Origin: Actinomycetota bacterium
Lineage (GTDB): Bacteria > Actinomycetota > Geothermincolia > Geothermincolales > RBG-13-55-18
DNA: 64,000 nt
Reading direction: 5' to 3'
NCBI GenBank assembly: GCA_013178005.1
Contig: JABLXL010000003.1
Span: 1 to 64,000 of the forward strand
In this document: piece after piece, positions 1 to 64,000 of the stretch
How the letters are laid out: the number at the start of each line of letters is the position of its first letter
How positions within the stretch are numbered: the first letter of the stretch is position 1
Program-made: the position numbers and the translations under genes
The notes under the pieces: generated by a model
Told to the model about the DNA's origin: nothing
Databases searched by the model: none
The model's input: only the letters and a program-made list of their open reading frames with translations

Positions 1-223
1 CCTCGGGCAGCCTCCCGAAGACCATCTCCGTGTTGTAGTCGTTTTCCGGGTTGGACATGATGTGCTGGGCGCAGAGCACCGCCCCGACCTCCTTGACGTC
101 GATGCCCGCGTCGCGGATGGCCTCCCGGGCCACGGTGTAGGCGATCTCGAACTCCGAGCGCTCGGGGTAGTTGCCGCACGGCACCTCCCCGGTGCCGATG
201 ATGGCGAACTCGCCGCTTTCCAT
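1..223 (-). CDS. SCP-x-type thiolase (acetyl-CoA acetyltransferase family), N-terminus only
   Basis: The first 74 codons of a minus-strand gene that runs off the left edge. The start is the ATG at 223, preceded by a strong AAAGGAG box at 231-237. The protein opens with the Rossmann-like thiolase strand (AIIGTGEVPCG) and continues to a VLCAQHI segment, as in the SCP-x/lipid-transfer thiolase group rather than FadA. The nucleophilic Cys region is outside the window. Such enzymes cleave 3-oxoacyl-CoA or, with DUF35 partners, act in side-chain degradation. It is divergent from the MerR-TetR gene across an AT-rich, palindrome-rich region, suggesting control by that regulator (inference). A second SCP-x-type thiolase lies at 52320-53588. 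Confidence 0.75.
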   Translation of the reverse strand, partial: MESGEFAIIGTGEVPCGNYPERSEFEIAYTVAREAIRDAGIDVKEVGAVLCAQHIMSNPENDYNTEMVFGRLPE

Positions 224-320
224 GAGAATCTCCTTTCTAGTCCTTCCCAGTAGGTCGTCGCAGCTACCACGAAGGAAAAGGACTTCACGGCAGGTTCCAT
301 ACTTTTCATGCTTATTAGAA

Positions 321-334
321 GTACGGTACCGTAC
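321..334. promoter_or_regulatory. Perfect 14-bp palindrome, candidate operator
   Basis: GTACGGTACCGTAC reads identically on both strands. It lies about 100 bp upstream of the thiolase start at 223 in the divergent intergenic region, a position expected for an operator of that gene. TetR dimers commonly bind such palindromes; that this one is bound is inference. Confidence 0.45.
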
Positions 335-454
335 ATTACGTGAGTATATTCATGGGACTCTATTCTGTCAAGATGCGCACAACTACCTTACAATGCATGC
401 TGGAATAACGAAATTACTAGGAGTGACTCGGTGCTAAAAAATGAAGGCTTTATT

Positions 455-466
455 TAATAGCTATTA
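455..466. promoter_or_regulatory. Perfect 12-bp palindrome, candidate operator
   Basis: TAATAGCTATTA is a perfect palindrome just upstream of the promoter proposed for the MerR-TetR gene. Together with the sites at 321-334 and 473-493 it makes this about 390-bp gap unusually rich in dyad symmetry. Nothing else coding is visible between 224 and 610. Confidence 0.4.
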
Positions 467-470
467 GATC

Positions 471-499
471 TTGACTATATAGTTATTATAGTCTATAAG
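471..499 (+). promoter_or_regulatory. Promoter of the MerR-TetR gene with overlapping inverted repeat
   Basis: A -35-like TTGACT (471-476) and -10-like TATAAG (494-499) are separated by exactly 17 bp. An inverted repeat, GACTATA at 473-479 and TATAGTC at 487-493, fills the end of the -35 and the spacer. That is the geometry of repression by promoter occlusion, so autoregulation by the downstream regulator is likely. The gene starts about 110 bp downstream. Confidence 0.5.
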
Positions 500-610
500 A
501 TTAACAGGACCGCTTGCGTGGAGTATGGATAACGAGGTCCTTGTTAGCTTTGTTCGAAGTCAGCATGGTGCCCGATAAAATACAACTAATTTCGCATGGA
601 GTGCGGACCA

Positions 611-1456
611 ATGGAAACAGACAAGCACAGGTACATAACTATAAGCGAACTCGAGAGATTAACCGGGATCCCGAAGACCACTATCAGGTATTACATACGC
701 GAGGGCCTTATCGCTCCTCATATTAAGACCGGCAAGACCATGGCCTATTACACAGAGGAAGAAGTAAAGAGACTCAAGCTGATAAGAAAACTAAGGGAAA
801 AAGAGAGGCTTCCGGTCAGGTTCATCAAGGATGAGATGGCCAAGTTTGACGCGGAAGGTGAGCAATCTGAAGAACGGGGCAAGTCAGTCGACAGGAGACA
901 GGAGATAATACAGACCGCGGCCCTCTTTTTCATGCAGAAGGGGTACGAGCGGGTCAGCATTCAGGACATAGTCGGCGAGCTGCAAATGAGCAAGTCCACT
1001 TTCTACTCGTTCTTCAACAACAAGGAAGAGCTATTCCTGGAATGCGCGAATTACATATTCCACCAGATGTTCAACGAGGTTTGGGACAATATCCGAAAGG
1101 AGAGAGATGTAATCCCTCGCCTTCACAAGAGGACGGATGCTTTTCTGGACGCATATCCCAAATGGCGGGACATGATGTACCTGCTACGTGGTATCGCTAT
1201 CTCCAATAACCAGGAATTCATCGAGCGGTACAAGGAAAGCCTCAACTATATCGTCCAGCCCATTATCCATGACGTCGAGAGAGCCATCGAACAGGGAGAA
1301 ATGGATAAAGACCTTATTCCCGAGATCATCGGTTTCGCGTTGATGGGAATGGGCGAATACCTTGCTGAACTGCACCATGTGTTCGGCAAATACGATAAAC
1401 AGACGATCCTGGAGCAAGGCGAGAAGATCCAGAAGGGAATCAGGACGAGGAAGTAA
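611..1456 (+). CDS. MerR-TetR fusion transcriptional regulator
   Basis: A 281-aa protein with two DNA-binding modules. Residues about 8-75 are a MerR winged helix (ISELERLTGIPKTTIRYYIR, then a Tyr-rich wing). Residues about 95-140 are a TetR helix-turn-helix (IIQTAALFFMQKGYERVSIQ, then MSKSTFYSFFNNKEEL), followed by an all-helical ligand/dimerisation domain. The ATG at 611 is preferred over the ATG at 596 because GGAG at 598-601 sits 9 nt before it and nothing precedes the earlier one. The gene is divergent from a thiolase and is followed after 281 bp by a crotonase, suggesting an acyl-CoA ligand (inference). Which head contacts the palindromes upstream cannot be decided from sequence. Confidence 0.85.
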   Translation: METDKHRYITISELERLTGIPKTTIRYYIREGLIAPHIKTGKTMAYYTEEEVKRLKLIRKLREKERLPVRFIKDEMAKFDAEGEQSEERGKSVDRRQEIIQTAALFFMQKGYERVSIQDIVGELQMSKSTFYSFFNNKEELFLECANYIFHQMFNEVWDNIRKERDVIPRLHKRTDAFLDAYPKWRDMMYLLRGIAISNNQEFIERYKESLNYIVQPIIHDVERAIEQGEMDKDLIPEIIGFALMGMGEYLAELHHVFGKYDKQTILEQGEKIQKGIRTRK

Positions 1457-1737
1457 GGCCTGCGCGAGGGCATCCGCGTACATTTTTCTCACCCCTCCCC
1501 TTAGGCACCAATCGCTATCGACTGGACTCGACGCCTTGCTCGCCCGCTGTGAGGGCATCGCCAGTGATGGGCGCATATGGGAGAATATACCCGTAAACAT
1601 GGGCCTGGATTGGAGCCGCCGGGCAGCACCCTGCACAAGGTCACTACTGACGTGGGGGCATCTGGCCGAAGTCAGCTCGGCATTAATACTATCTATATGT
1701 CCAGACAGAAGAAAGATATAGAGCAGGGGAGGGCGAC

Positions 1738-2526
1738 ATGGAGTACAGGAACCTTCTGATACAGCGCGAAGGCCATGTAGCCGTGGTCACGCTGAACCGG
1801 CCGGAGGCCGGAAACGCCCTCAGCCTGGAGCTGATGCGCGAGCTGGAAAAGGCGGCGCTGTCCTTTCGAGAGGACACGGAGACGAGGGTAGTGATATTCA
1901 CCGGGGCGGGCAAGCATTTCAGCGTGGGCGCGGACCTCAAGGACCCGGAGCAGGCGCTCGTCCACGCCGCTCCCTTGATCGCGCGGCAGCGGTCGTTCCA
2001 CCTGGGCCCGCGTATGATAAGGGCGCTTCGCGAGATGGATCAAGTCACCATCGCGGCCATAAACGGCGCCGCCATGGGGGGAGCCGCCTGCATAGCCTCC
2101 GCCCTCGACTTCCGCATCGGCGCCGAGGACTGCCTGGTGGGATATCCCGAAAGCGGCCTGGGTATACCCTTGAGCTGGGTGAGCCTGCCGCTTTGCGTGC
2201 GCCTGGTGGGCCCGGCCAGGGCCAAGCGTTGGGTGATGACGGGCGAAAAACTGAGCGCTAAAACGCTCCTGGATTGGGGTTTTCTGGACGAGGTCGCCGC
2301 GCCGGACGAACTTCTGAAAAGCGCCCGGGAGATGGCGGCGGTCTATGCCGGCCGGCCTCCCGTGGCGGTGCAGATGATAAAACGCAGCGTCAACGCCCTC
2401 GCAACGGCCCTTGACGACGCGATCATGCACATGGACAGCGACCAGGTGCTGCTCGCCGAAACCGGGGAGGATTTCAAGGAGGCCATACGGGCCTTTCTTG
2501 GAATCGCCGAGGAGCCGAATCCTTAA
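1738..2526 (+). CDS. Crotonase-fold enoyl-CoA hydratase/isomerase family protein
   Basis: A 262-aa protein of normal crotonase length with a GGGGAGGG ribosome site just before its ATG. Oxyanion-hole segments are visible (KHFSVGADL near residues 59-67 and NGAAMGGA at 109-116). Of the two glutamates used by classical enoyl-CoA hydratase, the second is present (YPES, Glu138), but the first, which should fall in the GGGCEL-like motif, aligns with Cys118. It may therefore catalyse isomerisation or another crotonase reaction rather than canonical hydration. It follows the MerR-TetR gene in the same direction and probably belongs to the same acyl-CoA regulon. The 281 bp between them hold no recognisable gene. 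Confidence 0.85.
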   Translation: MEYRNLLIQREGHVAVVTLNRPEAGNALSLELMRELEKAALSFREDTETRVVIFTGAGKHFSVGADLKDPEQALVHAAPLIARQRSFHLGPRMIRALREMDQVTIAAINGAAMGGAACIASALDFRIGAEDCLVGYPESGLGIPLSWVSLPLCVRLVGPARAKRWVMTGEKLSAKTLLDWGFLDEVAAPDELLKSAREMAAVYAGRPPVAVQMIKRSVNALATALDDAIMHMDSDQVLLAETGEDFKEAIRAFLGIAEEPNP

Positions 2527-2716
2527 GGCCAGGGTGCGGACCACCGGGGCATCGAAGTCCTTCGTTACCATAAAATGGAAGGACTGCCGCTCAAGGTTAC
2601 CGTACCGCGCCCAAGGCATGTCCGGCAGAGGTCACGTTTCACCGCATGGGTCAAAACAATTAGTTCAGACCGGGGACCCATCTCAAGAGCTCGGCGCTAC
2701 CATGTCCCATTTTGGC

Positions 2717-2744
2717 TTGCTGACATATAGCCGTATGTTATGAT
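2717..2744 (+). promoter_or_regulatory. Candidate promoter of the Yip1-like membrane protein gene
   Basis: TTGCTG at 2717-2722 and TATGAT at 2739-2744 are 16 bp apart. The spacer contains a small inverted repeat (ACATA ... TATGT). The rest of the 299-bp gap 2527-2825 shows no gene. Confidence 0.4.
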
Positions 2745-2825
2745 AGAGTTGTTGCGTTGGCTGAGCATCGTTCCCAAACATGTCTGCGCAACAGCCATAA
2801 GGTATTGACGCGAACAGGGCGTGGA

Positions 2826-3404
2826 ATGGAAACTACTGGTGCAAGCATACCTTCATCCATGAGCGCTTCCTTGTCTATGCGCTCCGCCCTCTCCATGATC
2901 CTCAACCCGGCCCAGGCGGTGAAAGGCGCCCTGGAAAGCGTCCCCTGGGTCTTTTCCCTCGCTGTATCCGGCCTGGCCTTCACCCTCTTTTTCCTCCAGA
3001 CCGGCCTGGACATGAAGGACGCTGGAACCGCCTCGGCGGGGAAAGTGGCGGGCTTCACCTTCCTGGGGCTGGCCCTGGGGACGGCCGGGGTGGCCCTGGC
3101 GGCCGCGCTGGCCTGGGCGGCCTCCCGCCCCTTCGGGCAAGGGCGCTCCCTGGAGTGGACGGTCCGGGCCTTCTGCCTCGCCTACACCCCTACCCTCATC
3201 TTCTGCGCGGTGGGGCTCGTCTTCAACCTGGCCACGGGCTGGTACACCGCCGTGGCCTTCGGGGTCACCGGGGCGCTGTGGGCGCTTTACCCCATGCTCT
3301 CCATCGTCAAGGAGATGACCGGGGAGAAGCTCTGGGCCTCCCTTCTCATCTCCACCTTCTGCGGGGGCCTGGTGCTCTCCGCCTGGGCCCTCCTGGGGAT
3401 ATAA
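2826..3404 (+). CDS. Yip1-like polytopic membrane protein
   Basis: A 192-aa integral membrane protein with about five hydrophobic segments (near residues 40-58, 72-98, 112-140, 142-162 and 168-191) after a short polar N-terminus containing an NPxQAVKGALES motif. The arrangement, and an Asn-Pro just before the first membrane helix, resemble Yip1-domain proteins; the match is tentative. The ATG at 2826 is chosen because the hydrophobic domain begins shortly after it; its ribosome site is weak. The C-terminal codons (GLVLSAWALLGI then stop) resemble the peptide encoded by each unit of the 88-bp repeat immediately downstream, so the repeat may have been copied from this gene end. Confidence 0.6.
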   Translation: METTGASIPSSMSASLSMRSALSMILNPAQAVKGALESVPWVFSLAVSGLAFTLFFLQTGLDMKDAGTASAGKVAGFTFLGLALGTAGVALAAALAWAASRPFGQGRSLEWTVRAFCLAYTPTLIFCAVGLVFNLATGWYTAVAFGVTGALWALYPMLSIVKEMTGEKLWASLLISTFCGGLVLSAWALLGI

Positions 3405-3414
3405 GCAAGGCGGG

Positions 3415-3678
3415 GAAAGAGGCGGGCATGGGCGGATCCCGGAAAGAGAGGATCGTAAACAGCCCGGTCGTCCTCTCCCGCCTGGCCATTCTGGTGATAT
3501 AGGCAGGGGACGGAGATGGACAAGACAGGGGCGGAGAGGATTGTAAACGGCCTGGTAGTGCTCTCCTGCCTGGCCATTCTGGTGTTATAGGCAGGGGACG
3601 GAGATGGACAAGACAGGGGTGGAGAGGGTCGTAAACGGCCTGGTAGTGCTCTCCTGCCTCGCCCTGCTCTCCTGGCTC
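3415..3678 (+). repeat. 88-bp tandem repeat (three units) carrying abortive gene starts
   Basis: Three head-to-tail units begin at about 3415, 3503 and 3591; their ATGs at 3428, 3516 and 3604 are exactly 88 bp apart. Each unit carries a ribosome-site-like GGGGACGGAG (degenerate in the first), an ATG, and a peptide of the form MDKTGxERxVNGLVVLSCLA. The first two units stop after 24 codons (3428-3502 and 3516-3590); the third runs on into a membrane-protein frame. Units two and three are nearly identical to about position 3660; the first is diverged. Because 88 is not a multiple of three, the copies lie in different frames. Confidence 0.85.
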
Positions 3679-4087
3679 AACGGCCGCTATGTGGGATCCG
3701 GGGCGGGACAGTGGCCGCCTTCACCGTGGTCGGCCTGGCCCTGGCCTTTTCCTGCCTGGCCGGACTGGCCGCCCTGCTGCTCGCCGCGAGCCCCGCCCTG
3801 CGCCAGGGAGCGGGGTTCGGGGGCGCCTGGGATGCGGTGGCCCGGGGCTTCCTCCTCCTCGTCCCCTTCGCCCTGCTCGCCCTCCTGGCCGACCTCGCCT
3901 TCGGCTGGAGCGCGGCCACCGCCTTCATGCAGGCGGCCATCATGACCTCGGGGGCGGCGGTGGGGCGGAGCTCTCTCGTTCCTACGGCAACAAGATGCGC
4001 CTGATGCTCCTCCCCATGGCCGGGGCCTTCGCCTTCTCCATCGCCTGGATCGCCTACTCGTTCATCTTCGCCAAGGCGGTGGGGTGA
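3604..4087 (+). pseudogene. Second membrane protein gene disrupted by two frameshifts
   Basis: Starting at the third repeat ATG, the frame encodes MDKTGVERVVNGLVVLSCLA and continues to about 3700. The hydrophobic protein then continues in the next frame (FTVVGLALAFSCLAGLAALL) to about 3965, and in a third frame (SRSYGNKMRLMLLPMAGAFA, then IAWIAYSFIFAKAVG) to the TGA at 4085-4087. Both shifts fall in G-rich runs (near 3697-3707 and 3965-3972), so assembly errors are possible. Joined, the product would be about 160 aa with four or five membrane segments, a paralogue or companion of the Yip1-like protein. The final TGA overlaps the next gene's ATG, which argues for translational coupling when the gene was intact. 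Confidence 0.6.
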
Positions 4088-6684
4088 TGGGCAACAATAC
4101 TTACAGGGTGCAGCACCGGTTCTCATTTTATCTGCTCCTGGCTTTCATGCTGGCAGCGATATCACTGGCCTGCTCGGTTCCCTGTCTCGCAGCCGACATC
4201 AAGCCGCCGACGGACAAGGAGGTGGAAGAACGCATAAGCGGGAGTGCGCTGACGAAGTTTGGCTGGGATATCGAGGAACGTATCGAGATGCACAAGGTCT
4301 CGGGACAGGGCGAGGACGCCGAGGTCCATTTCTACCTTTACGTATCTTTCACGGCCATGCTGTCTGATACCGCCGAGCCCGGTAGTGCCATGGCAGCCAC
4401 CGCCTACGATCTCTGCGAGTGGATAGGAAGCGCGAGCGGAACGACGTTCAAGGGATATACGTTTAATCCAAGCCTATACGCCGACATGATGGGAGTCGAT
4501 ACCTCCTCGCTGCAAAGCATTGGTTCTGTCCGCGATGAAGACCCCGAAGGATATCAGATTTTGCTTTCCGAGGTGCGAGGCGACATACAGGGGGAGGCCA
4601 GGTCAAAAGGCCTTCAGCCCGGATGGCCGGTCATCAGCGTGCCGGGAGAAGAGACCTTGCAGGAAGAAAGCGAGCAAGAGGAGCCTGCGGGCGAAGTAAC
4701 CGCCACAGAAGAAGACGTTGAAGAGGGCGAAGGCGGCAAGATCCCCGGCCCCGGCAGCTGGTGGACCTGGCTCACCGGCACGTCCGTCGCCGGCATCATC
4801 GCTTCGCTGCTCTCTCTCCTGAACTGGCTCTTCGAGCCCGTTACTCCTCCCGCCCCTATACCGGAAGTCGAGCCGGCGCCGCAACGTCCCCCCAAGCCAC
4901 AACTGTCGGAGTCCGAAAAAGCCGAGCGCAAAGAACGCATAAGAAGGATGCAGGAATCCGCAATGGTGACGGAGGGCGTCTTCGAACTGACTATAAAAAA
5001 CATATGGGAAGATCTGAAGAAACCCGTGGATTGGGCATTCGACAAGCAACAAAAGAGTATGGAATACCTCCGCAACATGATGAACGATCCGGCCAGGCCG
5101 CTGAGGGAGATAGGTGAAGCCCATAGGGACCTGATGATTTCCACCGGCAGATATATCAGGGAAGACGCGGCCCGCGACATATCGGATGGCATGACCCGTC
5201 TCAAGGACTGGAGCGAGCAGAAGATCAAGGGGGATATCGAGGCAATGCGCGAGGCCGCCCGCGACCCCATGAAGTTCCTCGAGAGCATGGGAAAGGCACA
5301 GAAGGAATGGCTGATGTCGATAGCCGAAAGCCTGAAAAAGGACCCGTGGGGCCCCATCAAGACCATCCTGGGTACCGATCTGTGGGAAAAGGCCATGGAT
5401 TACAACAACCCCCTGCACGTGCGTTTCGGCTATTCAGCTCTGGCGACCCTCAACACCATCGGGTTGCTCGAGGGGGCTTCGGGGCTGAAGAACTGGCTGA
5501 TCGGAGGAACGGGCAAGACCACGGGCAAGACGCTCGTGGGAGCGATGGAAGACAAGCTGGACGACGCATTGAAAGCTCCGAAGCTCCTGACTTACAAGGA
5601 ACCGAAGCTGTTAACCTATGAACGCAAACCGCTCGTCGCACCCAAAGGCAAGTTGAGCGAGGCCGACATACGCAATATCCGAAAAGTACGACTGACGAGA
5701 GATAGGCCCTTCTTTCACGATCTCGAGAAGGCAAGCAAGGGCAGGCTGAAGACCATCTGGAGCAATGAGCTGCAGAAAGCTGAATCGAAAGTAAAGCGGT
5801 TCAAGAGGGCCATGAATAGCGGCGATATACGAAGACAGACGGAGGCGGTGCTTGAGATACAGCGCGACCCCCTGGCCATACAGAAATTGAGCGGCAAGGA
5901 TAAATCGACAATAAGGAAGTTCAACAGGCAAATAAGGAGATTGCAGAACGAAGCCATGGAGGAAACCAGGATGCAGATCGCTCAGGAGTTCGGGGTGGGT
6001 CCCGAAGATGTGGAAGTCTTCAGAGCTACCAACCCCAGAGATCCTGGAGCCAGGGTCAAGCCGAGCATGGACCAGGATTTGACCATTCGGATCAGACAAG
6101 CGGACGGAAGTTACAAAGACGTGGCCGCAGCGGATGTACAGAGGATCTACGACGAGAGGTTTTACGAGGCGGCGGGCCGCCCGCAGGGGATCACCCCGGA
6201 GCAACTGGGAAGGGAATGCCGCAACGTGGCCGTGGACCGCCATTCCGCCGAGGCCTTTGGCATGACGCCGGAAGACTGGGAGAATCTGCAGCTTGGCAGG
6301 ACTACCTCCCATACGGACACGGTGGCGAGAACCCTGCAGTTTAAGGCCGACGAGGCATTCACCCGCGCGGACCAGCTTGCCCGCTCGGGAGACATCAATG
6401 GAGCCCTGAGGGAGCGCTGGCTGGGGCAACGGGAGACGGTCAAGGCTTTCAATAACCAGCTGAAGGCGAGGGCCGATTACCTTAAGAGACAGGGAAGCCC
6501 GGAGAAGATCGCTGACGTCAATCGAAAGATCGCCGACATCGAGGATACCGTACGCGGGATGGAGAAACTGCTCAAGGAGGGCGCCGGACCGGTGAAGATA
6601 GACGATTTCCTTCGGTCAAAGGGCACTACGGCCGAGGACCTGGCCAGAAAAATCTCAGACACATACCGTGGGTTGACGCCCTAG
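4087..6684 (+). CDS. Large exported protein of unknown function with possible nucleotidyltransferase-like motif
   Basis: An 865-aa protein; the ATG at 4087 overlaps the preceding TGA (a GTG at 4084 is an alternative). A signal peptide is clear (hydrophobic core around residues 12-30, likely cleavage after CLA). An acidic, low-complexity linker precedes a Trp-rich hydrophobic segment near 225-250 that could span the membrane. A Pro-rich hinge and a long charged helical region follow. Near residues 659-665 the sequence PSMDQDLTIRI resembles the S-x-D-x-D-L core of nucleotidyltransferase folds, but the flanking glycine motif is not convincing. I do not recognise the family. The modular plan (export signal, membrane segment, helical stalk, C-terminal domain) is compatible with a polymorphic-toxin-like effector, which is speculation. 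It sits with the Yip1-like genes and a zinc-ribbon/TPR gene. Confidence 0.7.
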   Translation: MGNNTYRVQHRFSFYLLLAFMLAAISLACSVPCLAADIKPPTDKEVEERISGSALTKFGWDIEERIEMHKVSGQGEDAEVHFYLYVSFTAMLSDTAEPGSAMAATAYDLCEWIGSASGTTFKGYTFNPSLYADMMGVDTSSLQSIGSVRDEDPEGYQILLSEVRGDIQGEARSKGLQPGWPVISVPGEETLQEESEQEEPAGEVTATEEDVEEGEGGKIPGPGSWWTWLTGTSVAGIIASLLSLLNWLFEPVTPPAPIPEVEPAPQRPPKPQLSESEKAERKERIRRMQESAMVTEGVFELTIKNIWEDLKKPVDWAFDKQQKSMEYLRNMMNDPARPLREIGEAHRDLMISTGRYIREDAARDISDGMTRLKDWSEQKIKGDIEAMREAARDPMKFLESMGKAQKEWLMSIAESLKKDPWGPIKTILGTDLWEKAMDYNNPLHVRFGYSALATLNTIGLLEGASGLKNWLIGGTGKTTGKTLVGAMEDKLDDALKAPKLLTYKEPKLLTYERKPLVAPKGKLSEADIRNIRKVRLTRDRPFFHDLEKASKGRLKTIWSNELQKAESKVKRFKRAMNSGDIRRQTEAVLEIQRDPLAIQKLSGKDKSTIRKFNRQIRRLQNEAMEETRMQIAQEFGVGPEDVEVFRATNPRDPGARVKPSMDQDLTIRIRQADGSYKDVAAADVQRIYDERFYEAAGRPQGITPEQLGRECRNVAVDRHSAEAFGMTPEDWENLQLGRTTSHTDTVARTLQFKADEAFTRADQLARSGDINGALRERWLGQRETVKAFNNQLKARADYLKRQGSPEKIADVNRKIADIEDTVRGMEKLLKEGAGPVKIDDFLRSKGTTAEDLARKISDTYRGLTP

Positions 6685-6705
6685 GGATCTTGCCAAAGGA
6701 GGGTT

Positions 6706-7626
6706 ATGGTGTCCGATTACGCTTTTTACAGTTTCCAGAATGAGGCCCTCCTGGACCTTGGCGCGGACCCCCTGCCCCTTCCCGTGCGGCGGGAAATGGA
6801 GAAGGAGATCTTCGGGGGCGAGGAGGTGCGCGTGGACCTCATCATCGAGGAACTCTACTTCTTCCTGGATGAATTTCCCGACATGCGCGACCTCTACGCT
6901 GCCACCATGGAAGCGCTGGCCTGGATCGCCGGGGCGAACAAGGGCATGGAGGGAGACATGGAAGCGGCCGCCCGTTTCCTGTTGATGGGCCTGGATGCCG
7001 CCCCCGACAGCCTGCTGCTTCGCTCCAACTACGCCATGGTCTTGCAGCTCCAGGGCAAGGGCGAGGATGCCCTGGAGCAATACGAGGTGGTGCTGTCCGA
7101 CCCCGAAGGGAAAGAGAATCCCATGGTGCGCCTCATGGCCGCACGCCTCTACGCGGAGCAGGGGGAGTACCTGGAGGCCTACCGGCTGCTCGACGATATG
7201 GCCCACGACCTCCCTACCGACGACGCCTTCTGGAATTTCCTGGCAGAGATGAAGGAGCTGGCTGGGCTGGAGGGAGAAGAAGAGGTAGACGAGGAGGAGG
7301 AGATAACGGTTGCCGCTTCTCAAGCGTCTGCCACCTGCCCCGCCTGTGGGACTGCGCTTAGGCCGGGCGCGCGCTTCTGCAGGCAATGCGGGACCAAGGT
7401 GGAAACCGGGGCGCAGGAGCGGCATGAGGTGCCCAAGCCCTCCTTCTGTCCCGGTTGCGGGATGCAGCTCCGGGAGGGGGCGCGCTTCTGCAGGCAATGC
7501 GGGACCAAGGTGGAAAACGGGGCGCAGGTGCGGCATGAGGAGCCGAAGCCCTCCTTCTGTCCTGGTTGCGGGATGCAGCTCCGGGAGGGGGCGCGCTTCT
7601 GCAGGCAATGCGGTAAACCACTATAG
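6706..7626 (+). CDS. TPR-like protein with three C-terminal zinc ribbons
   Basis: A 306-aa protein. The N-terminal 190 residues are helical repeats resembling tetratricopeptides (for example ARLYAEQGEYLEAYRLLDDM), followed by an acidic linker. Three consecutive treble-clef zinc ribbons follow, each CPxCG-x(10)-FCRQCG, spaced exactly 37 codons (111 bp) apart and almost identical in DNA, a sign of recent duplication. No membrane segment is seen, so it is probably cytosolic and may scaffold the neighbouring membrane or exported proteins (inference). An AAAGGAGGG box lies just before the ATG. Its stop codon abuts a decayed transposase fragment. Confidence 0.75.
   Translation: MVSDYAFYSFQNEALLDLGADPLPLPVRREMEKEIFGGEEVRVDLIIEELYFFLDEFPDMRDLYAATMEALAWIAGANKGMEGDMEAAARFLLMGLDAAPDSLLLRSNYAMVLQLQGKGEDALEQYEVVLSDPEGKENPMVRLMAARLYAEQGEYLEAYRLLDDMAHDLPTDDAFWNFLAEMKELAGLEGEEEVDEEEEITVAASQASATCPACGTALRPGARFCRQCGTKVETGAQERHEVPKPSFCPGCGMQLREGARFCRQCGTKVENGAQVRHEEPKPSFCPGCGMQLREGARFCRQCGKPL
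7380..7620 (+). repeat. 111-bp in-frame tandem repeat encoding zinc ribbons
   Basis: The segment encoding FCRQCG recurs at about 7380, 7491 and 7602, an exact 111-bp period. The second and third units are almost identical at DNA level. The array lies wholly inside the TPR/zinc-ribbon gene and keeps the reading frame. Confidence 0.85.
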
Positions 7627-7784
7627 AAGAGCTTGCTTGCGAGCAACGCGCTTTCGCCTGGCTGGCGAAAAGGCACAAGAAAGGCATCATCAACTGCTCC
7701 AAGGCAAGGATCACCAACGCTTCCGTGGAGGGCGTGAACCGCAAGGCCAAGGTGGTCTCTTAGAGGGCCTATAGTTTCAAGTCC
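7626..7784 (+). pseudogene. Remnant of an ISL3-type transposase C-terminus
   Basis: Frame 7626-7784 reads ...AWLAKRHKKGIINCSKARITNASVEGVNRKAKVVS, stop, RAYSFKS. The order (K-x-HKxGI, ITNASVEGVNRKAK, then an aromatic RAYxF) matches the C-terminal region of ISL3-like DDE transposases, whose usual form is SNGxxEGxNxKxK...RxAYGF. A TAG at 7761 interrupts it and no N-terminal part or terminal inverted repeats are found, so this is a dead fragment. A 7-bp hairpin (TTTCGCC at 7652-7658, GGCGAAA at 7664-7670) lies inside it. Confidence 0.6.
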
Positions 7785-7976
7785 GTTCCCACTTTCCAGC
7801 TGGCCCGATCCCTCCGCGTAAAGGATCGAGCGGGGCTGATATACCCTTCCAACGATGTTCGTCCATAGAGAGGTATTGCCGCCGTCCAACACCATGATGC
7901 CGTCGCGCCCGAGCACGTTCACGGCCTCGCCGATGGGGCGCAGGTGATGAAGAAGGATTGACTGGATCGAAGGGAC
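7779..7976 (-). pseudogene. Fragment of a thiamine-diphosphate enzyme (acetolactate-synthase-like)
   Basis: Read on the minus strand the DNA encodes ...HLRPIGEAVNVLGRDGIMVL, then DGGNTSLWTNIVG and PRSILYAEGSGQLESGNGL. This matches the start of the C-terminal ThDP-binding domain of acetolactate synthase/oxalyl-CoA decarboxylase-type enzymes (normally HPLR...D.GGNT..W...P.S.L...G.LG.GLP). Neither the rest of the domain nor a start is present, so it is a remnant. It abuts the transposase fragment at about 7780, consistent with an old insertion event. Confidence 0.55.
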
Positions 7977-8044
7977 GGGAGCGTTGACACCGCGTCCGTA
8001 TTCGCCCACACTTCACGCTTAGGGATACCGTGCAGGGAGAGGCG

Positions 8045-9445
8045 ATGGAGCGGAAGAGAAAGCGAACCAGAGAGGGGCGCGGCAAGGGGAGCGAGGCTGA
8101 GGCGCGGCCGCGCGGGGCCAGGGAGCTGGCCTACGATATCACCAGGAGGGTAAACGACGGAGGGGCCTACCTGGGACTGCTGCTGCGCTATACTCTGGAC
8201 AAGGCACGTCTCGACCCGCGCGACCGCTCCCTGGCGGTGGAGCTGAGCTACGGCGTGCAGAGACACCGCAGCTACCTCGATCACCTGATATCACAGGTGG
8301 CGAACCGTCCCCTGGAGGAGATAGACCCACCCGTGCTCGACGTGTTGCGGCTCGGGATGTATCAGCTCTTCCGCATGGACGTACCGAACCATGCGGCGGC
8401 GAACGAAAGCGTCGCCCTGGCGAAGGCGCGGCTGGGTCCCGGGCCGGCTGCCTTCGTCAACGCGGTTTTGCGTAAGGCCTCCACCGAAAGGGACTCCCTG
8501 GAGCTGCCCTCCCGGAAGCGCCTCGGGGAATACCTCGAGGTGGCGCATTCACATCCCCGCTGGCTGGTGGATATGTTAATCGAGAGGTTCGGCCCGGAAG
8601 AAGCCGAGGCCATGTGCGTCGTCGATAACTCCATACCCTCCCTCACCCTGCGCGCGAACACCTCGCGCATCGACGCCCCCGGGCTCCTTGCCCGCATCGA
8701 GTGCCTGGGCGGTACGGGAAGCCTTTCCCCCGCCTTGCCCGAGGCGGTCCTCAAGGTGGCGGTTCCGCACTCCCACCTGGAGGCCATGCTGAAAGAGGGG
8801 CTGTGCGTGGTGCAAGATGAAGGGTCCATGCTGGTCGGTTACGCCGTCTCTCCCGGCGAGGGAGACCTCGTGGTCGACGCCTGCGCGGCTCCCGGAGGGA
8901 AGGCGACCCACCTGGCCCTGTTGGGAGGGCCCGGATGCCGCGTCATCGCCCTGGATTCCAACGCCAATAGAATGGAGGCCATGAGGAAATCCGTACGACG
9001 CCTGGGCCTCGAAAACATCGAGATCGGGGTCGGAGACTCCCGGGAGATGTTCGCACTGGTGGAAGGGAAGGCGGACCGGGTGCTGGTGGACGCGCCCTGC
9101 TCCGGCCTGGGAACCCTGCGCCGCAATCCCGAGCTCAAGTGGCGCAGGAAGCCCGAAGACCTTCCCCATTTCGCCCACCTGCAGCTCTCCCTTCTCGAGG
9201 GGGCTTCGGAAACGGTTCGCAGTGGCGGTGCGCTGGTCTATTCCGTCTGCACCTTTACCCAAGAGGAGACCAGGGACGTGGTGGATGCCTTCCTGTCGCG
9301 GCATGGAGATTTCGGCGTGGTGAGCCTGGAGCCGTACCTTCCAGGGGAATACGCATCATCCCTGACTCCGGAGGGGTACGCCCAGCTCTTGCCTCACCGG
9401 CACGGTTGCGAGGGGATGTTCATCGCCCGCCTGGAGAGGGCTTGA
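8045..9445 (+). CDS. rsmB: 16S rRNA (cytosine-967-C5)-methyltransferase RsmB
   Basis: A 466-aa SAM-dependent RNA methyltransferase acting on C967 of 16S rRNA. The N-terminal about 165 residues after a basic leader form the NusB-like RNA-binding domain. The Rossmann domain carries motif I (ACAAPGGKATHLA near residue 278), motif IV with a conserved Cys (DAPCSGLGTLRRNPE near 349) and motif VI with the catalytic Cys (YSVCTF near 399). The ATG at 8045 is favoured over the GTG at 8030 because GGGAG at 8035-8039 sits 5 nt before it. It stands alone upstream of recA, separated by 473 bp. Confidence 0.95.
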   Translation: MERKRKRTREGRGKGSEAEARPRGARELAYDITRRVNDGGAYLGLLLRYTLDKARLDPRDRSLAVELSYGVQRHRSYLDHLISQVANRPLEEIDPPVLDVLRLGMYQLFRMDVPNHAAANESVALAKARLGPGPAAFVNAVLRKASTERDSLELPSRKRLGEYLEVAHSHPRWLVDMLIERFGPEEAEAMCVVDNSIPSLTLRANTSRIDAPGLLARIECLGGTGSLSPALPEAVLKVAVPHSHLEAMLKEGLCVVQDEGSMLVGYAVSPGEGDLVVDACAAPGGKATHLALLGGPGCRVIALDSNANRMEAMRKSVRRLGLENIEIGVGDSREMFALVEGKADRVLVDAPCSGLGTLRRNPELKWRRKPEDLPHFAHLQLSLLEGASETVRSGGALVYSVCTFTQEETRDVVDAFLSRHGDFGVVSLEPYLPGEYASSLTPEGYAQLLPHRHGCEGMFIARLERA

Positions 9446-9918
9446 ACCCCGCCGCCTCCTCGTCATGGTCACGGCTGTCCTGGTTGCCTCAGGAAGAATG
9501 GGTTTATGGCTACGAGGGACGAATGGCCGGGTCCTGCACTCGGCTGGATTTCCCGCATAGAGGGCGGGATCGGCGAAAGCCGGCGGCTTCTCTCGGAGGG
9601 AAACCCGTCCGCGTCAGAAGCCCCCACCCAACCCACCTTGAGGGGCAATGTCGCGAAGTTGGCAACGGAGGACATGCGCTCCCCGCGAGCCGCGCGCCAC
9701 TCCTCGCGGTTCCTTTGAACGTTAAAGCGGTAACGGATGAGGAGGGAAGGCGCCTGCCCATGGCCGAAGACCGCTTCCAGGCAATGCCCCTTCAAGGGTA
9801 AAGTTGTCACCCCGCAGAAATATAATTAGCGAGGACGCGAAGATAGGGCGTCGAGAACGATCGGGGCGGCTGCCGGTCGATGACATATGTCGCGTGGATG
9901 AGATCAGGAGGATTGAAA
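9446..9918. other. Intergenic region upstream of recA
   Basis: No convincing gene lies in these 473 bp. A perfect -10 hexamer TATAAT is at 9821-9826, with no good -35 at the usual spacing, and probably serves recA, giving a leader of about 85 nt. I searched for a SOS operator of the GAAC-N4-GTTC type and found none. Confidence 0.4.
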
Positions 9919-10977
9919 GTGGAGAAACAGAAGGCTCTGGAGATGGCCCTGGTCCAGATCGAGCGCCAGTTCGGCAAGGGATCTATCATGAAGCTGGGGC
10001 AGGACAACCACCGCTTCCAGGTAGAGGCCATTCCGACGGGGGCCCTCTCCCTGGACCTGGCGCTGGGCATCGGGGGCGTGCCAAGGGGGAGGGTGGTGGA
10101 GATATTCGGACCCGAGTCCTCCGGCAAAACCACCGTCGCCCTGCATATCATAGCCGAGGCGCAGAAGAGAGGCGGGATAGCCGCCTTCATCGACGCCGAG
10201 CACGCGCTGGATCCCGGTTACGCCAAGGCGCTGGGAGTGGACGTTGATGAGCTCCTCATCTCCCAGCCCGACACGGGAGAGCAGGCGCTGGAGATAGCGG
10301 AGATGCTGGTGAGGAGCGGAGCGCTGGACGTGGTGGTCATCGACTCCGTGGCCGCACTGGTGCCGCGCCTGGAGATCGAGGGGGAGATGGGCGAGGCGCA
10401 CGTGGGCCTGCAGGCGAGGCTGATGTCCCAAGCCCTGCGCAAGCTGGCCGGGACCATCAACAAATCCAACACCACCGCTATCTTCATCAACCAGTTGCGG
10501 GAGAAGATAGGGGTGATGTTCGGAAGCCCCGAGACCACTCCGGGGGGCAAGGCGCTCAAGTTCTACGCCTCGGTGCGCTTGGACATCCGCAAAATTGAGA
10601 GCATCAAGCAGGGGGCGGAGATAACCGGCAACCAGGTGCGGGTCAAGGTGGTTAAAAACAAGATGGCTCCTCCCTTCCGTAAGGCCGAGTTCGACATCAT
10701 GTACGGGAAAGGCATCTCCAAGGAGGGCAACGTCCTCGACCTGGCGGTGGAGCATGGACTGGTCAAGAAGAGCGGCTCCTGGTACACCTACGGGGACGAG
10801 CAGCTCGGACAGGGAAGGGAAAACGCCAAGCAATACCTCATCGACAACCCCAAGGTGCTGGAGGCCCTCGACGCCCGGTTGCGGGAGATGCTGAACCTGC
10901 CCAAGAGCGCCGCCCCCACGCCGCCCGAAGGGGCTGAGGCAAAGGAGGTCCCTAACGGCAACGGGAAAGGCAAGTAG
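9919..10977 (+). CDS. recA: Recombinase A
   Basis: A 352-aa RecA, of normal length, forming ATP-dependent filaments on ssDNA for strand exchange and SOS co-protease activity. The Walker A motif GPESSGKT is near residues 64-71 and Walker B ([11 protein letters not shown]) near 138-148. The L2 loop region [18 protein letters not shown] and the C-terminal domain are intact. The GTG at 9919 is the start: AGGAGG at 9906-9911 lies 7 nt upstream and the protein then begins with the typical [15 protein letters not shown] helix. The in-frame ATG at 9880 lacks a ribosome site. The 3' end carries an AAAGGAGG box (10941-10948) that appears to serve recX. Confidence 0.97.
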
Positions 10978-11449
10978 CTCGCAGGATGGCGCGGAGGATG
11001 CCAGGCGCGCTCTCTCCCGCGCTCTGAAGCTGCTATCGTACCGACAACGGAGCTGTTTCGAGATAAAGGAGGACCTTCGATCCAGGGGGTTTTCCGCGGA
11101 AACCATAGAAGCCGTGCTATGTGATCTCACATCTAAGGGCTTGCTCAACGACGCCGATCTCGCCCGCAGGCTGGTGACCAAGGCTCAGAACGCGCACCGG
11201 GGAGGGAAGGGCGTCTATGCCTTGTTGCGCTCGCGGGGAATCGACAGGGAGATGGCCGAGGAAGCGATGGCGAGCTCCTTCGATCACGAAAAGGAAGTGG
11301 AGGACGCGGCCCGCCTCATAGCCATGAGGCTCTGTAAGGCTTTTCCCGAAACCCGGCGTGAGGACCTCGAGAAGGCCGCAGGCCAGCTTGCGAGAAGGGG
11401 ATTCACTCCGGGATCCATCTCCCGCGCCATGGATAGATTCAGGGAATGA
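10955..11449 (+). CDS. recX: Regulatory protein RecX with a non-canonical (ACG) start
   Basis: RecX-family three-helix repeats are clear: [20 protein letters not shown], then [11 protein letters not shown] and a second repeat around [18 protein letters not shown]; RecX inhibits or modulates RecA filaments. The frame is open from 10895, but the only ATG/GTG/TTG is a GTG at 11114, which would delete the first repeat. AAAGGAGG at 10941-10948 is placed 6 nt before ACG at 10955, giving a 164-aa protein overlapping recA by 23 bp. A C-to-T change there would make ATG and be silent in recA (AAC/AAT, Asn). The start is therefore inferred; the gene may be poorly translated. Confidence 0.75.
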
Positions 11450-11479
11450 GGAGCGCGCGTCCTCCCGCTCCCGATTTCC

Positions 11480-11508
11480 TTGACAGTGTTCGTGGGCTCT
11501 CCTAGAAT
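11480..11508 (+). promoter_or_regulatory. Strong sigma-70-type promoter upstream of rny
   Basis: A perfect -35 TTGACA (11480-11485), a 17-bp spacer and -10 TAGAAT (11503-11508, one mismatch from consensus). This is the best promoter match in the window. Transcription would begin near 11515, about 195 nt before the rny start. Confidence 0.7.
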
Positions 11509-11514
11509 TTATTT

Positions 11515-11655
11515 AGGCTTAAGGTCGATGTTCGATGTCCTGGCGAGAGATCGCTTTACGGATATACCGTTGGAGGCGTCCTAGGTAGCAGGCCAAAACG
11601 GTAAATCTAAATCGCAGATTTAAACCTTATGCCGAGAGAAATACTCGGCTTTTTT
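11515..11655 (+). ncRNA. Unassigned leader RNA or small RNA between recX and rny
   Basis: About 140 nt bounded by a near-consensus promoter and an intrinsic terminator. Visible structure: ACGG...CCGT near 11564-11577, an A/T-rich stem TAAATCT (11602-11608) with AGATTTA (11616-11622), then the terminator stem. TTTAAACC at about 11620-11626 could instead pair with the GGTTTAAA half of the palindrome at 11667-11680, so alternative folds are possible. I do not recognise a known riboswitch class. It could be a free small RNA or an attenuator for rny. Confidence 0.45.
11631..11655 (+). terminator. Intrinsic terminator inside the rny leader
   Basis: Stem GCCGAG (11631-11636) and CTCGGC (11644-11649) with a 7-nt loop, followed directly by six T (11650-11655). 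It lies before the rny ribosome site, so read-through is needed for rny expression from the upstream promoter unless a second promoter exists. Confidence 0.75.
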
Positions 11656-11666
11656 ACGTTAAGTAA

Positions 11667-11680
11667 GGGGTTTAAACCCC
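11667..11680. promoter_or_regulatory. Perfect 14-bp palindrome upstream of rny
   Basis: GGGGTTTAAACCCC lies between the terminator and the rny ribosome site (GGGAGG). It may be an operator, or part of an RNA structure competing with the terminator. The same GGGTTTAA half-site recurs as an inverted repeat before the phosphatidyltransferase gene at 26918-26951. Confidence 0.4.
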
Positions 11681-11710
11681 GACTTTACATAAATGAAGGG
11701 AGGAATATCC

Positions 11711-13246
11711 ATGGTTTGGTACATCGTGATCGGCGTGGCGGCCGCAGCTCTAGGCGTCCTAGGAGGATACCTTTCAAGGAAGCTCATGGCCGAGGCAAGG
11801 ATAGGTTCCGCGGAAGAAGAGGCCAAGAGAATAAAGCAAGAGGCGGAAAAGGTCGCCGAGACTAAAAAACGTGAAGCTCTAGTTGAAGCTAAGGATGAGA
11901 TTTTCGCCATGCGCAACGAGGCGGAGCGCGATATCAAGAACCGCCGCAACGAGCTTCAGAGGTTCGAGCGCCGTCTCCTGCAGCGCGAGGAACAGCTCGA
12001 CAATCGCGCGGAAAACCTGGAAAAGCGGGAGAAGGCGCTCACATCGAAAGAAAACGAGATACAGCAATTGCGCGCGGAGGCCCAGAAAACACTTGAGGAA
12101 CAGAGGTCAAAGCTCGAGAGCATAGCGGGGATGTCGAAGGATGAGGCGAAGCAGCTGCTGTTGTCACAAGTCGAGCAAGAGACCAAGCGCGAAGCGGCGC
12201 AGGTGATCAAGAAAATCGAGACCAGGTTGCGCGACGAGGCGGACAAGAAAGCCAAGCATATCATCGCCAACGCCATCCAGCGTTGCGCCTCGGACCACGT
12301 GGCCGAGACCACGGTGTCAGTGGTTCCCCTTCCCAATGACGAAATGAAAGGCCGCATCATCGGAAGGGAGGGCAGGAACATCCGCACCTTCGAGACCCTT
12401 ACCGGTATCAACCTCATCATCGACGACACCCCCGAGGCGGTGATCCTCTCAAGCTTCGATCCCGTGAGGCGGGAGATCGCGAGGCTCACACTCGAGAGGC
12501 TGATTACAGACGGACGCATCCAGCCCGCACGCATAGAGGAGATGTACGAGAAGGCAAAAGCCGAGGTGGACGCGGAGATCAAGGAGGTCGGGGAGCAAGC
12601 CGTGTTCGAGGTGGGATTGCACGGCGTCAACCACGAATTGATGCGGGTTCTTGGTCGCCTTAAGTACCGCACCAGCTATGGGCAAAACGTTCTTAAGCAT
12701 TCCCTCGAGGTCGCGCACCTGGCGGGCATCATGGCCGCGGAACTGGGCACCGACATAAAGCTGGCGAAACGCGCCGGGCTGCTGCACGACATAGGCAAGG
12801 CCATCGACCACGAGGTGGAGGGCTCGCACGCCATCATCGGAGCCGAGCTCGCCAAGCGCCTGAAGGAGAGCGAGGCTGTGGTGCACGCCATCGAAGCCCA
12901 CCACGAGGAAGTGGAGGCCCGCACCATCGAGGCGGTGCTGGTGCAGGCGGCGGACGCCATCAGCGCGGCGAGGCCGGGGGCGCGCCGCGAGACCCTGGAG
13001 AGCTACATCAAGCGCCTGGAGAAACTGGAGACCATCGCCGATTCCTTCGAAGGGGTGGAGAGTTCGTACGCCCTGCAGGCGGGGCGCGAGATCCGGGTCA
13101 TGGTTAAATCCGACGTCGTGGACGACCTTGGCTGCATAACCCTCTCCCGCGAGATAGCGCGACAGATAGAGGACGAACTGGAATACCCCGGGCAGATAAA
13201 GATCACCGTGGTGAGGGAGAAGCGGGTGGTCGATTACGCGAAGTAG
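11711..13246 (+). CDS. rny: Ribonuclease Y
   Basis: A 511-aa membrane-anchored endoribonuclease that initiates mRNA decay. In order: an N-terminal membrane helix (residues 1-22, [19 protein letters not shown]), a long coiled coil rich in Glu/Lys/Arg to about 175, a KH domain with [15 protein letters not shown] (about 215-230), and an HD domain with [10 protein letters not shown] and [12 protein letters not shown] (metal-binding His-Asp pair near residue 360). The ATG at 11711 has GGGAGG about 7 nt upstream; the in-frame ATG at 11693 does not. Expression is probably set by the promoter and terminator in its leader. Confidence 0.95.
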
Positions 13247-13378
13247 TCGACGGGGGACGTGCCCTTCACGCGACCTTGCTTCCTCGCCCACGGGCGGCGT
13301 TCAGAAGACGGGCGTCGCTGCCGAGATGGAGAATAAGGATCTCGGAGGGCGAAGAAACAGGCAGGGATGTGAATTCAG

Positions 13379-14494
13379 GTGTCCGGGAAGGGTAAAAGGG
13401 AAGACGACCTCCTGGATTTCGTCAGGAGATTCGCCGACCGCGGCACCTTCACCGTGGAGGAGGAGCTCGGTCACGGTTACGTCAGGCTGAGGATAACCGA
13501 GGCCGAGCGCCGTCAGGCGCTGCAGGACATCCGCAGCGTCGAGGACGTGGTGAAGGAGCTGGTGCGCAACGCTCGCGACGCGGGAGCCCGCGAGATCTAC
13601 GTATCCTTCCAGAAGGAACGCGGGAGATGGCGCAACATCACCGTACTTGACAACGGAGCCGGCATCCCGGAGCCGCTGCATCGCAAGATCTTCGAGGCAC
13701 GGGTCACCTCAAAGGTGGACGGGGTGGTGGAGGATGCTTTCGGCGTGCACGGCAGGGGTATGGCTCTCTTCTCCATAAAGCAGGTGGCAGAAGACATACG
13801 GCTGGTCGATTCGGTGGAGGGACGCGGCACTGTCATCTTGGCGCGCCTTGACACCCAGAAGGTGCCAGAGAAAAAGGACCAGTCCACCTTTCCCTGGCTG
13901 GAGAAAGGCGAGGAGGGCGTCTTGACGGTCACCGGGGGGCCTCGCAACGTACCACGCGTGCTCGCCGAATACGCCCTGGACCGGCAGGACGTCGAGATCT
14001 ACCTTGGCTCCAACGCCGAGGTGCTTGCCACCCTCTACCACCGCTCGCAGATGCTCAGAAAGGACTGGGCGGCGGGCGGGATGCGGGAGGGCAAACCGCT
14101 GTGGTTTGATCTTGGAGGCATCAATGAAGGAAAGTCCCTGCACCGCTTCGCCCTGGAGCGCCTGGGGTTGAGCGTGTCCGAGCGCAACGCCTTCCGTATC
14201 CTGGAATACGAGATAGCCCCCCTCATGAGCGTGAACGAGCTGCTCGACGAACAGGGGTGCAAATCGCCGCCGCGGCGCTCGGACCTCCACCGCCAGCCCA
14301 GGATGACGTGGACCGACCACCTGTCCCGCCGTCTTTGCCAGGACGACCTGGACAGGATCTCCGCCTCGCTGACCCACCTGCTGAACGAGATAGGCGAGAG
14401 GCACCTCCTGTGCATGGAGCCCCCGGTGATTAAGAGGCGCAAGAACCGCATCATCATATCCCTGGCGCTGCATGAAAAGGAAGACGAGGATTGA
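13379..14494 (+). CDS. GHKL-type ATPase domain protein
   Basis: A 371-aa soluble protein with the Bergerat (GHKL) ATP-binding fold. The N-box is KELVRNARDAGA (near residues 61-72), the G1 box DNGAGIPEPL (near 91) and the G2 box GVHGRGMALFSI (near 122), where the ATP lid closes. No histidine phosphoacceptor, sensor, MutL C-terminal or topoisomerase domain is evident, and the second half is unfamiliar. It lies between rny and spoVS, the place of ymdB in Bacillus, suggesting a role in sporulation-type or RNA-turnover control (inference). The start is GTG 13379; the upstream GGCAGGGA box is rather distant (about 11 nt). Confidence 0.7.
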   Translation: MSGKGKREDDLLDFVRRFADRGTFTVEEELGHGYVRLRITEAERRQALQDIRSVEDVVKELVRNARDAGAREIYVSFQKERGRWRNITVLDNGAGIPEPLHRKIFEARVTSKVDGVVEDAFGVHGRGMALFSIKQVAEDIRLVDSVEGRGTVILARLDTQKVPEKKDQSTFPWLEKGEEGVLTVTGGPRNVPRVLAEYALDRQDVEIYLGSNAEVLATLYHRSQMLRKDWAAGGMREGKPLWFDLGGINEGKSLHRFALERLGLSVSERNAFRILEYEIAPLMSVNELLDEQGCKSPPRRSDLHRQPRMTWTDHLSRRLCQDDLDRISASLTHLLNEIGERHLLCMEPPVIKRRKNRIIISLALHEKEDED

Positions 14495-14820
14495 GGAAAA
14501 CTCGTGGCGCGCGAGACGCCGCTGGACGGCGGACAAGCAGGGGATAGCGGCGCCTGTTGATACGCTGCGAGCATTTATTCGAGTTGCGTCCCAGGGAGGA
14601 TATCCGGCGTAGGTCGGTCGAGGGCTCGAGATGCGCCGGGAAAGCGGAGTGCGAAACGGCACCTGGAACGGGGACAGGCGCCACACCGGGGAACGCGAGA
14701 CCCGATTGTCTCCGGCCGGCGCGTCGCCGGCCCCGTTCCCGCGCGTGAAATCCTCTCTCCGCTCGCGATGACGCGCCGTCTCGCCAGGCAATTTAGTCAA
14801 GGTCGAAAAGCGATGAGGTT

Positions 14821-14886
14821 AATGGCTTTCCTTGCGCACCATGCCCATAAAAATATCGTCAATGGCCTCCCTTGCGCGCCATGCCT
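14821..14886. repeat. Pair of 26-bp imperfect direct repeats
   Basis: Copies at 14821-14846 and 14861-14886 are 40 bp apart and share AATGGC, CCTTGCGC and CCATGCC. Each contains an ATGGC...CCAT dyad and could fold into a hairpin or bind a dimer. They immediately precede the spoVS promoter. The rest of 14495-14820 shows no gene. Confidence 0.6.
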
Positions 14887-14914
14887 TTAACGATGGGCTT
14901 AAATAAGATAATAT
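14886..14914 (+). promoter_or_regulatory. Candidate spoVS promoter
   Basis: TTTAAC (14886-14891), a 17-bp spacer and TAATAT (14909-14914) in an AT-rich patch. It partly overlaps the second direct repeat, which may therefore act as an operator. Confidence 0.4.
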
Positions 14915-14978
14915 ATTTCACTATTCAGGGATGTCGGGATACGGTCGCATGGTGGGAGCACCGGGAGGAGTACGAGAT

Positions 14979-15239
14979 ATGGAAGTGCTCAAGGTATCGT
15001 CGAAATCAAACCCCAACTCGGTCGCCGGAGCCCTGGCGGGCGTGTTGAGGGAGGCGGGAAGCGCCGAGATCCAGGTAATCGGGGCGGGGGCCCTCAACCA
15101 GGCCATCAAGGCCATAGCCATAGCGCGGGGTTTTGTGGCCCCGAGCGGCATCGACCTGGTATGCATCCCGGCCTTCACCGATATCATCATCGACGGCGAG
15201 GAACGCACTGCCATCAGGCTGTCCGTGGAATCGCGCTGA
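14979..15239 (+). CDS. spoVS: Stage V sporulation protein S
   Basis: An 86-aa protein, exactly the family length, beginning MEVLKVSSKSNPNSVAGALA as SpoVS proteins do; the Alba-like fold may bind nucleic acid. The ATG at 14979 is chosen over the one at 14931 because GGGAGGAG (14963-14970) sits 8 nt upstream and the family homology starts there. SpoVS is known in spore formers but also occurs in non-sporulating bacteria, so its presence alone does not prove sporulation. Its position downstream of rny is conserved in Bacillus. Confidence 0.93.
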   Translation: MEVLKVSSKSNPNSVAGALAGVLREAGSAEIQVIGAGALNQAIKAIAIARGFVAPSGIDLVCIPAFTDIIIDGEERTAIRLSVESR

Positions 15240-15299
15240 TACGACCCGCTCCGGCCCCCGCGCCCAGCCCGGGGGCCGGAAACGTCCCCGGGAGGCGTC

Positions 15300-15704
15300 A
15301 TGGAGGTTCTCAAGGCCATATTTCTCATCGCGGCCATCGTGTCCGTGCCCGCTTTGAGTTTCTTTCTCATCAGGTTGACGCTGAAGCTGGGGCGAGGGCT
15401 TGACCACCTTAACCGCACCCTCGACGACTCCCGCCCCCAGGTGAACATGCTGCTCGTGAGCCTCAACCACACCCTCGACGAGGTCAACGGTGAGCTGGAA
15501 AAGTTCTCCACCATGACCTCCGAGGTCCAGGAGATGCTGTCACACGCCGAAACGGGCATGCGTTCCGTGGAAGAATCCTTGCGCTCGCCCGTGGCGCGCC
15601 TGGGCGGCATGCTGGCCGGTTTCCTGGGAACCTCCCTGCTCTTCCGTGGTGCTGCACGACGGCTTCGTGGGCGCGGGAACGGGACGGGGGGTAGATGCCG
15701 ATAG
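15300..15704 (+). CDS. DUF948-like small membrane protein
   Basis: A 134-aa protein with one N-terminal membrane helix (AIFLIAAIVSVPALSFFLIR, residues 6-25). It continues as an amphipathic coiled-coil-like segment with regular Leu/Val (LNRTLDDSRPQVNMLLVSLN), as in DUF948 proteins, and a short hydrophobic patch and basic tail. The ATG follows GGGAGG. Its last 10 bp overlap the next gene, so the two are translationally coupled. The function is unknown; envelope association is expected. Confidence 0.65.
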   Translation: MEVLKAIFLIAAIVSVPALSFFLIRLTLKLGRGLDHLNRTLDDSRPQVNMLLVSLNHTLDEVNGELEKFSTMTSEVQEMLSHAETGMRSVEESLRSPVARLGGMLAGFLGTSLLFRGAARRLRGRGNGTGGRCR

Positions 15705-16480
15705 CCGAGATCATCCTCTCCACCGCCTCCCTGTTCAGCTTTTCGCTCCAGGACGCGTTCCGCCTGGCGGCCGAGGCCGGTTTCAACGGCGTGGAGCTCA
15801 TGGTCACCAAGCGCGAGGATACACAGTCCGCGGCCACGGTTACTGCGCTCGCGGAGGCCAACCGCCTTCGCGTGCGCGCGGTGCACGCTCCCTTCCTGCT
15901 GGCCGCCAAAAAGGTTTGGGGGGATCACAGGGGAAAAATAGAGCGCTCCCTGGAAATGGCGAAAGGGCTGGGGTCGCGCGTTGTGGTGGTACACCTTCCT
16001 TATTTCTGGCAGTGGGGGTACGCGCGCTGGTTGCGCCGCGAGGCCGGCACCTTCGGCGAGGCGTATGGGGTCACCGTGGCGGTGGAGAACGCCATGCTCG
16101 TGAAGGCCCACCGCCCGTTGAACCTCAGCCTCTTCAACGGTCTGGAGGATCTGACCGGCTTCCGCCACCTGGTCTTCGACACCAGCCATTTCGCCATTGC
16201 CAGCGTGGACATCTTCCGGGCCTGGGAAAGGCTCAGGGACAGGGTCTGCCACGTCCATCTTTCCAATAATTACCTGAAGGGTTTCGACGACCACGCCCTT
16301 CCCTTCGAGGGAAGGCTCCCACTGGACCGTTTCCTGCGCGTGCTCAGCCGGGACGGCTTCGACGGGTGCGTTTCCCTGGAGCTCGGCCCAGGGCCTCTCG
16401 AAGCGAGGCTGGGGGAGGAGAGGCTGCTGTGCAATCTGAGACGCAGCCTTGAATTCTGCCGCGAGCACCTCGGGGCCTGA
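15695..16480 (+). CDS. Sugar phosphate isomerase/epimerase-like TIM barrel protein
   Basis: A 261-aa protein of the xylose isomerase-like/AP endonuclease 2 superfamily. Visible features are AEAGFNGVELMVTKR (strand 2 with the Glu ligand), VRAVHAPFLL, VVVVHLPYFW, VAVENAM (metal-ligand Glu), VFDTSHFAIA, and VCHVHLSNN then SLELGPG near the end. These give the usual Glu/His/Asp metal site inside the barrel. The specific substrate cannot be named. It overlaps the preceding gene and is followed 45 bp later by miaB. Confidence 0.75.
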   Translation: MPIAEIILSTASLFSFSLQDAFRLAAEAGFNGVELMVTKREDTQSAATVTALAEANRLRVRAVHAPFLLAAKKVWGDHRGKIERSLEMAKGLGSRVVVVHLPYFWQWGYARWLRREAGTFGEAYGVTVAVENAMLVKAHRPLNLSLFNGLEDLTGFRHLVFDTSHFAIASVDIFRAWERLRDRVCHVHLSNNYLKGFDDHALPFEGRLPLDRFLRVLSRDGFDGCVSLELGPGPLEARLGEERLLCNLRRSLEFCREHLGA

Positions 16481-16525
16481 GCCAGGCAGGACCGAAGAAC
16501 CCGTCGCTGCGCTAATATAGAGGGC

Positions 16526-17836
16526 ATGGAGAGAAAATTCGCCCTGCTCACCTTCGGGTGCCAGATGAACATCCACGACTCGGAACGCGTCGCGGGCCTG
16601 CTGGAGCGGGAGGGATGGGTGGAAACGGAGCCCGAGAGCGCCGATGCCGTCATCCTCATCACCTGCTGCGTGCGGGAGAGCGCGGAGCGCAAGCTCTACG
16701 CCAGGCTGGCCGGTCTGAGGACAGTCAAGGAGAAAGGCGCCGTTATCGCCGTGGGCGGCTGCCTGGCCCAGAAGGAGGGCGAGCGGCTTCGCGAAAGGGC
16801 ACCGCACGTCGATCTCGTCTTCGGCACCCACCGGTACCCCGGGATCGCTTCCCTCCTCGAGAAAGCGGCTCGAGGCGCCGTGTGCTCCACCTCCATGGAC
16901 GGGTTGAGCCTGCGGGGGCTTCCCTGCAGGAAGAGGGAGGGCTTCCGGTGCTGGGTGACCATCACCAATGGCTGCGACAACTTCTGCACCTACTGCGTGG
17001 TTCCCTACGTGAGAGGAAGGGAAATGAGTCGTCCCCTCGAGGAGGTCCTGGAGGAGGTGGGCGCACATGTGGCCGGCGGAGCAAGGGAGGTGAACCTCCT
17101 GGGCCAGAACGTCGATTCCTACCGGCGCAAGGAGGAGGGGCGCAGCCGTTTCGCCGACCTGCTCAGGATCCTGGGCTCCTCTTTTCCCGGAGTATGGCTG
17201 CGCTTCACCACCTCGCACCCCAGGGACTTCGACCTGGAGGTGATGCGGGCCATAGCCGAAACGCCCGGGGTCTGCGAATACGTGCATCTCCCCGTGCAGG
17301 CAGGATCCGACCGCGTGCTGGAAGCCATGGGGCGGGGTTACGGTAGGGACGAGTACCTCGAAAAGGCCTTGGCGCTGAGGCGCGAGGTGGTGGACGTGGC
17401 GCTCTCCACCGACATCATGGTGGGATTTCCGGGCGAGAGTGAAGAGGATTTCCTGGCCACCCTGGAGCTGGTGGAGGCATGCCGTTTCGAAACCGCCTAC
17501 ACTTTCGTTTTCAACCCGCGTCCTGGCACCCCGGCGGCGTTGCTCGGGGATGACGTCCCACCCGAGGTCAAGCGGGACCGCATGGCGAGGCTTACCGAGC
17601 TGACCAGGCGCCTGACCGCCCAGGCCTTGCTCGCGGAGGTGGGGAGGGAACGCGAGGCGCTGGTGCACGGTCCCAGCCGCAGGGATTCCGGTTTCTGGGT
17701 CGCCCGCACGCGAAAAAACTTCCCGGTGCATTTCCAGCGTAGCGTTGAGGACCTGACCGGAAGACTGGTGCGCGTACGCGTGACAGGGGCGGGAAGCTGG
17801 AGCCTGCGGGGGAGGCTGGTTGAGGTACTGGGCTGA
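16526..17836 (+). CDS. miaB: tRNA-2-methylthio-N6-dimethylallyladenosine synthase MiaB
   Basis: A 436-aa radical-SAM methylthiotransferase that adds the ms2 group to i6A37 of tRNA. The N-terminal UPF0004 domain has the first cluster cysteines (TFGCQMNIHDSE, LITCCVRESAE and VGGCLAQ). The radical SAM motif CDNFCTYC is near residue 151, and a C-terminal TRAM domain ends the protein (GRLVRVRVTGAGSWSLRG). It works downstream of MiaA, encoded nearby at 19466-20428; both are on the plus strand with the MEMO/AMMECR1 pair between. Confidence 0.95.
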   Translation: MERKFALLTFGCQMNIHDSERVAGLLEREGWVETEPESADAVILITCCVRESAERKLYARLAGLRTVKEKGAVIAVGGCLAQKEGERLRERAPHVDLVFGTHRYPGIASLLEKAARGAVCSTSMDGLSLRGLPCRKREGFRCWVTITNGCDNFCTYCVVPYVRGREMSRPLEEVLEEVGAHVAGGAREVNLLGQNVDSYRRKEEGRSRFADLLRILGSSFPGVWLRFTTSHPRDFDLEVMRAIAETPGVCEYVHLPVQAGSDRVLEAMGRGYGRDEYLEKALALRREVVDVALSTDIMVGFPGESEEDFLATLELVEACRFETAYTFVFNPRPGTPAALLGDDVPPEVKRDRMARLTELTRRLTAQALLAEVGREREALVHGPSRRDSGFWVARTRKNFPVHFQRSVEDLTGRLVRVRVTGAGSWSLRGRLVEVLG

Positions 17837-18069
17837 GAAAACGGAAAGAGCGCCAGCAGCAAACCAACGATATATCAGCTTTTATAAACCGTTTTTCGCG
17901 CAGGGTGCTGATAAACGGAAAGGCCTCAAGCAGCGATTCGATGACATGATCACGTTTTCCCAATTGGATGCCTGGGTATGTTATAGACGAAAATCAGCGT
18001 GCATATGGCGCTTATATGAAAACGGGTCGCGGAAGCTCGTTTAGCGACCCTGATCGCGGAGGTGATCAT

Positions 18070-18903
18070 ATGGCCACGAGCCAGGGAATGTCGGCGGGAT
18101 GTATCGTGCCCCATCCGCCGCTGTTGATTCCCGACATCGGCGGGCGCGACCTCGAGAAGGTGCGCTCCACCTACCGGGCCATGGAGGAGCTGGCGCGCAG
18201 GATAGCCGGGATGGCGCCCCAGGTGATGGTAATGATCTCGCCGCATACCCCGATGTACCGCGACGCCTTCACCGTCAAGGGCTCGCCCGAGATGAGCGGA
18301 AGCTTCGCGGCTTTCGGGCAGCCGCGCGTGCGCATCTCCAAGCGCAACGACCTCGAGCTGGTGGATACACTGCTGGGCGTTGCGGAGGGGGAGGGGATCC
18401 CCCTGGTGCGGGCCACCTCGCAGGCCTCGCGCTGGCTCGAGGGCAGCGAGGAACTCGACCACGGCCTGCTGGTGCCCCTCTACTTCCTGGACCAGGCCTT
18501 TGAGACCCCCATCATCTCCCTCTCCATATCTGGACTTTCCTACCGAGACCATTTCGACCTGGGCCGCGCGGCCGCCATGGCGTGCGAGGAGCTGGGGCGC
18601 AAGGCGGTGTTCGTCGCCAGCGGCGACCTTTCGCACCGGCTGCTCAAGGGGGCGCCGGCGGGTTACAGCCCGCGGGGTCAGGAATTCGACGCCCGCATCC
18701 GCGAACTCGCGGAGAGCGGAGACTTCGACTCACTCTACTCGATCCCCGAGAACCTGGTGGAGGAGGCGGGCGAATGCGGCTTCCGCTCCATCCACGCCAT
18801 GTGGGGAGCCCTGAAAGACGGTCGCCTGAAGAACGAGGTACTCTCCTACGAAGGGCCCTTCGGGGTCGGCTACCTGGTATCGCTGCATGTGCGCGACCAA
18901 TAG
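18070..18903 (+). CDS. MEMO1-like protein (AmmeMemoRadiSam system protein B)
   Basis: A 277-aa protein of the MEMO family, related in fold to class III extradiol dioxygenases. Characteristic segments are [15 protein letters not shown] at the N-terminus, [13 protein letters not shown], and [20 protein letters not shown] with the conserved GDxSH. The ATG at 18070 has GGAGGTG directly upstream; the in-frame ATG at 17968 is rejected for lack of one. It is followed 13 bp later by the AMMECR1 gene. The third member usually found with them, a radical SAM protein, is not adjacent here. The reaction of the system is not established. Confidence 0.88.
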
Positions 18904-18916
18904 GAGGTGTTTTCCC

Positions 18917-19456
18917 GTGAAGGAAGATGCTGCGCCGGCAACCGAGAGCCCTCATGTGAGACTGGCGCGGGCCGCCATCGAAGCATGGGTGAAGGAAGGA
19001 CGGAGGCTGCGGGCAAAGGAAGTGGGAGACCTGGGGCGCGAGCTCGAGGATAGGGCGGCCGCTTTCGTCAGCCTGAAAAAGCGCGGCCAGTTGCGGGGCT
19101 GCATCGGCACCTTCCAACCCTGTTACGAGAACCTGGCGGAGGAAATCGTCAGCAACGCCATAAGTGCCGCCACGCGCGATCCCCGTTTTCCGCCCGTGTC
19201 CCCGGACGAGATCCCCGAGCTTGATATAAGCGTGGACGTGCTTAGCGAACCGGAGCCCGTGGACGACATCTCATCCCTCGACCCAAAGCGCTATGGGGTC
19301 ATCGTCAAGAGGGGAGGCAGGATAGGGCTCCTGCTCCCCGATCTCGAAGGGGTGGACAGCGCGGAGCAGCAGATAGAGATCGCCCGCGCCAAGGCAGGGA
19401 TAGGCGCGCACGAGCCCATCCAGCTATACCGCTTCACCGTGACCAGGCATCATTGA
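18917..19456 (+). CDS. AMMECR1 domain protein (AmmeMemoRadiSam system protein A)
   Basis: A 179-aa protein with the AMMECR1 signature around [20 protein letters not shown] and the [19 protein letters not shown] block. The invariant RGCIG stretch suggests a conserved Cys-containing functional site. The start is GTG 18917 with AGGAGGT (18903-18909) overlapping the stop of the MEMO gene, so the two are coupled. AMMECR1 and MEMO proteins recur together across bacteria and archaea; their activity is unknown. Confidence 0.88.
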
Positions 19457-19465
19457 CGGGATCGC

Positions 19466-20428
19466 ATGTTCGGCACACATGGCAAGATCTCGATCGCGGC
19501 CATCCTCGGCCCCACCGCGGTGGGAAAAAGCAGGGTCGCCGTTGAGCTGGCCTCCATGCTTCCCCTGGAGATCATCTCCGTGGATTCCATGCAGGTTTAC
19601 CGGGGCATGGATATCGGGACGGCGAAGCCGGACGAGGAGCAGCGCCGCCGCGCGGTTCACCACATGATCGACGTGGTCGACCCGTGGCGCGATTACTCGG
19701 TAGCCCTTTTCCAGGAGGAAGCCAGGAGAGCGGCCGAGGAAATCGCCGCGCGGGGAAACCTGCCCCTGCTGGTGGGGGGAACGGGGCTCTACTTCGAAGC
19801 GGTGGTTTTCGACCTGCGTTTTCCACCCGGCGGGTCCGACGGCAGGCTGCGGCGCGACATCGAGGAATGGGCACACCGGGACCCCGAAGGGCTTCGCGCA
19901 AGTCTCGCTGAGGTGGACCCCGAGTTCGCGCGCGGCGAGGGCATGGGGAACCTGCGCCGGATGGTCAGGGCCATGGAGGTCTACCGGCTCACCGGCAGAC
20001 CTTTTTCCTCCTTCCAGGTCAAGAGGGGAGGGCAGCGGCCCCTCTACCGTTACGCGGGAGTGGTCCTCACCATGCCTCGGGAGGAGCTGTACCGTCGCAT
20101 AGACATGCGCGTGGATGAGATGTTCTCGGCCGGCCTGGTCGAGGAGGTGCGGAGCCTGCTGTCCGGGGGCGGCCTTTCGCGCACCGCGGCGCAAGCGCTG
20201 GGATACCGCGAGGTGATCGAGCACCTTGACAGGGGGGTAACCCTCGAGGAAACTATCACTAACGTCAAGCGGAGGTCCCGGAATTACGCCAAGCGCCAGC
20301 TCACCTGGTTCAGGCGCATCCCGGGGCTGTTGTGGTTAGAGGTGGGGGGGGATCGAGACCGCGCCGGGGACCGCGGCGTGGCGCTAAGGATCCGCGACCA
20401 TCTCCTGAGCGAACTCGCCCCGCGGTGA
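19466..20428 (+). CDS. miaA: tRNA dimethylallyltransferase MiaA
   Basis: A 320-aa enzyme that transfers the dimethylallyl group from DMAPP to A37 of tRNAs reading UNN codons. The P-loop GPTAVGKS is at about residues 15-22, followed by SVDSMQVYRGMDIGTAKP. HHMIDVVDP, the GGTGLYFEAV loop and the C-terminal RNYAKRQLTWFRR motif complete the family pattern. It begins 9 bp after the AMMECR1 stop and provides the substrate for the MiaB encoded upstream. Confidence 0.95.
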   Translation: MFGTHGKISIAAILGPTAVGKSRVAVELASMLPLEIISVDSMQVYRGMDIGTAKPDEEQRRRAVHHMIDVVDPWRDYSVALFQEEARRAAEEIAARGNLPLLVGGTGLYFEAVVFDLRFPPGGSDGRLRRDIEEWAHRDPEGLRASLAEVDPEFARGEGMGNLRRMVRAMEVYRLTGRPFSSFQVKRGGQRPLYRYAGVVLTMPREELYRRIDMRVDEMFSAGLVEEVRSLLSGGGLSRTAAQALGYREVIEHLDRGVTLEETITNVKRRSRNYAKRQLTWFRRIPGLLWLEVGGDRDRAGDRGVALRIRDHLLSELAPR

Positions 20429-20504
20429 AGGCCGCGCGATTTTACCCGCGGATCAAGGGTCCCCGCTTCCGTCGCTGAAAGGAGCGTCCATCGGCGGTGA
20501 TGAG

Positions 20505-21362
20505 ATGAGGTTTTTCAAGTATCACGGCACCGGCAACGACTTCGTGGTCCTGGACCGGCTCTCGGGAGGACCCCTGCCCTCGCCCGAGGAAGTGGAGGCG
20601 TGGTGCAGGAGGCACACGGGCATCGGGGCTGACGGCGTGATCTGCGCCTGCCCTCCCGTCGCGGGCGGCGACGCCCGCATGTGCATCTTCAACGCTGACG
20701 GCTCGGAGGCGGAGATGTGCGGGAACGGCATCCGCTGCCTGGCCAGGTTCCTCTACGAGCATGCGGGGATAAAGAAAAACGAGATGCTTATCGAGACCGC
20801 CGCGGGCTCCAAGAGTCTATCCCTCAGCGTGGAAGCCGGAGAAGTGCGGGAAGTGGAAGTTGACATGGGGGCGCCGGAGCTGGCGGCCCCGGATCTCCCG
20901 GCCTCCGACGATCCCGCGAACCGCCCCGGGGTGGTTTCCATCTCCGGAATCCCGGAGGGACCAGTCGATGCCTTTTGCGTTTCCATGGGAAACCCGCATT
21001 GCGTGATCGTGGTGGATGACGTCTCCCAAGCGCCCGTATCCACCCTGGGTCCGGCCATCGAGAGGCACCGGCTTTTTCCCCGCCGCGTAAACGTTGAGTT
21101 CGTCGAGGTTACGGGCGAGGGCCGGCTTAAAGTCAGGGTATGGGAACGGGGGGTAGGGGAGACGCAGGCTTGCGGGACCGGCGCCTGCGCGGCGGCGGTG
21201 GCGGCGGTCAACCTTGACAGGTGCTCTTTTCCCGTGCACGTTGCTCTGCCCGGCGGAACCCTGGTCATCTCTGTTGACCAACACGGGCATGTTCTAATGA
21301 GGGGTCCAGCGGTAGAGGTCTTCCGCGGAGAGCTCACTTCGAGGCGCGGGAAGGAGCGATAG
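20505..21362 (+). CDS. dapF: Diaminopimelate epimerase
   Basis: A 285-aa epimerase converting LL- to meso-diaminopimelate for lysine and peptidoglycan. Both catalytic cysteines are present: NADGSEAEMCGNGIRC (Cys near residue 72) and TQACGTGACA (near 222). The start MRFFKYHGTGNDFVV is typical. It is followed by the LL-DAP aminotransferase gene 30 bp later, giving two consecutive steps of the short DapL pathway. Confidence 0.96.
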   Translation: MRFFKYHGTGNDFVVLDRLSGGPLPSPEEVEAWCRRHTGIGADGVICACPPVAGGDARMCIFNADGSEAEMCGNGIRCLARFLYEHAGIKKNEMLIETAAGSKSLSLSVEAGEVREVEVDMGAPELAAPDLPASDDPANRPGVVSISGIPEGPVDAFCVSMGNPHCVIVVDDVSQAPVSTLGPAIERHRLFPRRVNVEFVEVTGEGRLKVRVWERGVGETQACGTGACAAAVAAVNLDRCSFPVHVALPGGTLVISVDQHGHVLMRGPAVEVFRGELTSRRGKER

Positions 21363-21392
21363 GAAGCGACGCGAGAGGAAAGGGGAGGAGAT

Positions 21393-22553
21393 TTGAAGGT
21401 CGCGAAAAGAATTGAGGAGCTTCCGCCCTATCTCTTCGCCGAGATCGACAGGCGCATCGAGGAGAAGCGCTCCCAGGGCGTGGACGTGATCAACTTCGGT
21501 GTGGGTGACCCGGACCTGCCCACTCCCCCGCATATCGTGGAAACGCTATGCCGGGAAGCGGAACGGCCCGAAAACCACCGCTATCCTTCCTACCGCGGCA
21601 TGGCGCGTTTCCGCCGGGCGGCAGCGGAGTGGTTCGCCAGACGCTTCGGGGTGGAACTCGACGCCGAGAGCGAGGTTCTCGCCCTCATCGGGTCCAAGGA
21701 GGGAATTGCCCACCTTCCCATGGCCTTGCTGGACCCCGGGGACGTCGCCCTGGTGCCGGATCCCGCGTATCCCGTATACCGCACTTCCGTGATCTTCTGC
21801 GGCGGCACGCCGGTGTTGATGCCCCTCGTGGAGGAGGAGGGTTTCCTGCCCCGGCTGCGTGATATTCCCGATGAGGTCTGGCACAGGGCGGAGATGATCT
21901 TCCTCAACTACCCCAACAATCCCACCGCCGCGGTTGCCGGGCGCGATTTCCTCGAGGAGCTGGCGCATTACGCCCGCAAGCACCAAGTGGTCATAGCCCA
22001 CGACCTCGCCTATTCCGAGATAACCTACGACGGTTACGTGGCGCCCTCGCTGCTGGAGATCCCCGGGGCGAAGGAAATCGCGGTGGAGTTCCACTCCCTC
22101 TCCAAGACCTACAACATGACCGGATGGCGCGTCGGTTTCGCGGTGGGAGGAAGGGAGCTGATATCCGCGTTCGCCGCGGTCAAGGAGAACATCGATTCCG
22201 GCGTCTTCAACGCCGTGCAGCTCGCTGCGGTCTCCGCGCTTGAGGGCCCTCAGGATTGCGTGGAGCGCAACCGTGAGGTCTACCGCCGCAGGCGGGACAT
22301 GCTGGTTGAAGGGCTGCGCTCCATCGGCTGGCGCGTCGAGCCTCCCGTGGCCACCCTCTACCTCTGGATGAAGGTCCCGGAGGGTTACGACTCGAGCGCT
22401 TTCGCCGGGGAGCTCCTGGAGAAGGCCGAGGTGGTGGTGGCACCCGGCTCCGCTTACGGCGAGCGCGGTGAGGGGTACGTGCGCTTTTCCCTGACTATCC
22501 CAGACCAACGCATCAGGGAGGGCGTAGAGCGCATGAAAAGGGCGTTTTCCTGA
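21393..22553 (+). CDS. dapL: LL-diaminopimelate aminotransferase-type PLP enzyme
   Basis: A 386-aa class I aminotransferase. [15 protein letters not shown] near the N-terminus, [10 protein letters not shown] (substrate/PLP contact), and the PLP lysine in [19 protein letters not shown] (near residue 237) fit the LL-DAP aminotransferase subfamily; the adjacent dapF strengthens the assignment. It converts tetrahydrodipicolinate directly to LL-DAP with glutamate. The start is TTG 21393 after GGGGAGGAG. Broader aromatic or aspartate aminotransferase activity cannot be excluded from sequence alone. Confidence 0.85.
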
Positions 22554-22567
22554 TTAACCGGGAGGCG

Positions 22568-23860
22568 GTGCTGAAGGGCATGGGAAGGGGGGTCGATCCT
22601 CCAGCGCAGGAAGACGGCGAGCGGCCGGAGAGGGCCGTCCTGGTCGGTGTGCGCTGGGGGGACACCTCGGAGGAGGAGTTCGAGGAGAGCCTGGACGAGT
22701 TGCGCTCCTTGGCCTCAACCGCCGGCGCAGAGGTGGTGGAGACGGTGCGCCAGGCGCGGAGCAGGCCGGATCCGGCCACCCTGCTGGGAAAGGGCAAGCT
22801 CGACGAGCTGAAGGCGGCGGTGGGGTCCACAGCCGCGGACATGGTGATCTTTGACCAGGAGCTTTCCCCCTCTCAGCAACGCAACCTCGAAAGCTCCCTC
22901 GGCGTCAAAGTCCTTGACCGCACCGCCCTCATCCTCGACATCTTCGCCATTCACGCCCGCTCCAAGGAGGGAAAGGCGCAGGTGGAGTTGGCCCAGCTCC
23001 GATATTCCCTCACCAGGCTGACCGGGAAGGGCGTGGAGCTGAGCCGGCTAGGGGGCGGGATTGGAACCAGGGGCCCCGGCGAGACCCGGTTGGAGGTAGA
23101 CCGACGGCGCATCAACGCGCGTATAAAAACCCTGGAAAGGGAGTTGAGGGACCTCTCGCGTATCAGGAAATTGAAACGCAAACGCCGCGAGAGGCGCGCC
23201 ACCCCAACCTTTGCCCTGGTAGGATATACCAATGCAGGTAAATCGTCCCTCCTCAACGCGCTGACGGGCGCGGGTGTCAGGGTGGAGGACCAGCTCTTCT
23301 CGACCCTGGATCCGGTGACGCGCCGACTGGAGCTGCCCGGGAACCGCCGCGCTGTTATCACCGACACGGTGGGATTCATCAAACGCCTGCCCCACCAGTT
23401 GGTTGAATCCTTCAAGTCCACCCTGGAGGAAGTGGCTGAGGCGGACGTGCTGGTGCACGTCATCGATTCCGCATCTCCCGCTTTGCCGGAGAGGATAAGC
23501 GCGGTGGAGCAAGTCCTGGAGGAGATCGGTGCGGGGGATATACCGGCCATTAAGGTCCTTAACAAGGCCGACCTGCTGGGTGAGCGCGATAGAAAAGACC
23601 TCTTCCGGACCGTCTCGGGAGGCATCCTCGTCTCCACCGTTACCGGCGAAGGCCTGCCGCAGCTGCGCGCGCGCATGGCGGCATACCTCCAGCCTTCACG
23701 CATGTTCCGGATGTTGCTCCCTTTCGAAAAAGGGGAGATGCTCGCCGCGCTCTACCGCTCCGGACGTATACTGGAGATGGATGAAGGGGAGAGAGGATAC
23801 CTCGTCACCGTGGAACTGCCGGAAAGCATGGCGCACCGCTACTCGCCATACGTTATTTGA
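22568..23860 (+). CDS. hflX: GTPase HflX
   Basis: A 430-aa ribosome-associated GTPase that can split stalled 70S ribosomes. The N-terminal HflX domain has the [15 protein letters not shown] and [15 protein letters not shown] motifs, then the [19 protein letters not shown] linker. The G domain has G1 [12 protein letters not shown] (near 218), G3 DTVGFI and G4 NKADL. A GTG at 22568 follows GGAGG closely; an ATG at 22580 is the alternative start. It is the last gene of the plus-strand run from recA. Confidence 0.93.
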
Positions 23861-24258
23861 ACCTGCGAGTAGGGGCGTTCACCGTATCTGAGAACCGGGG
23901 CCGGGATTATGCGGCATAGTCATATTCCTCCGGTGCGGGCGCGTCCGCGCCAGCGCTCCGGTCAGGGTCCGGGACATGGGATAGGGAGGTAACTCGGCCT
24001 TTCCCGCACATTCTGGGCACGGAGAAGCGCAGGGGGAATTTTCTTCATGGCCAGGTGATATGAGGAAACCGAGGCGTCGCCCGACGCGGCGCGGCGTCTC
24101 GTCCTCACGGGATGCTAATATAAGTCTAGTTTGGTTTTCGGGCAAGGCGTCGCTTCGATGGCAAGTGTTTGGGATGCCCAACAAGCCGCATGTTCCACGG
24201 AGTGCGCGCGAGGGGCTGGCGACGGCCGTGCACAAGGCGGCGGTCTCGAAGGCAGGCT
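23861..24258. other. Intergenic region without recognisable genes
   Basis: About 400 bp between hflX and the GGDEF gene. Short open frames exist but have no ribosome sites or protein-like composition. No tRNA, strong promoter or terminator is seen. Confidence 0.5.
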
Positions 24259-26358
24259 ATGATCGGTCGGAACATGAGCGTAGCAAATGAGGGGGCACTG
24301 GATCCCCGCGGGCGGGAGACCGTATTACGCGTGGCTTTCATGCTCCTGATCCTGGGGCTGGCGCACCTTGACCGCTTCGGCGTGGACCTGGGGGCGGAAG
24401 TAAGGTACGCCCCGCTGTACGCGCTGGGCGCTGCCTACCTAATCTTCTCGGTGATAACCTACTACCTATACGAGACGCTGGGGCTCAAAGGCTCCTTGCG
24501 AGCCATCACCGGGGCGGCGGACATCGCCTTTTTCTGTGCCGCCCTGCATTTCTGCGGAGGCGTGGAAAGCTACCTCTTCCTCTTGTTGGGCGTCGCTCCC
24601 CTCATTGGAGGCATATACGATGGCTTCAGGGGAGCCCTTTACGCCTTCGTCTTATGCGCCCTCGGTTATGGCGTGGTGGCCCTACTGGACCCCTCGCATC
24701 CCGGTGGATACGAGCTAGCGCAGGCGCTCGCTTTCCGCTACGCTTACCTCGCGGGCGCCACGTCCGTGAACCTCTTCGTCATCGACCTGCTCCTCAAGGA
24801 CCGCAAGCGCTTGAAGGTCTTCTACGAGATAAGCGTCAGCTCGAGTAAGAGCCCCGCTCTTTACAACGTCCTCAAGGAGATAACCCAACGCCTGGCGGAA
24901 TTGACCAGGGCGGAGGTGGCCATGATCTTCCTTCACAACGAGAAGACGGGGATGCTGGAGCCCCAGCAGCCCTCGCTGGGCCTGGACTTCATGGCCACCG
25001 GAAAGCTCAGGGTCAGGGTCGGCGATGCGGGGGCGCTCAGCGACTGCTTCCGGGAGGGGAGGGCCGTTCTTATCCCCCGCAGCCTCTCCAGGGACACCGC
25101 CATCGCCCCCTTCCACCCCTCCTACGAGGTATTCGACCTCATCGCCTGCCCCCTTGCCGCCAGGGGGAAGAGCATCGGGGTCCTGGTTCTCGCCAACAAA
25201 CTCAACCGGCGGGGTTTCGTGCGCCGCGACCTTGAGCTGTTGGAGCTCATATCCCCCCATGTCTCGGTGTTTCTGGATAACGCGCTCCTGTACCGGCGCA
25301 GCGAGGAGAAAGTCGCCCAGCTCACCAGCCTTATAAGGGTGGTTGACGTGATAAACACCGTCGCCAACCTCGACCAGCTCTATAACCTCGCGCTGGACGT
25401 CATCAGGGGGCTTTTCGCGGCGGAGAAGGCCCTTATAAACATCGCTGATTACGATACCGGCCTCCTGGAGACGGTGCGCAGCTTCGGCTTCAGCCAGGAC
25501 TACGTGAGCCGCCACCTGAGCCATCCCTTCGAGACCATCAGGGACTGTTATGTGCTCGGCAACGACGATGCCTACCTGTGCGGCGATCTCGCCACCGATA
25601 CCCGCTGCCCCAACATGGCTGTGGATCCCCAGACGCGCTCCGTCCTCTGTGTGCCCATCCGCTCGGGAAACAAGATCTACGGCATCCTGCACATGGCCAG
25701 TCGCTACCAGGATGCCTTCGACGACGAGGACGCCACCCTCGCCAAGGCCATCGGGGAACAGATCGGCATGGCGGTGGAAAGGGCGAGGCTGTTCGAGGAG
25801 ATCTCGCGCCTCGCCATCACCGACGAACTGACAGGCCTGTACAACATCCGCCACCTCAAGCGCGTGCTCGGCGAGGAAGTCAAACGCTCCCTGCGTTACG
25901 AGCGGCCCCTGTCCTTCATCATGCTGGATATCGATTTCTTCAAGAACTACAACGACCGCCATGGCCACCTCCGGGGGGACGAGGTGCTGCGCCTGCTGGC
26001 AGGCTTGCTGCAGCAGAACACGCGCGACGTGGACTCCGTCTTCCGCTACGGGGGAGAGGAGTTCTCCGTGATCATACCCGAAGTCGCCAAGCAGGAGTCG
26101 CTGGCCATGGCCGAGCGCATCAGGCGCGTGATCCAGGACTACGTCTTCCCGTACGAAGAGGATCAGCCGGGCGGAAACCTCACCGTGAGTATGGGAGTGG
26201 CCAGCCTTCCCGGGGATGCCTTCGACGCGGAAGAGCTGATCGACAAGGCCGACCGCGCCCTCTATCACGCCAAGCAGTCGGGGCGCAACCGCGTGTGCGC
26301 CTATGACGAGGACTCCGACTACACTTTGCCCCGCGCCCACGGATCGACCGAGGAGTGA
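24259..26358 (+). CDS. Membrane-anchored GAF-GAF-GGDEF diguanylate cyclase
   Basis: A 699-aa signalling enzyme predicted to make c-di-GMP. The N-terminal about 180 residues contain five or six membrane helices. Two GAF-like domains follow (about 215-365 and 375-520), then GGDEF from about 525. The active-site motif is GGEEF (near residue 597) and an RxxD inhibitory site (RDVD) lies exactly five residues before it, so product inhibition is expected. The A-site region LDIDFFKNYNDRHGH is intact. The start is ambiguous between ATG 24259 and ATG 24274; ribosome sites are weak. The RsiG-like protein at 32717 is a possible reader of its product (inference). Confidence 0.88.
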   Translation: MIGRNMSVANEGALDPRGRETVLRVAFMLLILGLAHLDRFGVDLGAEVRYAPLYALGAAYLIFSVITYYLYETLGLKGSLRAITGAADIAFFCAALHFCGGVESYLFLLLGVAPLIGGIYDGFRGALYAFVLCALGYGVVALLDPSHPGGYELAQALAFRYAYLAGATSVNLFVIDLLLKDRKRLKVFYEISVSSSKSPALYNVLKEITQRLAELTRAEVAMIFLHNEKTGMLEPQQPSLGLDFMATGKLRVRVGDAGALSDCFREGRAVLIPRSLSRDTAIAPFHPSYEVFDLIACPLAARGKSIGVLVLANKLNRRGFVRRDLELLELISPHVSVFLDNALLYRRSEEKVAQLTSLIRVVDVINTVANLDQLYNLALDVIRGLFAAEKALINIADYDTGLLETVRSFGFSQDYVSRHLSHPFETIRDCYVLGNDDAYLCGDLATDTRCPNMAVDPQTRSVLCVPIRSGNKIYGILHMASRYQDAFDDEDATLAKAIGEQIGMAVERARLFEEISRLAITDELTGLYNIRHLKRVLGEEVKRSLRYERPLSFIMLDIDFFKNYNDRHGHLRGDEVLRLLAGLLQQNTRDVDSVFRYGGEEFSVIIPEVAKQESLAMAERIRRVIQDYVFPYEEDQPGGNLTVSMGVASLPGDAFDAEELIDKADRALYHAKQSGRNRVCAYDEDSDYTLPRAHGSTEE

Positions 26359-26533
26359 CGCCACCCCCGGAATCAACGCGCGGCGCCTTTCGCGCCTGCG
26401 GTTATCATATATTGGAATGCCTTATACAGGTACCATTCTCTGCCATGAGGCCACACCGACACGCGATTTGATGAGGGAGGGATTTAAAAGATATTTTCCT
26501 GGAAAGTCGGCGCCGGCACTGGCCTCCTTCCCG

Positions 26534-26562
26534 TTGCAATGGATGGACGCGGCGGATAGAAT
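26534..26562 (+). promoter_or_regulatory. Promoter of tRNA-Pro
   Basis: TTGCAA (26534-26539), a 17-bp spacer and TAGAAT (26557-26562). The predicted transcription start is about 15 nt before the tRNA, an arrangement typical of stable-RNA genes. The preceding 175 bp after the GGDEF gene contain no gene. Confidence 0.6.
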
Positions 26563-26584
26563 TGAAGACTGTAGACGCGCCGAG

Positions 26585-26662
26585 CGGGATGTGGCGCAGC
26601 TTGGTTAGCGCGCTTGACTGGGGGTCAAGAGGTCGCCGGTTCAAATCCGGCCATCCCGACCA
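26585..26662 (+). tRNA. tRNA-Pro (anticodon GGG)
   Basis: A complete cloverleaf: acceptor CGGGATG pairing with CATCCCG, D arm GCGC...GCGC, anticodon stem CTTGA/TCAAG with loop CTGGGGG (anticodon GGG), and T arm GCCGG-TTCAAAT-CCGGC. The discriminator A is followed by an encoded CCA (26660-26662). It reads CCC/CCU proline codons. A weak GGGGC/GCCCC stem with three T (26671-26698) may end the transcript. Confidence 0.95.
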
Positions 26663-27002
26663 AGAGCAGAGGGGCTTTCCGCGATGGATTGCCCCTTTCT
26701 CATCCCGTTTCCCACCGACAGATGGCCACCGGGTCTTATGGGAAAGGCGAGGTCCTGGTACGGCGCCCTCCGCTGCAGCGCCGATCCGCTCTATACCCAC
26801 GAGGTCGTGATCCTCACATCCAGATACCCCATGGCGGGAGATGCGTGCTAAAGTATCTGCAGGGAAGGTCCAGGCAGCGGCGCGCCATCGCGGCATCGGT
26901 ATATGAAAGAGACAGCGCTTAAACCCAGAAAAAGCCGGGCGCGGGTTTAAGGCCGGGGATGGCGGCGGTCGGGACGAAGGCTGAGCGATGCGGAGGTGTT
27001 GC
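26663..27002. other. Intergenic region with a 9-bp inverted repeat
   Basis: No gene is evident. An inverted repeat CTTAAACCC (26918-26926) and GGGTTTAAG (26943-26951), with 16 nt between arms, lies 50 bp before the phosphatidyltransferase gene and shares its half-site with the palindrome before rny. It could be an operator or a hairpin. Confidence 0.45.
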
Positions 27003-27611
27003 ATGATAAGAAAGAACCTGGCCAACTTCTTCACCTGCCTGCGCATCGTGCTCATACCCGTGGTCGTCTGGCTCATCTCCATTGCCTCAACGACCGAGGT
27101 CGACGCGGCCCACTACTGGGCCCTCGCCACCTTCATGTTCGCCGCTTCCACCGATTTCATAGACGGGCAGATAGCGCGCCGCACCGACACCATAAGCGAG
27201 TTCGGCAAGGTGGTCGACCCCCTGGCGGATAGGCTCCTGGTGATTTCGGTGCTGGTGTCCCTGATGTGGCGCCATTTCATACCCCTATGGATGGGGCTGC
27301 TCATCGTGAGCCGGGACGCCCTCATGCTCGTCGGCGCGCCGGTGGTGGGCATCAACGACAAGAGAGTGCGCGAACAACTCGCCGTGCACTGGACGGGGAA
27401 GCTTGCCACCGCCCTGCTCTTTACCGCCATATGCGCCTTCGTGCTCTGGAACCTGCCGGAACCGCAAGGGAACGCTTCATTCTTCGACCGCGTAAACCCG
27501 CTGGGCTTCGCCCTGTTCTGCGTGGGGATTGTGTTCTCCTACGTAAGCGGTTTCATCTACGTCCGCAGGGGTATAAAAATCTTAGGCGCGGACGCCGACC
27601 AAGGCGAGTGA
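27003..27611 (+). CDS. CDP-alcohol phosphatidyltransferase (PgsA-like)
   Basis: A 202-aa integral membrane enzyme that transfers a phosphatidyl group from CDP-diacylglycerol to an alcohol, probably glycerol 3-phosphate. The defining motif is complete: DG-x2-AR-x8-G-x3-D-x3-D (DFIDGQIARR, then FGKVVDPLADRL). Four or more hydrophobic segments flank it. The ATG at 27003 has GGAGGTG 5-6 nt upstream and replaces the earlier ATG at 26988. The exact acceptor alcohol cannot be read from the sequence. Confidence 0.88.
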   Translation: MIRKNLANFFTCLRIVLIPVVVWLISIASTTEVDAAHYWALATFMFAASTDFIDGQIARRTDTISEFGKVVDPLADRLLVISVLVSLMWRHFIPLWMGLLIVSRDALMLVGAPVVGINDKRVREQLAVHWTGKLATALLFTAICAFVLWNLPEPQGNASFFDRVNPLGFALFCVGIVFSYVSGFIYVRRGIKILGADADQGE

Positions 27612-27690
27612 CCTCGCCGTCCGTCCACCGGGCGGAGCGTGGTCCCGCGCCCGTGACCCAACCACTGGTACGATCCTGAGGAGGAACGCC

Positions 27691-28374
27691 ATGACCGTCG
27701 ACTACACCGTAGAGCGGCCGCTGGAGGAAGCGGTGCGCGTAAGCTGGCTCGGACACGCCATGTTCCTGCTGGAGGACGGAGCGGGAAACCGGCTGGTCAC
27801 CGACCCTTACGGTGAGGGCGTCGGGTACTCCCTCCCCAGCGTGGAGGCAGGCATAGTCCTGGTGAGCCACGATCACTTCGACCACGGAAACGTGAACCTG
27901 GTGAAGGGAAACCCGGTGGTGATAAGGGAGGCGGGAAGCCACGAGGCGGGAGGCATACCCATAACCGGGTTCTCCACCTTCCACGACGCCAGCGGGGGCA
28001 AGGAACGGGGCCAAAACATCGTTTATCGCTGGAAGATGCAGGGCCTGACCTTCGTGCATCTCGGAGACCTGGGGCACCCCCTTGACCCGGAGCTCGCGTC
28101 CGCACTTCAGGGCTCCGACGTTCTCTTCGTTCCCGTTGGCGGCACCTTCACCATCGACGACGCGCAGGCGGCCGCCCTGGTGCAAGAGCTGGCTCCGCGG
28201 GTGGCGGTGCCCATGCACTACCGTAACTCCGGCTGCTCATTCCCCATCCTCACCGAGGAGCCCTTCACCTCGCGCTTTACACGCGTGGAAAGGGTCGGGA
28301 AGTCGCCCGTTTACTTCGCGCCTGGAGAGCTTCCCGAGCCCACCTTAGTACTGGTGATGGATTTTCTCGCCTAG
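27691..28374 (+). CDS. MBL-fold metal-dependent hydrolase (UPF0173-like)
   Basis: A 227-aa metallo-beta-lactamase-fold protein of the short UlaG/UPF0173 type. The metal-binding motif is SHDHFDHGNV (HxHxDH), with further ligands in STFHDASGG, LGDLGHPLD and MHYRN. Proteins of this type hydrolyse phosphodiester or lactone bonds; the substrate is unknown. GAGGAACGCC precedes the ATG, and the gene is 20 bp upstream of the nucleotidyltransferase gene, so they may be co-transcribed. Confidence 0.8.
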   Translation: MTVDYTVERPLEEAVRVSWLGHAMFLLEDGAGNRLVTDPYGEGVGYSLPSVEAGIVLVSHDHFDHGNVNLVKGNPVVIREAGSHEAGGIPITGFSTFHDASGGKERGQNIVYRWKMQGLTFVHLGDLGHPLDPELASALQGSDVLFVPVGGTFTIDDAQAAALVQELAPRVAVPMHYRNSGCSFPILTEEPFTSRFTRVERVGKSPVYFAPGELPEPTLVLVMDFLA

Positions 28375-28394
28375 AGTCGGAGGGGCGCAGAGGC

Positions 28395-30893
28395 ATGAAA
28401 GCGGTGATAATGGCGGGAGGGCAGGGAACCAGGTTGCGTCCCCTCACCAGCAACCAACCCAAGCCCATGCTTCCGGTGGTCAACCGGCCCATGATGGAGC
28501 ATATCGTGAACCTGCTCCACCGCTGCGGATTTCGAGAGGCCGTGGTCACCCTCCAGTTCCTCCCCACCCTCATAAGCAATTACTTCGGTGACGGGGAGGA
28601 ATGGGGCGTTGCCATGCATTACTCCACCGAGTCCATACCCTTGGGCACGGCGGGAAGCGTCAAGAATTCCTCCTCCCTCCTTGACGACACTTTCCTGGTG
28701 ATAAGCGGGGACGCCCTCACCGATATCGACCTGAACCGGGTGGTGGATTTCCACCGTCGCTCTGGGGCCGTGGCCACCCTGACCCTTATAAGGGTGGAAA
28801 ACCCCCTGGAGTTCGGGATCGTGGTCACCGACCAGGAGGGGCGCATAGAGCGTTTCCTGGAGAAGCCCAACTGGGGCCAGGTTTTCAGCGACACCATCAA
28901 CACCGGCATCTACGTGCTCGAGCCGGAGGTGCTGGATTTCATCCCCGAGGACCGACCCTTCGATTTCTCCAAGGACCTTTTTCCCGCGCTGCTCGAGAAG
29001 GGGTACCCGCTTTACGGCTACGTGGCCGAGGGATACTGGTGCGACATCGGAAACTTCGAGCAGTACGTGGCGGCGCACCGCGATATCCTCGATCGCAGGG
29101 TCAACATCGACCCGCCCGGGTTCCGCATGGCCGAGAACATCTGGGTGGGGGAGGGAGTGGACATCGAGGAGGGCGCCGACTTGAGGGGCCCAATGGTCCT
29201 GGGGGACCACTGCAAGGTCGAGAGGGGGGCGGTAGTGCGCGAGTACAGCGTACTCGGCCACAACGTCGCCGTGAAAGGGGACAGCTTTGTGCACCGCGCC
29301 ATCGTCTACGATAATTCCTACATCGGCAACGGCTGCCACCTCCGGGGATGCGTGGTGGGAAAGAACTGTGACCTCAAGGGCAACGTGCGCCTCGAGGAGG
29401 GGGTGGTGGTGGGGGACGAGTGCCTCATCGGCGAGAACGTCCTCGTCAACCACGACGTGAAGATCTACCCCTTCAAAACGGTGGAGGCGGGCGCGACGGT
29501 CAACACCAGCATCATTTGGGAATCGAAGGGTCTGCGCACCCTGTTCGGGAAACGTGCTGTCTCCGGCATCATGAACATCGACATCACCCCTGAACAGGCC
29601 CTGCGCATCGCCATGGCCTACGGATCCGGGCTTCCCATGGGCACGACGGTGGTCACCTCCCGGGACGCCTCCCGCTCCGCCCGCACCATCAAGCGGGCGG
29701 TGATAACCGGCTTAAACTCCGCGGGCGTCAACGTCTCCGACCTCGAGATCTCCCCCTCCCCGGTGAACCGCTTCGCCATCAAGGCAGAGCGCGCGGTGGG
29801 CGGGGTGGACGTGCGCATCTCCGCCTTCGATCCCCAGTCCATAGAGATACGCTTTTTCGACGAGGAGGGCATAGACATCTCCGAGGGGAAACAGCGCGAC
29901 ATTGAGAAGGTCTTCTACCAGGCAAATTTTCGACGCGCCTTCGTGGACGAGATAGGTGCTATCATCTTCCCACCCCGGGTAATCGAGATGTACGCGAACT
30001 CGCTCCTGGAGCAGGTGGACCTGGAGTCCCTGCGCAATCGGCGTTTTCGCCTTGTGGTTGACTATGCGTACGGGAGTTGTAGCTCCATCCTCCCCTCCAT
30101 CCTGGGAAAAATGGGCTGTGACGTCCTGGGCCTCAACGCCTTCACCGACGAGAAAAAGGTGACCCTGGGCCAGGAGGAACTGGCCTCCTCCCTGCGAAAC
30201 CTCTCCCAACTGGTGAAGGCGTCCGAGGCGGAGCTAGGGATCATGCTGGACAATGCTGGGGAGAGGCTCTACCTCCTGGACGAGCAGGGAAGGCAGGTCC
30301 CGCCCCAGTCGGCGCTGCTTCTCTTCGTGAAGCTCTTGTCGGAGACGGGCTGGAAGGGCAGGATCGCCGTACCCGTGAGCATGACCTCACAGGTGGAGGC
30401 CATCGCGGGCGCTTACGGGAACGAGGTCGTGCGCACCAAGGTGAGCCGGAGCGAGCTCATGCGGGCCTCCCTTGACCGCGAGGTGATCTTCGCGGGGGCG
30501 GGGAGCGGAGGGTTCATCTTCCCCTCCTTCCTGCCCACCTACGACGCCATGGCGAGCACCGCCATCCTCCTCGACCGTCTCTGCGCCTACGGGAAGCCGC
30601 TCTCTGAGCTGGTGGACGGGCTTCCGCCGGTGCACCTGCTCTCGGAAGAGATACCCGCCTCCTGGGACCAAAAGGGCATGATCATGCGCAGGCTGGTAGA
30701 GGAGGGAGGCGACGGTGAGCTCGAGCTTATCGACGGGGTTAAGGTAAACCTGGACGGCGGGGCCTGGATACTGGTGCTTCCCGATCCGGATGAGCCATCC
30801 CTGCACCTGATATGCGAGGCCGAAGACGACACGCGCGCGGCGCGCATCATCGGCGATTACGCGAAGAGGATACTGGACATGGTCTCGGGGTAA
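28395..30893 (+). CDS. Nucleotidyltransferase/phosphomannomutase-like fusion (mannose-1-P guanylyltransferase type)
   Basis: An 832-aa three-part protein. Residues 1-235 are a sugar-phosphate nucleotidyltransferase (MAGGQGTRLRPLTSNQPKPM, the G-x-G-T-R-x3-P/K signature). Residues about 250-365 are left-handed beta-helix hexapeptide repeats. The remainder is a phosphohexomutase-like region. In that region the catalytic serine loop (normally TASHNP) reads RISAFDPQS, and the metal loop (normally DGDxDR) reads DNAGERL, so mutase activity is doubtful; it may be regulatory. Similar long proteins occur in cyanobacteria and actinobacteria. The likely role is GDP- or NDP-sugar supply for cell-surface glycans. 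Confidence 0.85.
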   Translation: MKAVIMAGGQGTRLRPLTSNQPKPMLPVVNRPMMEHIVNLLHRCGFREAVVTLQFLPTLISNYFGDGEEWGVAMHYSTESIPLGTAGSVKNSSSLLDDTFLVISGDALTDIDLNRVVDFHRRSGAVATLTLIRVENPLEFGIVVTDQEGRIERFLEKPNWGQVFSDTINTGIYVLEPEVLDFIPEDRPFDFSKDLFPALLEKGYPLYGYVAEGYWCDIGNFEQYVAAHRDILDRRVNIDPPGFRMAENIWVGEGVDIEEGADLRGPMVLGDHCKVERGAVVREYSVLGHNVAVKGDSFVHRAIVYDNSYIGNGCHLRGCVVGKNCDLKGNVRLEEGVVVGDECLIGENVLVNHDVKIYPFKTVEAGATVNTSIIWESKGLRTLFGKRAVSGIMNIDITPEQALRIAMAYGSGLPMGTTVVTSRDASRSARTIKRAVITGLNSAGVNVSDLEISPSPVNRFAIKAERAVGGVDVRISAFDPQSIEIRFFDEEGIDISEGKQRDIEKVFYQANFRRAFVDEIGAIIFPPRVIEMYANSLLEQVDLESLRNRRFRLVVDYAYGSCSSILPSILGKMGCDVLGLNAFTDEKKVTLGQEELASSLRNLSQLVKASEAELGIMLDNAGERLYLLDEQGRQVPPQSALLLFVKLLSETGWKGRIAVPVSMTSQVEAIAGAYGNEVVRTKVSRSELMRASLDREVIFAGAGSGGFIFPSFLPTYDAMASTAILLDRLCAYGKPLSELVDGLPPVHLLSEEIPASWDQKGMIMRRLVEEGGDGELELIDGVKVNLDGGAWILVLPDPDEPSLHLICEAEDDTRAARIIGDYAKRILDMVSG

Positions 30894-30947
30894 GTGAGAC
30901 GGGGTATGATAGGGGAAAACGGGCGGGCGACAAGAAGGAGGAAAGAG

Positions 30948-31475
30948 GTGGAATTCGAGGCGGACAGCGCTCTTCTCGTCATCGATATGCTCAACGATTT
31001 TATCGAGGAGGGAGGAGCGCTGCTGGTTCCCGGGGCGAAGCGCATCGTGCCGCGCATCGCGGAGATAATCGACGGAGCGCGTGAAAGCGGAGTCCCCGTC
31101 GTTTACGTAACCGACAGCCACCGTGAGGACGACCATGAGTTCAGGCACTGGCCGCCCCACGCACTAACCGGCAGTTGGGGCGGCGAGGTGGTGAAGGAGC
31201 TGGCGCCTCGTGCCGGCGACTACGTGGTGCCCAAACGGAGGTACAGCGCCTTTTTCGGCACCGATCTCGACAACTACCTGAGGGAGATGGGCGTGAAAAC
31301 CCTTTACCTTACGGGGGTGCTGACCAACATCTGCGTCTACGCCACGGCCCTTGACGCCTCCATGCGCAACTATAGCGTCAAGGTCTTCAGGGACGCCGTG
31401 GCGTCGCTTAGCGAGGAAACGGACAGCTTCATCTTCCGGCAACTGGAGGAAGTGCTGCAAGCGGAGCTCCTATAG
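30948..31475 (+). CDS. Cysteine hydrolase, isochorismatase/nicotinamidase family
   Basis: A 175-aa protein with the family triad: Asp (LLVIDMLNDF, Asp13), Lys (VPKRRYSAF) and Cys (LTNICVYATAL). The size and the HREDDHEFRHWPPHAL metal-site-like segment fit nicotinamidase/pyrazinamidase-type amidohydrolases, though the substrate is not certain. The start is GTG 30948, with GGAGG at 30937-30941 six nt upstream; the ATG at 30906 has no such site. It follows the nucleotidyltransferase gene by 54 bp. Confidence 0.85.
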   Translation: MEFEADSALLVIDMLNDFIEEGGALLVPGAKRIVPRIAEIIDGARESGVPVVYVTDSHREDDHEFRHWPPHALTGSWGGEVVKELAPRAGDYVVPKRRYSAFFGTDLDNYLREMGVKTLYLTGVLTNICVYATALDASMRNYSVKVFRDAVASLSEETDSFIFRQLEEVLQAELL

Positions 31476-31749
31476 GCCTTCGGGCGTGGGGGACCGTGTG
31501 AAGCCTCACAGCCGACGCCCCGGTTATATCCGTCACGGTAATGGCGGTTTCTTTGAGGGGCGGAGAGGGCACGCAACAGCCGATGCGAGGTGAGCATAAA
31601 ACGAGATAGCGATGGCGTTGGAGGTCTGCCTCGTGTCCGGAAGTCCCTCAACCGGCGATCCGAGAGAAGCAAAGACGAAAAGAGATCGCGTTGGGAACCG
31701 AAACGTGTTGGGAAACTGTATAGCAGCGATCCGAGGGGAGTAAAACGAG

Positions 31750-32637
31750 ATGGAACGATCACGGACCGCCTCATGGCGCCTGATCCTCACTCCGCCCGCA
31801 GGCGGAGCCTCGAACATGGCCTTGGACCAGGCACTCCTGGAATCCGCAGGCGAGGAAGGCTTCGTACCCAGCCTGCGCTTCTATCGTTGGGAACCTCCCG
31901 CGCTTTCCCTCGGACGCTTCCAGCCCATAGAGGAGATAGACATGGAGGCATGCGCCGCCGAGGGCATCGAGACGGTGAGGAGGCCCACGGGCGGCAAGAG
32001 CATTCTGCACCTGGACGATTTCACCTACAGCCTGGTGTTGCCGGAGGAATGGGGCCTTCCCAGGAGCGTGGAAGAGGCCTACGTCGTCATCTGCGCAGGC
32101 ATCATCGCCGCGCTGCGTCACCTGGGCGTGGAGGCGGTAGTGCAGTGCCGAGCCGGAGAGGACTACCGCGCGTCGGGAGGGGCCTGTTTCGCCGCCGTCA
32201 CCAGGGCCGACCTTGTTCACGCGGGACGCAAACTCTGCGGAAGCGCGCAGGTTAGGAGGAGGGGAGCCGTCCTTCAGCACGGATCCCTCTTCTTAAAGGA
32301 CCGCTCGGAAACCATGTTCCGCCTACTGGCCTTCCGCTCGCATGAGGAACGCCAGGCCGCCCTCGAAGCTTACCGTTCCCGCTGCGCAACCCTCGAGGAG
32401 GCGGGCTGCACGGCTGCCTGGGATGAGCTGGGGGAGGCCTTCCGGAAGGGATTCGCTGGAGCCTTCGAAGTGGACATAATGCCCGGCGATCTCACCTCCG
32501 CGGAAAGAGAACGCTGGCGGCAGCTCGAGGAAGCCTATCGATCGCCGGACTGGCTGAAAAACGCCGAGGCGCGTTCCTTGCCTGCTCTCCCTCATGAACG
32601 GATGAAGGCGGCAAGCCCGAGGTCGCCGGCGCGCTGA
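31750..32637 (+). CDS. LipM-like octanoyltransferase / lipoate-protein ligase family
   Basis: A 295-aa BPL/LplA-fold protein. RRPTGGKSILH (near 77-87) is the lipoate-binding motif. GGACFAAVTRADLVHAGRKL (near 143-162) has a Cys146 matching the acyl-carrying cysteine of LipM, followed by CGSAQVRRRGAVLQHGSLFL. It would transfer octanoate from acyl carrier protein to GcvH-type lipoyl domains. The ATG follows a GGGGAG box. No lipoyl-protein genes are in the window. The presence of the Cys favours LipM over an LplA ligase. Confidence 0.8.
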   Translation: MERSRTASWRLILTPPAGGASNMALDQALLESAGEEGFVPSLRFYRWEPPALSLGRFQPIEEIDMEACAAEGIETVRRPTGGKSILHLDDFTYSLVLPEEWGLPRSVEEAYVVICAGIIAALRHLGVEAVVQCRAGEDYRASGGACFAAVTRADLVHAGRKLCGSAQVRRRGAVLQHGSLFLKDRSETMFRLLAFRSHEERQAALEAYRSRCATLEEAGCTAAWDELGEAFRKGFAGAFEVDIMPGDLTSAERERWRQLEEAYRSPDWLKNAEARSLPALPHERMKAASPRSPAR

Positions 32638-32716
32638 ACCAGTACGGCGATAGAGGAACGGCACGCATTCTGCTAAAATGGCATTGAGCTATATTCCATC
32701 TTAAGGAGGGTCTTGG

Positions 32717-33025
32717 ATGAGCGGGGAAGGCAAGCAGCCCACGAGCGTTCCTCCTCACGAGGTGTATATAGACTACACCAGCAAGAGCGACGAGGAGCTC
32801 CGGGCAATCCTGCAGGAACTGTTGAAGGAGGAGAGCAAGGTCTCTTACCAGCGGCGGGTTCTGCATGGAAAGATAGACATACTTCGGGCTGAGCTGGTCA
32901 GGCGCAAGAAAGCCGGCATCGCGGAAGGAAAGACCCTCGTCAGCGACGAGGAGATCAACCGCCTCACGGAGATCCTGGCCGGGGAGGCTTTGGGCGCGAA
33001 CCGAAACGACCCCACCGTCGACTGA
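32717..33025 (+). CDS. RsiG-like protein with a single c-di-GMP-binding signature
   Basis: A 102-aa all-helical, charged protein. Residues 39-54 fit the pattern E-x3-S-x2-R-x3-[Q/H]-x3-D (Glu39, Ser43, Arg46, His50, Asp54). This is the signature of RsiG, the c-di-GMP-dependent anti-sigma factor of WhiG in Streptomyces, except that His replaces Gln. Streptomyces RsiG has two copies in one chain; here there is one, as described for the Rubrobacter protein that acts as a homodimer. The gene has an AAGGAGGG box and precedes the FHA and FtsR-type genes. No WhiG-like sigma factor lies in the window. Assignment rests on the motif, size and helical character. Confidence 0.6.
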   Translation: MSGEGKQPTSVPPHEVYIDYTSKSDEELRAILQELLKEESKVSYQRRVLHGKIDILRAELVRRKKAGIAEGKTLVSDEEINRLTEILAGEALGANRNDPTVD

Positions 33026-33183
33026 CGCTCCGAAGTGGCCTAAAGGTAAGGCTTTCATTTAAATTCATATGCACGCATAATAATCGGTGGAGGCTAATGG
33101 CGGAGGCAAGCCCGGGCGGCGGTGTGGCGCGAAAGGCAGATGTTGACGCCGCTATGTAAAGCATGGTGAGGAGGTAGGTGCGC

Positions 33184-33657
33184 TTGTACTGCAACCTCTG
33201 TGGTTTCGAAAACCCGGACGGCAGCCTCTTCTGCTCCCGTTGCGGCGCCAAGATGGAGGTACAGGGAGAAAGCGACGGCAGCACCGTCGGCCTCCCCCCC
33301 GTGGAGAGCGAACTGGACGAGGAGGTGGAGATCGCTCCGCCCACGGAGACCCTCAAGCGGGGCATGGGCCTCATGGTGATAAAGAAGGGTCCCGACGCGG
33401 GCATGACCTTCACCCTTGACCGAGACCTGGTGACTATCGGCAGGCATCCGGAAAGCGACATCTTCCTGGACGACATCACCGTCTCGCGCAGGCACGCCGA
33501 GATAAGCAGAAACCGCTCCGTCTTCACCTTGAAGGACACCGGCTCCTTGAACGGCACTTACCTCAACCGGGAACGCATAGAATCCGCCGTGCTCGAGAAC
33601 GGCGATGAGATACAGATCGGGAAGTACAGGCTCCTCTTTTTCTCGGCTCCTGACTGA
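33184..33657 (+). CDS. Zinc-ribbon FHA domain protein (GarA/OdhI-like context)
   Basis: About 157 aa. An N-terminal zinc ribbon (CNLCGFENPDGSLFCSRCG) is followed by an acidic linker with a Thr (PPTETLKRG) and an FHA domain. The phosphothreonine-binding residues are in GRHPESDIFL, VSRRHAEI and GSLNGTYLN. TTG 33184 is favoured: AGGAGGT lies 8 nt upstream, whereas GTG 33178 is only 2 nt from it. In actinobacteria a Ser/Thr-kinase-regulated FHA protein (GarA/OdhI) is encoded next to an FtsR-like MerR regulator, as here. The zinc ribbon differs from classical GarA. Confidence 0.8.
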   Translation: MYCNLCGFENPDGSLFCSRCGAKMEVQGESDGSTVGLPPVESELDEEVEIAPPTETLKRGMGLMVIKKGPDAGMTFTLDRDLVTIGRHPESDIFLDDITVSRRHAEISRNRSVFTLKDTGSLNGTYLNRERIESAVLENGDEIQIGKYRLLFFSAPD

Positions 33658-33804
33658 AGCAGGCTTAGGCCTGCCGTCTCGCCGCACGCCCTGGCCGGTG
33701 ACTGCGGGAGAGATGGACAAGCCGATGGGAAAGGGAGAGCCTGGGGCTGAACCTTCACGAGAGGTCCGCCCCAAGCTGAACGGAACGGAGAGAGTGGACG
33801 GGGA

Positions 33805-34542
33805 ATGGTTATGGATGGCGTCAAAGAGAAGATGGGCATCGGGGAGCTGTTGAAATCCCTCAAGGGGGAATTCCCGGACCTTACCATCTCCAAGATAAGA
33901 TTCCTGGAAAGCGAGGGCTTGCTCTCGCCGGAACGCACGCCCTCCGGGTACCGCAAGTTCAGCCAGGCGGACGCGCAGCGCCTCAGGTTCATCCTCAAGC
34001 TTCAGCGCGAGAAATACCTTCCCCTCAAGGTCATCCGCGAGAAGATCAACGAGCTGGAGAGCGGCAAGGCGCGCGCGGGCGACCTGGTGCCGGGGATGTC
34101 CGGCTCCCTGGAGGTGGGGGAGGACATGGCCGCATACGATGACACTACGCTTCTGCGCGAGGAAGCCCCTTCCGCCCTGGAGGTCAGCCCCTCTTTCGTG
34201 TCTACCCTGGAGGAATACGGCCTCGTCCATGCCCGGCAGGGAGACGACGGGCCCTTCTTCGACAAGGAGGACGTGAAGATACTGCGCATCGCGAGGGAGT
34301 TCTCCCGATACGGGTTCGAACCGCGTCACATGCGCATGTACGAGAACCTGACCGACCGCGAGGCCATGGCTTTCGAGCAGATCGTCGCCCCGGCGTTGAT
34401 GTCCAAGGACCCCGAGGTGAAACGCCGGGCCCTGGACAACCTTATGCAGCTCGTCAACCTCTCGCGAGAGCTGAAGGACCTCCTGCTTAAGAACCGGGTC
34501 AAGGAGCACTTCGTCAAGGCCGGCCAGCCCGTGCCCTTCTGA
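33805..34542 (+). CDS. MerR-family regulator, FtsR-like
   Basis: A 245-aa protein with a MerR helix-turn-helix: GELLKSLKGEFPDLTISKIR, then FLESEGLLSPERTPSGYRKF. A long helical C-terminal region contains a second, degenerate MerR-like winged helix (GLVHARQGDDGPFFDKEDVK). This double layout, and its position beside an FHA gene with a DUF151 gene nearby, match the actinobacterial FtsR/Rv1828 type, which in Corynebacterium activates ftsZ. Control of cell division here is inferred by homology. Starts at 33805 and 33811 are both possible. Confidence 0.82.
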   Translation: MVMDGVKEKMGIGELLKSLKGEFPDLTISKIRFLESEGLLSPERTPSGYRKFSQADAQRLRFILKLQREKYLPLKVIREKINELESGKARAGDLVPGMSGSLEVGEDMAAYDDTTLLREEAPSALEVSPSFVSTLEEYGLVHARQGDDGPFFDKEDVKILRIAREFSRYGFEPRHMRMYENLTDREAMAFEQIVAPALMSKDPEVKRRALDNLMQLVNLSRELKDLLLKNRVKEHFVKAGQPVPF

Positions 34543-34544
34543 CG

Positions 34545-35045
34545 GTGGAAAAACCAAGCCGGGAAACCCGTTTTATCGCGGATCGCATGCTGGGCAGGCT
34601 GGCGCGCTATCTCCGCCTCCTGGGTTACGACGTCGAATACCCACCCCCAGGGCCTGACTCCGGTCTCATCGCGCGCGCCCGGTCGGAAGGCAGAGTTCTC
34701 CTCACCCGGGATCGGGAGATAATAGACCGCGTGGGGGGAGGAGCGCCCGAGGTGGTGGAGATAGCCTCCGAGGCGGTCCTGGACCAGGTGGAGCAGCTCC
34801 GCGCCGAAGGCTGGCTGACCGCGCGCATGCCCCCTCGCTGTGGCGAGTGCAACGCACCTCTGGAGTGTATGCCCCGTTGGGAAGCTATGCACCTGGTCCC
34901 TCCCTTCGTGCTCGCGGTGCAAGTTCGTTACGCGTGGTGCGGCAACTGCAACATCGTGCTCTGGGAGGGCACCCACTGGGAGTATTTTCATTCCGCCGTC
35001 TACGCGAAGGCTGGCGGTTTGACACCTCCCGAAAACGGCGAATAG
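34545..35045 (+). CDS. Mut7-C RNase domain protein
   Basis: A 166-aa protein. The N-terminal half is a PIN-like Mut7-C domain: FIADRMLGRLARYLRLLGYD with its acidic residue, then RVLLTRDREI. A zinc ribbon follows (CGECNAPLEC and CGNCN), ending in LWEGTHWEYF. Such proteins are predicted ribonucleases. The start is GTG 34545, only 2 bp after the FtsR-like gene stop, so the two are probably co-transcribed and coupled. Confidence 0.82.
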   Translation: MEKPSRETRFIADRMLGRLARYLRLLGYDVEYPPPGPDSGLIARARSEGRVLLTRDREIIDRVGGGAPEVVEIASEAVLDQVEQLRAEGWLTARMPPRCGECNAPLECMPRWEAMHLVPPFVLAVQVRYAWCGNCNIVLWEGTHWEYFHSAVYAKAGGLTPPENGE

Positions 35046-35289
35046 AATGCATAAAAGCGAAGCCCGGCACCTTCGGCCTGTGATAACCCTTTCCTGCTGG
35101 ACGTGGGGATCATGGCCAAGAGGAAGCGGGGAGCGCGGAAAGCGACCCCTGTGATATCGCCATGGATAGATCGCTTGCAAGACCTTTCCAGGCAACGTCG
35201 CCGGCGGCGAATTACCTCTCGCGTATATAAACACGGGAGTCCGGACCGCGGGGCGGCCTGGTTTTCGGTACCTTCCTTGGAGGTGCGGG

Positions 35290-37086
35290 ATGATGTTCTT
35301 CTCCGAGCTTCAGGAAAAGAGAATCCTTGATCGCGCCGGCCGCCAGGTGGGCAAGCTCTACGACGTTTGCATGAGCGTCAACGGCGGTCTGCCCCAGAGC
35401 TCTTTCCTGGTGATATCCCGCTCTCGCCGGGGAAGAAGAGAGACAGCCACCGTTCCCTGGAGCTGGGTGACCTCCATCGAGCCCGACGCCGTGATCCTGG
35501 GGAGGGACGCCGAGGAGGTATGGGGAAGCGAGCTCGAGCCCTCGGGGCTCCTCTTGGGTCGCTACCTGCTCGACCGCCAGATAGTGGACCTGCACGGCAA
35601 CAAGGTGGTGAGGGTTAACGACTTGCGCCTGGCGGAATTCGACCACACCCTGCGGCTCACCGGCGTCGACGTGAGTCAGAGGGCCCTTCTCCGGCGCCTC
35701 GGCCTGGAGAAAACCCTGGGTTCCCTGCTCAGGCTGGTGGGAATCGATCTCCCCGAGAGCACCATCCCCTGGAGCTTCGTGGCCCCCCTCGGGATCAGGC
35801 AATCCGACCTGAGGCTCACCGTATCCCAGAAGCAACTCCTCGAGCTTCACCCCACCGATATCGCGGACATCATAGAACAGCTTGACCCGGAGCACCGCGA
35901 GCGGCTGCTTGATCTCCTGGGCACGCTGACGGCGGCGGAATCCCTCTCCGAGGTGGATCCCGCCAAGCAGGCTGACGTCATCGAGGACCTCGCGGAGACC
36001 AAGGCCTCCAACCTCCTCGAGGTGATGCCTCCCGACGAGGCGGCGGATATCCTCTCCATGCTCCCACGCGATAAGGCCGAGAGGCTTCTCAACATCATGG
36101 GGGTGAGGGAGTCAGAGGTCATCCGAGAGCTCCTCGGCTACCGCGAGGACACGGCGGGGGGAAGGATGACCCCCGAGTTCGTCGCCGTGCCCAGCTACTA
36201 CGACGCCGGGGAGACCATGTCCTACCTGCGGCAGAACGCGCCGGACGCGGAGACCCTTTACTACACTTATGTGGTTGACGACGAGGGCAGACTTAAGGGA
36301 GTGATATCCCTGCGCGACCTCCTTACCGTCTCCAGGGACCGTCGCGTGGAGGATTTCATGCGCCGCGACGTTATCTCCGTCAACGTCAACGACGACCAGG
36401 AGACGGTGGCCGACGTCATGAGCCGCTACAATTTCCTGGCCCTTCCGGTGGTGGACGATAAAAACACGCTAAAGGGCATCATCACCGTGGACGACATGAT
36501 CGACGTGATCAGGGAGGAGGCCTTGGAGGACATCTCACACCTGGGAGGTCTGGAACTGGCGGAGCCGGGGGCGATCTCCTCCCTGCGCAACAGGTTGCCA
36601 TCCATCACGATCACTTTCCTGGGCGGGCTGGCGACGGCGCTCCTCCTCAGCGCCTTCCGCGAGCGCATCCTCCCCATCATCGCCATTTCCTTCTTCATCC
36701 CCCTGGTGCTGAGGGCGGCCCAGGATATGAGTATCGTCTCTCACGCCGTGGTGCTGGAGGAGATAGGGGGCAAGGATATAGGTGTGCGCGAGATCTCCGC
36801 CATCGCCTGGCGCGAAATGCGCGTGGTGGCGCTGATCTCGCTCGGGATTGCGTTGCTGGGAGGGGCGGTCTCGGGGCTATGGGAGGGTTACCCGCGCCTC
36901 GGTCTCGCCGTAGGGCTGTCCCTCCTGTCGGCCGTCTGCCTGGGGGCCACTCTGGGCATCGCCATCCCCATCGTGACCCGGCGGGTGCGTGGGGAGTTCG
37001 GGTACACTCAAGCCCGTTTCTCCTTCCTGCTCGTGGGCATCACGGCGCTCGCCGTCTACATGGGCATAGCACTGGCGATCCTGTGA
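35290..37086 (+). CDS. MgtE-like membrane protein with N-terminal PRC-barrel domains
   Basis: A 598-aa protein. Residues 1-170 look like two PRC-barrel-like halves (GRQVGKLYDVCMSVNG; DLHGNKVVRVNDLRL). An MgtE N-domain (about 185-285, helical repeats such as LEVMPPDEAADILSMLPRDK), two CBS domains (about 290-410) and five membrane helices (about 438-598) follow. Canonical MgtE features of the pore are missing: the second helix lacks GGNxGxQ (reads RAAQDMSIVSHAVVL), and the position of the Mg-coordinating Asp in the last helix appears to be Gly. Mg2+ transport is therefore uncertain. GGAGGTG precedes ATG 35290. Confidence 0.8.
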   Translation: MMFFSELQEKRILDRAGRQVGKLYDVCMSVNGGLPQSSFLVISRSRRGRRETATVPWSWVTSIEPDAVILGRDAEEVWGSELEPSGLLLGRYLLDRQIVDLHGNKVVRVNDLRLAEFDHTLRLTGVDVSQRALLRRLGLEKTLGSLLRLVGIDLPESTIPWSFVAPLGIRQSDLRLTVSQKQLLELHPTDIADIIEQLDPEHRERLLDLLGTLTAAESLSEVDPAKQADVIEDLAETKASNLLEVMPPDEAADILSMLPRDKAERLLNIMGVRESEVIRELLGYREDTAGGRMTPEFVAVPSYYDAGETMSYLRQNAPDAETLYYTYVVDDEGRLKGVISLRDLLTVSRDRRVEDFMRRDVISVNVNDDQETVADVMSRYNFLALPVVDDKNTLKGIITVDDMIDVIREEALEDISHLGGLELAEPGAISSLRNRLPSITITFLGGLATALLLSAFRERILPIIAISFFIPLVLRAAQDMSIVSHAVVLEEIGGKDIGVREISAIAWREMRVVALISLGIALLGGAVSGLWEGYPRLGLAVGLSLLSAVCLGATLGIAIPIVTRRVRGEFGYTQARFSFLLVGITALAVYMGIALAIL

Positions 37087-37137
37087 TCTTTCAGCCGGTG
37101 CGACTTGTGTCCCCTGTGCGGTGAACCAGGAGATACC

Positions 37138-37237
37138 CTTTTTCAACCCTCGGCCCTTCCGCTATGCGGAAATGCTCGCCTTAATGGGGCGAAGGGGGGT
37201 GCGGGATGCGCTTTTTCAACCCTCGGCCCTTCTGCTA
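37138..37237. repeat. 27-bp direct repeat upstream of the carboxypeptidase gene
   Basis: Copies at 37138-37164 and 37211-37237, 73 bp apart, differ at one position (CCCTTCCGCTA versus CCCTTCTGCTA). They flank a short G-rich segment and end 13 bp before the ATG at 37250, so they may affect translation or transcription of that gene. Confidence 0.75.
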
Positions 37238-37249
37238 CACTCCTCTTTG

Positions 37250-38659
37250 ATGGATAACAGCAACGACAACGGCCTCACGGACGCACCGTATCCGCACGTC
37301 GATCTTACCAGCGAGGAGAGGCGCAGGCTGACGGAGAGGCGCATCAAGGAATTGCGCGCCCGCAAACGCCGCCAGCAGCGGGCGGCAAGGCGCAGGCGGC
37401 GCATGATCGTCTCGCTATCCTGCATCTTCCTGGCGCTCCTTTTTCTTATGGCCGCGGTATCCTCCCTGGCCTCGAGCGGGGAGGACCAGCACTACCTCTC
37501 CGCGCGCCTTTCCGCCTCCAATATCGGCTCCCTCGACGAATTGTCCAAACCCTCCGGGAGCGTCACCGAACCGTCCATACCGGCCGTGGCCGCCGCCCTG
37601 CTCGACCCCGCCACCGGGGACATGCTGTACCTCAAGAACGCCGACCAACCCCTGCCCATGGCCTCCACCACCAAGATAATGACCGGAATACTGGCCCTGG
37701 AGAAATCCTCCCTGGGCGAGACCACCACTATCAGCGACGGCGCCAGCGCGGTGGGGGAGTCCTCGGCCTGGCTTGAGAAAGGGGAGACCCTCACGGTGGA
37801 GCAGCTCCTGTACGCGGTGCTCGTGCAGTCGGCCAACGACGCAGCCGCGGCCCTGGCGGAACACGTGGCGGGCTCCCAGGAGGCGTTCGTCGCGCTCATG
37901 AACGAGAAAGCGGCGGAGCTTGGCCTTTCCAACACCCATTTCGCCAATCCCCACGGACTGGACGCTCCCGGCCACTACACTTCCGCGCGCGACCTTGCGA
38001 ACCTCGCCGCCTACGCTATGCGCAACCCGGATTTCCGCAAGATCGTGTCTGCCAGGACGTTCCAGCTCCCATGGCCCGGCCATCCCGGTCCGCGCGTCTT
38101 CGAGAACCACAACAAGCTGCTCAAACTCTATCCATATGCAACGGGGATCAAAACCGGATACACCTCGCAGGCGGGGAAATGCCTGGTGGCATCGGCGGAG
38201 AAGGACGGGCGGGAGCTGGTCTCGGTCATCCTCAACGGAGGCGAGAGCTACTGGGACCAGACCATCTCGCTCATGGAATACGGATTCAACGATTTCGCCC
38301 GCGTGGAATACGCCTACGCGGGACAACCCCTCGCGGAGGTTGAGGTGGGCGACTTTCCCCGCAAACGAGTTAACGCCGTGGGGTCGCGAGACCTGGTCTT
38401 CACCGTGCGCAGGGACAGGCTCGACGCGTACCGCGAGGCCGACATCAGCTGGCTGAACTGGGTCCCCTATCCCATCGCGGCGGGGCAGGAGGTGGGCTAC
38501 CTTTCGCTGGGCGAAGAGGGTGCAGGAGAACAGAGGATATCCCTGGTGAGCGACGCTTACCGCAATCGTCCGTCCTTTCCGGTCCGCGTCCTCGCTTTCA
38601 TTGCCGCCGCCTTCTCGCGCCTGCTCGCCTGGTTGAAATGGCTGGTTCCGGGCTGGTAG
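37250..38659 (+). CDS. D-alanyl-D-alanine carboxypeptidase (peptidase S11)
   Basis: A 469-aa penicillin-binding protein. A basic cytoplasmic leader precedes a membrane helix (SLSCIFLALLFLMAAVSSLA, about residues 52-71). The catalytic motifs are SxxK (STTK, near 139), SxN (SAN, near 194) and KTG (near 301). A C-terminal PBP5-like domain and a hydrophobic/amphipathic end (LLAWLKWLVPGW) follow. It removes the terminal D-Ala from muropeptides outside the membrane. ATG 37250 is chosen because the upstream frame would run through the direct repeat. Confidence 0.92.
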   Translation: MDNSNDNGLTDAPYPHVDLTSEERRRLTERRIKELRARKRRQQRAARRRRRMIVSLSCIFLALLFLMAAVSSLASSGEDQHYLSARLSASNIGSLDELSKPSGSVTEPSIPAVAAALLDPATGDMLYLKNADQPLPMASTTKIMTGILALEKSSLGETTTISDGASAVGESSAWLEKGETLTVEQLLYAVLVQSANDAAAALAEHVAGSQEAFVALMNEKAAELGLSNTHFANPHGLDAPGHYTSARDLANLAAYAMRNPDFRKIVSARTFQLPWPGHPGPRVFENHNKLLKLYPYATGIKTGYTSQAGKCLVASAEKDGRELVSVILNGGESYWDQTISLMEYGFNDFARVEYAYAGQPLAEVEVGDFPRKRVNAVGSRDLVFTVRRDRLDAYREADISWLNWVPYPIAAGQEVGYLSLGEEGAGEQRISLVSDAYRNRPSFPVRVLAFIAAAFSRLLAWLKWLVPGW

Positions 38660-38695
38660 CGCCTGGGTTCCGCATGATGACGGAGGTGTGTTGAA

Positions 38696-39268
38696 ATGTC
38701 ACCGCGAAGGCCGCCGGAGGTTCCGGGGCCCGTGCTGTTGGACGAGGCGGAGATCGCCCGGCGTGTCGGCGAGCTCGGCGAGGACATCAACGAGTATTAC
38801 CATGGCGAGCGCATCGATGAGATAACGGTGGTGAGCGTGCTCAAGGGGGGCTTCATCTTCCTCGCCGATCTCATCCGTCACCTTCGCGTGGATCTCAGGC
38901 TGGACTTCATGGCCATATCGAGTTACCACGACGCGGATGACCGCACACGCGGGGTGCGTATCGTCAAGGACCTTTCGGAGAGCATCTACCGGCGGCACGT
39001 TCTGCTGGTGGAGGACATCATCGATACCGGCCTTACCCTCAGCTTCATCTTGCGTAACTTAAGGGATCGCGAGCCGGCGGATATACGGCTATGCACCCTG
39101 CTGGATCGCGCCGCCAGGCGCATCGCCCCCCTGGAGCTGCACCACCGCGGGTTCGAGGTAGGGGACGAGTACCTGGTGGGCTACGGCCTCGACTACCGGC
39201 AGTTCTGGCGAAACCTTCCCAGCATCCATGTGCTTGAGGATGAGCGGGCGGTCGAGGCCATCTCGTGA
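38696..39268 (+). CDS. hpt: Hypoxanthine phosphoribosyltransferase
   Basis: A 190-aa purine salvage enzyme. The PRPP-binding motif is LLVEDIIDTGLTLSF and the flexible loop is FMAISSYHDADDRTRGVRIV. VSVLKGGFIFLADLIRHL, which positions pyrophosphate, and the C-terminal VGYGLDYRQFWRNLP complete the family pattern. It makes IMP/GMP from hypoxanthine/guanine and PRPP. It starts 36 bp after the carboxypeptidase gene with GGAGGTG upstream. Confidence 0.95.
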   Translation: MSPRRPPEVPGPVLLDEAEIARRVGELGEDINEYYHGERIDEITVVSVLKGGFIFLADLIRHLRVDLRLDFMAISSYHDADDRTRGVRIVKDLSESIYRRHVLLVEDIIDTGLTLSFILRNLRDREPADIRLCTLLDRAARRIAPLELHHRGFEVGDEYLVGYGLDYRQFWRNLPSIHVLEDERAVEAIS

Positions 39269-39306
39269 ACCGTTTTGTCTCTCGGGTAAAATAGGAGTTG
39301 TCCGCA

Positions 39307-39333
39307 TTGACAGGCGAAAGTGGGTGCTATAGT
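39307..39333 (+). promoter_or_regulatory. Candidate promoter of the DUF151 gene
   Basis: TTGACA at 39307-39312 is followed by TATAGT at 39328-39333 (15-bp spacer), or TAGTTT at 39330-39335 (17-bp spacer). Either would start transcription just upstream of the DUF151 ribosome site. Confidence 0.5.
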
Positions 39334-39356
39334 TTAACCTTGAAACTAAGGATGTG

Positions 39357-39833
39357 ATGGCGATGGTGGAGTTGCAATTAATAGGCGTCAGGGTTGAACT
39401 TCCGGCCAACCAGCCGATCGTGCTGCTCAAGGAGAGGACGGGCGACCGTTTCCTTCCCATCTGGATCGGGGCCTTCGAGGCCACGGCCATCGCCTTCGCC
39501 CTCCAGGGCATCGAGACGGCGCGGCCCATGACCCACGACCTCATGAAAAACATCATGGACCAGTTGGGGATAACCATGCAGCAAGTGGTCATCTCGGACC
39601 TCAGGGAAGGAACCTTCTACGCCGACATCACGCTGGAATACGAGGGCAAGCCCTTCGTGATCGACGCGCGTCCCAGCGACGCCATAGCGCTGGCCGTCCG
39701 CACCGGGGTCACCATATACTCGGACGAGCACGTGCTCAATGAGGCGAGCGTCTTCATCCAGAGCGACGAGGAGGACGAGATAGAGCGCTTCCGCGATTTC
39801 CTCAAGGACGCCAAGCCCGAGGATTTCATGTAG
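39357..39833 (+). CDS. DUF151 (bifunctional nuclease family) protein
   Basis: About 158 aa; a DUF151 domain fills residues 1-130: VELQLIGVRVELPANQPIVL, LKERTGDRFLPIWIGAFEAT, then TFYADITLEYEG and IDARPSDAIALAVR. The acidic C-terminal tail (SDEEDEIERFRDFLKD) resembles a UVR-like helix seen in some members. Some plant and actinobacterial relatives have nuclease activity. In Mycobacterium the homologue is beside the FHA and FtsR-like genes, which here lie 5 kb upstream. GTG 39354, ATG 39357 and ATG 39363 are all possible starts. Confidence 0.88.
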   Translation: MAMVELQLIGVRVELPANQPIVLLKERTGDRFLPIWIGAFEATAIAFALQGIETARPMTHDLMKNIMDQLGITMQQVVISDLREGTFYADITLEYEGKPFVIDARPSDAIALAVRTGVTIYSDEHVLNEASVFIQSDEEDEIERFRDFLKDAKPEDFM

Positions 39834-40299
39834 GGGCCGCCTTCCCGCCGCCCTAATCGCATTAGAGATAGGTTGTTTTACAGCTTCTTCCAGATCAACC
39901 TTTTGCCGTGACGCCGGAACGGGGTGCGCCTACACCTCCAGCGGCGCAAATGAAATCCAGGGGGTGGAGTATTTTGCATAGAGATCTGGTTAAGACCCCG
40001 TCATGCTCCCCATGCTTTGGTTGGCTTTGATCGATGCAGGGAGACCCCTGGCTGATATTGCTAAACGTCTCTCGCGACACTAAAACGTGCCAGGGCGCGG
40101 GGGATATCGGGCATAGAGATCATCCTGCTCCCCTTGCTTTGTTTCGCCCTCGGAGACGCAGTGGTTTTCCATATCCAGATTGCCAGACACCGCGCGCCAA
40201 GGTTGCCATCGAGGGCAGGGGGAAAATGGATACCGGAACCGGAATGCGCTACTATGTGCATGAGAACAAGGCAATCCTGGATGGCGTGGAGTAAGAGGT
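39834..40299. other. Intergenic region with a degenerate duplicated segment
   Basis: No gene is recognised. A segment with GCATAGAGATC followed by CATGCTCCCCATGCTTTG (about 39976-40020) recurs imperfectly as GCATAGAGATCATCCTGCTC, CCCTTGCTTTG (about 40109-40142). The meaning is unclear. Confidence 0.4.
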
Positions 40300-41352
40300 T
40301 TGAGGGAAAGGCTGAGGGCTCTCGAGAGGGCATTCCTGCTCTTGCTGGCGGTGATCGTCTTGGGCACCGCCGGGTACATGATCATCGAGCACCAGAACTT
40401 CCTCGACTCCCTCTACATGGTGATCATCACCGTGACCACCATAGGGTACGGCGAGACTTTTCCCCTGGGCAAGGGAGGCGAGATTTTCACCCTCTTCCTC
40501 ATCGTCATCGGCGTGGGAACCGTGGGCTACACCCTGGTCAGTGCGGTAGAATTCATGATAGAGAACAGCGTGAGCGGCATCATGGAGAGGAGGAGGATGC
40601 GCAAGGAGCTCGAGGAGAAGGTCGGGCATTACATACTCTGCGGTTACGGCAGGGTGGGCCAGCATATCGCCGAGGACCTCAGGGACGCGCAGGCCGATTT
40701 CGTGATCATCGATAAAGATCCCCTGGCCGCGGAAAAGGCCGCGGAGCGCGGATTCCTGGTCATCAAGGCCGACGCCACCTCGGACGAGACCCTGAAGCAA
40801 GCAGGGATAGAGAACGCCAAGGGCCTGGTTAGCGCGCTATCGAGTGACGCGGAAAACCTCTACATCACCCTCACCGCCCGTGAGCTTTGCCCTCACCTTT
40901 TCATCGTCAGCCGTTGTGACGCGGAGGAGTCCGAGGCCAAGTTGCGCCGGGCGGGAGCGGACCGCGTCATATCCCCTCATTCCATCGGCGGCAGGCGCAT
41001 GGCGGCCATGCTGCTTAAGCCCACGGTCTGGGACTACCTCGACCTGGTGACGCGCGGGCAGTACATAGAGTTCAACGTGGAAAACCTTGAGTGGCGTATC
41101 GACGACGTGGAGGTCCAGCCCAATTCCCAGCTTGACGGCAAGACCATCGAGGAGGCCAAGATATATTCCGCCTCAGGGGCGTTGATACTGGCGGTGAAGA
41201 AGCGGGGGGTCGGCTTTAACACCAAACCATCCAAGGACATCAGGCTCGACCCGGGTGATTTCATCGTCGCCATCGGCACCGTGGAGCAGCTGGCCAAGCT
41301 CGAGGAAATGGCGACCTCCAGGACCTGGATACAGGGCGGGCGCTACACCTGA
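40300..41352 (+). CDS. Two-helix potassium channel with RCK (TrkA) domains
   Basis: A 350-aa MthK-like channel subunit. Two membrane helices (about residues 10-28 and 65-88) flank the pore with filter TVTTIGYGE (near 44-52). A TrkA-N/RCK domain follows, with the dinucleotide-binding GYGRVGQHIAEDL (near 115) and the acidic VIIDKD end of strand 2. A TrkA-C domain (about 265-345) ends it. A tetramer at the cytoplasmic membrane would conduct K+, gated by ligand or nucleotide. The start is TTG 40300 with GAGG upstream. Confidence 0.92.
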   Translation: MRERLRALERAFLLLLAVIVLGTAGYMIIEHQNFLDSLYMVIITVTTIGYGETFPLGKGGEIFTLFLIVIGVGTVGYTLVSAVEFMIENSVSGIMERRRMRKELEEKVGHYILCGYGRVGQHIAEDLRDAQADFVIIDKDPLAAEKAAERGFLVIKADATSDETLKQAGIENAKGLVSALSSDAENLYITLTARELCPHLFIVSRCDAEESEAKLRRAGADRVISPHSIGGRRMAAMLLKPTVWDYLDLVTRGQYIEFNVENLEWRIDDVEVQPNSQLDGKTIEEAKIYSASGALILAVKKRGVGFNTKPSKDIRLDPGDFIVAIGTVEQLAKLEEMATSRTWIQGGRYT

Positions 41353-41488
41353 GCCGACCGCAGAAGGCGTCAAGACACCGAAACGGGGCGCGGGGACGTA
41401 GGTTTTTTAGAGCGTGAGGTGCGCCCGAAGCATGCTTGAGGGCGTGCGGGAGCGCTCAAGCCGGCGGCGGCCGAGGCGGGGAGGGGAG

Positions 41489-41896
41489 ATGGAACCCCGA
41501 GGTCAGAGCAAGGCTTTTTCCCCCGAGGGTCATGAATACAGGCGCTGGGATGAAGTGCGTTTCGCCCATCGCAGCGAGCAGGAATTCGCGCGCCTCCTGG
41601 ACTTCTACGACATCAAGTGGCTCTACGAGCCGGTGAGCTTCGATATCGAGTGGGACAAGAGAGGCAATCCCATCTCCAAGTTCACCCCCGACTTCTACCT
41701 GCCAGAATTCGACCTCTTCATCGAGATCACCACCATGAACCAGAAACTGGTAACAAAAAAGAACCGCAAGATTCGCAGGCTGCAGGAGTTGTATCCCGAA
41801 ATACGATGCAAGATATTCTACCGCAAGGATTTCCAGCACCTCCTCTTCAAGTACCATATCGGCCTTGACGAGGGTTCGTCCGAGGGCGCGGATTAA
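41489..41896 (+). CDS. Putative PD-(D/E)xK-like protein
   Basis: A 135-aa protein. HRSEQEFARLLDFYDIKWLY is followed by a strand with FTPDFYLPEFDLFIEITTMN. This layout (helix with Glu, then x-PDF and a following hxEhT strand) is that of restriction-endonuclease-like folds, but the expected Lys of ExK is Thr. Basic residues follow (KLVTKKNRKIRR) and might supply it. ATG 41489 has GGGGAGG 4 nt upstream; in-frame ATGs at 41414 and 41432 do not. The role is unknown. Confidence 0.6.
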   Translation: MEPRGQSKAFSPEGHEYRRWDEVRFAHRSEQEFARLLDFYDIKWLYEPVSFDIEWDKRGNPISKFTPDFYLPEFDLFIEITTMNQKLVTKKNRKIRRLQELYPEIRCKIFYRKDFQHLLFKYHIGLDEGSSEGAD

Positions 41897-42310
41897 TTGC
41901 GCTGCTGCACGGGATGATGGAAAGTGGCGGATAGGGGCGATGGATGAAGCGCGCGCCCTGAGGCAATCAACCCAAACACAGAATCCGGGGCCGAAAAGGG
42001 TCGTCGGGGGAGGGCGAAAAGCAGGGACATAGGCCGGTGAATTTTCGACATAATGCGCTTGGTCGTGAGGGAATAGAGGGGGACGGGCCTTGAAGCGGGC
42101 GCCACGAAAAACCATTCCCCAGTGCAAAGCCCGGAACTCGTAAATTGCGGCATGAGGGTAGATGCAGGCGTAGAGGCGCAGCGATCCTCCGAAACGAGGC
42201 GCCAAGCCGAAAGGGGGATGGAGGGGGACGGGCTGGGTAGATCATCTGGACTGCCGACGAAACCGCTTCACCGAAGACCTTCCCGGTTGTGGGGCTAGAG
42301 GGATACAAGC
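41897..42310. other. Intergenic region without recognisable genes
   Basis: About 410 bp between converging genes. Open frames here have no ribosome sites or recognisable domains, and no convincing terminator stem with a T tract was found. Confidence 0.5.
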
Positions 42311-43006
42311 CTAGCTAGACACGCCCGGATCGAGCAGGAAGGCGCACCGAGACTCGCCTCTTTTGAGGCCGTGTTTTCCCGCGGTGCTCAGGAAACCCTC
42401 CTCCAGGCGCCGGTGCACCTCGCACACAAGCCCCCCCTCGTCGCCGGAAATGCCCCCGAAGGGACAACTCGTGAAAGTCACCTCCAGGACGCCGGACCCC
42501 TTATCAGCAAACCGGACGCGCGCCCCCCTGCGCCGCATCTCCTCTTCCCAGGCTTCAAGCAGCGCCGTCTGGCCGCACCCCGGAGCCAGGCGAGCCAAGG
42601 GGGATCCTGTGCGCAGAGCCTCCTCGCGTCCCCGCGAGAACGCCTCCTCTTCCGCGCGGCGCTTGACGTCGCTTCCCTCGCCGGAGACCACCTTTACCAT
42701 TATCTCCGCCAAGAGCCGGTACTGGCGCGGCGGCATGCTGAGCTCCCATTCGGCGTCGCTGGCCCGGTAGAGATGGGCTGGCCTTCCGCCACGTTTTCCC
42801 CTGCTGCGCACCACGCTCAGCAGACCTCCTCTGGCCAGCCTGTCAAGGTGGGCACGGGCGGCGTTGTCGTGCAGGCCAAAATGCCTGGCAACCTCCCTGA
42901 CCGAGAGCGGCTCGTCGGAGCCGGCAACGAAATCCATTATCTCGCGCCGCGTTGGGTCAGCCAGGGCTGCGGACACCTCGGCGATATGCTCTCGATAGTT
43001 GGCCAT
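42311..43006 (-). CDS. ArsR/SufR-like winged-helix regulator with C-terminal cysteines
   Basis: A 231-aa protein. The N-terminal winged helix is ALADPTRREIMDFVAGSDEP, LSVREVARHFGLHDNAARAH, then a wing with RSRGKRGGRPAHLY. The C-terminal half has TSCPFGGISGDEGGLVCEVH and a last ESRCAF, a Cys arrangement like that of Fe-S-sensing SufR-type regulators, though the spacings (13 and 25 residues) differ from SufR. The start is the ATG at 43006 with GGAG upstream. It is divergent from a small zinc-ribbon gene over a 90-bp AT-rich gap, so it may control that gene. A redox or Fe-S signal is inferred. Confidence 0.75.
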   Translation of the reverse strand: MANYREHIAEVSAALADPTRREIMDFVAGSDEPLSVREVARHFGLHDNAARAHLDRLARGGLLSVVRSRGKRGGRPAHLYRASDAEWELSMPPRQYRLLAEIMVKVVSGEGSDVKRRAEEEAFSRGREEALRTGSPLARLAPGCGQTALLEAWEEEMRRRGARVRFADKGSGVLEVTFTSCPFGGISGDEGGLVCEVHRRLEEGFLSTAGKHGLKRGESRCAFLLDPGVSS

Positions 43007-43097
43007 GTTTTTCTCCACAACGCTCTTGACGAGGTAATGATAACATTTTATATTTAAACAGTAAATACTATGTATATTATAATTAAGGAGGTGGGCG
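43007..43097. promoter_or_regulatory. Divergent AT-rich promoter/operator region
   Basis: A 91-bp gap between two divergent genes. Positions about 43030-43085 are almost pure A/T with a short dyad AGTA-AA-TACT near 43062-43071, followed by the AAGGAGGTG ribosome site of the plus-strand gene. It is a likely binding region for the adjacent winged-helix regulator. Confidence 0.45.
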
Positions 43098-43394
43098 ATG
43101 GTTAGGGTGAAGTCTCGTTGCCGCAGGTGTGGAGAGGTTTCCCTGACCCTGGAGGACATCCTCCTGGTGGAACACGGGGACGGAGAGGGAACTTTTTACA
43201 CTTTTATCTGCGGCACCTGCGGGCTGGCCCAGGCCTATCCCGCAGACGGGCGTTTCGTGGACTTCATGTGTATGAACGGCTCATACCCCGTAATCCTTAA
43301 CCCGCCCATCGAGTGCAAGGAGGCGGGCGAGGATCCTCCTCTCAGCTGGGACGACCTCCTCGACCTTCACTTGCAGCTGGAGGAGGAAAGGTAA
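43098..43394 (+). CDS. Small zinc-ribbon-like protein of unknown function
   Basis: A 98-aa protein with two CxxC pairs (CRRC near residue 8 and CGTC near 38) that could bind zinc or a cluster. An acidic/hydrophobic C-terminus ends LLDLHLQLEEER. An excellent AAGGAGGTG precedes the ATG. The 3' part (from about codon 67) is copied in a perfect 71-bp direct repeat just after the stop codon. I do not recognise the family. Confidence 0.65.
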   Translation: MVRVKSRCRRCGEVSLTLEDILLVEHGDGEGTFYTFICGTCGLAQAYPADGRFVDFMCMNGSYPVILNPPIECKEAGEDPPLSWDDLLDLHLQLEEER

Positions 43395-43465
43395 CCTTAA
43401 CCCGCCCATCGAGTGCAAGGAGGCGGGCGAGGATCCTCCTCTCAGCTGGGACGACCTCCTCGACC
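43295..43465 (+). repeat. Perfect 71-bp direct repeat spanning a gene end
   Basis: Positions 43295-43365 and 43395-43465 are identical, offset exactly 100 bp. The first copy is inside the small zinc-ribbon gene (its last third); the second lies just after the stop codon, out of frame use. The identity indicates a recent tandem duplication with partial loss. Confidence 0.92.
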
Positions 43466-43600
43466 GTAGATGTCCTGGCGGGGGAAAGGGGGCGACCCGC
43501 CCTGAATACAAGCCCGAAGCCATATGAAATAGATTATGGTCACCCAGGCCGATAGGGATTAAACTATGCACCAGGAAACCATCGTCGAGGAGGTGAAAAG

Positions 43601-43810
43601 ATGGCGATTACCAAGGACATGACCATACAGGAAGTGGTGGAGAAGAACCCCGAGACCATCAGGGTGTTTCTGGAGCATGGCCTGCACTGTATCGGATGTT
43701 CGGTGGCGCGTTTCGAGAACATCGAGCAGGGCGCCCTTGCCCACGGCATCGACGTGGATGCGTTGATCAGGGACCTCAACACCAGCGTGGGCGAGAAGGC
43801 GGGGGAATAG
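43601..43810 (+). CDS. DUF1858 redox-disulfide domain protein
   Basis: A 69-aa protein consisting only of a DUF1858-like domain: MTIQEVVEKNPETIRVFLEH, then GLHCIGCSVARFENIEQGA. The CxxC pair and the phrase GLHCIGC are typical of the small proteins associated with hybrid-cluster proteins and of the N-terminus of ScdA/RIC iron-repair proteins. GAGGAGGTG precedes the ATG. The redox partner is not in the window. It fits with the Cys-rich regulator and zinc-ribbon protein upstream as a small redox or metal-homeostasis group (inference). Confidence 0.85.
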   Translation: MAITKDMTIQEVVEKNPETIRVFLEHGLHCIGCSVARFENIEQGALAHGIDVDALIRDLNTSVGEKAGE

Positions 43811-44620
43811 CCCATCAAAGCCAAGCCTTCACTAAAATATGTCGGCAGAGGGCATTTCTTGAGCATGACTTCAAGACGCGAAGACGAACTGTAGTCTGTA
43901 CGAAAAAACAACGTCAAGCCCCGCACAAGAAGCCATGCATGATTGCTGGCTTCCGATTTACGCAATGACGAGCGAACGATTCGCGATTATACGCGCATGT
44001 TCCAAGCAATGCTTGACCAGTGCTTGACGGCAAACATAGCCCTGTTTATTCACGGCCACGATGGAATTCTGGGGTGGGGAGCGCCCTTTGGGCGAAGCGA
44101 TGCGAGATGCCGGATAGGTGAACGTCCTCAGCGGCGCCACGTGGAAGCGACCCAAGAGGCTCTCCCGGAAAAACGGGTTTTTCCTCGCCTCATGAGCAAG
44201 GCCGAACCTCCGGTCGCTAGAACACAAGTCCGAGGATCTCTTTCTCCGGCGCCAGACTTGGCGTAAGGGTCCGAAGCGATACATTGAACAACTCGTCCGG
44301 ATTTCCTCGGCGATCGCCTCGCGCTTCTTTCGCTGATTTCCGCAAAGGTTGCTTGGCAATTCACATCACTTCCTGCGCGCGCCCTTCGAGGGGTTTGAAC
44401 ATACTGCAAGCTCATACCACGGGTGGCCCCCATTAGCCCTCGCGGGCTATGAAAGAGGCATTTCCCGGAAACGATTCATATCTCGAGCTTGGCAGGCTTA
44501 GAACCCGATTTAGCTGGGTTTGCGCCCAGGCGGGAAGGCCGCGGCGAGGCCATAACCGTGAGCGGCGGCGGTCGGAGGAAAGGGATTGCCGCAAGGCGCA
44601 AGGGGAAGAGCGCCGTAATC
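43811..44620. other. Long intergenic region without recognisable genes
   Basis: About 800 bp. Open frames on both strands lack ribosome sites and resemble no family I know. The base composition is lower in GC than the neighbouring genes in 43810-44060. It may be an old, decayed gene or insertion, but no domain could be traced. Confidence 0.45.
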
Positions 44621-44790
44621 GTCTCCCCGGTGTTTCGTGAAGGCTTTTTCCGCAAGTCGGGGGAAAGGTTGTCGGGATGGGAAAGGCGTGGGGATCATCT
44701 CCCCGGTGACTCGTGAAGGCTTTTTCCGCAAGTCTGGGGAAAGGTTGTCGGGATGGGAAAGGCGTGGGGATCATCTCCCCGGTGTTACGT
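44621..44790. repeat. 76-bp tandem repeat upstream of the signal peptidase gene
   Basis: Two full units begin near 44623 and 44699 and a third, truncated unit begins near 44775; the period is exactly 76 bp. Each unit contains CTCCCCGGTG, GTGAAGGCTTTTTCCGCAAG and GGGAAAGGCGTGGGG. The junction of adjacent units forms a GGGGA-TCATC-TCCCC hairpin. The array ends about 40 bp before the start of the signal peptidase gene. Confidence 0.85.
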
Positions 44791-44829
44791 AAAGGATTGT
44801 CTTCCAATCAAGAGAAGGCGGTTGGTGAA

Positions 44830-45393
44830 ATGAGGAAGCCAGGAATCGGAAAGGCGCTATCGTGGTTATTGGGTTGTGCCGTTATGGCCATGATGGTGTT
44901 CGCCATTGCCAGCAATTTTGTCATCATCGCCCAGTCCACCATCTCTCCTTTGAGCCCCGTGATGGGCAACAGCATGTACCCCCACATCAAGGATGGGGAC
45001 GCAGTGCTGGTGATTGGCGGGGGTAAAGAAAACCTTCGCGTGGGCGAAGTGGTGGTCTTTCCCGATCCCGAGAACCCGGAACAGAGCGTGGTGCACCGCG
45101 TGATCGCCCTCGAGGAAAAGCGCGGTTCGACATACGCCGTAACCAAGGGAGACGCCAATCCCACTGCGGACCCCTTCGAAATCCCGCTGAGCCGCGTGAG
45201 CGGTACGGTGAAACTGGTGATCCCGCATGGCGGCACCTTCATCGAATACCTTCGCAGTCCCCGAGGTTACATCACCTGCGTAATCACGCCCCTTCTCCTG
45301 CTGGCGCTTTACCTTCTGGCGCGCCGGTATCTTGAGAGCCCTGAACAGCGAAAAGGCCTTCTGGCCCGCGAGCTGATACCTCAAAGCCGATAA
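44830..45393 (+). CDS. Signal peptidase I, SipW/Sec11-like (S26B)
   Basis: A 187-aa membrane protease. An N-terminal membrane helix (about residues 10-35) leads to the catalytic Ser in VMGNSMYPHIKDGD. The general base region reads SVVHRVIALEE, that is His rather than the Lys of bacterial LepB, placing it in the ER/SipW-type S26B group. KGDANPTADP and a C-terminal membrane helix (about 143-162) follow. It cleaves exported preproteins outside the membrane. ATG 44830 follows GGTG; longer in-frame starts would run through the 76-bp repeat and are rejected. Confidence 0.85.
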   Translation: MRKPGIGKALSWLLGCAVMAMMVFAIASNFVIIAQSTISPLSPVMGNSMYPHIKDGDAVLVIGGGKENLRVGEVVVFPDPENPEQSVVHRVIALEEKRGSTYAVTKGDANPTADPFEIPLSRVSGTVKLVIPHGGTFIEYLRSPRGYITCVITPLLLLALYLLARRYLESPEQRKGLLARELIPQSR

Positions 45394-45683
45394 ACATACC
45401 TCATCTGGATGGATTCATCCGTTCATCGCGCCCGCTGGCCCGCGAATTGATGCCCAGAGGCTTGACTCTTCAATCGCCGGCAGCGACCATCATTCCTGTC
45501 AGCGGATGTCCGCGACCAAAAACGCTTCGGCATGGTGATGTGCACCACTACTTGGCTTCGTTATCCAGACGACTACCCCAATATGAAATCACATTACAAA
45601 TCCTTGCTTTTAATGCAAAGTTTTTATATCGCGTTGCCGCTCAACGCTTACGTCCTCGATGCCGAACAATACAACGGAGGCGC

Positions 45684-46457
45684 ATGCGAATGATCATAGA
45701 GGTGAGGGACGACAGTCGCGTGGAGCGCAGGGAGTTCCTCCTGGTGAGCCACCGGGGAGGGAAGGGCTTCGGCCCCGAGAACACCCTGGAGGCGCTGGAG
45801 GCCGCCCTGAACAGCGGCGTGGAGATGCTGGAAACCGACGTCCGCATGTCCGGGGACGGCGTCCCTTTCATACATCACGGCCCGTTCCTGGGACTGAGCC
45901 TGCTCGCGCACATGTCCATGCAGGAGATAAAGGACCGCGCCCCCCATGTGCCGACCCTGCGCGAATACCTGGAGGTCGCCGGCGGCAGGTGCTCCCTCAA
46001 CCTGGAGGTCAAGCGTTGCGACCCAGCCGTGCTGGCGTCGGTGCTCCAGGAGGCTCCGACCTTTTCCTACCTTCTCGTAAGCTCCTTCGACGCCGATTTC
46101 CTGCGCTCCTTCGGGGGAACCGGAGTAGGGGCGGAGCTTGGCCTGCTCAGCCAGTTCGAGATCGCCCACGAGCGCATGCTGCGCGACGCGATCGACTGCG
46201 GAGCCTCCGTGTTGTTGCCCTCCAGCCTGGTGGTCAGCGACGGCCTGGTAAGGGCGGCCCATGCCGCCGGCTTGCGCGTGATTCCCTGGACGGTGAACAG
46301 CCTGGAATCCCTGGAGGAGATGGTCCTGGCGGGGAGCGATGGGGTGATCACCGACTGCTACGCTTCCTTTAGCGATCGCCTTGCCGCGGGGGCCATCTCC
46401 AGGGACGGCGACGGAGGCGGCCAAGGCGCACCCGTAGATCATATACGAAAGAGGTGA
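45684..46457 (+). CDS. Glycerophosphodiester phosphodiesterase family protein
   Basis: About 257 aa, cytosolic (no signal peptide). The GDPD signature is complete: SHRGGKGFGPENTLEALEAA, METDVRMSGDGVPFIHH with the metal-binding Glu and Asp, and LNLEVKR. The TIM-barrel ends with VIPWTVNSLESLEEMVLAGS and GVITDCY. It hydrolyses glycerophosphodiesters to glycerol 3-phosphate and an alcohol. CGGAGG precedes two candidate starts, ATG 45684 and ATG 45690; the latter has the more usual spacing. It is followed 10 bp later by the GAF-PAS gene. Confidence 0.88.
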   Translation: MRMIIEVRDDSRVERREFLLVSHRGGKGFGPENTLEALEAALNSGVEMLETDVRMSGDGVPFIHHGPFLGLSLLAHMSMQEIKDRAPHVPTLREYLEVAGGRCSLNLEVKRCDPAVLASVLQEAPTFSYLLVSSFDADFLRSFGGTGVGAELGLLSQFEIAHERMLRDAIDCGASVLLPSSLVVSDGLVRAAHAAGLRVIPWTVNSLESLEEMVLAGSDGVITDCYASFSDRLAAGAISRDGDGGGQGAPVDHIRKR

Positions 46458-46467
46458 AAGCCGCGTC

Positions 46468-47607
46468 ATGAGAGGCGAAGAAGGTCCCGCGGCGAAGAAG
46501 CCGGTTAGCGTTTTGTCCCTGATCCTTCTGATCCTCATGGTGGTGGCCATCATCTTCCTGGTGCTCATGCAGAACCTGGAGAGCCTGAAGGATTACTTCG
46601 GGAGCGCCACCTTCAAGATCATCTTTGATATAGCCCTGGTTCTCTGCCTGGCGCTATTCGCTGCCTATATCTTCGCCCGTGGCATGGAATACCATCGCAG
46701 CCTGGAGGCGATGGTGGTCCAGCTGGAGCGCGGCAACGCGCAGCTCAGAGTGCTGAACGAGATACAGGCCAAGGCCAATTCCTCCCTGGACGCGCAGGAG
46801 CTGCTGGAGGTAGCCCTCGCCTCGGTCATGCCGGTGATCTCGTCCATGGGCACCATATACCTCCTCGACGACGCGACATCTCAGCTCGCTCCCCGGGCGA
46901 GCCACGGCACAAAGACGCCCCCGGAGGAAATGCCCTCCTTCGCGGTGGGGGAGGGGATCGTGGGCAAGGTCGCGGAAACGGGCTCGCCCATCGAGGATCG
47001 GGGAGGGGGCGAGGGCGGACGCGGCCTCAGCCGTTATGCCGTCCCCATCTGGGCCGGGAGCAAATTCGTGGGGGTCCTGGTGGCGGGAACCGCCGCGGGA
47101 TCCTATGGCGAGGAGGAAAAGACCCTTCTTCACGCCGTCTCGGACGTGCTGGGAAACTCGCTCACCAACGCCAGACTTTACGACCTCACGCGCCGCGCCC
47201 TAAACGCCACCAAGAGAACCCAGGCATACCTGGAGGGATTCGTGAACGAAGCTCCCATGGGGATAGTGCTGACGGACGAAAAGGGGTCCGTGCTGGTGGT
47301 CAACCGGGAGGCGGAGGAGATGCTCAGCATCAGGGCGAAGGACCTCCTGGGCAGGACGGCCTCCGAGCTCCAGGTGGACATGGGAGGAGGGGTGGGAGAG
47401 CTCGCGCGAGAGCTGAGCGGCTGCGTCTCCTCCGGCCGGGCCGGGAGAATACGCATTTCCGCGTCGGGCCCTGTCGTGGACGTGTACGCCGACGTCTTTC
47501 CTCTGCGCCTGGACAGGGGAGGGACCATAGGGGCCGCCGCGACCCTGCGCCGTTACGGTGGACATCCCGCATCTCCGGTCTCCGACATCCCTGGGACCGG
47601 CTCCTGA
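46468..47607 (+). CDS. Membrane GAF-PAS sensory protein without output domain
   Basis: A 379-aa protein. Two membrane helices (about residues 13-33 and 48-70) are followed by a coiled linker, a GAF domain (about 100-240; SFAVGEGIVGKVAETGSPIE) and a PAS domain (about 255-360; NEAPMGIVLTDEKGSVLVVN, REAEEMLSI). It then ends, with no kinase, GGDEF, EAL or phosphatase domain. It must act through a partner or is a truncated sensor. It is probably co-transcribed with the GDPD gene upstream. Confidence 0.78.
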   Translation: MRGEEGPAAKKPVSVLSLILLILMVVAIIFLVLMQNLESLKDYFGSATFKIIFDIALVLCLALFAAYIFARGMEYHRSLEAMVVQLERGNAQLRVLNEIQAKANSSLDAQELLEVALASVMPVISSMGTIYLLDDATSQLAPRASHGTKTPPEEMPSFAVGEGIVGKVAETGSPIEDRGGGEGGRGLSRYAVPIWAGSKFVGVLVAGTAAGSYGEEEKTLLHAVSDVLGNSLTNARLYDLTRRALNATKRTQAYLEGFVNEAPMGIVLTDEKGSVLVVNREAEEMLSIRAKDLLGRTASELQVDMGGGVGELARELSGCVSSGRAGRIRISASGPVVDVYADVFPLRLDRGGTIGAAATLRRYGGHPASPVSDIPGTGS

Positions 47608-48253
47608 GGCGCCCCCCAGGAGCACGTTTTTCCACGCACATGTACGCCGGCTATCTTGCGGCCGGAACCCACTCTACGAGCCCCACAGCGAATGCTGTGG
47701 TTATATCTGGCGAGAAAAAGCCCCATAAAAGGTGGAAGCAGCCGACCTTGGGAGCCAGCTGCTATCCGGGTGGGGCGTTGGACTTTTTTATCAGTCCTGT
47801 TCATATATTCGGCCATGAAAGAGTCGTTTTCCATCGGTCTTTGGTATTAGAAAACAGGCCTTTTCGGCGTTGAAAAAGGCTTTTTGGTAGTATTGCTTGA
47901 GCACTACATGCCAAGGGGAAACCTGGAATCTGAGTAGGGGAGGAGGAATGGACGCCCCCGCCGGTTTTCACCCGAACGTTTCGGGAAGCCGATTTGCGCC
48001 TGGAATGTGGCGGCGCTGATACCTCATGGTTTATATTATCCATAGGCCACACCGTCGGCGTGGAGGCTTTCGGGGGTATGAACTAGCGGCTGCGACGCGA
48101 TTCTCACGGCACCACCAGCCAGGGCTTTGGCAAGCCAAACGCGGTTTTCAGGCGTTCCCGGACTCCGGGCTCGGCGCTCCGGCTTTATCGGGAATCCTCC
48201 CGACGGCGGTTGGCGCGTTACCGACGGCGACACATAAAAAAGGGAGGGATCAG
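47608..48253. other. Long intergenic region with hairpins
   Basis: About 650 bp with no convincing gene. A 7-bp hairpin CCACAGC-GAAT-GCTGTGG lies near 47683-47700, a dyad CCGAA-CGT-TTCGG near 47973-47985, and an intrinsic terminator at 47858-47885 (listed separately). The last part leads into the acyl-CoA ligase ribosome site. Confidence 0.5.
47858..47885 (+). terminator. Intrinsic terminator
   Basis: Stem GCCTTTT (47858-47864) and AAAAGGC (47874-47880), a 9-nt loop, and five T (47881-47885). It is on the plus strand, about 250 bp beyond the GAF-PAS gene, and would insulate the acyl-CoA ligase gene from upstream transcription. Confidence 0.6.
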
Positions 48254-49975
48254 ATGGAAAAGAACTACCGCTGTTGGCCCAAGGGCGTGCTCAGGAACCT
48301 CACCTACCCGGAGGTTCCCGTGCAACAGATCCTTCGCTCCGCGGCCCTGCAATGGCCATGGCGCAACGCCATCATCTTCGGGGGCATGGAGATCACCTTC
48401 CAGGAGCTCGACGCCCTTTCGGACCGTTTCGCCAATGCCCTGGCCTCCATGGGGGTGAAGAAGGGAGACCGCGTGGCCGTCCACCTTCCCAACTGCCCCC
48501 AGTTCGCCATCGCCTATTACGGACTGCTCAAGGCGGGGGCGATCTTCGTCCCCATGAGCCCGCTGCTCGCGGAGCGCGAGATAGATTTCCAGCTCAACGA
48601 CGCCGAGGTAGAGACCTTTATCGGCCTGGATATGCTCTTCGCCGTTCCCCAGCAGGTTATACCGAGATCGCCCGTGAAACGAACCATCGTCGTGAGCCTG
48701 GCCGATTGCTACCCGCCGCTATCCGCTCCCGTTAAGATGCTGCAGAAACAGCCGGTTCCGGAAGGGACCATCGATTTCGTATCGCTGGTGTCGGATTATC
48801 CCGCCGAACCGCCCCAGGTGGAGTTCGACGTCAAGGAGGACCTGGCCCACATCGCCTATACCGGGGGCACCACGGGCACCCCTAAAGGGGTGATGATCAC
48901 CCATTACAACGCGGTTGTCAACTGCTGCCAGTTCGCCTACTGGTTCGGCGGGGGAGACGTGCTCTACGAGGACGGGAAGTTCCTGGTCAAGCGGGAGGAG
49001 GGCGACCGGGATGAGGACCACCCCGCGCGCCGGGCGGCCGAGATCTCCCTCATCGTGGTGCCGTGGTTCCACGCCATGGGCGTTATAGGCTACCTGTCCA
49101 TGCAGCTACTGGGCGGCAACACCCTGGTGGTCTTCCCGCGTTTCGAGCCCACCGAGTACCTGCAGGCCATCAACAAGTTCCGCGCCACCGTGTTCGGGGG
49201 AGCCCCTCAGCTCTTCGTCCCCCTGGTGGAGAATCCCCTTTTCGAGGAGATCGACATGTCGGACATCCGCCTGGTGGCCTCCGGGGCGGCGCCCATACCG
49301 CATCGCCTGCTCGAGACCCTCATGGAGAAGATACCCGGGGTGATCTGTGAGGCTTACGGGCTCTCGGAATGCACCATGGGTTGCTGCGCCAATCCTCCCT
49401 CACGCGAGGGGTTCCGCCTCGGGTCCGTTGGCCTGCCCATGCAGGACACGGAGATAAAGATCGTCGACCCCGAAAAGGGCGAGGACGAGATGCCGGTAGG
49501 GGAGGTAGGCGAGATATGCATAAAGGGCCCCCAGGTTATGAAGGGGTACTGGAGGAAGCCCGAGGAGACGGCGGAAGTGCTGCGGGACGGGTGGCTTTAC
49601 ACCGGCGATATCGGCAAGTTCGACGAGGACGGGTACCTCTACATCGTGGACCGCAAAAAGGACATGCTCATCTACAAGGGCTATAACGTCTATCCGCGCG
49701 ACCTCGAAGAGGTCCTCAACTCGCATCCCGCGGTAGCGCAATCGGCGGTGGTGGGGAAGTACGACGAGCGCTCCGGGGACATACCCATCGCCTTCGTGGA
49801 GCTCAGGCCGGGCGCCCAGGCCACCGAGGAGGAGTTGCTGGAGTACGCAAATGGGAAACTGGCGGCCTACAAGAAGATCCGCCTGGTGAGGATAGTGGAA
49901 GCGCTCCCGGCAAGCGGGGCGGGAAAGATCCTGCGGCGCGAGCTGAGGGAGCTGGCCCAGTCCTTCGAGCTGTAG
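48254..49975 (+). CDS. Long-chain/medium-chain acyl-CoA ligase (AMP-forming)
   Basis: A 573-aa ANL-superfamily enzyme that activates a carboxylic acid to acyl-CoA via an acyl-adenylate. The AMP-binding P-loop is YTGGTTGTPKGVMITH (near residue 203), followed by ICEAYGLSECTMG (A5) and GWLYTGDIGKFDEDGYLYIV (A7). The catalytic Lys is in PASGAGKILRREL near the C-terminus. The ATG at 48254 has GGGAGGGA upstream. Its position beside the acyl-CoA degradation cluster at 51899-58914 suggests that it supplies that pathway (inference). Confidence 0.92.
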   Translation: MEKNYRCWPKGVLRNLTYPEVPVQQILRSAALQWPWRNAIIFGGMEITFQELDALSDRFANALASMGVKKGDRVAVHLPNCPQFAIAYYGLLKAGAIFVPMSPLLAEREIDFQLNDAEVETFIGLDMLFAVPQQVIPRSPVKRTIVVSLADCYPPLSAPVKMLQKQPVPEGTIDFVSLVSDYPAEPPQVEFDVKEDLAHIAYTGGTTGTPKGVMITHYNAVVNCCQFAYWFGGGDVLYEDGKFLVKREEGDRDEDHPARRAAEISLIVVPWFHAMGVIGYLSMQLLGGNTLVVFPRFEPTEYLQAINKFRATVFGGAPQLFVPLVENPLFEEIDMSDIRLVASGAAPIPHRLLETLMEKIPGVICEAYGLSECTMGCCANPPSREGFRLGSVGLPMQDTEIKIVDPEKGEDEMPVGEVGEICIKGPQVMKGYWRKPEETAEVLRDGWLYTGDIGKFDEDGYLYIVDRKKDMLIYKGYNVYPRDLEEVLNSHPAVAQSAVVGKYDERSGDIPIAFVELRPGAQATEEELLEYANGKLAAYKKIRLVRIVEALPASGAGKILRRELRELAQSFEL

Positions 49976-50118
49976 GGAGAGACAGGTCGATAGATGCAAG
50001 CCCCATATTGATGTGCTGCGTGCTTTCCGGGACGGTCGGTTCGACAAGAAGGAGCGGGGAGAAACAGAGGAAAAAGCTAACTTTACATAAGATACATTAT
50101 CGGCGCATGTGGTCGTAT

Positions 50119-50219
50119 CTTGGCCAGGGTCGTATCTTGACTTTTTTGTTCCGTGAAGACTTTGGGTGTTTGCCTTGCGCCGCGGCGGAATGAAAAAGTC
50201 AAGATATGACCCTACCAAG
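50119..50219. repeat. MITE-like inverted-repeat element
   Basis: Two 21-bp arms, 50126-50146 and 50193-50213, are inverted copies with one mismatch (AGGGTCGTATCTTGAC... and ...GTCAAGATATGACCCT). The symmetry extends outwards through CTTGG (50119-50123) and CCAAG (50215-50219). The central 46 bp contain TTTGGGTGTTTGCCTTGCGC. A partial direct copy of the arm (GTCGTATCTTGGCCA) precedes it. No transposase is present. It fits a small non-autonomous element or a REP-type hairpin. The rest of the 356-bp gap 49976-50332 is AT-rich with no gene. Confidence 0.75.
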
Positions 50220-50332
50220 TAAAACATGATAAGGATTATGGAAACAAATGACGAATATCGATGAAGAATGGGCGTAATATTAAAGATGTGAACATTCGTC
50301 AAAGTTGTGTATGTTAACCTGGGAGGGAGACC

Positions 50333-51388
50333 ATGACCGGCGCCAAGAGATGCCCCGAATGCAGCGTTCCTAGAGAATTCGCGCGCGAGAACACCTGGAA
50401 TAGCGACGGCACCATCACCCAGACCAGGAACCCCGATCACCGTGTGATCTTCTACGAGGCCGAGGGCATGAAAAAACTCCTCTCCAACCTCGAGTCGCTC
50501 CTGGGTGTCCCCATCAACCGCATCGCCATTGAGGGAAAGCGCAAGTCCACCTACCATTACCTGGAAGGCATGTTTTCGGGGCTCAAGCTGGCCATCATCA
50601 AGGCCTTCCTGCGGCGCAAGGTTTACGAGACCATCTCCTCCCGCGGCGGCATCCTCGGATACGGCCATTACGAACTTGTGGACTTCAAGGCAGGAGAATA
50701 CATAAAGGTCTACGGCCGCAACATCTATTCTCTCACCCTCTTCAGCGGAGACCTGGCCGCGGTTTTCAACCGCGTGGAGGGTCTGCCCGCGGAGCTGGAC
50801 TTCGAGAAAAAGGACGAGGGCTACCTGATCACCGTCACGCGGGGGCCTGAGATCGAGGAGGAGATCGCGTCGCGACTCGAGCGCGTGGTCATCCCCCGCA
50901 AACCCGGCAACATCTCCTATCGCGTCTGTCCCTCCTGCGGGGTCCCGGAGGAGATATCCCGATTCAGATGGGACCTGGAAGCCGGGACCATCACCGATCC
51001 CTCCACGGGAAGGCACATGGCGGTGCTGGGGGCCGAGGGCGTGGACTCCGTGTTCAGGGAACTCGAGGCGGAGCTCGGAGAGGAGATCCCGCGCAACATC
51101 GTGGAGGCGCAACGCCAGTACGTTGTGGAGACCCTCCACCGCAGCGAGGTGGAACAGAGCACCGACTACCTGCGCCGCGAGGTCGCCCTCCGGGGCATGG
51201 GAAACATCGTGGACTTCAAGCTGTCGCGCGATGGCGTCACCGCCGTGGTGGAGAACGCCGTGCCTCCCCTGCTGGTGGCGGGAATGCTGCAGGGCATCTA
51301 CGACCTCTTCAGCGGCGGCGCTTCCTCCATCGATTTCCAGCGCGAAGCGGACGGAACCCTGCGCGTGGAGATACGGCCCCAGGGGTAA
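50333..51388 (+). CDS. Duplicated CPxC-domain protein of unknown function
   Basis: A 351-aa protein built from two related halves. Each half starts with a CPxC motif (CPECSVPREFARENTWNSDG near residue 7; CPSCGVPEEISRF near 200). A DGTIT/AGTIT...R-x-V turn, a helical EGMKKLLSNLESLLG-like segment, and a strand-rich end (GYGHYELVDFKAGEYIKVYG; GMGNIVDFKLSRDGV) follow. The second half of each unit is reminiscent of V4R-type ligand-binding domains but lacks their cysteines. No export signal is seen. GGGAGGGAG precedes the ATG. I do not recognise the family; it may sense or bind a small hydrophobic ligand (speculative). Confidence 0.65.
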   Translation: MTGAKRCPECSVPREFARENTWNSDGTITQTRNPDHRVIFYEAEGMKKLLSNLESLLGVPINRIAIEGKRKSTYHYLEGMFSGLKLAIIKAFLRRKVYETISSRGGILGYGHYELVDFKAGEYIKVYGRNIYSLTLFSGDLAAVFNRVEGLPAELDFEKKDEGYLITVTRGPEIEEEIASRLERVVIPRKPGNISYRVCPSCGVPEEISRFRWDLEAGTITDPSTGRHMAVLGAEGVDSVFRELEAELGEEIPRNIVEAQRQYVVETLHRSEVEQSTDYLRREVALRGMGNIVDFKLSRDGVTAVVENAVPPLLVAGMLQGIYDLFSGGASSIDFQREADGTLRVEIRPQG

Positions 51389-51475
51389 CGAACGATAATG
51401 GTACAGCGCTGGCGGTTCAAGGTGCATGGCGAGCGTGAGGATAGATCCCAGAGGTAAATATAGTCTATGATATAC

Positions 51476-51492
51476 TAGTTAATTATTAACTA
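51476..51492. promoter_or_regulatory. Perfect AT-rich palindrome, candidate operator
   Basis: TAGTTAATTATTAACTA is a perfect dyad around T51484. Just upstream, TATAGTCTATGATATAC (from 51460) resembles the TATAGTCTATAAG seen in the MerR-TetR promoter at 487-499. No gene starts downstream on the plus strand, so its target is unclear. Confidence 0.4.
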
Positions 51493-51630
51493 TATTAATT
51501 CCATGCTTTCTTTTCCATGAAAGGGCGCCCGGGAATCCGGCATCCCCTTTGTGGCCTGAAACCGATCACGAGAGCCCAATCATTTGAACCCGCCGCCTCA
51601 CCACGCCCTCAGGCAAAACGATCTCTCCCG

Positions 51631-51826
51631 GCGTCGGGGTCGCGTATTCTTTATCATGAGGGCTCCCAGCTACCTCGCGAAGCGGAGGAAAGAAATGGTT
51701 AAGCACAACCCCGATCGCTTCTGAAATCGGGATCGTATATCTTCTTGTTGATTACGAGGGCGGCCACCTTCCCCGCAAGCGGAGTAAAGCAATCGAATCG
51801 TTAACACACAACCCCCGTCCGCGTTC
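51631..51826. repeat. Two diverged tandem repeats of about 95-100 bp
   Basis: Units at about 51631-51722 and 51723-51826 share TCG-GTAT, GAGGGC, AAGCGGAG-AAAG, TTAA-CACAACCCC and a final CGC-TTC. Each unit begins with a GGGGT/GGGAT and ends with ACCCC, so each can fold into a long stem. They lie between the end of the plus-strand gene (51388) and the end of the minus-strand operon (51899) in about 500 bp without genes. Confidence 0.6.
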
Positions 51827-51898
51827 ACCTAGACTGCGTCCTGCCGGTATCCCGTTTATCAATAATGCCGGTCGTGTCCCGATATCCGAGATCCGACC

Positions 51899-52315
51899 TT
51901 ACAGGGGGCGGAAGGCCAGGAAGGTGCGCGCCTTGTCCCCCTCCCCGCGGTGCAGGAACTCCACCTTCATGGGCGTCCCGATCTTGATGGACTCGGGGTC
52001 GCGAGCGTCCACCCCCTCGATGCGGGCCACCATGCGCGGCCCTTCCGCCAGGGTCACCACCCCCGTGCAGTAGGGATTCTTGCGGTCGTACCCCTCCTCG
52101 ATCATGAAAGATGGCCCGATGGAAATGCAGGTATAGGCGGCCAGCTCCCCCTCCCCCTTCAACTCGTGCCATTCCATGTCCTCGGAGCGGCATTCCAGGC
52201 AGAAACGTCGCGGGGGCACGTAGATCTGTCCGCACTTCCGGCAGCGCGAGCCCATGAACTTATCCTCGTCAAGGTACTTGCGGTACGAGATATCGCTGAA
52301 AGGCCTCTCCTCCAT
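51899..52315 (-). CDS. DUF35 (OB-fold, zinc-ribbon) acyl-CoA-associated protein
   Basis: A 138-aa protein. The N-terminal helix is followed by a rubredoxin-like zinc ribbon (Cys25, Cys28, Cys39, Cys42: CRKCGQIYVPPRRFCLEC). The OB fold has YTCISIGPSFMIEEGYDRKN, CTGVVTLAEGPRMVARIEG and MKVEFLHRGEG. DUF35 proteins pair with SCP-x thiolases or aldolases (ChsH2-Ltp2 type, or archaeal acetoacetyl-CoA thiolase/HMG-CoA synthase). Its start lies 4 bp after the thiolase stop codon, so the two probably form a complex. It is the last gene of the minus-strand operon. Confidence 0.9.
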   Translation of the reverse strand: MEERPFSDISYRKYLDEDKFMGSRCRKCGQIYVPPRRFCLECRSEDMEWHELKGEGELAAYTCISIGPSFMIEEGYDRKNPYCTGVVTLAEGPRMVARIEGVDARDPESIKIGTPMKVEFLHRGEGDKARTFLAFRPL

Positions 52316-52319
52316 TTCC

Positions 52320-53588
52320 CTACCTCCTCTCGAAAATGGTGAAGGTGCAGGTTCCGCCGGTGCCCCCCAGGTTCTGGGTGGCGCCTATATAGAGGTCCCT
52401 GCCCGGTATCTGGCGCTCTCCCGCCTCTCCCCTTAACTGTTTCCATACCTCGTACATCTGAGCCGTCCCCGTGGCGCCAACGGGATGCCCCTTGCACTTC
52501 AGCCCGCCCGAGGTGTTGATGGGCATGCGGCCCTCGCGGCGTGTCTCTCCCTCGGCGACGGCCTTATACCCCTCTCCCTCGCCGAAGAAGCCGAGGTCCT
52601 CGATGTGTATAAGCTCCGCGATACTGAAGCAGTCGTGCACCTCGGCGAACTGCACGTCTTTGGGAGTCAAGCCGGACATGCCGTAGGCCTCCGCCGCCGC
52701 CTGCTTGTTGGCCTCGAAGGAGGTGAGGCTGGGGCAGGCGTGCAGGCCCCTTCCGCTTCCCTGCCCGAAACCCACGATGTAGATGGGGTTGTCGGTGAAG
52801 CTCTTGGCCAGCTCTTCCGCCACCATGAGGATACAGCTGGCGCCGTCACTGATGGGGCAGCAGTCGTAGAGGTGCATGGGCCAGGCGACGGGAGGGTTGA
52901 AGCGGGGGTCAAACAGCGCCTCTTTCTCGTCCGCCCAGTCGGGCACCTGCTCCCCCTTCTTGGCCGCCTTGGCCTTGCGCGCCTCCATGAGGTCCCTGAT
53001 GGTCTGCTTGAACTGCCCCTTGGGGTTCAAGGGGGCGTTCTCGTGGCTCTTGATGGTGATGTTCATGAGGTGCTCGCGCCCCGCCCCGTACTTGTGGAAA
53101 TAGGCGGTGGCCAGCGCCCCGAAGACCCCCGGGAAAGTGTATCCGGCCTCGCCCTCATACGGTGAGGTCGCCAGGGCCAGCCCTTCGGTGACCTCCTCGG
53201 TGGTGCACTTGGACATCTCCTCCACCCCGCCGGCAAGCACGATGTCGTACATGCCGGACGCGATGGCCATGAGGCCGTCGCGCATGGCCAGGGTGCTGGA
53301 GGCGCAGGCTCCCTCCGTGCGGGTAACCGCCCTGGGGACGATGCCCGTCAGGTCGGCGATGATCGGCCCCCAGTGCGCCTGGTGCACGAAGAAGTCGTTG
53401 CTGAAATTGCCGATCCACGCCGCCTGGATATCCGCGGGGTCGAACCCCTTGTCCACGCTGGCCAGCATCTCGCTGAAGGCCTCGGCGAAAAGGTCCTTCG
53501 AGTCCTTGTCGGGGAACATGCCGAAGTTGGACATGCCCGCGCCGACGATGGCCACTCCCCTTCCGATCTTTCTCTTGCCCGACATCAT
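52320..53588 (-). CDS. SCP-x-type thiolase / acetyl-CoA acetyltransferase
   Basis: A 422-aa thiolase. The nucleophilic Cys95 is in TEGACASSTLAM. The His region is VHDCFSIAELIHIEDLGFFG, and the second Cys/His block is GGLKCKGHPVGATGTAQMYE. The C-terminal GATQNLGGTGGTCTFTIFER completes the fold. The sequence class is SCP-x/lipid-transfer-like and, together with the adjacent DUF35 gene, points to cleavage of a 3-oxoacyl-CoA or retro-aldol cleavage of a branched acyl-CoA. GGAGGTCGG precedes the double ATG at 53588/53585. Confidence 0.92.
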   Translation of the reverse strand: MMSGKRKIGRGVAIVGAGMSNFGMFPDKDSKDLFAEAFSEMLASVDKGFDPADIQAAWIGNFSNDFFVHQAHWGPIIADLTGIVPRAVTRTEGACASSTLAMRDGLMAIASGMYDIVLAGGVEEMSKCTTEEVTEGLALATSPYEGEAGYTFPGVFGALATAYFHKYGAGREHLMNITIKSHENAPLNPKGQFKQTIRDLMEARKAKAAKKGEQVPDWADEKEALFDPRFNPPVAWPMHLYDCCPISDGASCILMVAEELAKSFTDNPIYIVGFGQGSGRGLHACPSLTSFEANKQAAAEAYGMSGLTPKDVQFAEVHDCFSIAELIHIEDLGFFGEGEGYKAVAEGETRREGRMPINTSGGLKCKGHPVGATGTAQMYEVWKQLRGEAGERQIPGRDLYIGATQNLGGTGGTCTFTIFERR

Positions 53589-53753
53589 CCGACCTCCTTG
53601 CTGATCGAACCCTCAAGGCCCCGGGCATAAACCCGATCCCCGCCTCGCCACGCCCCGGCGCCGTGCACCAATACGCCCGGAAAATCCTCAAAGCATGGGT
53701 AAAACCCGCTCCTCGCCTCGCCCCTCCGCGCCCGCGAGAGATTCTCCGCGGCG

Positions 53754-54161
53754 CTACCCGGACACCTTGCGCCCCAGGTTCTCCTCGATGAACCTCACGA
53801 TGTCCGCGGTCACCGTCCCGGGGCCAAAGACCCCGTCCATGCCTATCTCCTTGAGCTCCGCGTGGTCCTGCTCCGGGAAGACCCCGCCGATGAGGAGGAG
53901 GAAATCGCCGCGCGCCCCTTTCTCCTCCAGCTCGCGCACCAGCTCCCTCGCCCACTCCAGGTGCGCCCCCGAGTGCACCGAGAAGCCGATGACGTCCACG
54001 TCTTCCTGGATGGCCGCCTCCACCACCCCCTCCACGGTCTTGAACCCGAAGAAGATGGTCTCCATTCCCGCCTCGGAGAGGGCCTTGGAGACGGTCATTA
54101 TCCCGCGCCAGTGCCCGTCCAAGCCGGGCTTGAACAGCAGCACCCTGGTTTTCTTTTCCAT
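53754..54161 (-). CDS. Cobalamin-binding subunit of an acyl-CoA mutase
   Basis: A 135-aa B12-binding domain. The lower-axial-ligand motif DxHxxG is present (Asp15-Gly-His17-x-x-Gly20 in GLDGHWRGIMTVSKAL), followed by VDVIGFSVHSGAH and FLLLIGGVFPEQD, and the GPGT loop near the end. It is the usual small subunit of two-subunit mutases and starts 12 bp after the large-subunit gene, so the pair would form one holoenzyme with adenosylcobalamin. Confidence 0.92.
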   Translation of the reverse strand: MEKKTRVLLFKPGLDGHWRGIMTVSKALSEAGMETIFFGFKTVEGVVEAAIQEDVDVIGFSVHSGAHLEWARELVRELEEKGARGDFLLLIGGVFPEQDHAELKEIGMDGVFGPGTVTADIVRFIEENLGRKVSG

Positions 54162-54173
54162 CTCTCCCCCTCC

Positions 54174-55847
54174 TCAGGCCACGAAGGGCAGTTGCCATAT
54201 TCCCCAGACCTCGCGGTAAACGCCGGTTATCTCCCCCAGGGTGGCGCCGGCCGCGGTGAGCTCGCTCACCACGGGGAGGACGTTTTCCCTGCGCTCGCAC
54301 ACCCCGCGTAGCTGGTCCAGCAGGGCCGCCACCCTGCGGTTGTCCCGTTGCGACCTGAGATCCCGCAGGCGTTCCTTCTCGATCTCCGCCGCGCGGGGGT
54401 TGGTGCGGAAGGGCGGCGTGGGCTCCTCGCCCTCCATGACGTAGCAGTTGACGCCGATAACCCTTTCCTCGCCGCTCTCCTGGTCGCGACGGCGCTTGTT
54501 GAAGGCCTTGCTCATCTCGTTGAAGAGCCACCCGGTGTTGAGGGCCTCCACCACCCCGCCCATCTCCTCGATGCGCATGAAGTAGTCCCAGATGCGCTCC
54601 TCGAGCTCGCGCGTCAAGGCCTCCACGTAGTAGGACCCCGCCAGGGGATCCACCACGTTGGCCACCCCCGTCTCCTCCTGGATGAGCTCCTGGGTACGCA
54701 CCGCCAGGCGCACCGATTCCTCCGAGGGCAGGCAGATGGCCTCGTCGTAGGAGTTGGTGTGCAGGGACTGCGTCCCCCCGAGCACCGCCTCCAGGGCCTG
54801 GTAGGCGGTGCGGATGATGTTCACCATGGGCTGTTGGGCGGTGAGAGAGCAGCCGGCCGTCTGCACGTGGAAACGGAAGCGGTAGGCGTCCGGGTTCTCC
54901 GGCTTGTAGCGCTCCTTCATCAGGCGGTACCAGAGCTTGCGCGCCGCGCGGTACTTGGCTATCTCCTCGAAGAAATCGCGGTGGGCGGAGAGGTGGAAGG
55001 CCAGCCTGTGCACGAAATCGTCGATCTTCCAGCCACGCCGCAGCAGCTCCTCGATGTGGGCCACGGCGTTGGCCAGCCCCATGCCTATCTCCTGCACCGC
55101 GTCGATGCCCCCTTCGCGGTAATTGTAGGTGGTGAAGTTGATGGGGTTCCACCGCGGCGCCTCTTTCATGGCGGTGCAGTACTCGATGAGGTCACAGGCC
55201 AGCTTGAGCAAGTCCGCGGGCTTCAAGGAGCCCCAGGGGATGTATCCGATGGTCATGGTGAGGATGTCGTTCTGGGTGGTCCCCGCGAGCTGCTCCTTGC
55301 GCAGCCCGCGCTCCCTGGCCACGTTGAAATACATCGAGGTAACCGCGGCCGAGGTCATGGGCTCCACCACCAGGGCGACGCTCATGCGGTCGATGGGAAG
55401 GTTTTCCACCAGGGCCTCCACCCCGCGGATGGAATACAGGGGCACCCCCTCCTTGCCCACCTCGTGTGCGGCTCCGTGCACCTCCTGGTCCGGATCCACC
55501 CCCGAGAAGGTGAGGGAATCCACGGCCGCCGAGAACCCCGTCTCCCCCTCCTCGTAAAGCATGCGCCAGCGGTCGTTGGTCTCCTCGGGCGTTCCGTGGC
55601 CGCTGAACATGCGTATGGTCCAGTACTTCCCTCGGTACATGGTGGGATAAACGCCGCGCGTGTAGGGGGGCTGCCCCGGAAAGCCGATATCCCTGAGGTA
55701 GTCTATCCCCTCGGTGTCCAGCGGCGTGTACAGGTCCTTCACCGGTATGCCGGCGTCGGTCCTGAATTCCTCTTTGCGCTCCGGCCAGTCCTTTTTCGCC
55801 TCGCGCCACTCCTCGAGGCCTTTGCGTATCTCCTCCCTGTCCTCCAT
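54174..55847 (-). CDS. Adenosylcobalamin-dependent acyl-CoA mutase large subunit, divergent active site
   Basis: A 557-aa protein of the methylmalonyl-CoA mutase large-subunit family, lacking its own B12 domain (encoded next door). Family blocks are intact: PYTRGVYPTMYRG, QTAGCSLTAQQPMVNIIRTA, LGGTQSLHTNSYDEA and DPLAGSYYVE. Substrate-determining positions differ from methylmalonyl-CoA mutase (my alignment by eye): Tyr89 is Phe81, as in isobutyryl-CoA mutase; Arg207, which holds the carboxylate, is Tyr202; and the catalytic His244 in GYHIREAG is Asn242 (TYNYREGG). It therefore probably does not use methylmalonyl-CoA. It sits with thiolase, DUF35, acyl-CoA dehydrogenase, SDR and thioesterase genes. 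Confidence 0.88.
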   Translation of the reverse strand: MEDREEIRKGLEEWREAKKDWPERKEEFRTDAGIPVKDLYTPLDTEGIDYLRDIGFPGQPPYTRGVYPTMYRGKYWTIRMFSGHGTPEETNDRWRMLYEEGETGFSAAVDSLTFSGVDPDQEVHGAAHEVGKEGVPLYSIRGVEALVENLPIDRMSVALVVEPMTSAAVTSMYFNVARERGLRKEQLAGTTQNDILTMTIGYIPWGSLKPADLLKLACDLIEYCTAMKEAPRWNPINFTTYNYREGGIDAVQEIGMGLANAVAHIEELLRRGWKIDDFVHRLAFHLSAHRDFFEEIAKYRAARKLWYRLMKERYKPENPDAYRFRFHVQTAGCSLTAQQPMVNIIRTAYQALEAVLGGTQSLHTNSYDEAICLPSEESVRLAVRTQELIQEETGVANVVDPLAGSYYVEALTRELEERIWDYFMRIEEMGGVVEALNTGWLFNEMSKAFNKRRRDQESGEERVIGVNCYVMEGEEPTPPFRTNPRAAEIEKERLRDLRSQRDNRRVAALLDQLRGVCERRENVLPVVSELTAAGATLGEITGVYREVWGIWQLPFVA

Positions 55848-55917
55848 CTCCCGTACCTCCCGTTCCTGGACTGCTCGCCCGCCCGGCGGGACGGGGCGTT
55901 CCCGACCTCGGTCGCCC

Positions 55918-57054
55918 CTATCTCAACAGGGCGCGCGAGATAACCAGCCGCTGCACCTGGTTGGTGCCCTCGTATATCTGCGTCACCTTGGCGTCGCGCA
56001 TCATGCGCTCCACGGGATGGTCGCGCATGTACCCGTAGCCCCCCATTACCTGTACCGCGTCCGTGGTCACGCTCATGGCCACGTCCGAGGCCTTCATCTT
56101 GGACATGGCGGAATACAGGGAGAGGTTGGGATCTCCCGCGTCGGCCATGGCCGCCGCCTCGTACACCAGCAGGCGCGCCGCCTCCACCTCCGTGGCCATA
56201 TCCGCGAGCATGAAACCCACTCCTTGCAGAGTTCCGATGGGTTTCCCAAAGGCCTTGCGCTCCCTCGCCCAGGCCACCGCGGCCTCCAGGGCTCCCTGGG
56301 CGATGCCAAGCGCCTGCGCGCCCACCAGGGGACGGGAATTGTCCAGGGTCTTCATGGCGGTCACGAAACCGGTGCCCTCCTCGCCCAGGCGGTTTTCCGC
56401 CGGCACCACGCAGTCCTGGAAGATCAGCTCCGCCACCTGGGCCCCGCGCATGCCCATCTTGTCCTCGATCTTCCCCGTGGTTATCCCGGGCTCATCCCCC
56501 ACGCAGAAGGCGCTGATGCCTCGGTACCCCTTTTCGGGATCGGTCATGCAGAACACCGAGTGCACCTTGGCCAGCCCCCCGTTGGTGATGAAACACTTCT
56601 GCCCGTTGATCACGTACCGGTCCCCATCGCGGGTCGCCACGGTCTTGGTCGCTCCGGCGTCGGAGCCGGAGTCCCTCTCGGTGAGGCAGAAGGCGGCCAG
56701 CTTCTCGCCAGAGGCCACCTCGGGGAGGTACTTGCGCTTCGTCTCCTCGGAACCCGCGATGATGATGGGATACGCCGCCAGCTTCTGCACCACGAAGATG
56801 AGGGAGGAATTGGCGCAGACGCGGGCCAGCTCCTCGCCCACGATACAGCATGAGAGGAGGTCGGCGCCGGATCCGCCGTACTCCTCGGGGATGGCGTATC
56901 CCAGCAGGCCCTGGGAGGCCAGCAGCCTCTGGATATCCCAGGGGTACTCCCCGCTGCGGTCGATTTCCGCCGCCCGCGGCGCTATCTTCTCCTCCGCGAG
57001 CCTGCGTATCTCTCCCCTCAGGGCCTCGTGTTCCGGCTTGAGTATGAAACCCAT
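55918..57054 (-). CDS. Acyl-CoA dehydrogenase
   Basis: A 378-aa FAD enzyme that inserts the alpha,beta double bond into an acyl-CoA and passes electrons to ETF. Motifs: AIPEEYGGSGADLLSCCIV, the first signature AFCLTERDSGSDAGA, RLVGAQALGIAQGALEAAV-like helix, the second signature VMGGYGYMRDHPVERMMRDA, and the catalytic Glu in QIYEGTNQVQ. The ATG at 57054 (MGFILKPEHEALRG) has GGAGG upstream; a longer frame to 57114 is not supported. It is on the minus strand, 70 bp upstream of the mutase gene, and likely in the same operon. Confidence 0.92.
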   Translation of the reverse strand: MGFILKPEHEALRGEIRRLAEEKIAPRAAEIDRSGEYPWDIQRLLASQGLLGYAIPEEYGGSGADLLSCCIVGEELARVCANSSLIFVVQKLAAYPIIIAGSEETKRKYLPEVASGEKLAAFCLTERDSGSDAGATKTVATRDGDRYVINGQKCFITNGGLAKVHSVFCMTDPEKGYRGISAFCVGDEPGITTGKIEDKMGMRGAQVAELIFQDCVVPAENRLGEEGTGFVTAMKTLDNSRPLVGAQALGIAQGALEAAVAWARERKAFGKPIGTLQGVGFMLADMATEVEAARLLVYEAAAMADAGDPNLSLYSAMSKMKASDVAMSVTTDAVQVMGGYGYMRDHPVERMMRDAKVTQIYEGTNQVQRLVISRALLR

Positions 57055-57360
57055 GTGGCATCCTCCGTTCTGTCTCGACGTCCCACGACTAACCACATTC
57101 CGCCTCCCCATCAACCCTCTCCGCGAGCCGCCCCTTGGCGACGCGTCGAGGGCGTCGCGCCCGGAGGCAACTCGCCCGGCAAGCGCTGAACGCTCCTCGC
57201 GCCGGCGGTTCGGATCCCGTCTCAGGCGCTCTTCCCAGCGGCGTCCCCGTCCCCGCTAATCCCGCTGCGCTTTTTCCGATCCGCGCTTCACCCGCTCGCC
57301 CGGAACGATCCCCGCCCGGCGAGACGCGTAACAACCCGCGGACATGCCCCGGCCCTTTTC
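57055..57360. other. Intergenic region, GC-rich, without recognisable genes
   Basis: About 305 bp between the SDR and acyl-CoA dehydrogenase genes, which run in the same direction. No clear promoter, terminator or repeat was found. The size suggests that a separate promoter for the acyl-CoA dehydrogenase operon may lie here. Confidence 0.4.
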
Positions 57361-58119
57361 CTAGAAGGTGAAGAGGCTGATCCCCCCGCTGACCTCGATG
57401 GCCTCTCCGGTCACGAAGCTCGCCTCGTCCGAGGCCAGGAAAGCGATGACCTCGGAGAGCTCGCGGGGATCCCCGGAACGGCGCATGGCCACCCGCTTTA
57501 TGATGCGCTCGCGGAAGGGCTCGGCGACGTCGTAGAAGCTGCCCGCGTCGAAAACCCCCAGCACCACTGCGTTGCAGGTGATGTTCTTGCGCGCTCCCTC
57601 CAGGGCCACCGTCTTGGTCAGGCCTATGAGCCCCGCCTTGGTGGCGGCGTAGCTGCACTGGCCGAAACCCCCCATGGTCCCCGTCACCGAGGAGACGTTG
57701 ATGATGCGCCCCCAGCCCCTCTCCGCCATGCCGGGAAAGACGGCCTTGATGAGCAGGAAAGGGGCGGTAAGGTTCACCGCCACGTCCGCGTCCCAGTCCT
57801 CCTTGGTCATGTCGGTGATGGTGATGGCGCGCACGATGCCCGCCGCGGCATTGTTGACCAGGATGTCGATTCCTCCCAGCTCGTTCTCCACCCTCTTCAC
57901 GCCCTGGGCGATGGACTCCTCGTCCGAGAGGTCCATCTTGACCGCCAAGGCCTTGCGCCCCTTCTCCTCGATCTCCTTCGCCACCTCGGCGGCCCGGGCC
58001 TCGTTGCGGTTATAAACCAGGGCCACGTCAGCCCCGTGTTCTGCCAACACCAGGCCGTGCACCCTGCCCAGTCCCCCGGAACCTCCCGTCACCAGCGCGA
58101 CCTTTCCCTCAAGTGACAT
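57361..58119 (-). CDS. Short-chain dehydrogenase/reductase
   Basis: A 252-aa classical SDR of the FabG type. The cofactor motif is TGGSGGLG (residues 11-18), and Asn-Asn-Ala-Ala is at 89-92. The catalytic residues are Ser143/144, Tyr157 and Lys161 (SYAATKAG). An Asn-Arg pair after the second strand (VYNRNEARA) suggests NADP(H). The likely reaction is 3-hydroxyacyl-CoA to 3-oxoacyl-CoA (or the reverse), which would link the dehydrogenase and thiolase steps of the neighbouring genes. AAAGGAGCG precedes the ATG. Confidence 0.9.
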   Translation of the reverse strand: MSLEGKVALVTGGSGGLGRVHGLVLAEHGADVALVYNRNEARAAEVAKEIEEKGRKALAVKMDLSDEESIAQGVKRVENELGGIDILVNNAAAGIVRAITITDMTKEDWDADVAVNLTAPFLLIKAVFPGMAERGWGRIINVSSVTGTMGGFGQCSYAATKAGLIGLTKTVALEGARKNITCNAVVLGVFDAGSFYDVAEPFRERIIKRVAMRRSGDPRELSEVIAFLASDEASFVTGEAIEVSGGISLFTF

Positions 58120-58144
58120 AAGCGCTCCTTTCCCCTCGAGGCCC

Positions 58145-58356
58145 GAAACCGACCGTCGAACCTACCCGTAAGCACCAAGACTCGTTTCGCGGGCCGCCCG
58201 ATTCAGATGGCCGGGAACAGCCCTTACGGGAACGTCCATCTACCCAACAGGGCCGGAAACCGACTGCCTAACCTACCCGCAAACACCAATGCTCGTTTCG
58301 CGGGCCGCCCGATTCAGATGGCCGGGAACAGCCCTTACGGGAACGTCCATCTACCC
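58145..58356. repeat. 111-bp tandem repeat (two units)
   Basis: Units start at about 58145 and 58256. The best-conserved stretch, 58159-58245 versus 58270-58356, is nearly identical (differences only near AGCACCAAGA/AACACCAATG). It contains TTTCGCGGGCCGCCCGATTC and CCCTTACGGGAACGTCC. A plus-strand frame crosses it because 111 is divisible by three, but it has no ribosome site. It lies between the SDR and thioesterase genes, upstream of the SDR start. Confidence 0.85.
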
Positions 58357-58470
58357 CACAAGTCCCTTTTCCCGGGTCACCTGTACCGGCGGCGATTGGC
58401 GCCTTGAGGCGCGGTTGATGCGTTGAAATCCCTATTCGCGCCGTCCCATGCGCCCCTTTGCCTGGAAGGG

Positions 58471-58914
58471 CTATTCCCGACGTTCGCCTTCCTGTCCACC
58501 TTCCTCGCGCAAGGGCCTTCCGGTGTGATAAGCCCATCCGCGGCACCTTGCCACCAGCGTCCCCTCCGCGTCCTTTACCTCCATGTCATAGCAGCCCATC
58601 TTCCCTGCCCTGGCCACCAGCGAAACCTCCGCCGTCATCTCTCCTTCCACTCTCGGGGCCGCCAGGAAATCCACGTTCACCGAAAGGGCCATGGCCTTGG
58701 TGCCGAAGCTGTTGGCCGCCGCCCCGAAGGCCACGTCCGCCAGGGAGAACATCACCCCGCCATGCACCATCCCCATGAAATTGAGGTGTTCCTTATCAAG
58801 GCGCATGGCCACCTTTGCCCAGCCCGGGCGTATTTCCACGAGTTCCGCGCCTATGCGCGCCGCGTAAGCGTCGGCGGCAATGATGCCGCGCACCTCCTCG
58901 GCGACCTCTTCCAA
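58471..58914 (-). CDS. PaaI-type hot-dog thioesterase
   Basis: A 147-aa acyl-CoA thioesterase. The hot-dog motif is LDKEHLNFMGMVHGGVMFSL, then ADVAFGAAANSFGTKA (the catalytic Asp region), followed by the strands VNVDFLAAPRVEGEMTAEVS. It is of the length expected for PaaI proteins. The start is TTG 58914: AAAGGAGGAGG (58921-58931) sits 6 nt upstream, whereas a much longer open frame upstream is compositionally unlike protein. It would release free acid from CoA esters, perhaps protecting against dead-end intermediates of the nearby pathway. Confidence 0.87.
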   Translation of the reverse strand: MEEVAEEVRGIIAADAYAARIGAELVEIRPGWAKVAMRLDKEHLNFMGMVHGGVMFSLADVAFGAAANSFGTKAMALSVNVDFLAAPRVEGEMTAEVSLVARAGKMGCYDMEVKDAEGTLVARCRGWAYHTGRPLREEGGQEGERRE

Positions 58915-59053
58915 CTGCTTCCTCCTCCTTTGCCTGCGTCTTCTTCGCTCTTCCGTCCCGCCCTGACCTTCTCCCAGATCGCACCAGCCCCTATATACAC
59001 GCGCGGCGAGCGGCCCTCCCATCGCCGGGTTCCGACGGAGCCCATACTCGACT

Positions 59054-59074
59054 GTATGGAATAACTTACCATAC
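59054..59074. promoter_or_regulatory. Inverted repeat upstream of the thioesterase gene
   Basis: GTATGG (59054-59059) and CCATAC (59069-59074) flank a 9-bp AT-rich centre. It lies about 140 bp upstream of the minus-strand thioesterase start and may be a TetR-type operator. Confidence 0.4.
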
Positions 59075-59191
59075 TGATGACTCCGAGGTTCCATGCCCCG
59101 CGAACGAGTCATCCCGGACCACCCGTTGCTTGCCCCTCGATCATGGCAACCGTTTCCGAAAATCCCGGGCACCAATTAAGGGGAAACGGAA

Positions 59192-59215
59192 AAACTGATA
59201 TTAGTTTATCAGTTT
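59192..59215. promoter_or_regulatory. 9-bp-arm inverted repeat between TetR and thioesterase genes
   Basis: AAACTGATA (59192-59200) and TATCAGTTT (59207-59215) are perfect inverted copies separated by TTAGTT. The site is in the gap between the TetR gene stop (59347) and the thioesterase start. No T tract follows on either strand, so an operator is more likely than a terminator. Confidence 0.5.
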
Positions 59216-59346
59216 ATGAGCCCTTCGCAACCCTTTTCCGCGGGTCGCCCGTCTCTCCCGTACCTGGTCTTGTGACGGTATCGCTGTGCGTTGCCGTAAG
59301 CCCCGTTTTCTTCCGTAGGTTTAGGTGTTTGCCGGCTTTTCTGCCA

Positions 59347-60102
59347 TCACGTCGCTTCCGCCGCGTTGCTGCGACTTCCTTTTCGATCCGGTTCGCCTTC
59401 CCGGTATCCTTGCCCCGACCGGTCCTGCCCGGTTCCCGCGCCGTTTTCTCGAGGCCGTGCTCCCCGTCCCCCATCTCCCGTTTCCTCGAGGCTGGCAGCC
59501 GGTGCCGTAGCCATTCCGCCGTATTCGCCGTCCTTTTTTACGATCCCCTCCATGAGGATCTTCATGAAAGCGGTGTACACCTCGTCCAGGCTAAGGCCGC
59601 TCTCGATGAGCAGGTAGGGGCTGCTGGAAAGGTCCACTATCCCCTGCACCATGTACGCGAAGACCACCGGGTTAACGTCGGTGCGGAATTCGCCGTTCCT
59701 GGCCCCCTCCTCTATGATGGCGGTAAGCCCGCCCACGATCTTGCGGTAGAAATCTCCATAAACGTCGAAAACGTCGGGGAAATAGGTCTCCACTTCCTTG
59801 ACCAGGGAAGGCTTGATGTGGGAAACCTCGTCGACCACGTGCTTGCTCATGAGGTAAAGCTTGGTCATGGCGTCGGAGTCGAGATCCAGTATCTCCTGCA
59901 CGCGACGCAGTATCTTTCCCGCCCGCCGGTTGAGCACGGTGGTGAACAGCTCGTCCTTGGAGGAGAAGGTCTCGTAAATGGTCTTCTTGCTGATGCGCAG
60001 CCTCTGGGCCAGGTCGTCCATGTTGAAACGGCGGTACCCCACCTCGAAGGCGAGTCGCTCCGCTTCTTCCAGTATCCTCCTGGCGTTCTCGTCTTTCTTC
60101 AA
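59347..60102 (-). CDS. TetR-family transcriptional regulator
   Basis: A 251-aa regulator. The N-terminal helix-turn-helix is ARRILEEAERLAFEVGYRRF, NMDDLAQRLRISKKTIYETF, SSKDELF. A helical ligand-binding/dimer domain follows to about residue 195, then a disordered basic Gly/Arg-rich tail of about 50 residues that is unusual for the family. The start is TTG 60102 with GGAGG upstream. It is transcribed towards the thioesterase/SDR cluster, whose upstream region contains two inverted repeats; local control of acyl-CoA genes is inferred. Confidence 0.88.
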   Translation of the reverse strand: MKKDENARRILEEAERLAFEVGYRRFNMDDLAQRLRISKKTIYETFSSKDELFTTVLNRRAGKILRRVQEILDLDSDAMTKLYLMSKHVVDEVSHIKPSLVKEVETYFPDVFDVYGDFYRKIVGGLTAIIEEGARNGEFRTDVNPVVFAYMVQGIVDLSSSPYLLIESGLSLDEVYTAFMKILMEGIVKKDGEYGGMATAPAASLEETGDGGRGARPRENGAGTGQDRSGQGYREGEPDRKGSRSNAAEAT

Positions 60103-60194
60103 GACGCCTCCTCCGCGCCGCCTCCCCGAACAATATATTAACAGAACGGGATAAACTCCGGCGCGTGTAAAGTGGCGCCGTTCTCCCGCCCCGC

Positions 60195-60746
60195 CTATGG
60201 TTGTTCGCCGTCCGTGGCAGCAACACGGGCCGCCATCAGGCGCTCCAGCCAGCGCAGCTCCTCGCGGTAGGCGGCGATCTCGCGATCCCTGACCGCGTCC
60301 AATGCCCCGCTGCCAAGACCTTCCAGTATCTCGCGCTCCCTCAGGAGGCGCTTGAGCTGGGCGCGGAGGAACTCCTTTCTCGATTCCAGGGCCTCTCGCG
60401 CCTCGTCCTCGCCGAGGCGGCCGATGAAGGCCGCCCCCACCGCGTAGTCCAGCCGCAGCGGCTCCCGGGACGAGCACAGGTCATACACCATATCCTTCAA
60501 CCTGCGCTCTCCCTCCGCGGTGATGCCGTAGACGATCCTCTCCGGCATGTTTCCGCCCTTCTCCCTCCATGAAACCAGGCAACCCTGCTCCTCCAGGCGC
60601 ACGAGGTTCTTGTAGACGGAAACCCGGCTGGCGCGCGTCCAGCGCAGCAGTCCCCTCTCCTCCATCTCGCGCAGGAGCTCGTAGCCGTGCTTCTCACCCT
60701 CGGCGAGGAGGCCCAGGATCATGGCCGCGGTCCTCGAGGTCGACAT
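60195..60746 (-). CDS. PadR-family transcriptional regulator
   Basis: A 183-aa protein with the PadR winged helix: MILGLLAEGEKHGYELLREM, then SRVSVYKNLVRLEEQGCLVS and a wing (RIVYGITAEGERRL). A C-terminal helical dimerisation domain (YAVGAAFIGRLGEDEAREAL, then a coiled segment) follows. It is on the minus strand, 92 bp upstream of the TetR gene. The ligand and targets are unknown; PadR proteins often sense phenolic or other hydrophobic compounds. Confidence 0.9.
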   Translation of the reverse strand: MSTSRTAAMILGLLAEGEKHGYELLREMEERGLLRWTRASRVSVYKNLVRLEEQGCLVSWREKGGNMPERIVYGITAEGERRLKDMVYDLCSSREPLRLDYAVGAAFIGRLGEDEAREALESRKEFLRAQLKRLLREREILEGLGSGALDAVRDREIAAYREELRWLERLMAARVAATDGEQP

Positions 60747-61175
60747 GGAAACCTCCCATCGTGATCATGATCAGCGCTCAACCGGCAATAAACGCTTTCG
60801 ATGTTTGCTCGCCAGAAGCCGCGACATCGATTTCCCCTTAAAAAGTCGCCACGCTCTCCCTCGGGTCTCATCCTAATAAACTATTAACTACTATATATTA
60901 AACTAGCTTGTCGTGCACCATTATGCAATGGTTACCGGTCGTGGGGATGATGCTTGCTGTCCGGCCCTTACCTTGACTGCTTGCCTTATTGCCCCGTTGC
61001 CATGCATCATCTTCGGGTTACCGTCCCCGTTCCAGGAAGAAGATTCCACAAGGAATGGGCTTTATGCTCCGCGAACCATCCGCGGTTCCCCGAAGCTCCG
61101 TTTTCCCTCCTGCTTCCCGCCGCCGCGGCGCAACTACCGGGTTTACTGCCCGTGTGTGATCGAGCGCGGGGAGGC
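60747..61175. other. Intergenic region with an AT-rich patch
   Basis: About 430 bp. The only notable feature is an AT-rich patch at 60870-60906 containing CTATTAACTA and ATATTAAACTAG, upstream of the PadR gene on the minus strand. It resembles half of the palindrome at 51476-51492. No gene is recognised. Confidence 0.45.
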
Positions 61176-61835
61176 TCAGCCGGGATCCACCATGGAATCG
61201 TGAGGGGATGGGGGCTCCAACCTGCCGTCGGCTATGGATATGACGCGGCTGCTCACTTCCCCGCAGAGCATGCGCAGCTCGAAGGCGTTCAGATAGTCGG
61301 TGGCCGAGGCGTCGAAGAGGATGCGTAGGTTGGGCGGGAACTCCTCGTCTCCCCTCCAGGCGATGAGCAATAAGGGGAGGCGCGGAAAGGTGTCTATGAC
61401 CATGCCCAGGTCTCCCTGGTCCACCTTCCTGGCGCCCAGCGCCTCGCAGGCACGGCCCATCCCCTCCAGGTCCTCCCCGAACCTGCGGCAGAGCTTTTCC
61501 TCCACCGTCTCGGAGAAGCTCTTGGCGTAGAAAAGGCCGTCTTTCAGCTCCCGGTAAGGCACCCACCTGCTCGCGAGGGGACCCGCCTTCGCCTTGGCTA
61601 AATAGAGGAAAGCCAGCAGCTTCACCACGTAGGTGTCGAGGAACTTGGGGGCGTGAAAAGAGAGGTCGGGATGGGAGATGAAGAGCTCCCAGCGCATAAA
61701 GGACAGTCTGAAGCAGCCCTCCTGGAAGGGAACACCCGCGCGCTCCGCTATATCCGAGGGGTCGCTTCCTTTAAGCACCGCGCTGGGATCGGCGAAGGGG
61801 TCCCTATGGACGCCGCCGTTTTTTTCTTCCGTCAA
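61176..61835 (-). CDS. DUF3786 domain protein
   Basis: A 219-aa protein. Residues about 20-205 fit DUF3786: FRLSFMRWELFISHPDLSFH, LLAFLYLAKAKAGPLASRWV, PYRELKDGLFYAKSF, and a C-terminal GDEEFPPNLRILFDASATDY, LNAFELRMLCGEV. DUF3786 proteins occur mainly in anaerobes; their role is not established. TTG 61835 is favoured: GGAGG is 8 nt upstream, and the start follows the Nudix gene stop by 2 nt, which indicates translational coupling. It is the last gene of the nrdD operon. Confidence 0.8.
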   Translation of the reverse strand: MTEEKNGGVHRDPFADPSAVLKGSDPSDIAERAGVPFQEGCFRLSFMRWELFISHPDLSFHAPKFLDTYVVKLLAFLYLAKAKAGPLASRWVPYRELKDGLFYAKSFSETVEEKLCRRFGEDLEGMGRACEALGARKVDQGDLGMVIDTFPRLPLLLIAWRGDEEFPPNLRILFDASATDYLNAFELRMLCGEVSSRVISIADGRLEPPSPHDSMVDPG

Positions 61836-61837
61836 AG

Positions 61838-62287
61838 TCAATCCCTCCAGAGCCGGCCGAGATAGACTCCTCCCCCACGATAGCCGGGGGCGCAGGCCCG
61901 CTGCAGGAACGCCGCCATGGGCGGATACAGCCTCACCCGCTGAAGTTCCCCTAACTCGACGAAGGCGCAACCTTTAACCCTGGGGTCCGAGGAAGGCCTG
62001 ATCTCCCCTCCCCTTTCCATTCCCTTGAACACCAGGTTGACGATGTGCCTGGACCCGTCGGGGTAGAAGGTCTCGCTCACGCAGAGAAGGCGGCCGGCCT
62101 GCACCTCCAGGCCGGTTTCCTCGCGCACCTCCCTATGCAGGGCTTCCACCATGCTCTCACCCCACTTTACACCTCCGCCCGGGAGAAGGTAATATTCGCC
62201 TTCCCCCTCCTTGCGATGCCTCACCAGCAGCAACCTGCCCTCGCGCGTCACCGCCGCCGCGACTCGAAGGCGCGGGCTCTCCTGCAA
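61838..62287 (-). CDS. Nudix hydrolase
   Basis: A 149-aa protein. The Nudix box is complete: GGGVKWGESMVEALHREV, then REETGLEV (G-x5-E-x7-REUxEExGU). It hydrolyses nucleoside diphosphate derivatives with a divalent metal. TTG 62287 has GAGGAG 7 nt upstream and the gene starts just after the radical SAM stop at 62299. Its C-terminus (QRACAPGYRGGGVYLGRLWR) is longer than the core fold. The substrate is unknown; its place in a ribonucleotide reductase operon suggests nucleotide metabolism. Confidence 0.88.
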   Translation of the reverse strand: MQESPRLRVAAAVTREGRLLLVRHRKEGEGEYYLLPGGGVKWGESMVEALHREVREETGLEVQAGRLLCVSETFYPDGSRHIVNLVFKGMERGGEIRPSSDPRVKGCAFVELGELQRVRLYPPMAAFLQRACAPGYRGGGVYLGRLWRD

Positions 62288-62298
62288 CGCTCCGCTCC

Positions 62299-63024
62299 TC
62301 AAGAGGCCGACATCCCCACCAGGCCCCTCACCCTGGTGGGCACGTGCTCGGAGAGCTCCTCCGCCCAACTGGTCAGAGCCTCGTCCGGGAAACCGGGTGC
62401 GCCGGCATATCCAGGGTCGAGGGTGTGCTGGGAGCGGAACTGCTGGAGCACCAGGGATTGCGCGCCCTTTATCATGCACGCCAACTCCTCGAGGTCCTCC
62501 CGCCCCACCAGCCCGGGCACCACCGTGCACCTGAACTCGTGTTCCACGCCGCTCTGGATTATCGCCTCCGCAGAGGCGCGGATGGCCTCGGGATCCACGG
62601 GGCGCCGCGCCACCTGGGGATAGCGCGACAGGGAGGTCTTCAGGTCCATGGCCACGGCGTCCAGCAGCCCTCCCTGGAGCAAAGACCTTAGCACCTGGGG
62701 GCGCGACCCGTTGGTGTCTATCTTTACCGCGAAGCCGAGGTCTCGAAGTTCCGCGCACATGAGAGGCAGGTCCACGTGGATGCAGGGCTCACCGCCGGTT
62801 ACGGCGACGCCGTCTATCCACCCCCTACGCTGCTCGAGGAAGGCAAGCACCTCCTGCCACGGCAGGCACTCGCCGTTTCCCCTCTCCTCCACCAGCTCCG
62901 GGTTGTGGCAGTAAGGGCAGCGGAAATTGCATCCGCCTAAAAAGACCACGCTGCATATCTTCCCCGGCCAGTCCAGCATGCTGGAGGGCAGAAATCCCCT
63001 TACGCTACGGAAGACGGAGGCCAT
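62299..63024 (-). CDS. nrdG: Anaerobic ribonucleotide reductase activating enzyme (NrdG-type radical SAM)
   Basis: A 241-aa radical SAM protein. The cluster motif is CxxxCxxC in GGCNFRCPYCHNPEL, followed by VAVTGGEPCIHVDLPLM (the GGEP SAM-binding motif) and VKIDTNGSRP. It is of the longer NrdG subtype that resembles pyruvate-formate-lyase activases. It would form the glycyl radical on NrdD, encoded two genes upstream. The ATG at 63024 lies just after the stop of the redox-protein gene. No strong ribosome site is seen, so coupling is likely. Confidence 0.88.
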   Translation of the reverse strand: MASVFRSVRGFLPSSMLDWPGKICSVVFLGGCNFRCPYCHNPELVEERGNGECLPWQEVLAFLEQRRGWIDGVAVTGGEPCIHVDLPLMCAELRDLGFAVKIDTNGSRPQVLRSLLQGGLLDAVAMDLKTSLSRYPQVARRPVDPEAIRASAEAIIQSGVEHEFRCTVVPGLVGREDLEELACMIKGAQSLVLQQFRSQHTLDPGYAGAPGFPDEALTSWAEELSEHVPTRVRGLVGMSAS

Positions 63025-63025
63025 A

Positions 63026-63271
63026 TCAATTGAGGCGTTCCGCAACGTCGCGCGGCGAGGGCACTTCGCAGCGCCAGGCATGCACCTCTCGCCCGCTGTC
63101 ATCCACCACCACGATGCTGGGCGTGCACAGCACGCTGTAGAAGGCCGCTTCGGCCAATCCGTCCACTTCCTCGATGTCGTATATCTCCGTGTGTGGGAAA
63201 CGCCCGGCGACCTCCTTTGCGGCCGGACACTTATTGCAGTCCCGCTTCACGAAAACCTTCAGGTGCTGCAC
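63026..63271 (-). CDS. Small CxxC thioredoxin/glutaredoxin-fold protein
   Basis: An 81-aa protein with the redox pair CNKC near residue 12 (VKRDCNKCPAAKEVAGRF) and the cis-Pro loop VLCTPSIVVVDDSG. The length and single domain match the thioredoxin-like proteins found with anaerobic NrdD, for which they may supply electrons. The start is GTG 63271 with AAAGGAGGT about 7 nt upstream. It overlaps the 3' end of nrdD by 41 bp. Confidence 0.85.
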   Translation of the reverse strand: MQHLKVFVKRDCNKCPAAKEVAGRFPHTEIYDIEEVDGLAEAAFYSVLCTPSIVVVDDSGREVHAWRCEVPSPRDVAERLN

Positions 63272-64000
63272 CTTCCTGACCTCCTTTCAGACTCGTGCGT
63301 ACCCGGTCCTTGAGCTCCCCCACCTTGCCCTTGTTCCAGGTGGTTATCTTGGAGAAATAACCCACGATGCGCGTGATGCCGTATGTGTCGTCGGAACCGC
63401 AGTGCGGGCAGTTTTCGTGCAGGCCGCGGTGGGTGCGCCGGCAGTCGTTGCACACCGTGAACTCGGGCGAGAACGCGATCTGCGAGGAATGCGTGTTGCG
63501 GAAGGTCTTGATGACGAAGTTCTTGATGGACGCGGGATCCGGCTCGTGCTCGCCCAGCCAGATGTGGCATATGGCTCCCGCCTCGATGAGGGGGTGGAAG
63601 AGGCTCTGCTTCTGCACCCTCTCGATGTAGTCTATGTCCGCCTCCACGTTCAGGTGGACGCTGTTGGTGTAGTAGAACTCGTCGCGCTCGATATCCCCTT
63701 TCAGCACCTGCACCGCCTGGGAGGGGTAGTATTTCATGTCCAGCTTGGCGAGCCGGTAGCCGCTGGACTCCGCGGGCGACTCCTCCAGGACCATGTTGAT
63801 GCCGTACTGCTCGGAGAGGCGCTTGCAGGTGAGGTTCATGTGCGCCACCACCTTGAGCCCGAACTTCAGGGCTTCCTGCGACTGGTGGAGCTCCATGCCC
63901 GTGTGGTACTGCACCATCTCGTTGAGACCGAGGAGCCCCGCCAGGTAGGTGAGGCGCTCGAGGCGCAGGTACGGCTCGCCGTCCTTGTCGTCGCAAAGCA
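63231..64000 (-). CDS. nrdD: Anaerobic (class III) ribonucleoside-triphosphate reductase, C-terminal part
   Basis: The last about 256 codons of a minus-strand gene that continues beyond the right edge. It includes LGLNEMVQYHTGMELHQS and a zinc site of two Cys pairs (CNDC and CPHCGSDDTY). The glycyl-radical loop region RIVGYFSKITTWNKGK ends the enzyme. It reduces ribonucleoside triphosphates under anaerobic conditions. The catalytic cysteines and substrate sites lie outside the window. The last 13-14 codons (GAAPEGFREAGLQ) are read from DNA that also encodes the next protein, so the natural end might be earlier. Confidence 0.92.
   Translation of the reverse strand, partial: LCDDKDGEPYLRLERLTYLAGLLGLNEMVQYHTGMELHQSQEALKFGLKVVAHMNLTCKRLSEQYGINMVLEESPAESSGYRLAKLDMKYYPSQAVQVLKGDIERDEFYYTNSVHLNVEADIDYIERVQKQSLFHPLIEAGAICHIWLGEHEPDPASIKNFVIKTFRNTHSSQIAFSPEFTVCNDCRRTHRGLHENCPHCGSDDTYGITRIVGYFSKITTWNKGKVGELKDRVRTSLKGGQEGAAPEGFREAGLQ

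What the first reader, a model, noticed from the sequence alone, without database searches (positions are those of the whole stretch)
32717..33025. RsiG-like anti-sigma candidate with one c-di-GMP signature
The 102-aa protein carries E-x3-S-x2-R-x3-H-x3-D at residues 39-54, matching the c-di-GMP signature known for RsiG (E-x3-S-x2-R-x3-Q-x3-D) apart from His for Gln. A single motif per chain is the form described for Rubrobacter, where two subunits sandwich c-di-GMP. The window also encodes a GGDEF enzyme with an intact active site (24259-26358). If real, a c-di-GMP-controlled anti-sigma switch exists in a deep actinobacterial lineage and is encoded next to the FHA/FtsR division regulators.
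Basis: partly seen in the sequence, partly recalled or inferred. Interest (0 to 1): 0.75.

Follow-up and report, generated by a model that had tools for sequence, protein, structure and literature searches.

The report
Single-motif RsiG anti-sigma factor
The small gene encodes a clear member of a known family of proteins that use the signal molecule c-di-GMP to hold back one transcription switch protein (WhiG); it comes from a little-studied branch of Actinobacteria, where it has kept the same two neighbour genes and coexists with a second, unrelated brake that probably acts on the same switch.

Summary
The 102-aa protein (32717-33025 +) carries E39-x3-S43-x2-R46-x3-H50-x3-D54, hits Pfam RsiG (68.8 bits, cut-off 27) and matches the solved RsiG chains by sequence. 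It is a single-motif RsiG. His for Gln is no departure: it is published, and a His-type RsiG (Conexibacter) was shown to bind c-di-GMP. The genome (a MAG in the same genus as Ca. Solincola daggyaiensis, class Geothermincolia) encodes a clear WhiG with all three sigma2 c-di-GMP-contact residues.

(2) 18 of 25 single-motif genomes, this one included, also encode FlgM, the classical anti-sigma-28; flgM carries a WhiG-type promoter 21-33 bp before its start across the family. No twin-motif genome sampled has FlgM. (3) A c-di-GMP phosphodiesterase (HD-GYP) gene has a perfect WhiG promoter in one genus.

Verdict: new member of a known kind in a lineage where it was not described, with an apparently undescribed two-anti-sigma arrangement. 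Binding of c-di-GMP and WhiG remains untested.

The parts
32717..33025 (+). rsiG: single-motif RsiG-type anti-sigma factor, 102 aa; motif E39 S43 R46 H50 D54 at window 32831-32878
   Evidence: Pfam RsiG 68.8 bits; solved RsiG chains; one long helix 25-70 with pLDDT above 90 over most of it
33178..33657 (+). zinc-ribbon plus FHA protein (GarA-like), conserved neighbour of single-motif rsiG
   Evidence: Pfam FHA 81.2 bits, Zn_Ribbon_1 28.8 bits; same order in 79 of 80 rsiG loci
33805..34542 (+). ftsR-type MerR regulator, conserved neighbour
   Evidence: Pfam MerR_1 55.7 bits; same order in 79 of 80 loci
31750..32637 (+). LplA/LipB-type ligase, upstream neighbour kept in Geothermincolia and most Coriobacteriia loci
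   Evidence: Pfam LplA-B_cat 117 bits
24259..26358 (+). GAF-GAF-GGDEF diguanylate cyclase, GGEEF with RxxD I-site; possible but not specific source of c-di-GMP
   Evidence: Pfam GGDEF 159 bits; no tie to rsiG beyond lying 6 kb away

Best explanation
The gene encodes RsiG, the c-di-GMP-armed anti-sigma factor, in its single-motif form. Two chains pair antiparallel through the helix of residues 25-70; the two E-S-R-H-D motifs hold a c-di-GMP dimer; the loaded dimer sequesters the genome's WhiG (contig C81) away from RNA polymerase when c-di-GMP is high. When c-di-GMP falls, WhiG is released and transcribes genes with TAAA-N14-16-GCCGATAA promoters. In this family these include flgM, whose product is a second anti-sigma that most likely gives negative feedback on the same WhiG, a B-box-like zinc protein gene, a STAS protein gene and, in one genus, an HD-GYP phosphodiesterase that would lower c-di-GMP further. 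Shown: family membership, single motif, WhiG partner with contact residues, conserved locus, promoter placement. Inferred: dimer, c-di-GMP binding, WhiG binding, direction of the switch, FlgM acting on WhiG.
For: Pfam RsiG and PDB RsiG hits; the five motif residues invariant in 38 relatives. WhiG at C81 scores 326 bits to S. venezuelae WhiG against 175 to E. coli FliA, and has K51, G55, R56 equal to Sv K57, G61, R62 and to the Rubrobacter WhiG residues; it sits behind comM/yifB, dprA and a xerC-type gene. Outside the class RsiG and WhiG go together: 18 both, 7 neither, 3 RsiG with only weaker FliA-type hits, 0 WhiG alone. The WhiG promoter pattern is enriched, 34 sites against 3 for the reversed pattern in 17 genomes. 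flgM start regions have it within 2 mismatches in 14 of 15 cases, 0.31 expected; within 1 mismatch in 10 of 15, 0.015 expected. HD-GYP gene with perfect promoter in G006 and G010. A His-type RsiG binds c-di-GMP (PMC8325347).
Against: No binding data. A second FliA-type sigma (C26) exists in this genome and lacks the contact residues, so FlgM here could serve that one. Sister orders keep WhiG without RsiG, and most of them keep the K-G-R contacts, so those residues alone do not prove RsiG binding. The own flgM promoter has 2 mismatches and the own FlgM score is just over cut-off (26.4 bits, cut-off 25). Fold comparison to the PDB gave nothing, as expected for a lone helix.
Confidence: 0.88

Rival explanations
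1. It is an RsiG homologue that controls a sigma factor other than WhiG, for example the second FliA-type sigma on contig C26.
For: The genome holds two FliA/WhiG-class sigmas over the curated cut-off.
Against: The C26 sigma lacks the K, G, R contact residues (R, R, Y instead), and most rsiG-bearing genomes of the family have no such second sigma, while all have WhiG.
Confidence: 0.04
2. RsiG in this lineage works with its neighbours FHA and FtsR in cell division control rather than, or besides, holding WhiG.
For: The rsiG-FHA-ftsR order is kept in 79 of 80 loci over several classes and in all nine further single-motif loci at least as far as FHA, more than gene drift would leave.
Against: The motif and the WhiG partner are fully conserved; twin-motif RsiGs that are proven WhiG anti-sigmas lie elsewhere; in sister orders FHA and FtsR persist without RsiG. 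Co-localisation may only mean co-expression.
Confidence: 0.06
3. Chance match of a coiled-coil protein to a short motif.
For: Motif of five residues in a charged helix.
Against: Profile E-value 3e-19, invariant motif in 38 relatives, conserved locus.
Confidence: 0.005

Closest known systems
Single-motif RsiG of Rubrobacter radiotolerans and Conexibacter woesei (PDB 7lq2, 7lq3, 7lq4; PMC8325347)
   Same: Size, one E-x3-S-x2-R-x3-[Q/H]-x3-D motif per chain, WhiG in the same genome with the same sigma2 contact residues; His variant as in Conexibacter.
   Different: Class Geothermincolia instead of Rubrobacteria or Thermoleophilia; genome also encodes flagella and FlgM; predicted promoter targets differ in part (flgM, B-box-like protein, Fe-alcohol dehydrogenase), with HD-GYP and type IV pilin genes shared in kind.
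Twin-motif RsiG of Streptomyces venezuelae (PDB 6pfj, 6pfv)
   Same: Same family and motif; same sigma partner family.
   Different: Twin-motif proteins are about twice as long, have two motifs, act as monomers, lie at other loci (0 of 10 next to FHA/FtsR), and no genome sampled that has one encodes FlgM.
FlgM, anti-sigma-28
   Same: Also a small anti-sigma for a FliA/WhiG-type sigma; present in this genome (contig C32, Pfam PF04316).
   Different: Unrelated sequence, no c-di-GMP motif; the 2013 survey found no FlgM in actinobacteria that have WhiG (PMC4255298); a 2023 survey reports it lost only in later classes (PMC10746217).

Membership tests
RsiG (PF22802) | Profile match over curated cut-off | tested here: met
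   68.8 bits, cut-off 27
RsiG (PF22802) | E-x3-S-x2-R-x3-[Q/H]-x3-D c-di-GMP motif | tested here: met
   Residues 39-54; His form published as functional
RsiG, single-motif type | Exactly one motif and no second helix equivalent to alpha5 | tested here: met
   One motif in 102 aa; one long helix 25-70 and a short one 77-89
RsiG, single-motif type | WhiG sigma in the same genome | tested here: met
   C81:5597-6427, 297 bits to FliA_WhiG, cut-off 189.6; 326 bits to Sv WhiG
RsiG, single-motif type | Partner WhiG keeps the sigma2 residues that touch c-di-GMP (Sv K57, G61, R62) | tested here: met
   K51, G55, R56; not exclusive, since some WhiGs without RsiG also keep them
RsiG, single-motif type | Antiparallel homodimer | not testable with these tools
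   Only the monomer could be predicted
RsiG | Binds c-di-GMP and then WhiG | not testable with these tools
   Needs purified proteins
WhiG | FliA/WhiG-class sigma closer to WhiG than to FliA, with actinobacterial whiG neighbours | tested here: met
   326 against 175 bits; behind yifB/comM, dprA and a xerC-type gene
FlgM (PF04316) | Profile match over curated cut-off | tested here: met
   Own copy 26.4 bits, cut-off 25, weak; relatives up to 46 bits in the class

The most novel reading that the evidence does not exclude
In this deep, partly flagellated actinobacterial lineage one sigma factor, WhiG, is held by two unrelated anti-sigmas: FlgM, made from a WhiG promoter as negative feedback, and RsiG, armed by c-di-GMP. 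This would be the state from which later Actinobacteria lost FlgM and kept RsiG, so that the c-di-GMP switch first served the motile or piliated life and only later sporulation.
Probability: 0.45. Interest if true: 0.7.

Novelty: new member of a known kind. Interest (0 to 1): 0.5.

Why it matters
The 2021 study found single-motif RsiG in five genomes of two classes and argued that it is the ancestral form. Here the single-motif gene turns up in many more basal lineages (Geothermincolia, Coriobacteriia, Aquicultor, Subteraquimicrobium and others), nearly always at the same locus, whereas the twin-motif gene never lies there. That is independent, positional evidence for the ancestral claim. The coexistence with FlgM makes a concrete question testable: did RsiG take over from FlgM as the brake on the flagellar-type sigma when Actinobacteria gave up flagella?

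Tried and rejected
Foldseek of the predicted monomer against the PDB gave no match with E below 1; a lone helix is not informative, so this is neither for nor against. NCBIfam has no model for it. Search for WhiG promoters in the window found 2 sites with 2 mismatches, 1.7 expected by chance, so no target is claimed in the window. The rsiG start region itself has no such promoter in most relatives. Flagellin genes lack the WhiG consensus within 330 bp, so direct control of flagellin is not claimed. The protein in the rsiG slot of sister orders was tested as a decayed RsiG and gave no convincing profile match (hhalign probability 16%). The idea that loss of RsiG frees the K-G-R residues is only weakly supported: 4 of 10 RsiG-lacking genomes changed one of them.

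Full report
Observation. The ORF at 32717-33025 (+) encodes 102 aa and starts with ATG behind AAGGAGGG. Residues 39-54 read ESKVSYQRRVLHGKID, exactly the motif reported. Pfam gives RsiG (PF22802) at 68.8 bits against a cut-off of 27; phmmer finds the four solved RsiG chains, E 1.7e-11 to 8e-10; a profile of 38 relatives finds only those four at E below 0.01. All 38 relatives hit the same Pfam family.

The His. The founding paper on single-motif RsiG (PMC8325347) says that Gln is often replaced by His in the first motif, that His can make the same stacking contact, and that the His-type RsiG of Conexibacter binds c-di-GMP (Kd 25 uM alone, 1.7 uM with WhiG). In the 22 single-motif proteins read from profile-search loci the residue is always His. 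In the wider set (78 loci read) it is also always His, but that search pattern contained His, so this second count is biased.

Organism. The nearest named relative is Candidatus Solincola daggyaiensis, whose contig of 27,191 bases matches in length and RsiG sequence the genome listed as same genus; NCBI places Solincola in class Candidatus Geothermincolia. The genome held is 3.61 Mb in 98 contigs, 97% complete.

Partner. The genome has 12 sigma-70 region 2 matches, two of them FliA/WhiG class. The one on C81 scores 326 bits to S. venezuelae WhiG and 175 to E. coli FliA. It keeps K51, G55 and R56, the equivalents of Sv K57, G61, R62, which touch c-di-GMP; the Rubrobacter WhiG aligned has them too (YSPLVKYAAGRV). 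It lies behind yifB/comM, dprA and a xerC-type gene, consistent with the local synteny of whiG noted in PMC4255298. The second, on C26, has R, R, Y at those places and is an unlikely partner.

Distribution. Of 59 genomes sampled in the phylum, 25 have a single-motif and 12 a twin-motif RsiG. Within the order every genome whose ftsR locus was assembled has RsiG; the two without a hit (G008, G017) also lack ftsR in the assembly. Thirteen genomes of other orders of the same class have no RsiG but do have WhiG. Outside the class RsiG and WhiG go together (18 both, 7 neither, 3 RsiG with weaker FliA-type hits only, 0 WhiG alone; Fisher P = 1e-4, not corrected for shared descent).

Locus. In 79 of 80 loci from the species collection, rsiG is followed by the zinc-ribbon FHA gene and ftsR on the same strand; the exception ends at a contig end. 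These loci carry titles from Solincola, Geothermincola, Coriobacteriia, Anaerosomatales, Aquicultor, Subteraquimicrobium, Solirubrobacterales and others. All nine single-motif loci found outside the class by the Pfam profile have the FHA gene downstream, seven also ftsR within the stretch held; none of ten twin-motif loci has either. The paper does not mention this linkage. The positional conservation supports the view that single-motif is ancestral. In sister orders that lack RsiG, the slot between the lplA-type gene and FHA holds an unrelated protein of about 60-70 aa.

FlgM. FlgM (PF04316) is found in 26 of 31 genomes of the class and in four single-motif genomes outside it, but in no twin-motif genome sampled. 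The own copy is weak (26.4 bits, cut-off 25). In 14 of 15 flgM genes whose start could be set, the 150 bp upstream hold a TAAA-N14-16-GCCGATAA site with at most 2 mismatches (0.31 expected from dinucleotide shuffles), and in 10 of 15 with at most 1 (0.015 expected); in the 13 cases from the order it ends 21-33 bp before the start. Most genomes of the family have no second FliA-type sigma over 190 bits, so FlgM there most likely acts on WhiG. The own genome has two such sigmas and stays ambiguous. No paper in the library holds WhiG, FlgM and RsiG together among the 20 listed of 24.

Regulon. Perfect sites number 34 in 17 genomes against 3 for the reversed pattern. Genes with a site (allowing any base at the second position of the -10) in two or more genomes: a B-box-like zinc protein in six genomes; an Fe-alcohol dehydrogenase in five; a protein with repeated C-x2-C motifs in three; flgM, a STAS protein, a PAS/GAF histidine kinase, a lipoprotein beside a tad-type cluster, type IV pilin, and a GAF-GAF-HD-GYP protein in two each (Pfam). 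HD-GYP and pilin recall the Rubrobacter regulon. An HD-GYP under WhiG would degrade c-di-GMP and so disarm RsiG further; this step is inference. The genome encodes flagellin copies and other flagellar genes, but the flagellin start regions lack the WhiG consensus.

Structure. AlphaFold2 with 38 sequences gives one helix 25-70 and a short helix 77-89, mean pLDDT 79.5, above 90 across the motif. A dimer or complex could not be run. Foldseek gave nothing useful.

Conclusion. A genuine single-motif RsiG with its WhiG. The protein itself is a new member of a known kind. What is fresh is the breadth of the single-motif form, its fixed place beside FHA and ftsR, and its coexistence with a WhiG-promoter-driven FlgM.

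Noticed in passing
L298-L310 (sister orders of Geothermincolia), between the lplA-type gene and FHA: An unrelated protein of about 60-70 aa (SKIYIELxELSSKQRxAVLGLVKDxGFxPEEI) fills the rsiG slot in all orders that lack RsiG; no Pfam match. Often preceded by another small unknown protein (MTDKDVERNVRSST...).
   Followed up: partly
L267 (C23:84001-104000), 5' leaders of the two flagellin genes; also L271, L272, L273, L274, L275, L277, L278: A conserved leader of about 175-190 nt (GTTCARGGAAGGRCGGTGATGCC ... TCAAGGAGGATGAT) precedes flagellin in eight genomes; no Rfam match; consensus fold has little covariation. Possibly a CsrA/FliW-type control site (a FliW-like gene is on C48).
   Followed up: partly
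G000 C23:95179-95586 and 96868-97275 (outside the window, same contig): Two flagellin genes in tandem with identical starts and a shared leader, about 62 kb from rsiG, with fliD, fliS, fliF and fliG nearby.
   Followed up: no
L091, C26:9961-10680: A second FliA-type sigma, 45% identical to WhiG, near a CheY-like gene; found in only some relatives and without the c-di-GMP contact residues.
   Followed up: partly
L083, C2:66256-68927: The gene for the B-box-like zinc protein, with a perfect WhiG promoter, is divergent from two FHA genes, one FhaA-like.
   Followed up: no
window 26988-39833: pgsA, FHA, ftsR and a DUF151-type gene lie in one run; from memory this recalls the Mycobacterium pgsA2-garA-ftsR-DUF151 region, which has no rsiG.
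   Followed up: no
window 26585-26659: A tRNA gene (Rfam RF00005, 66.6 bits).
   Followed up: no
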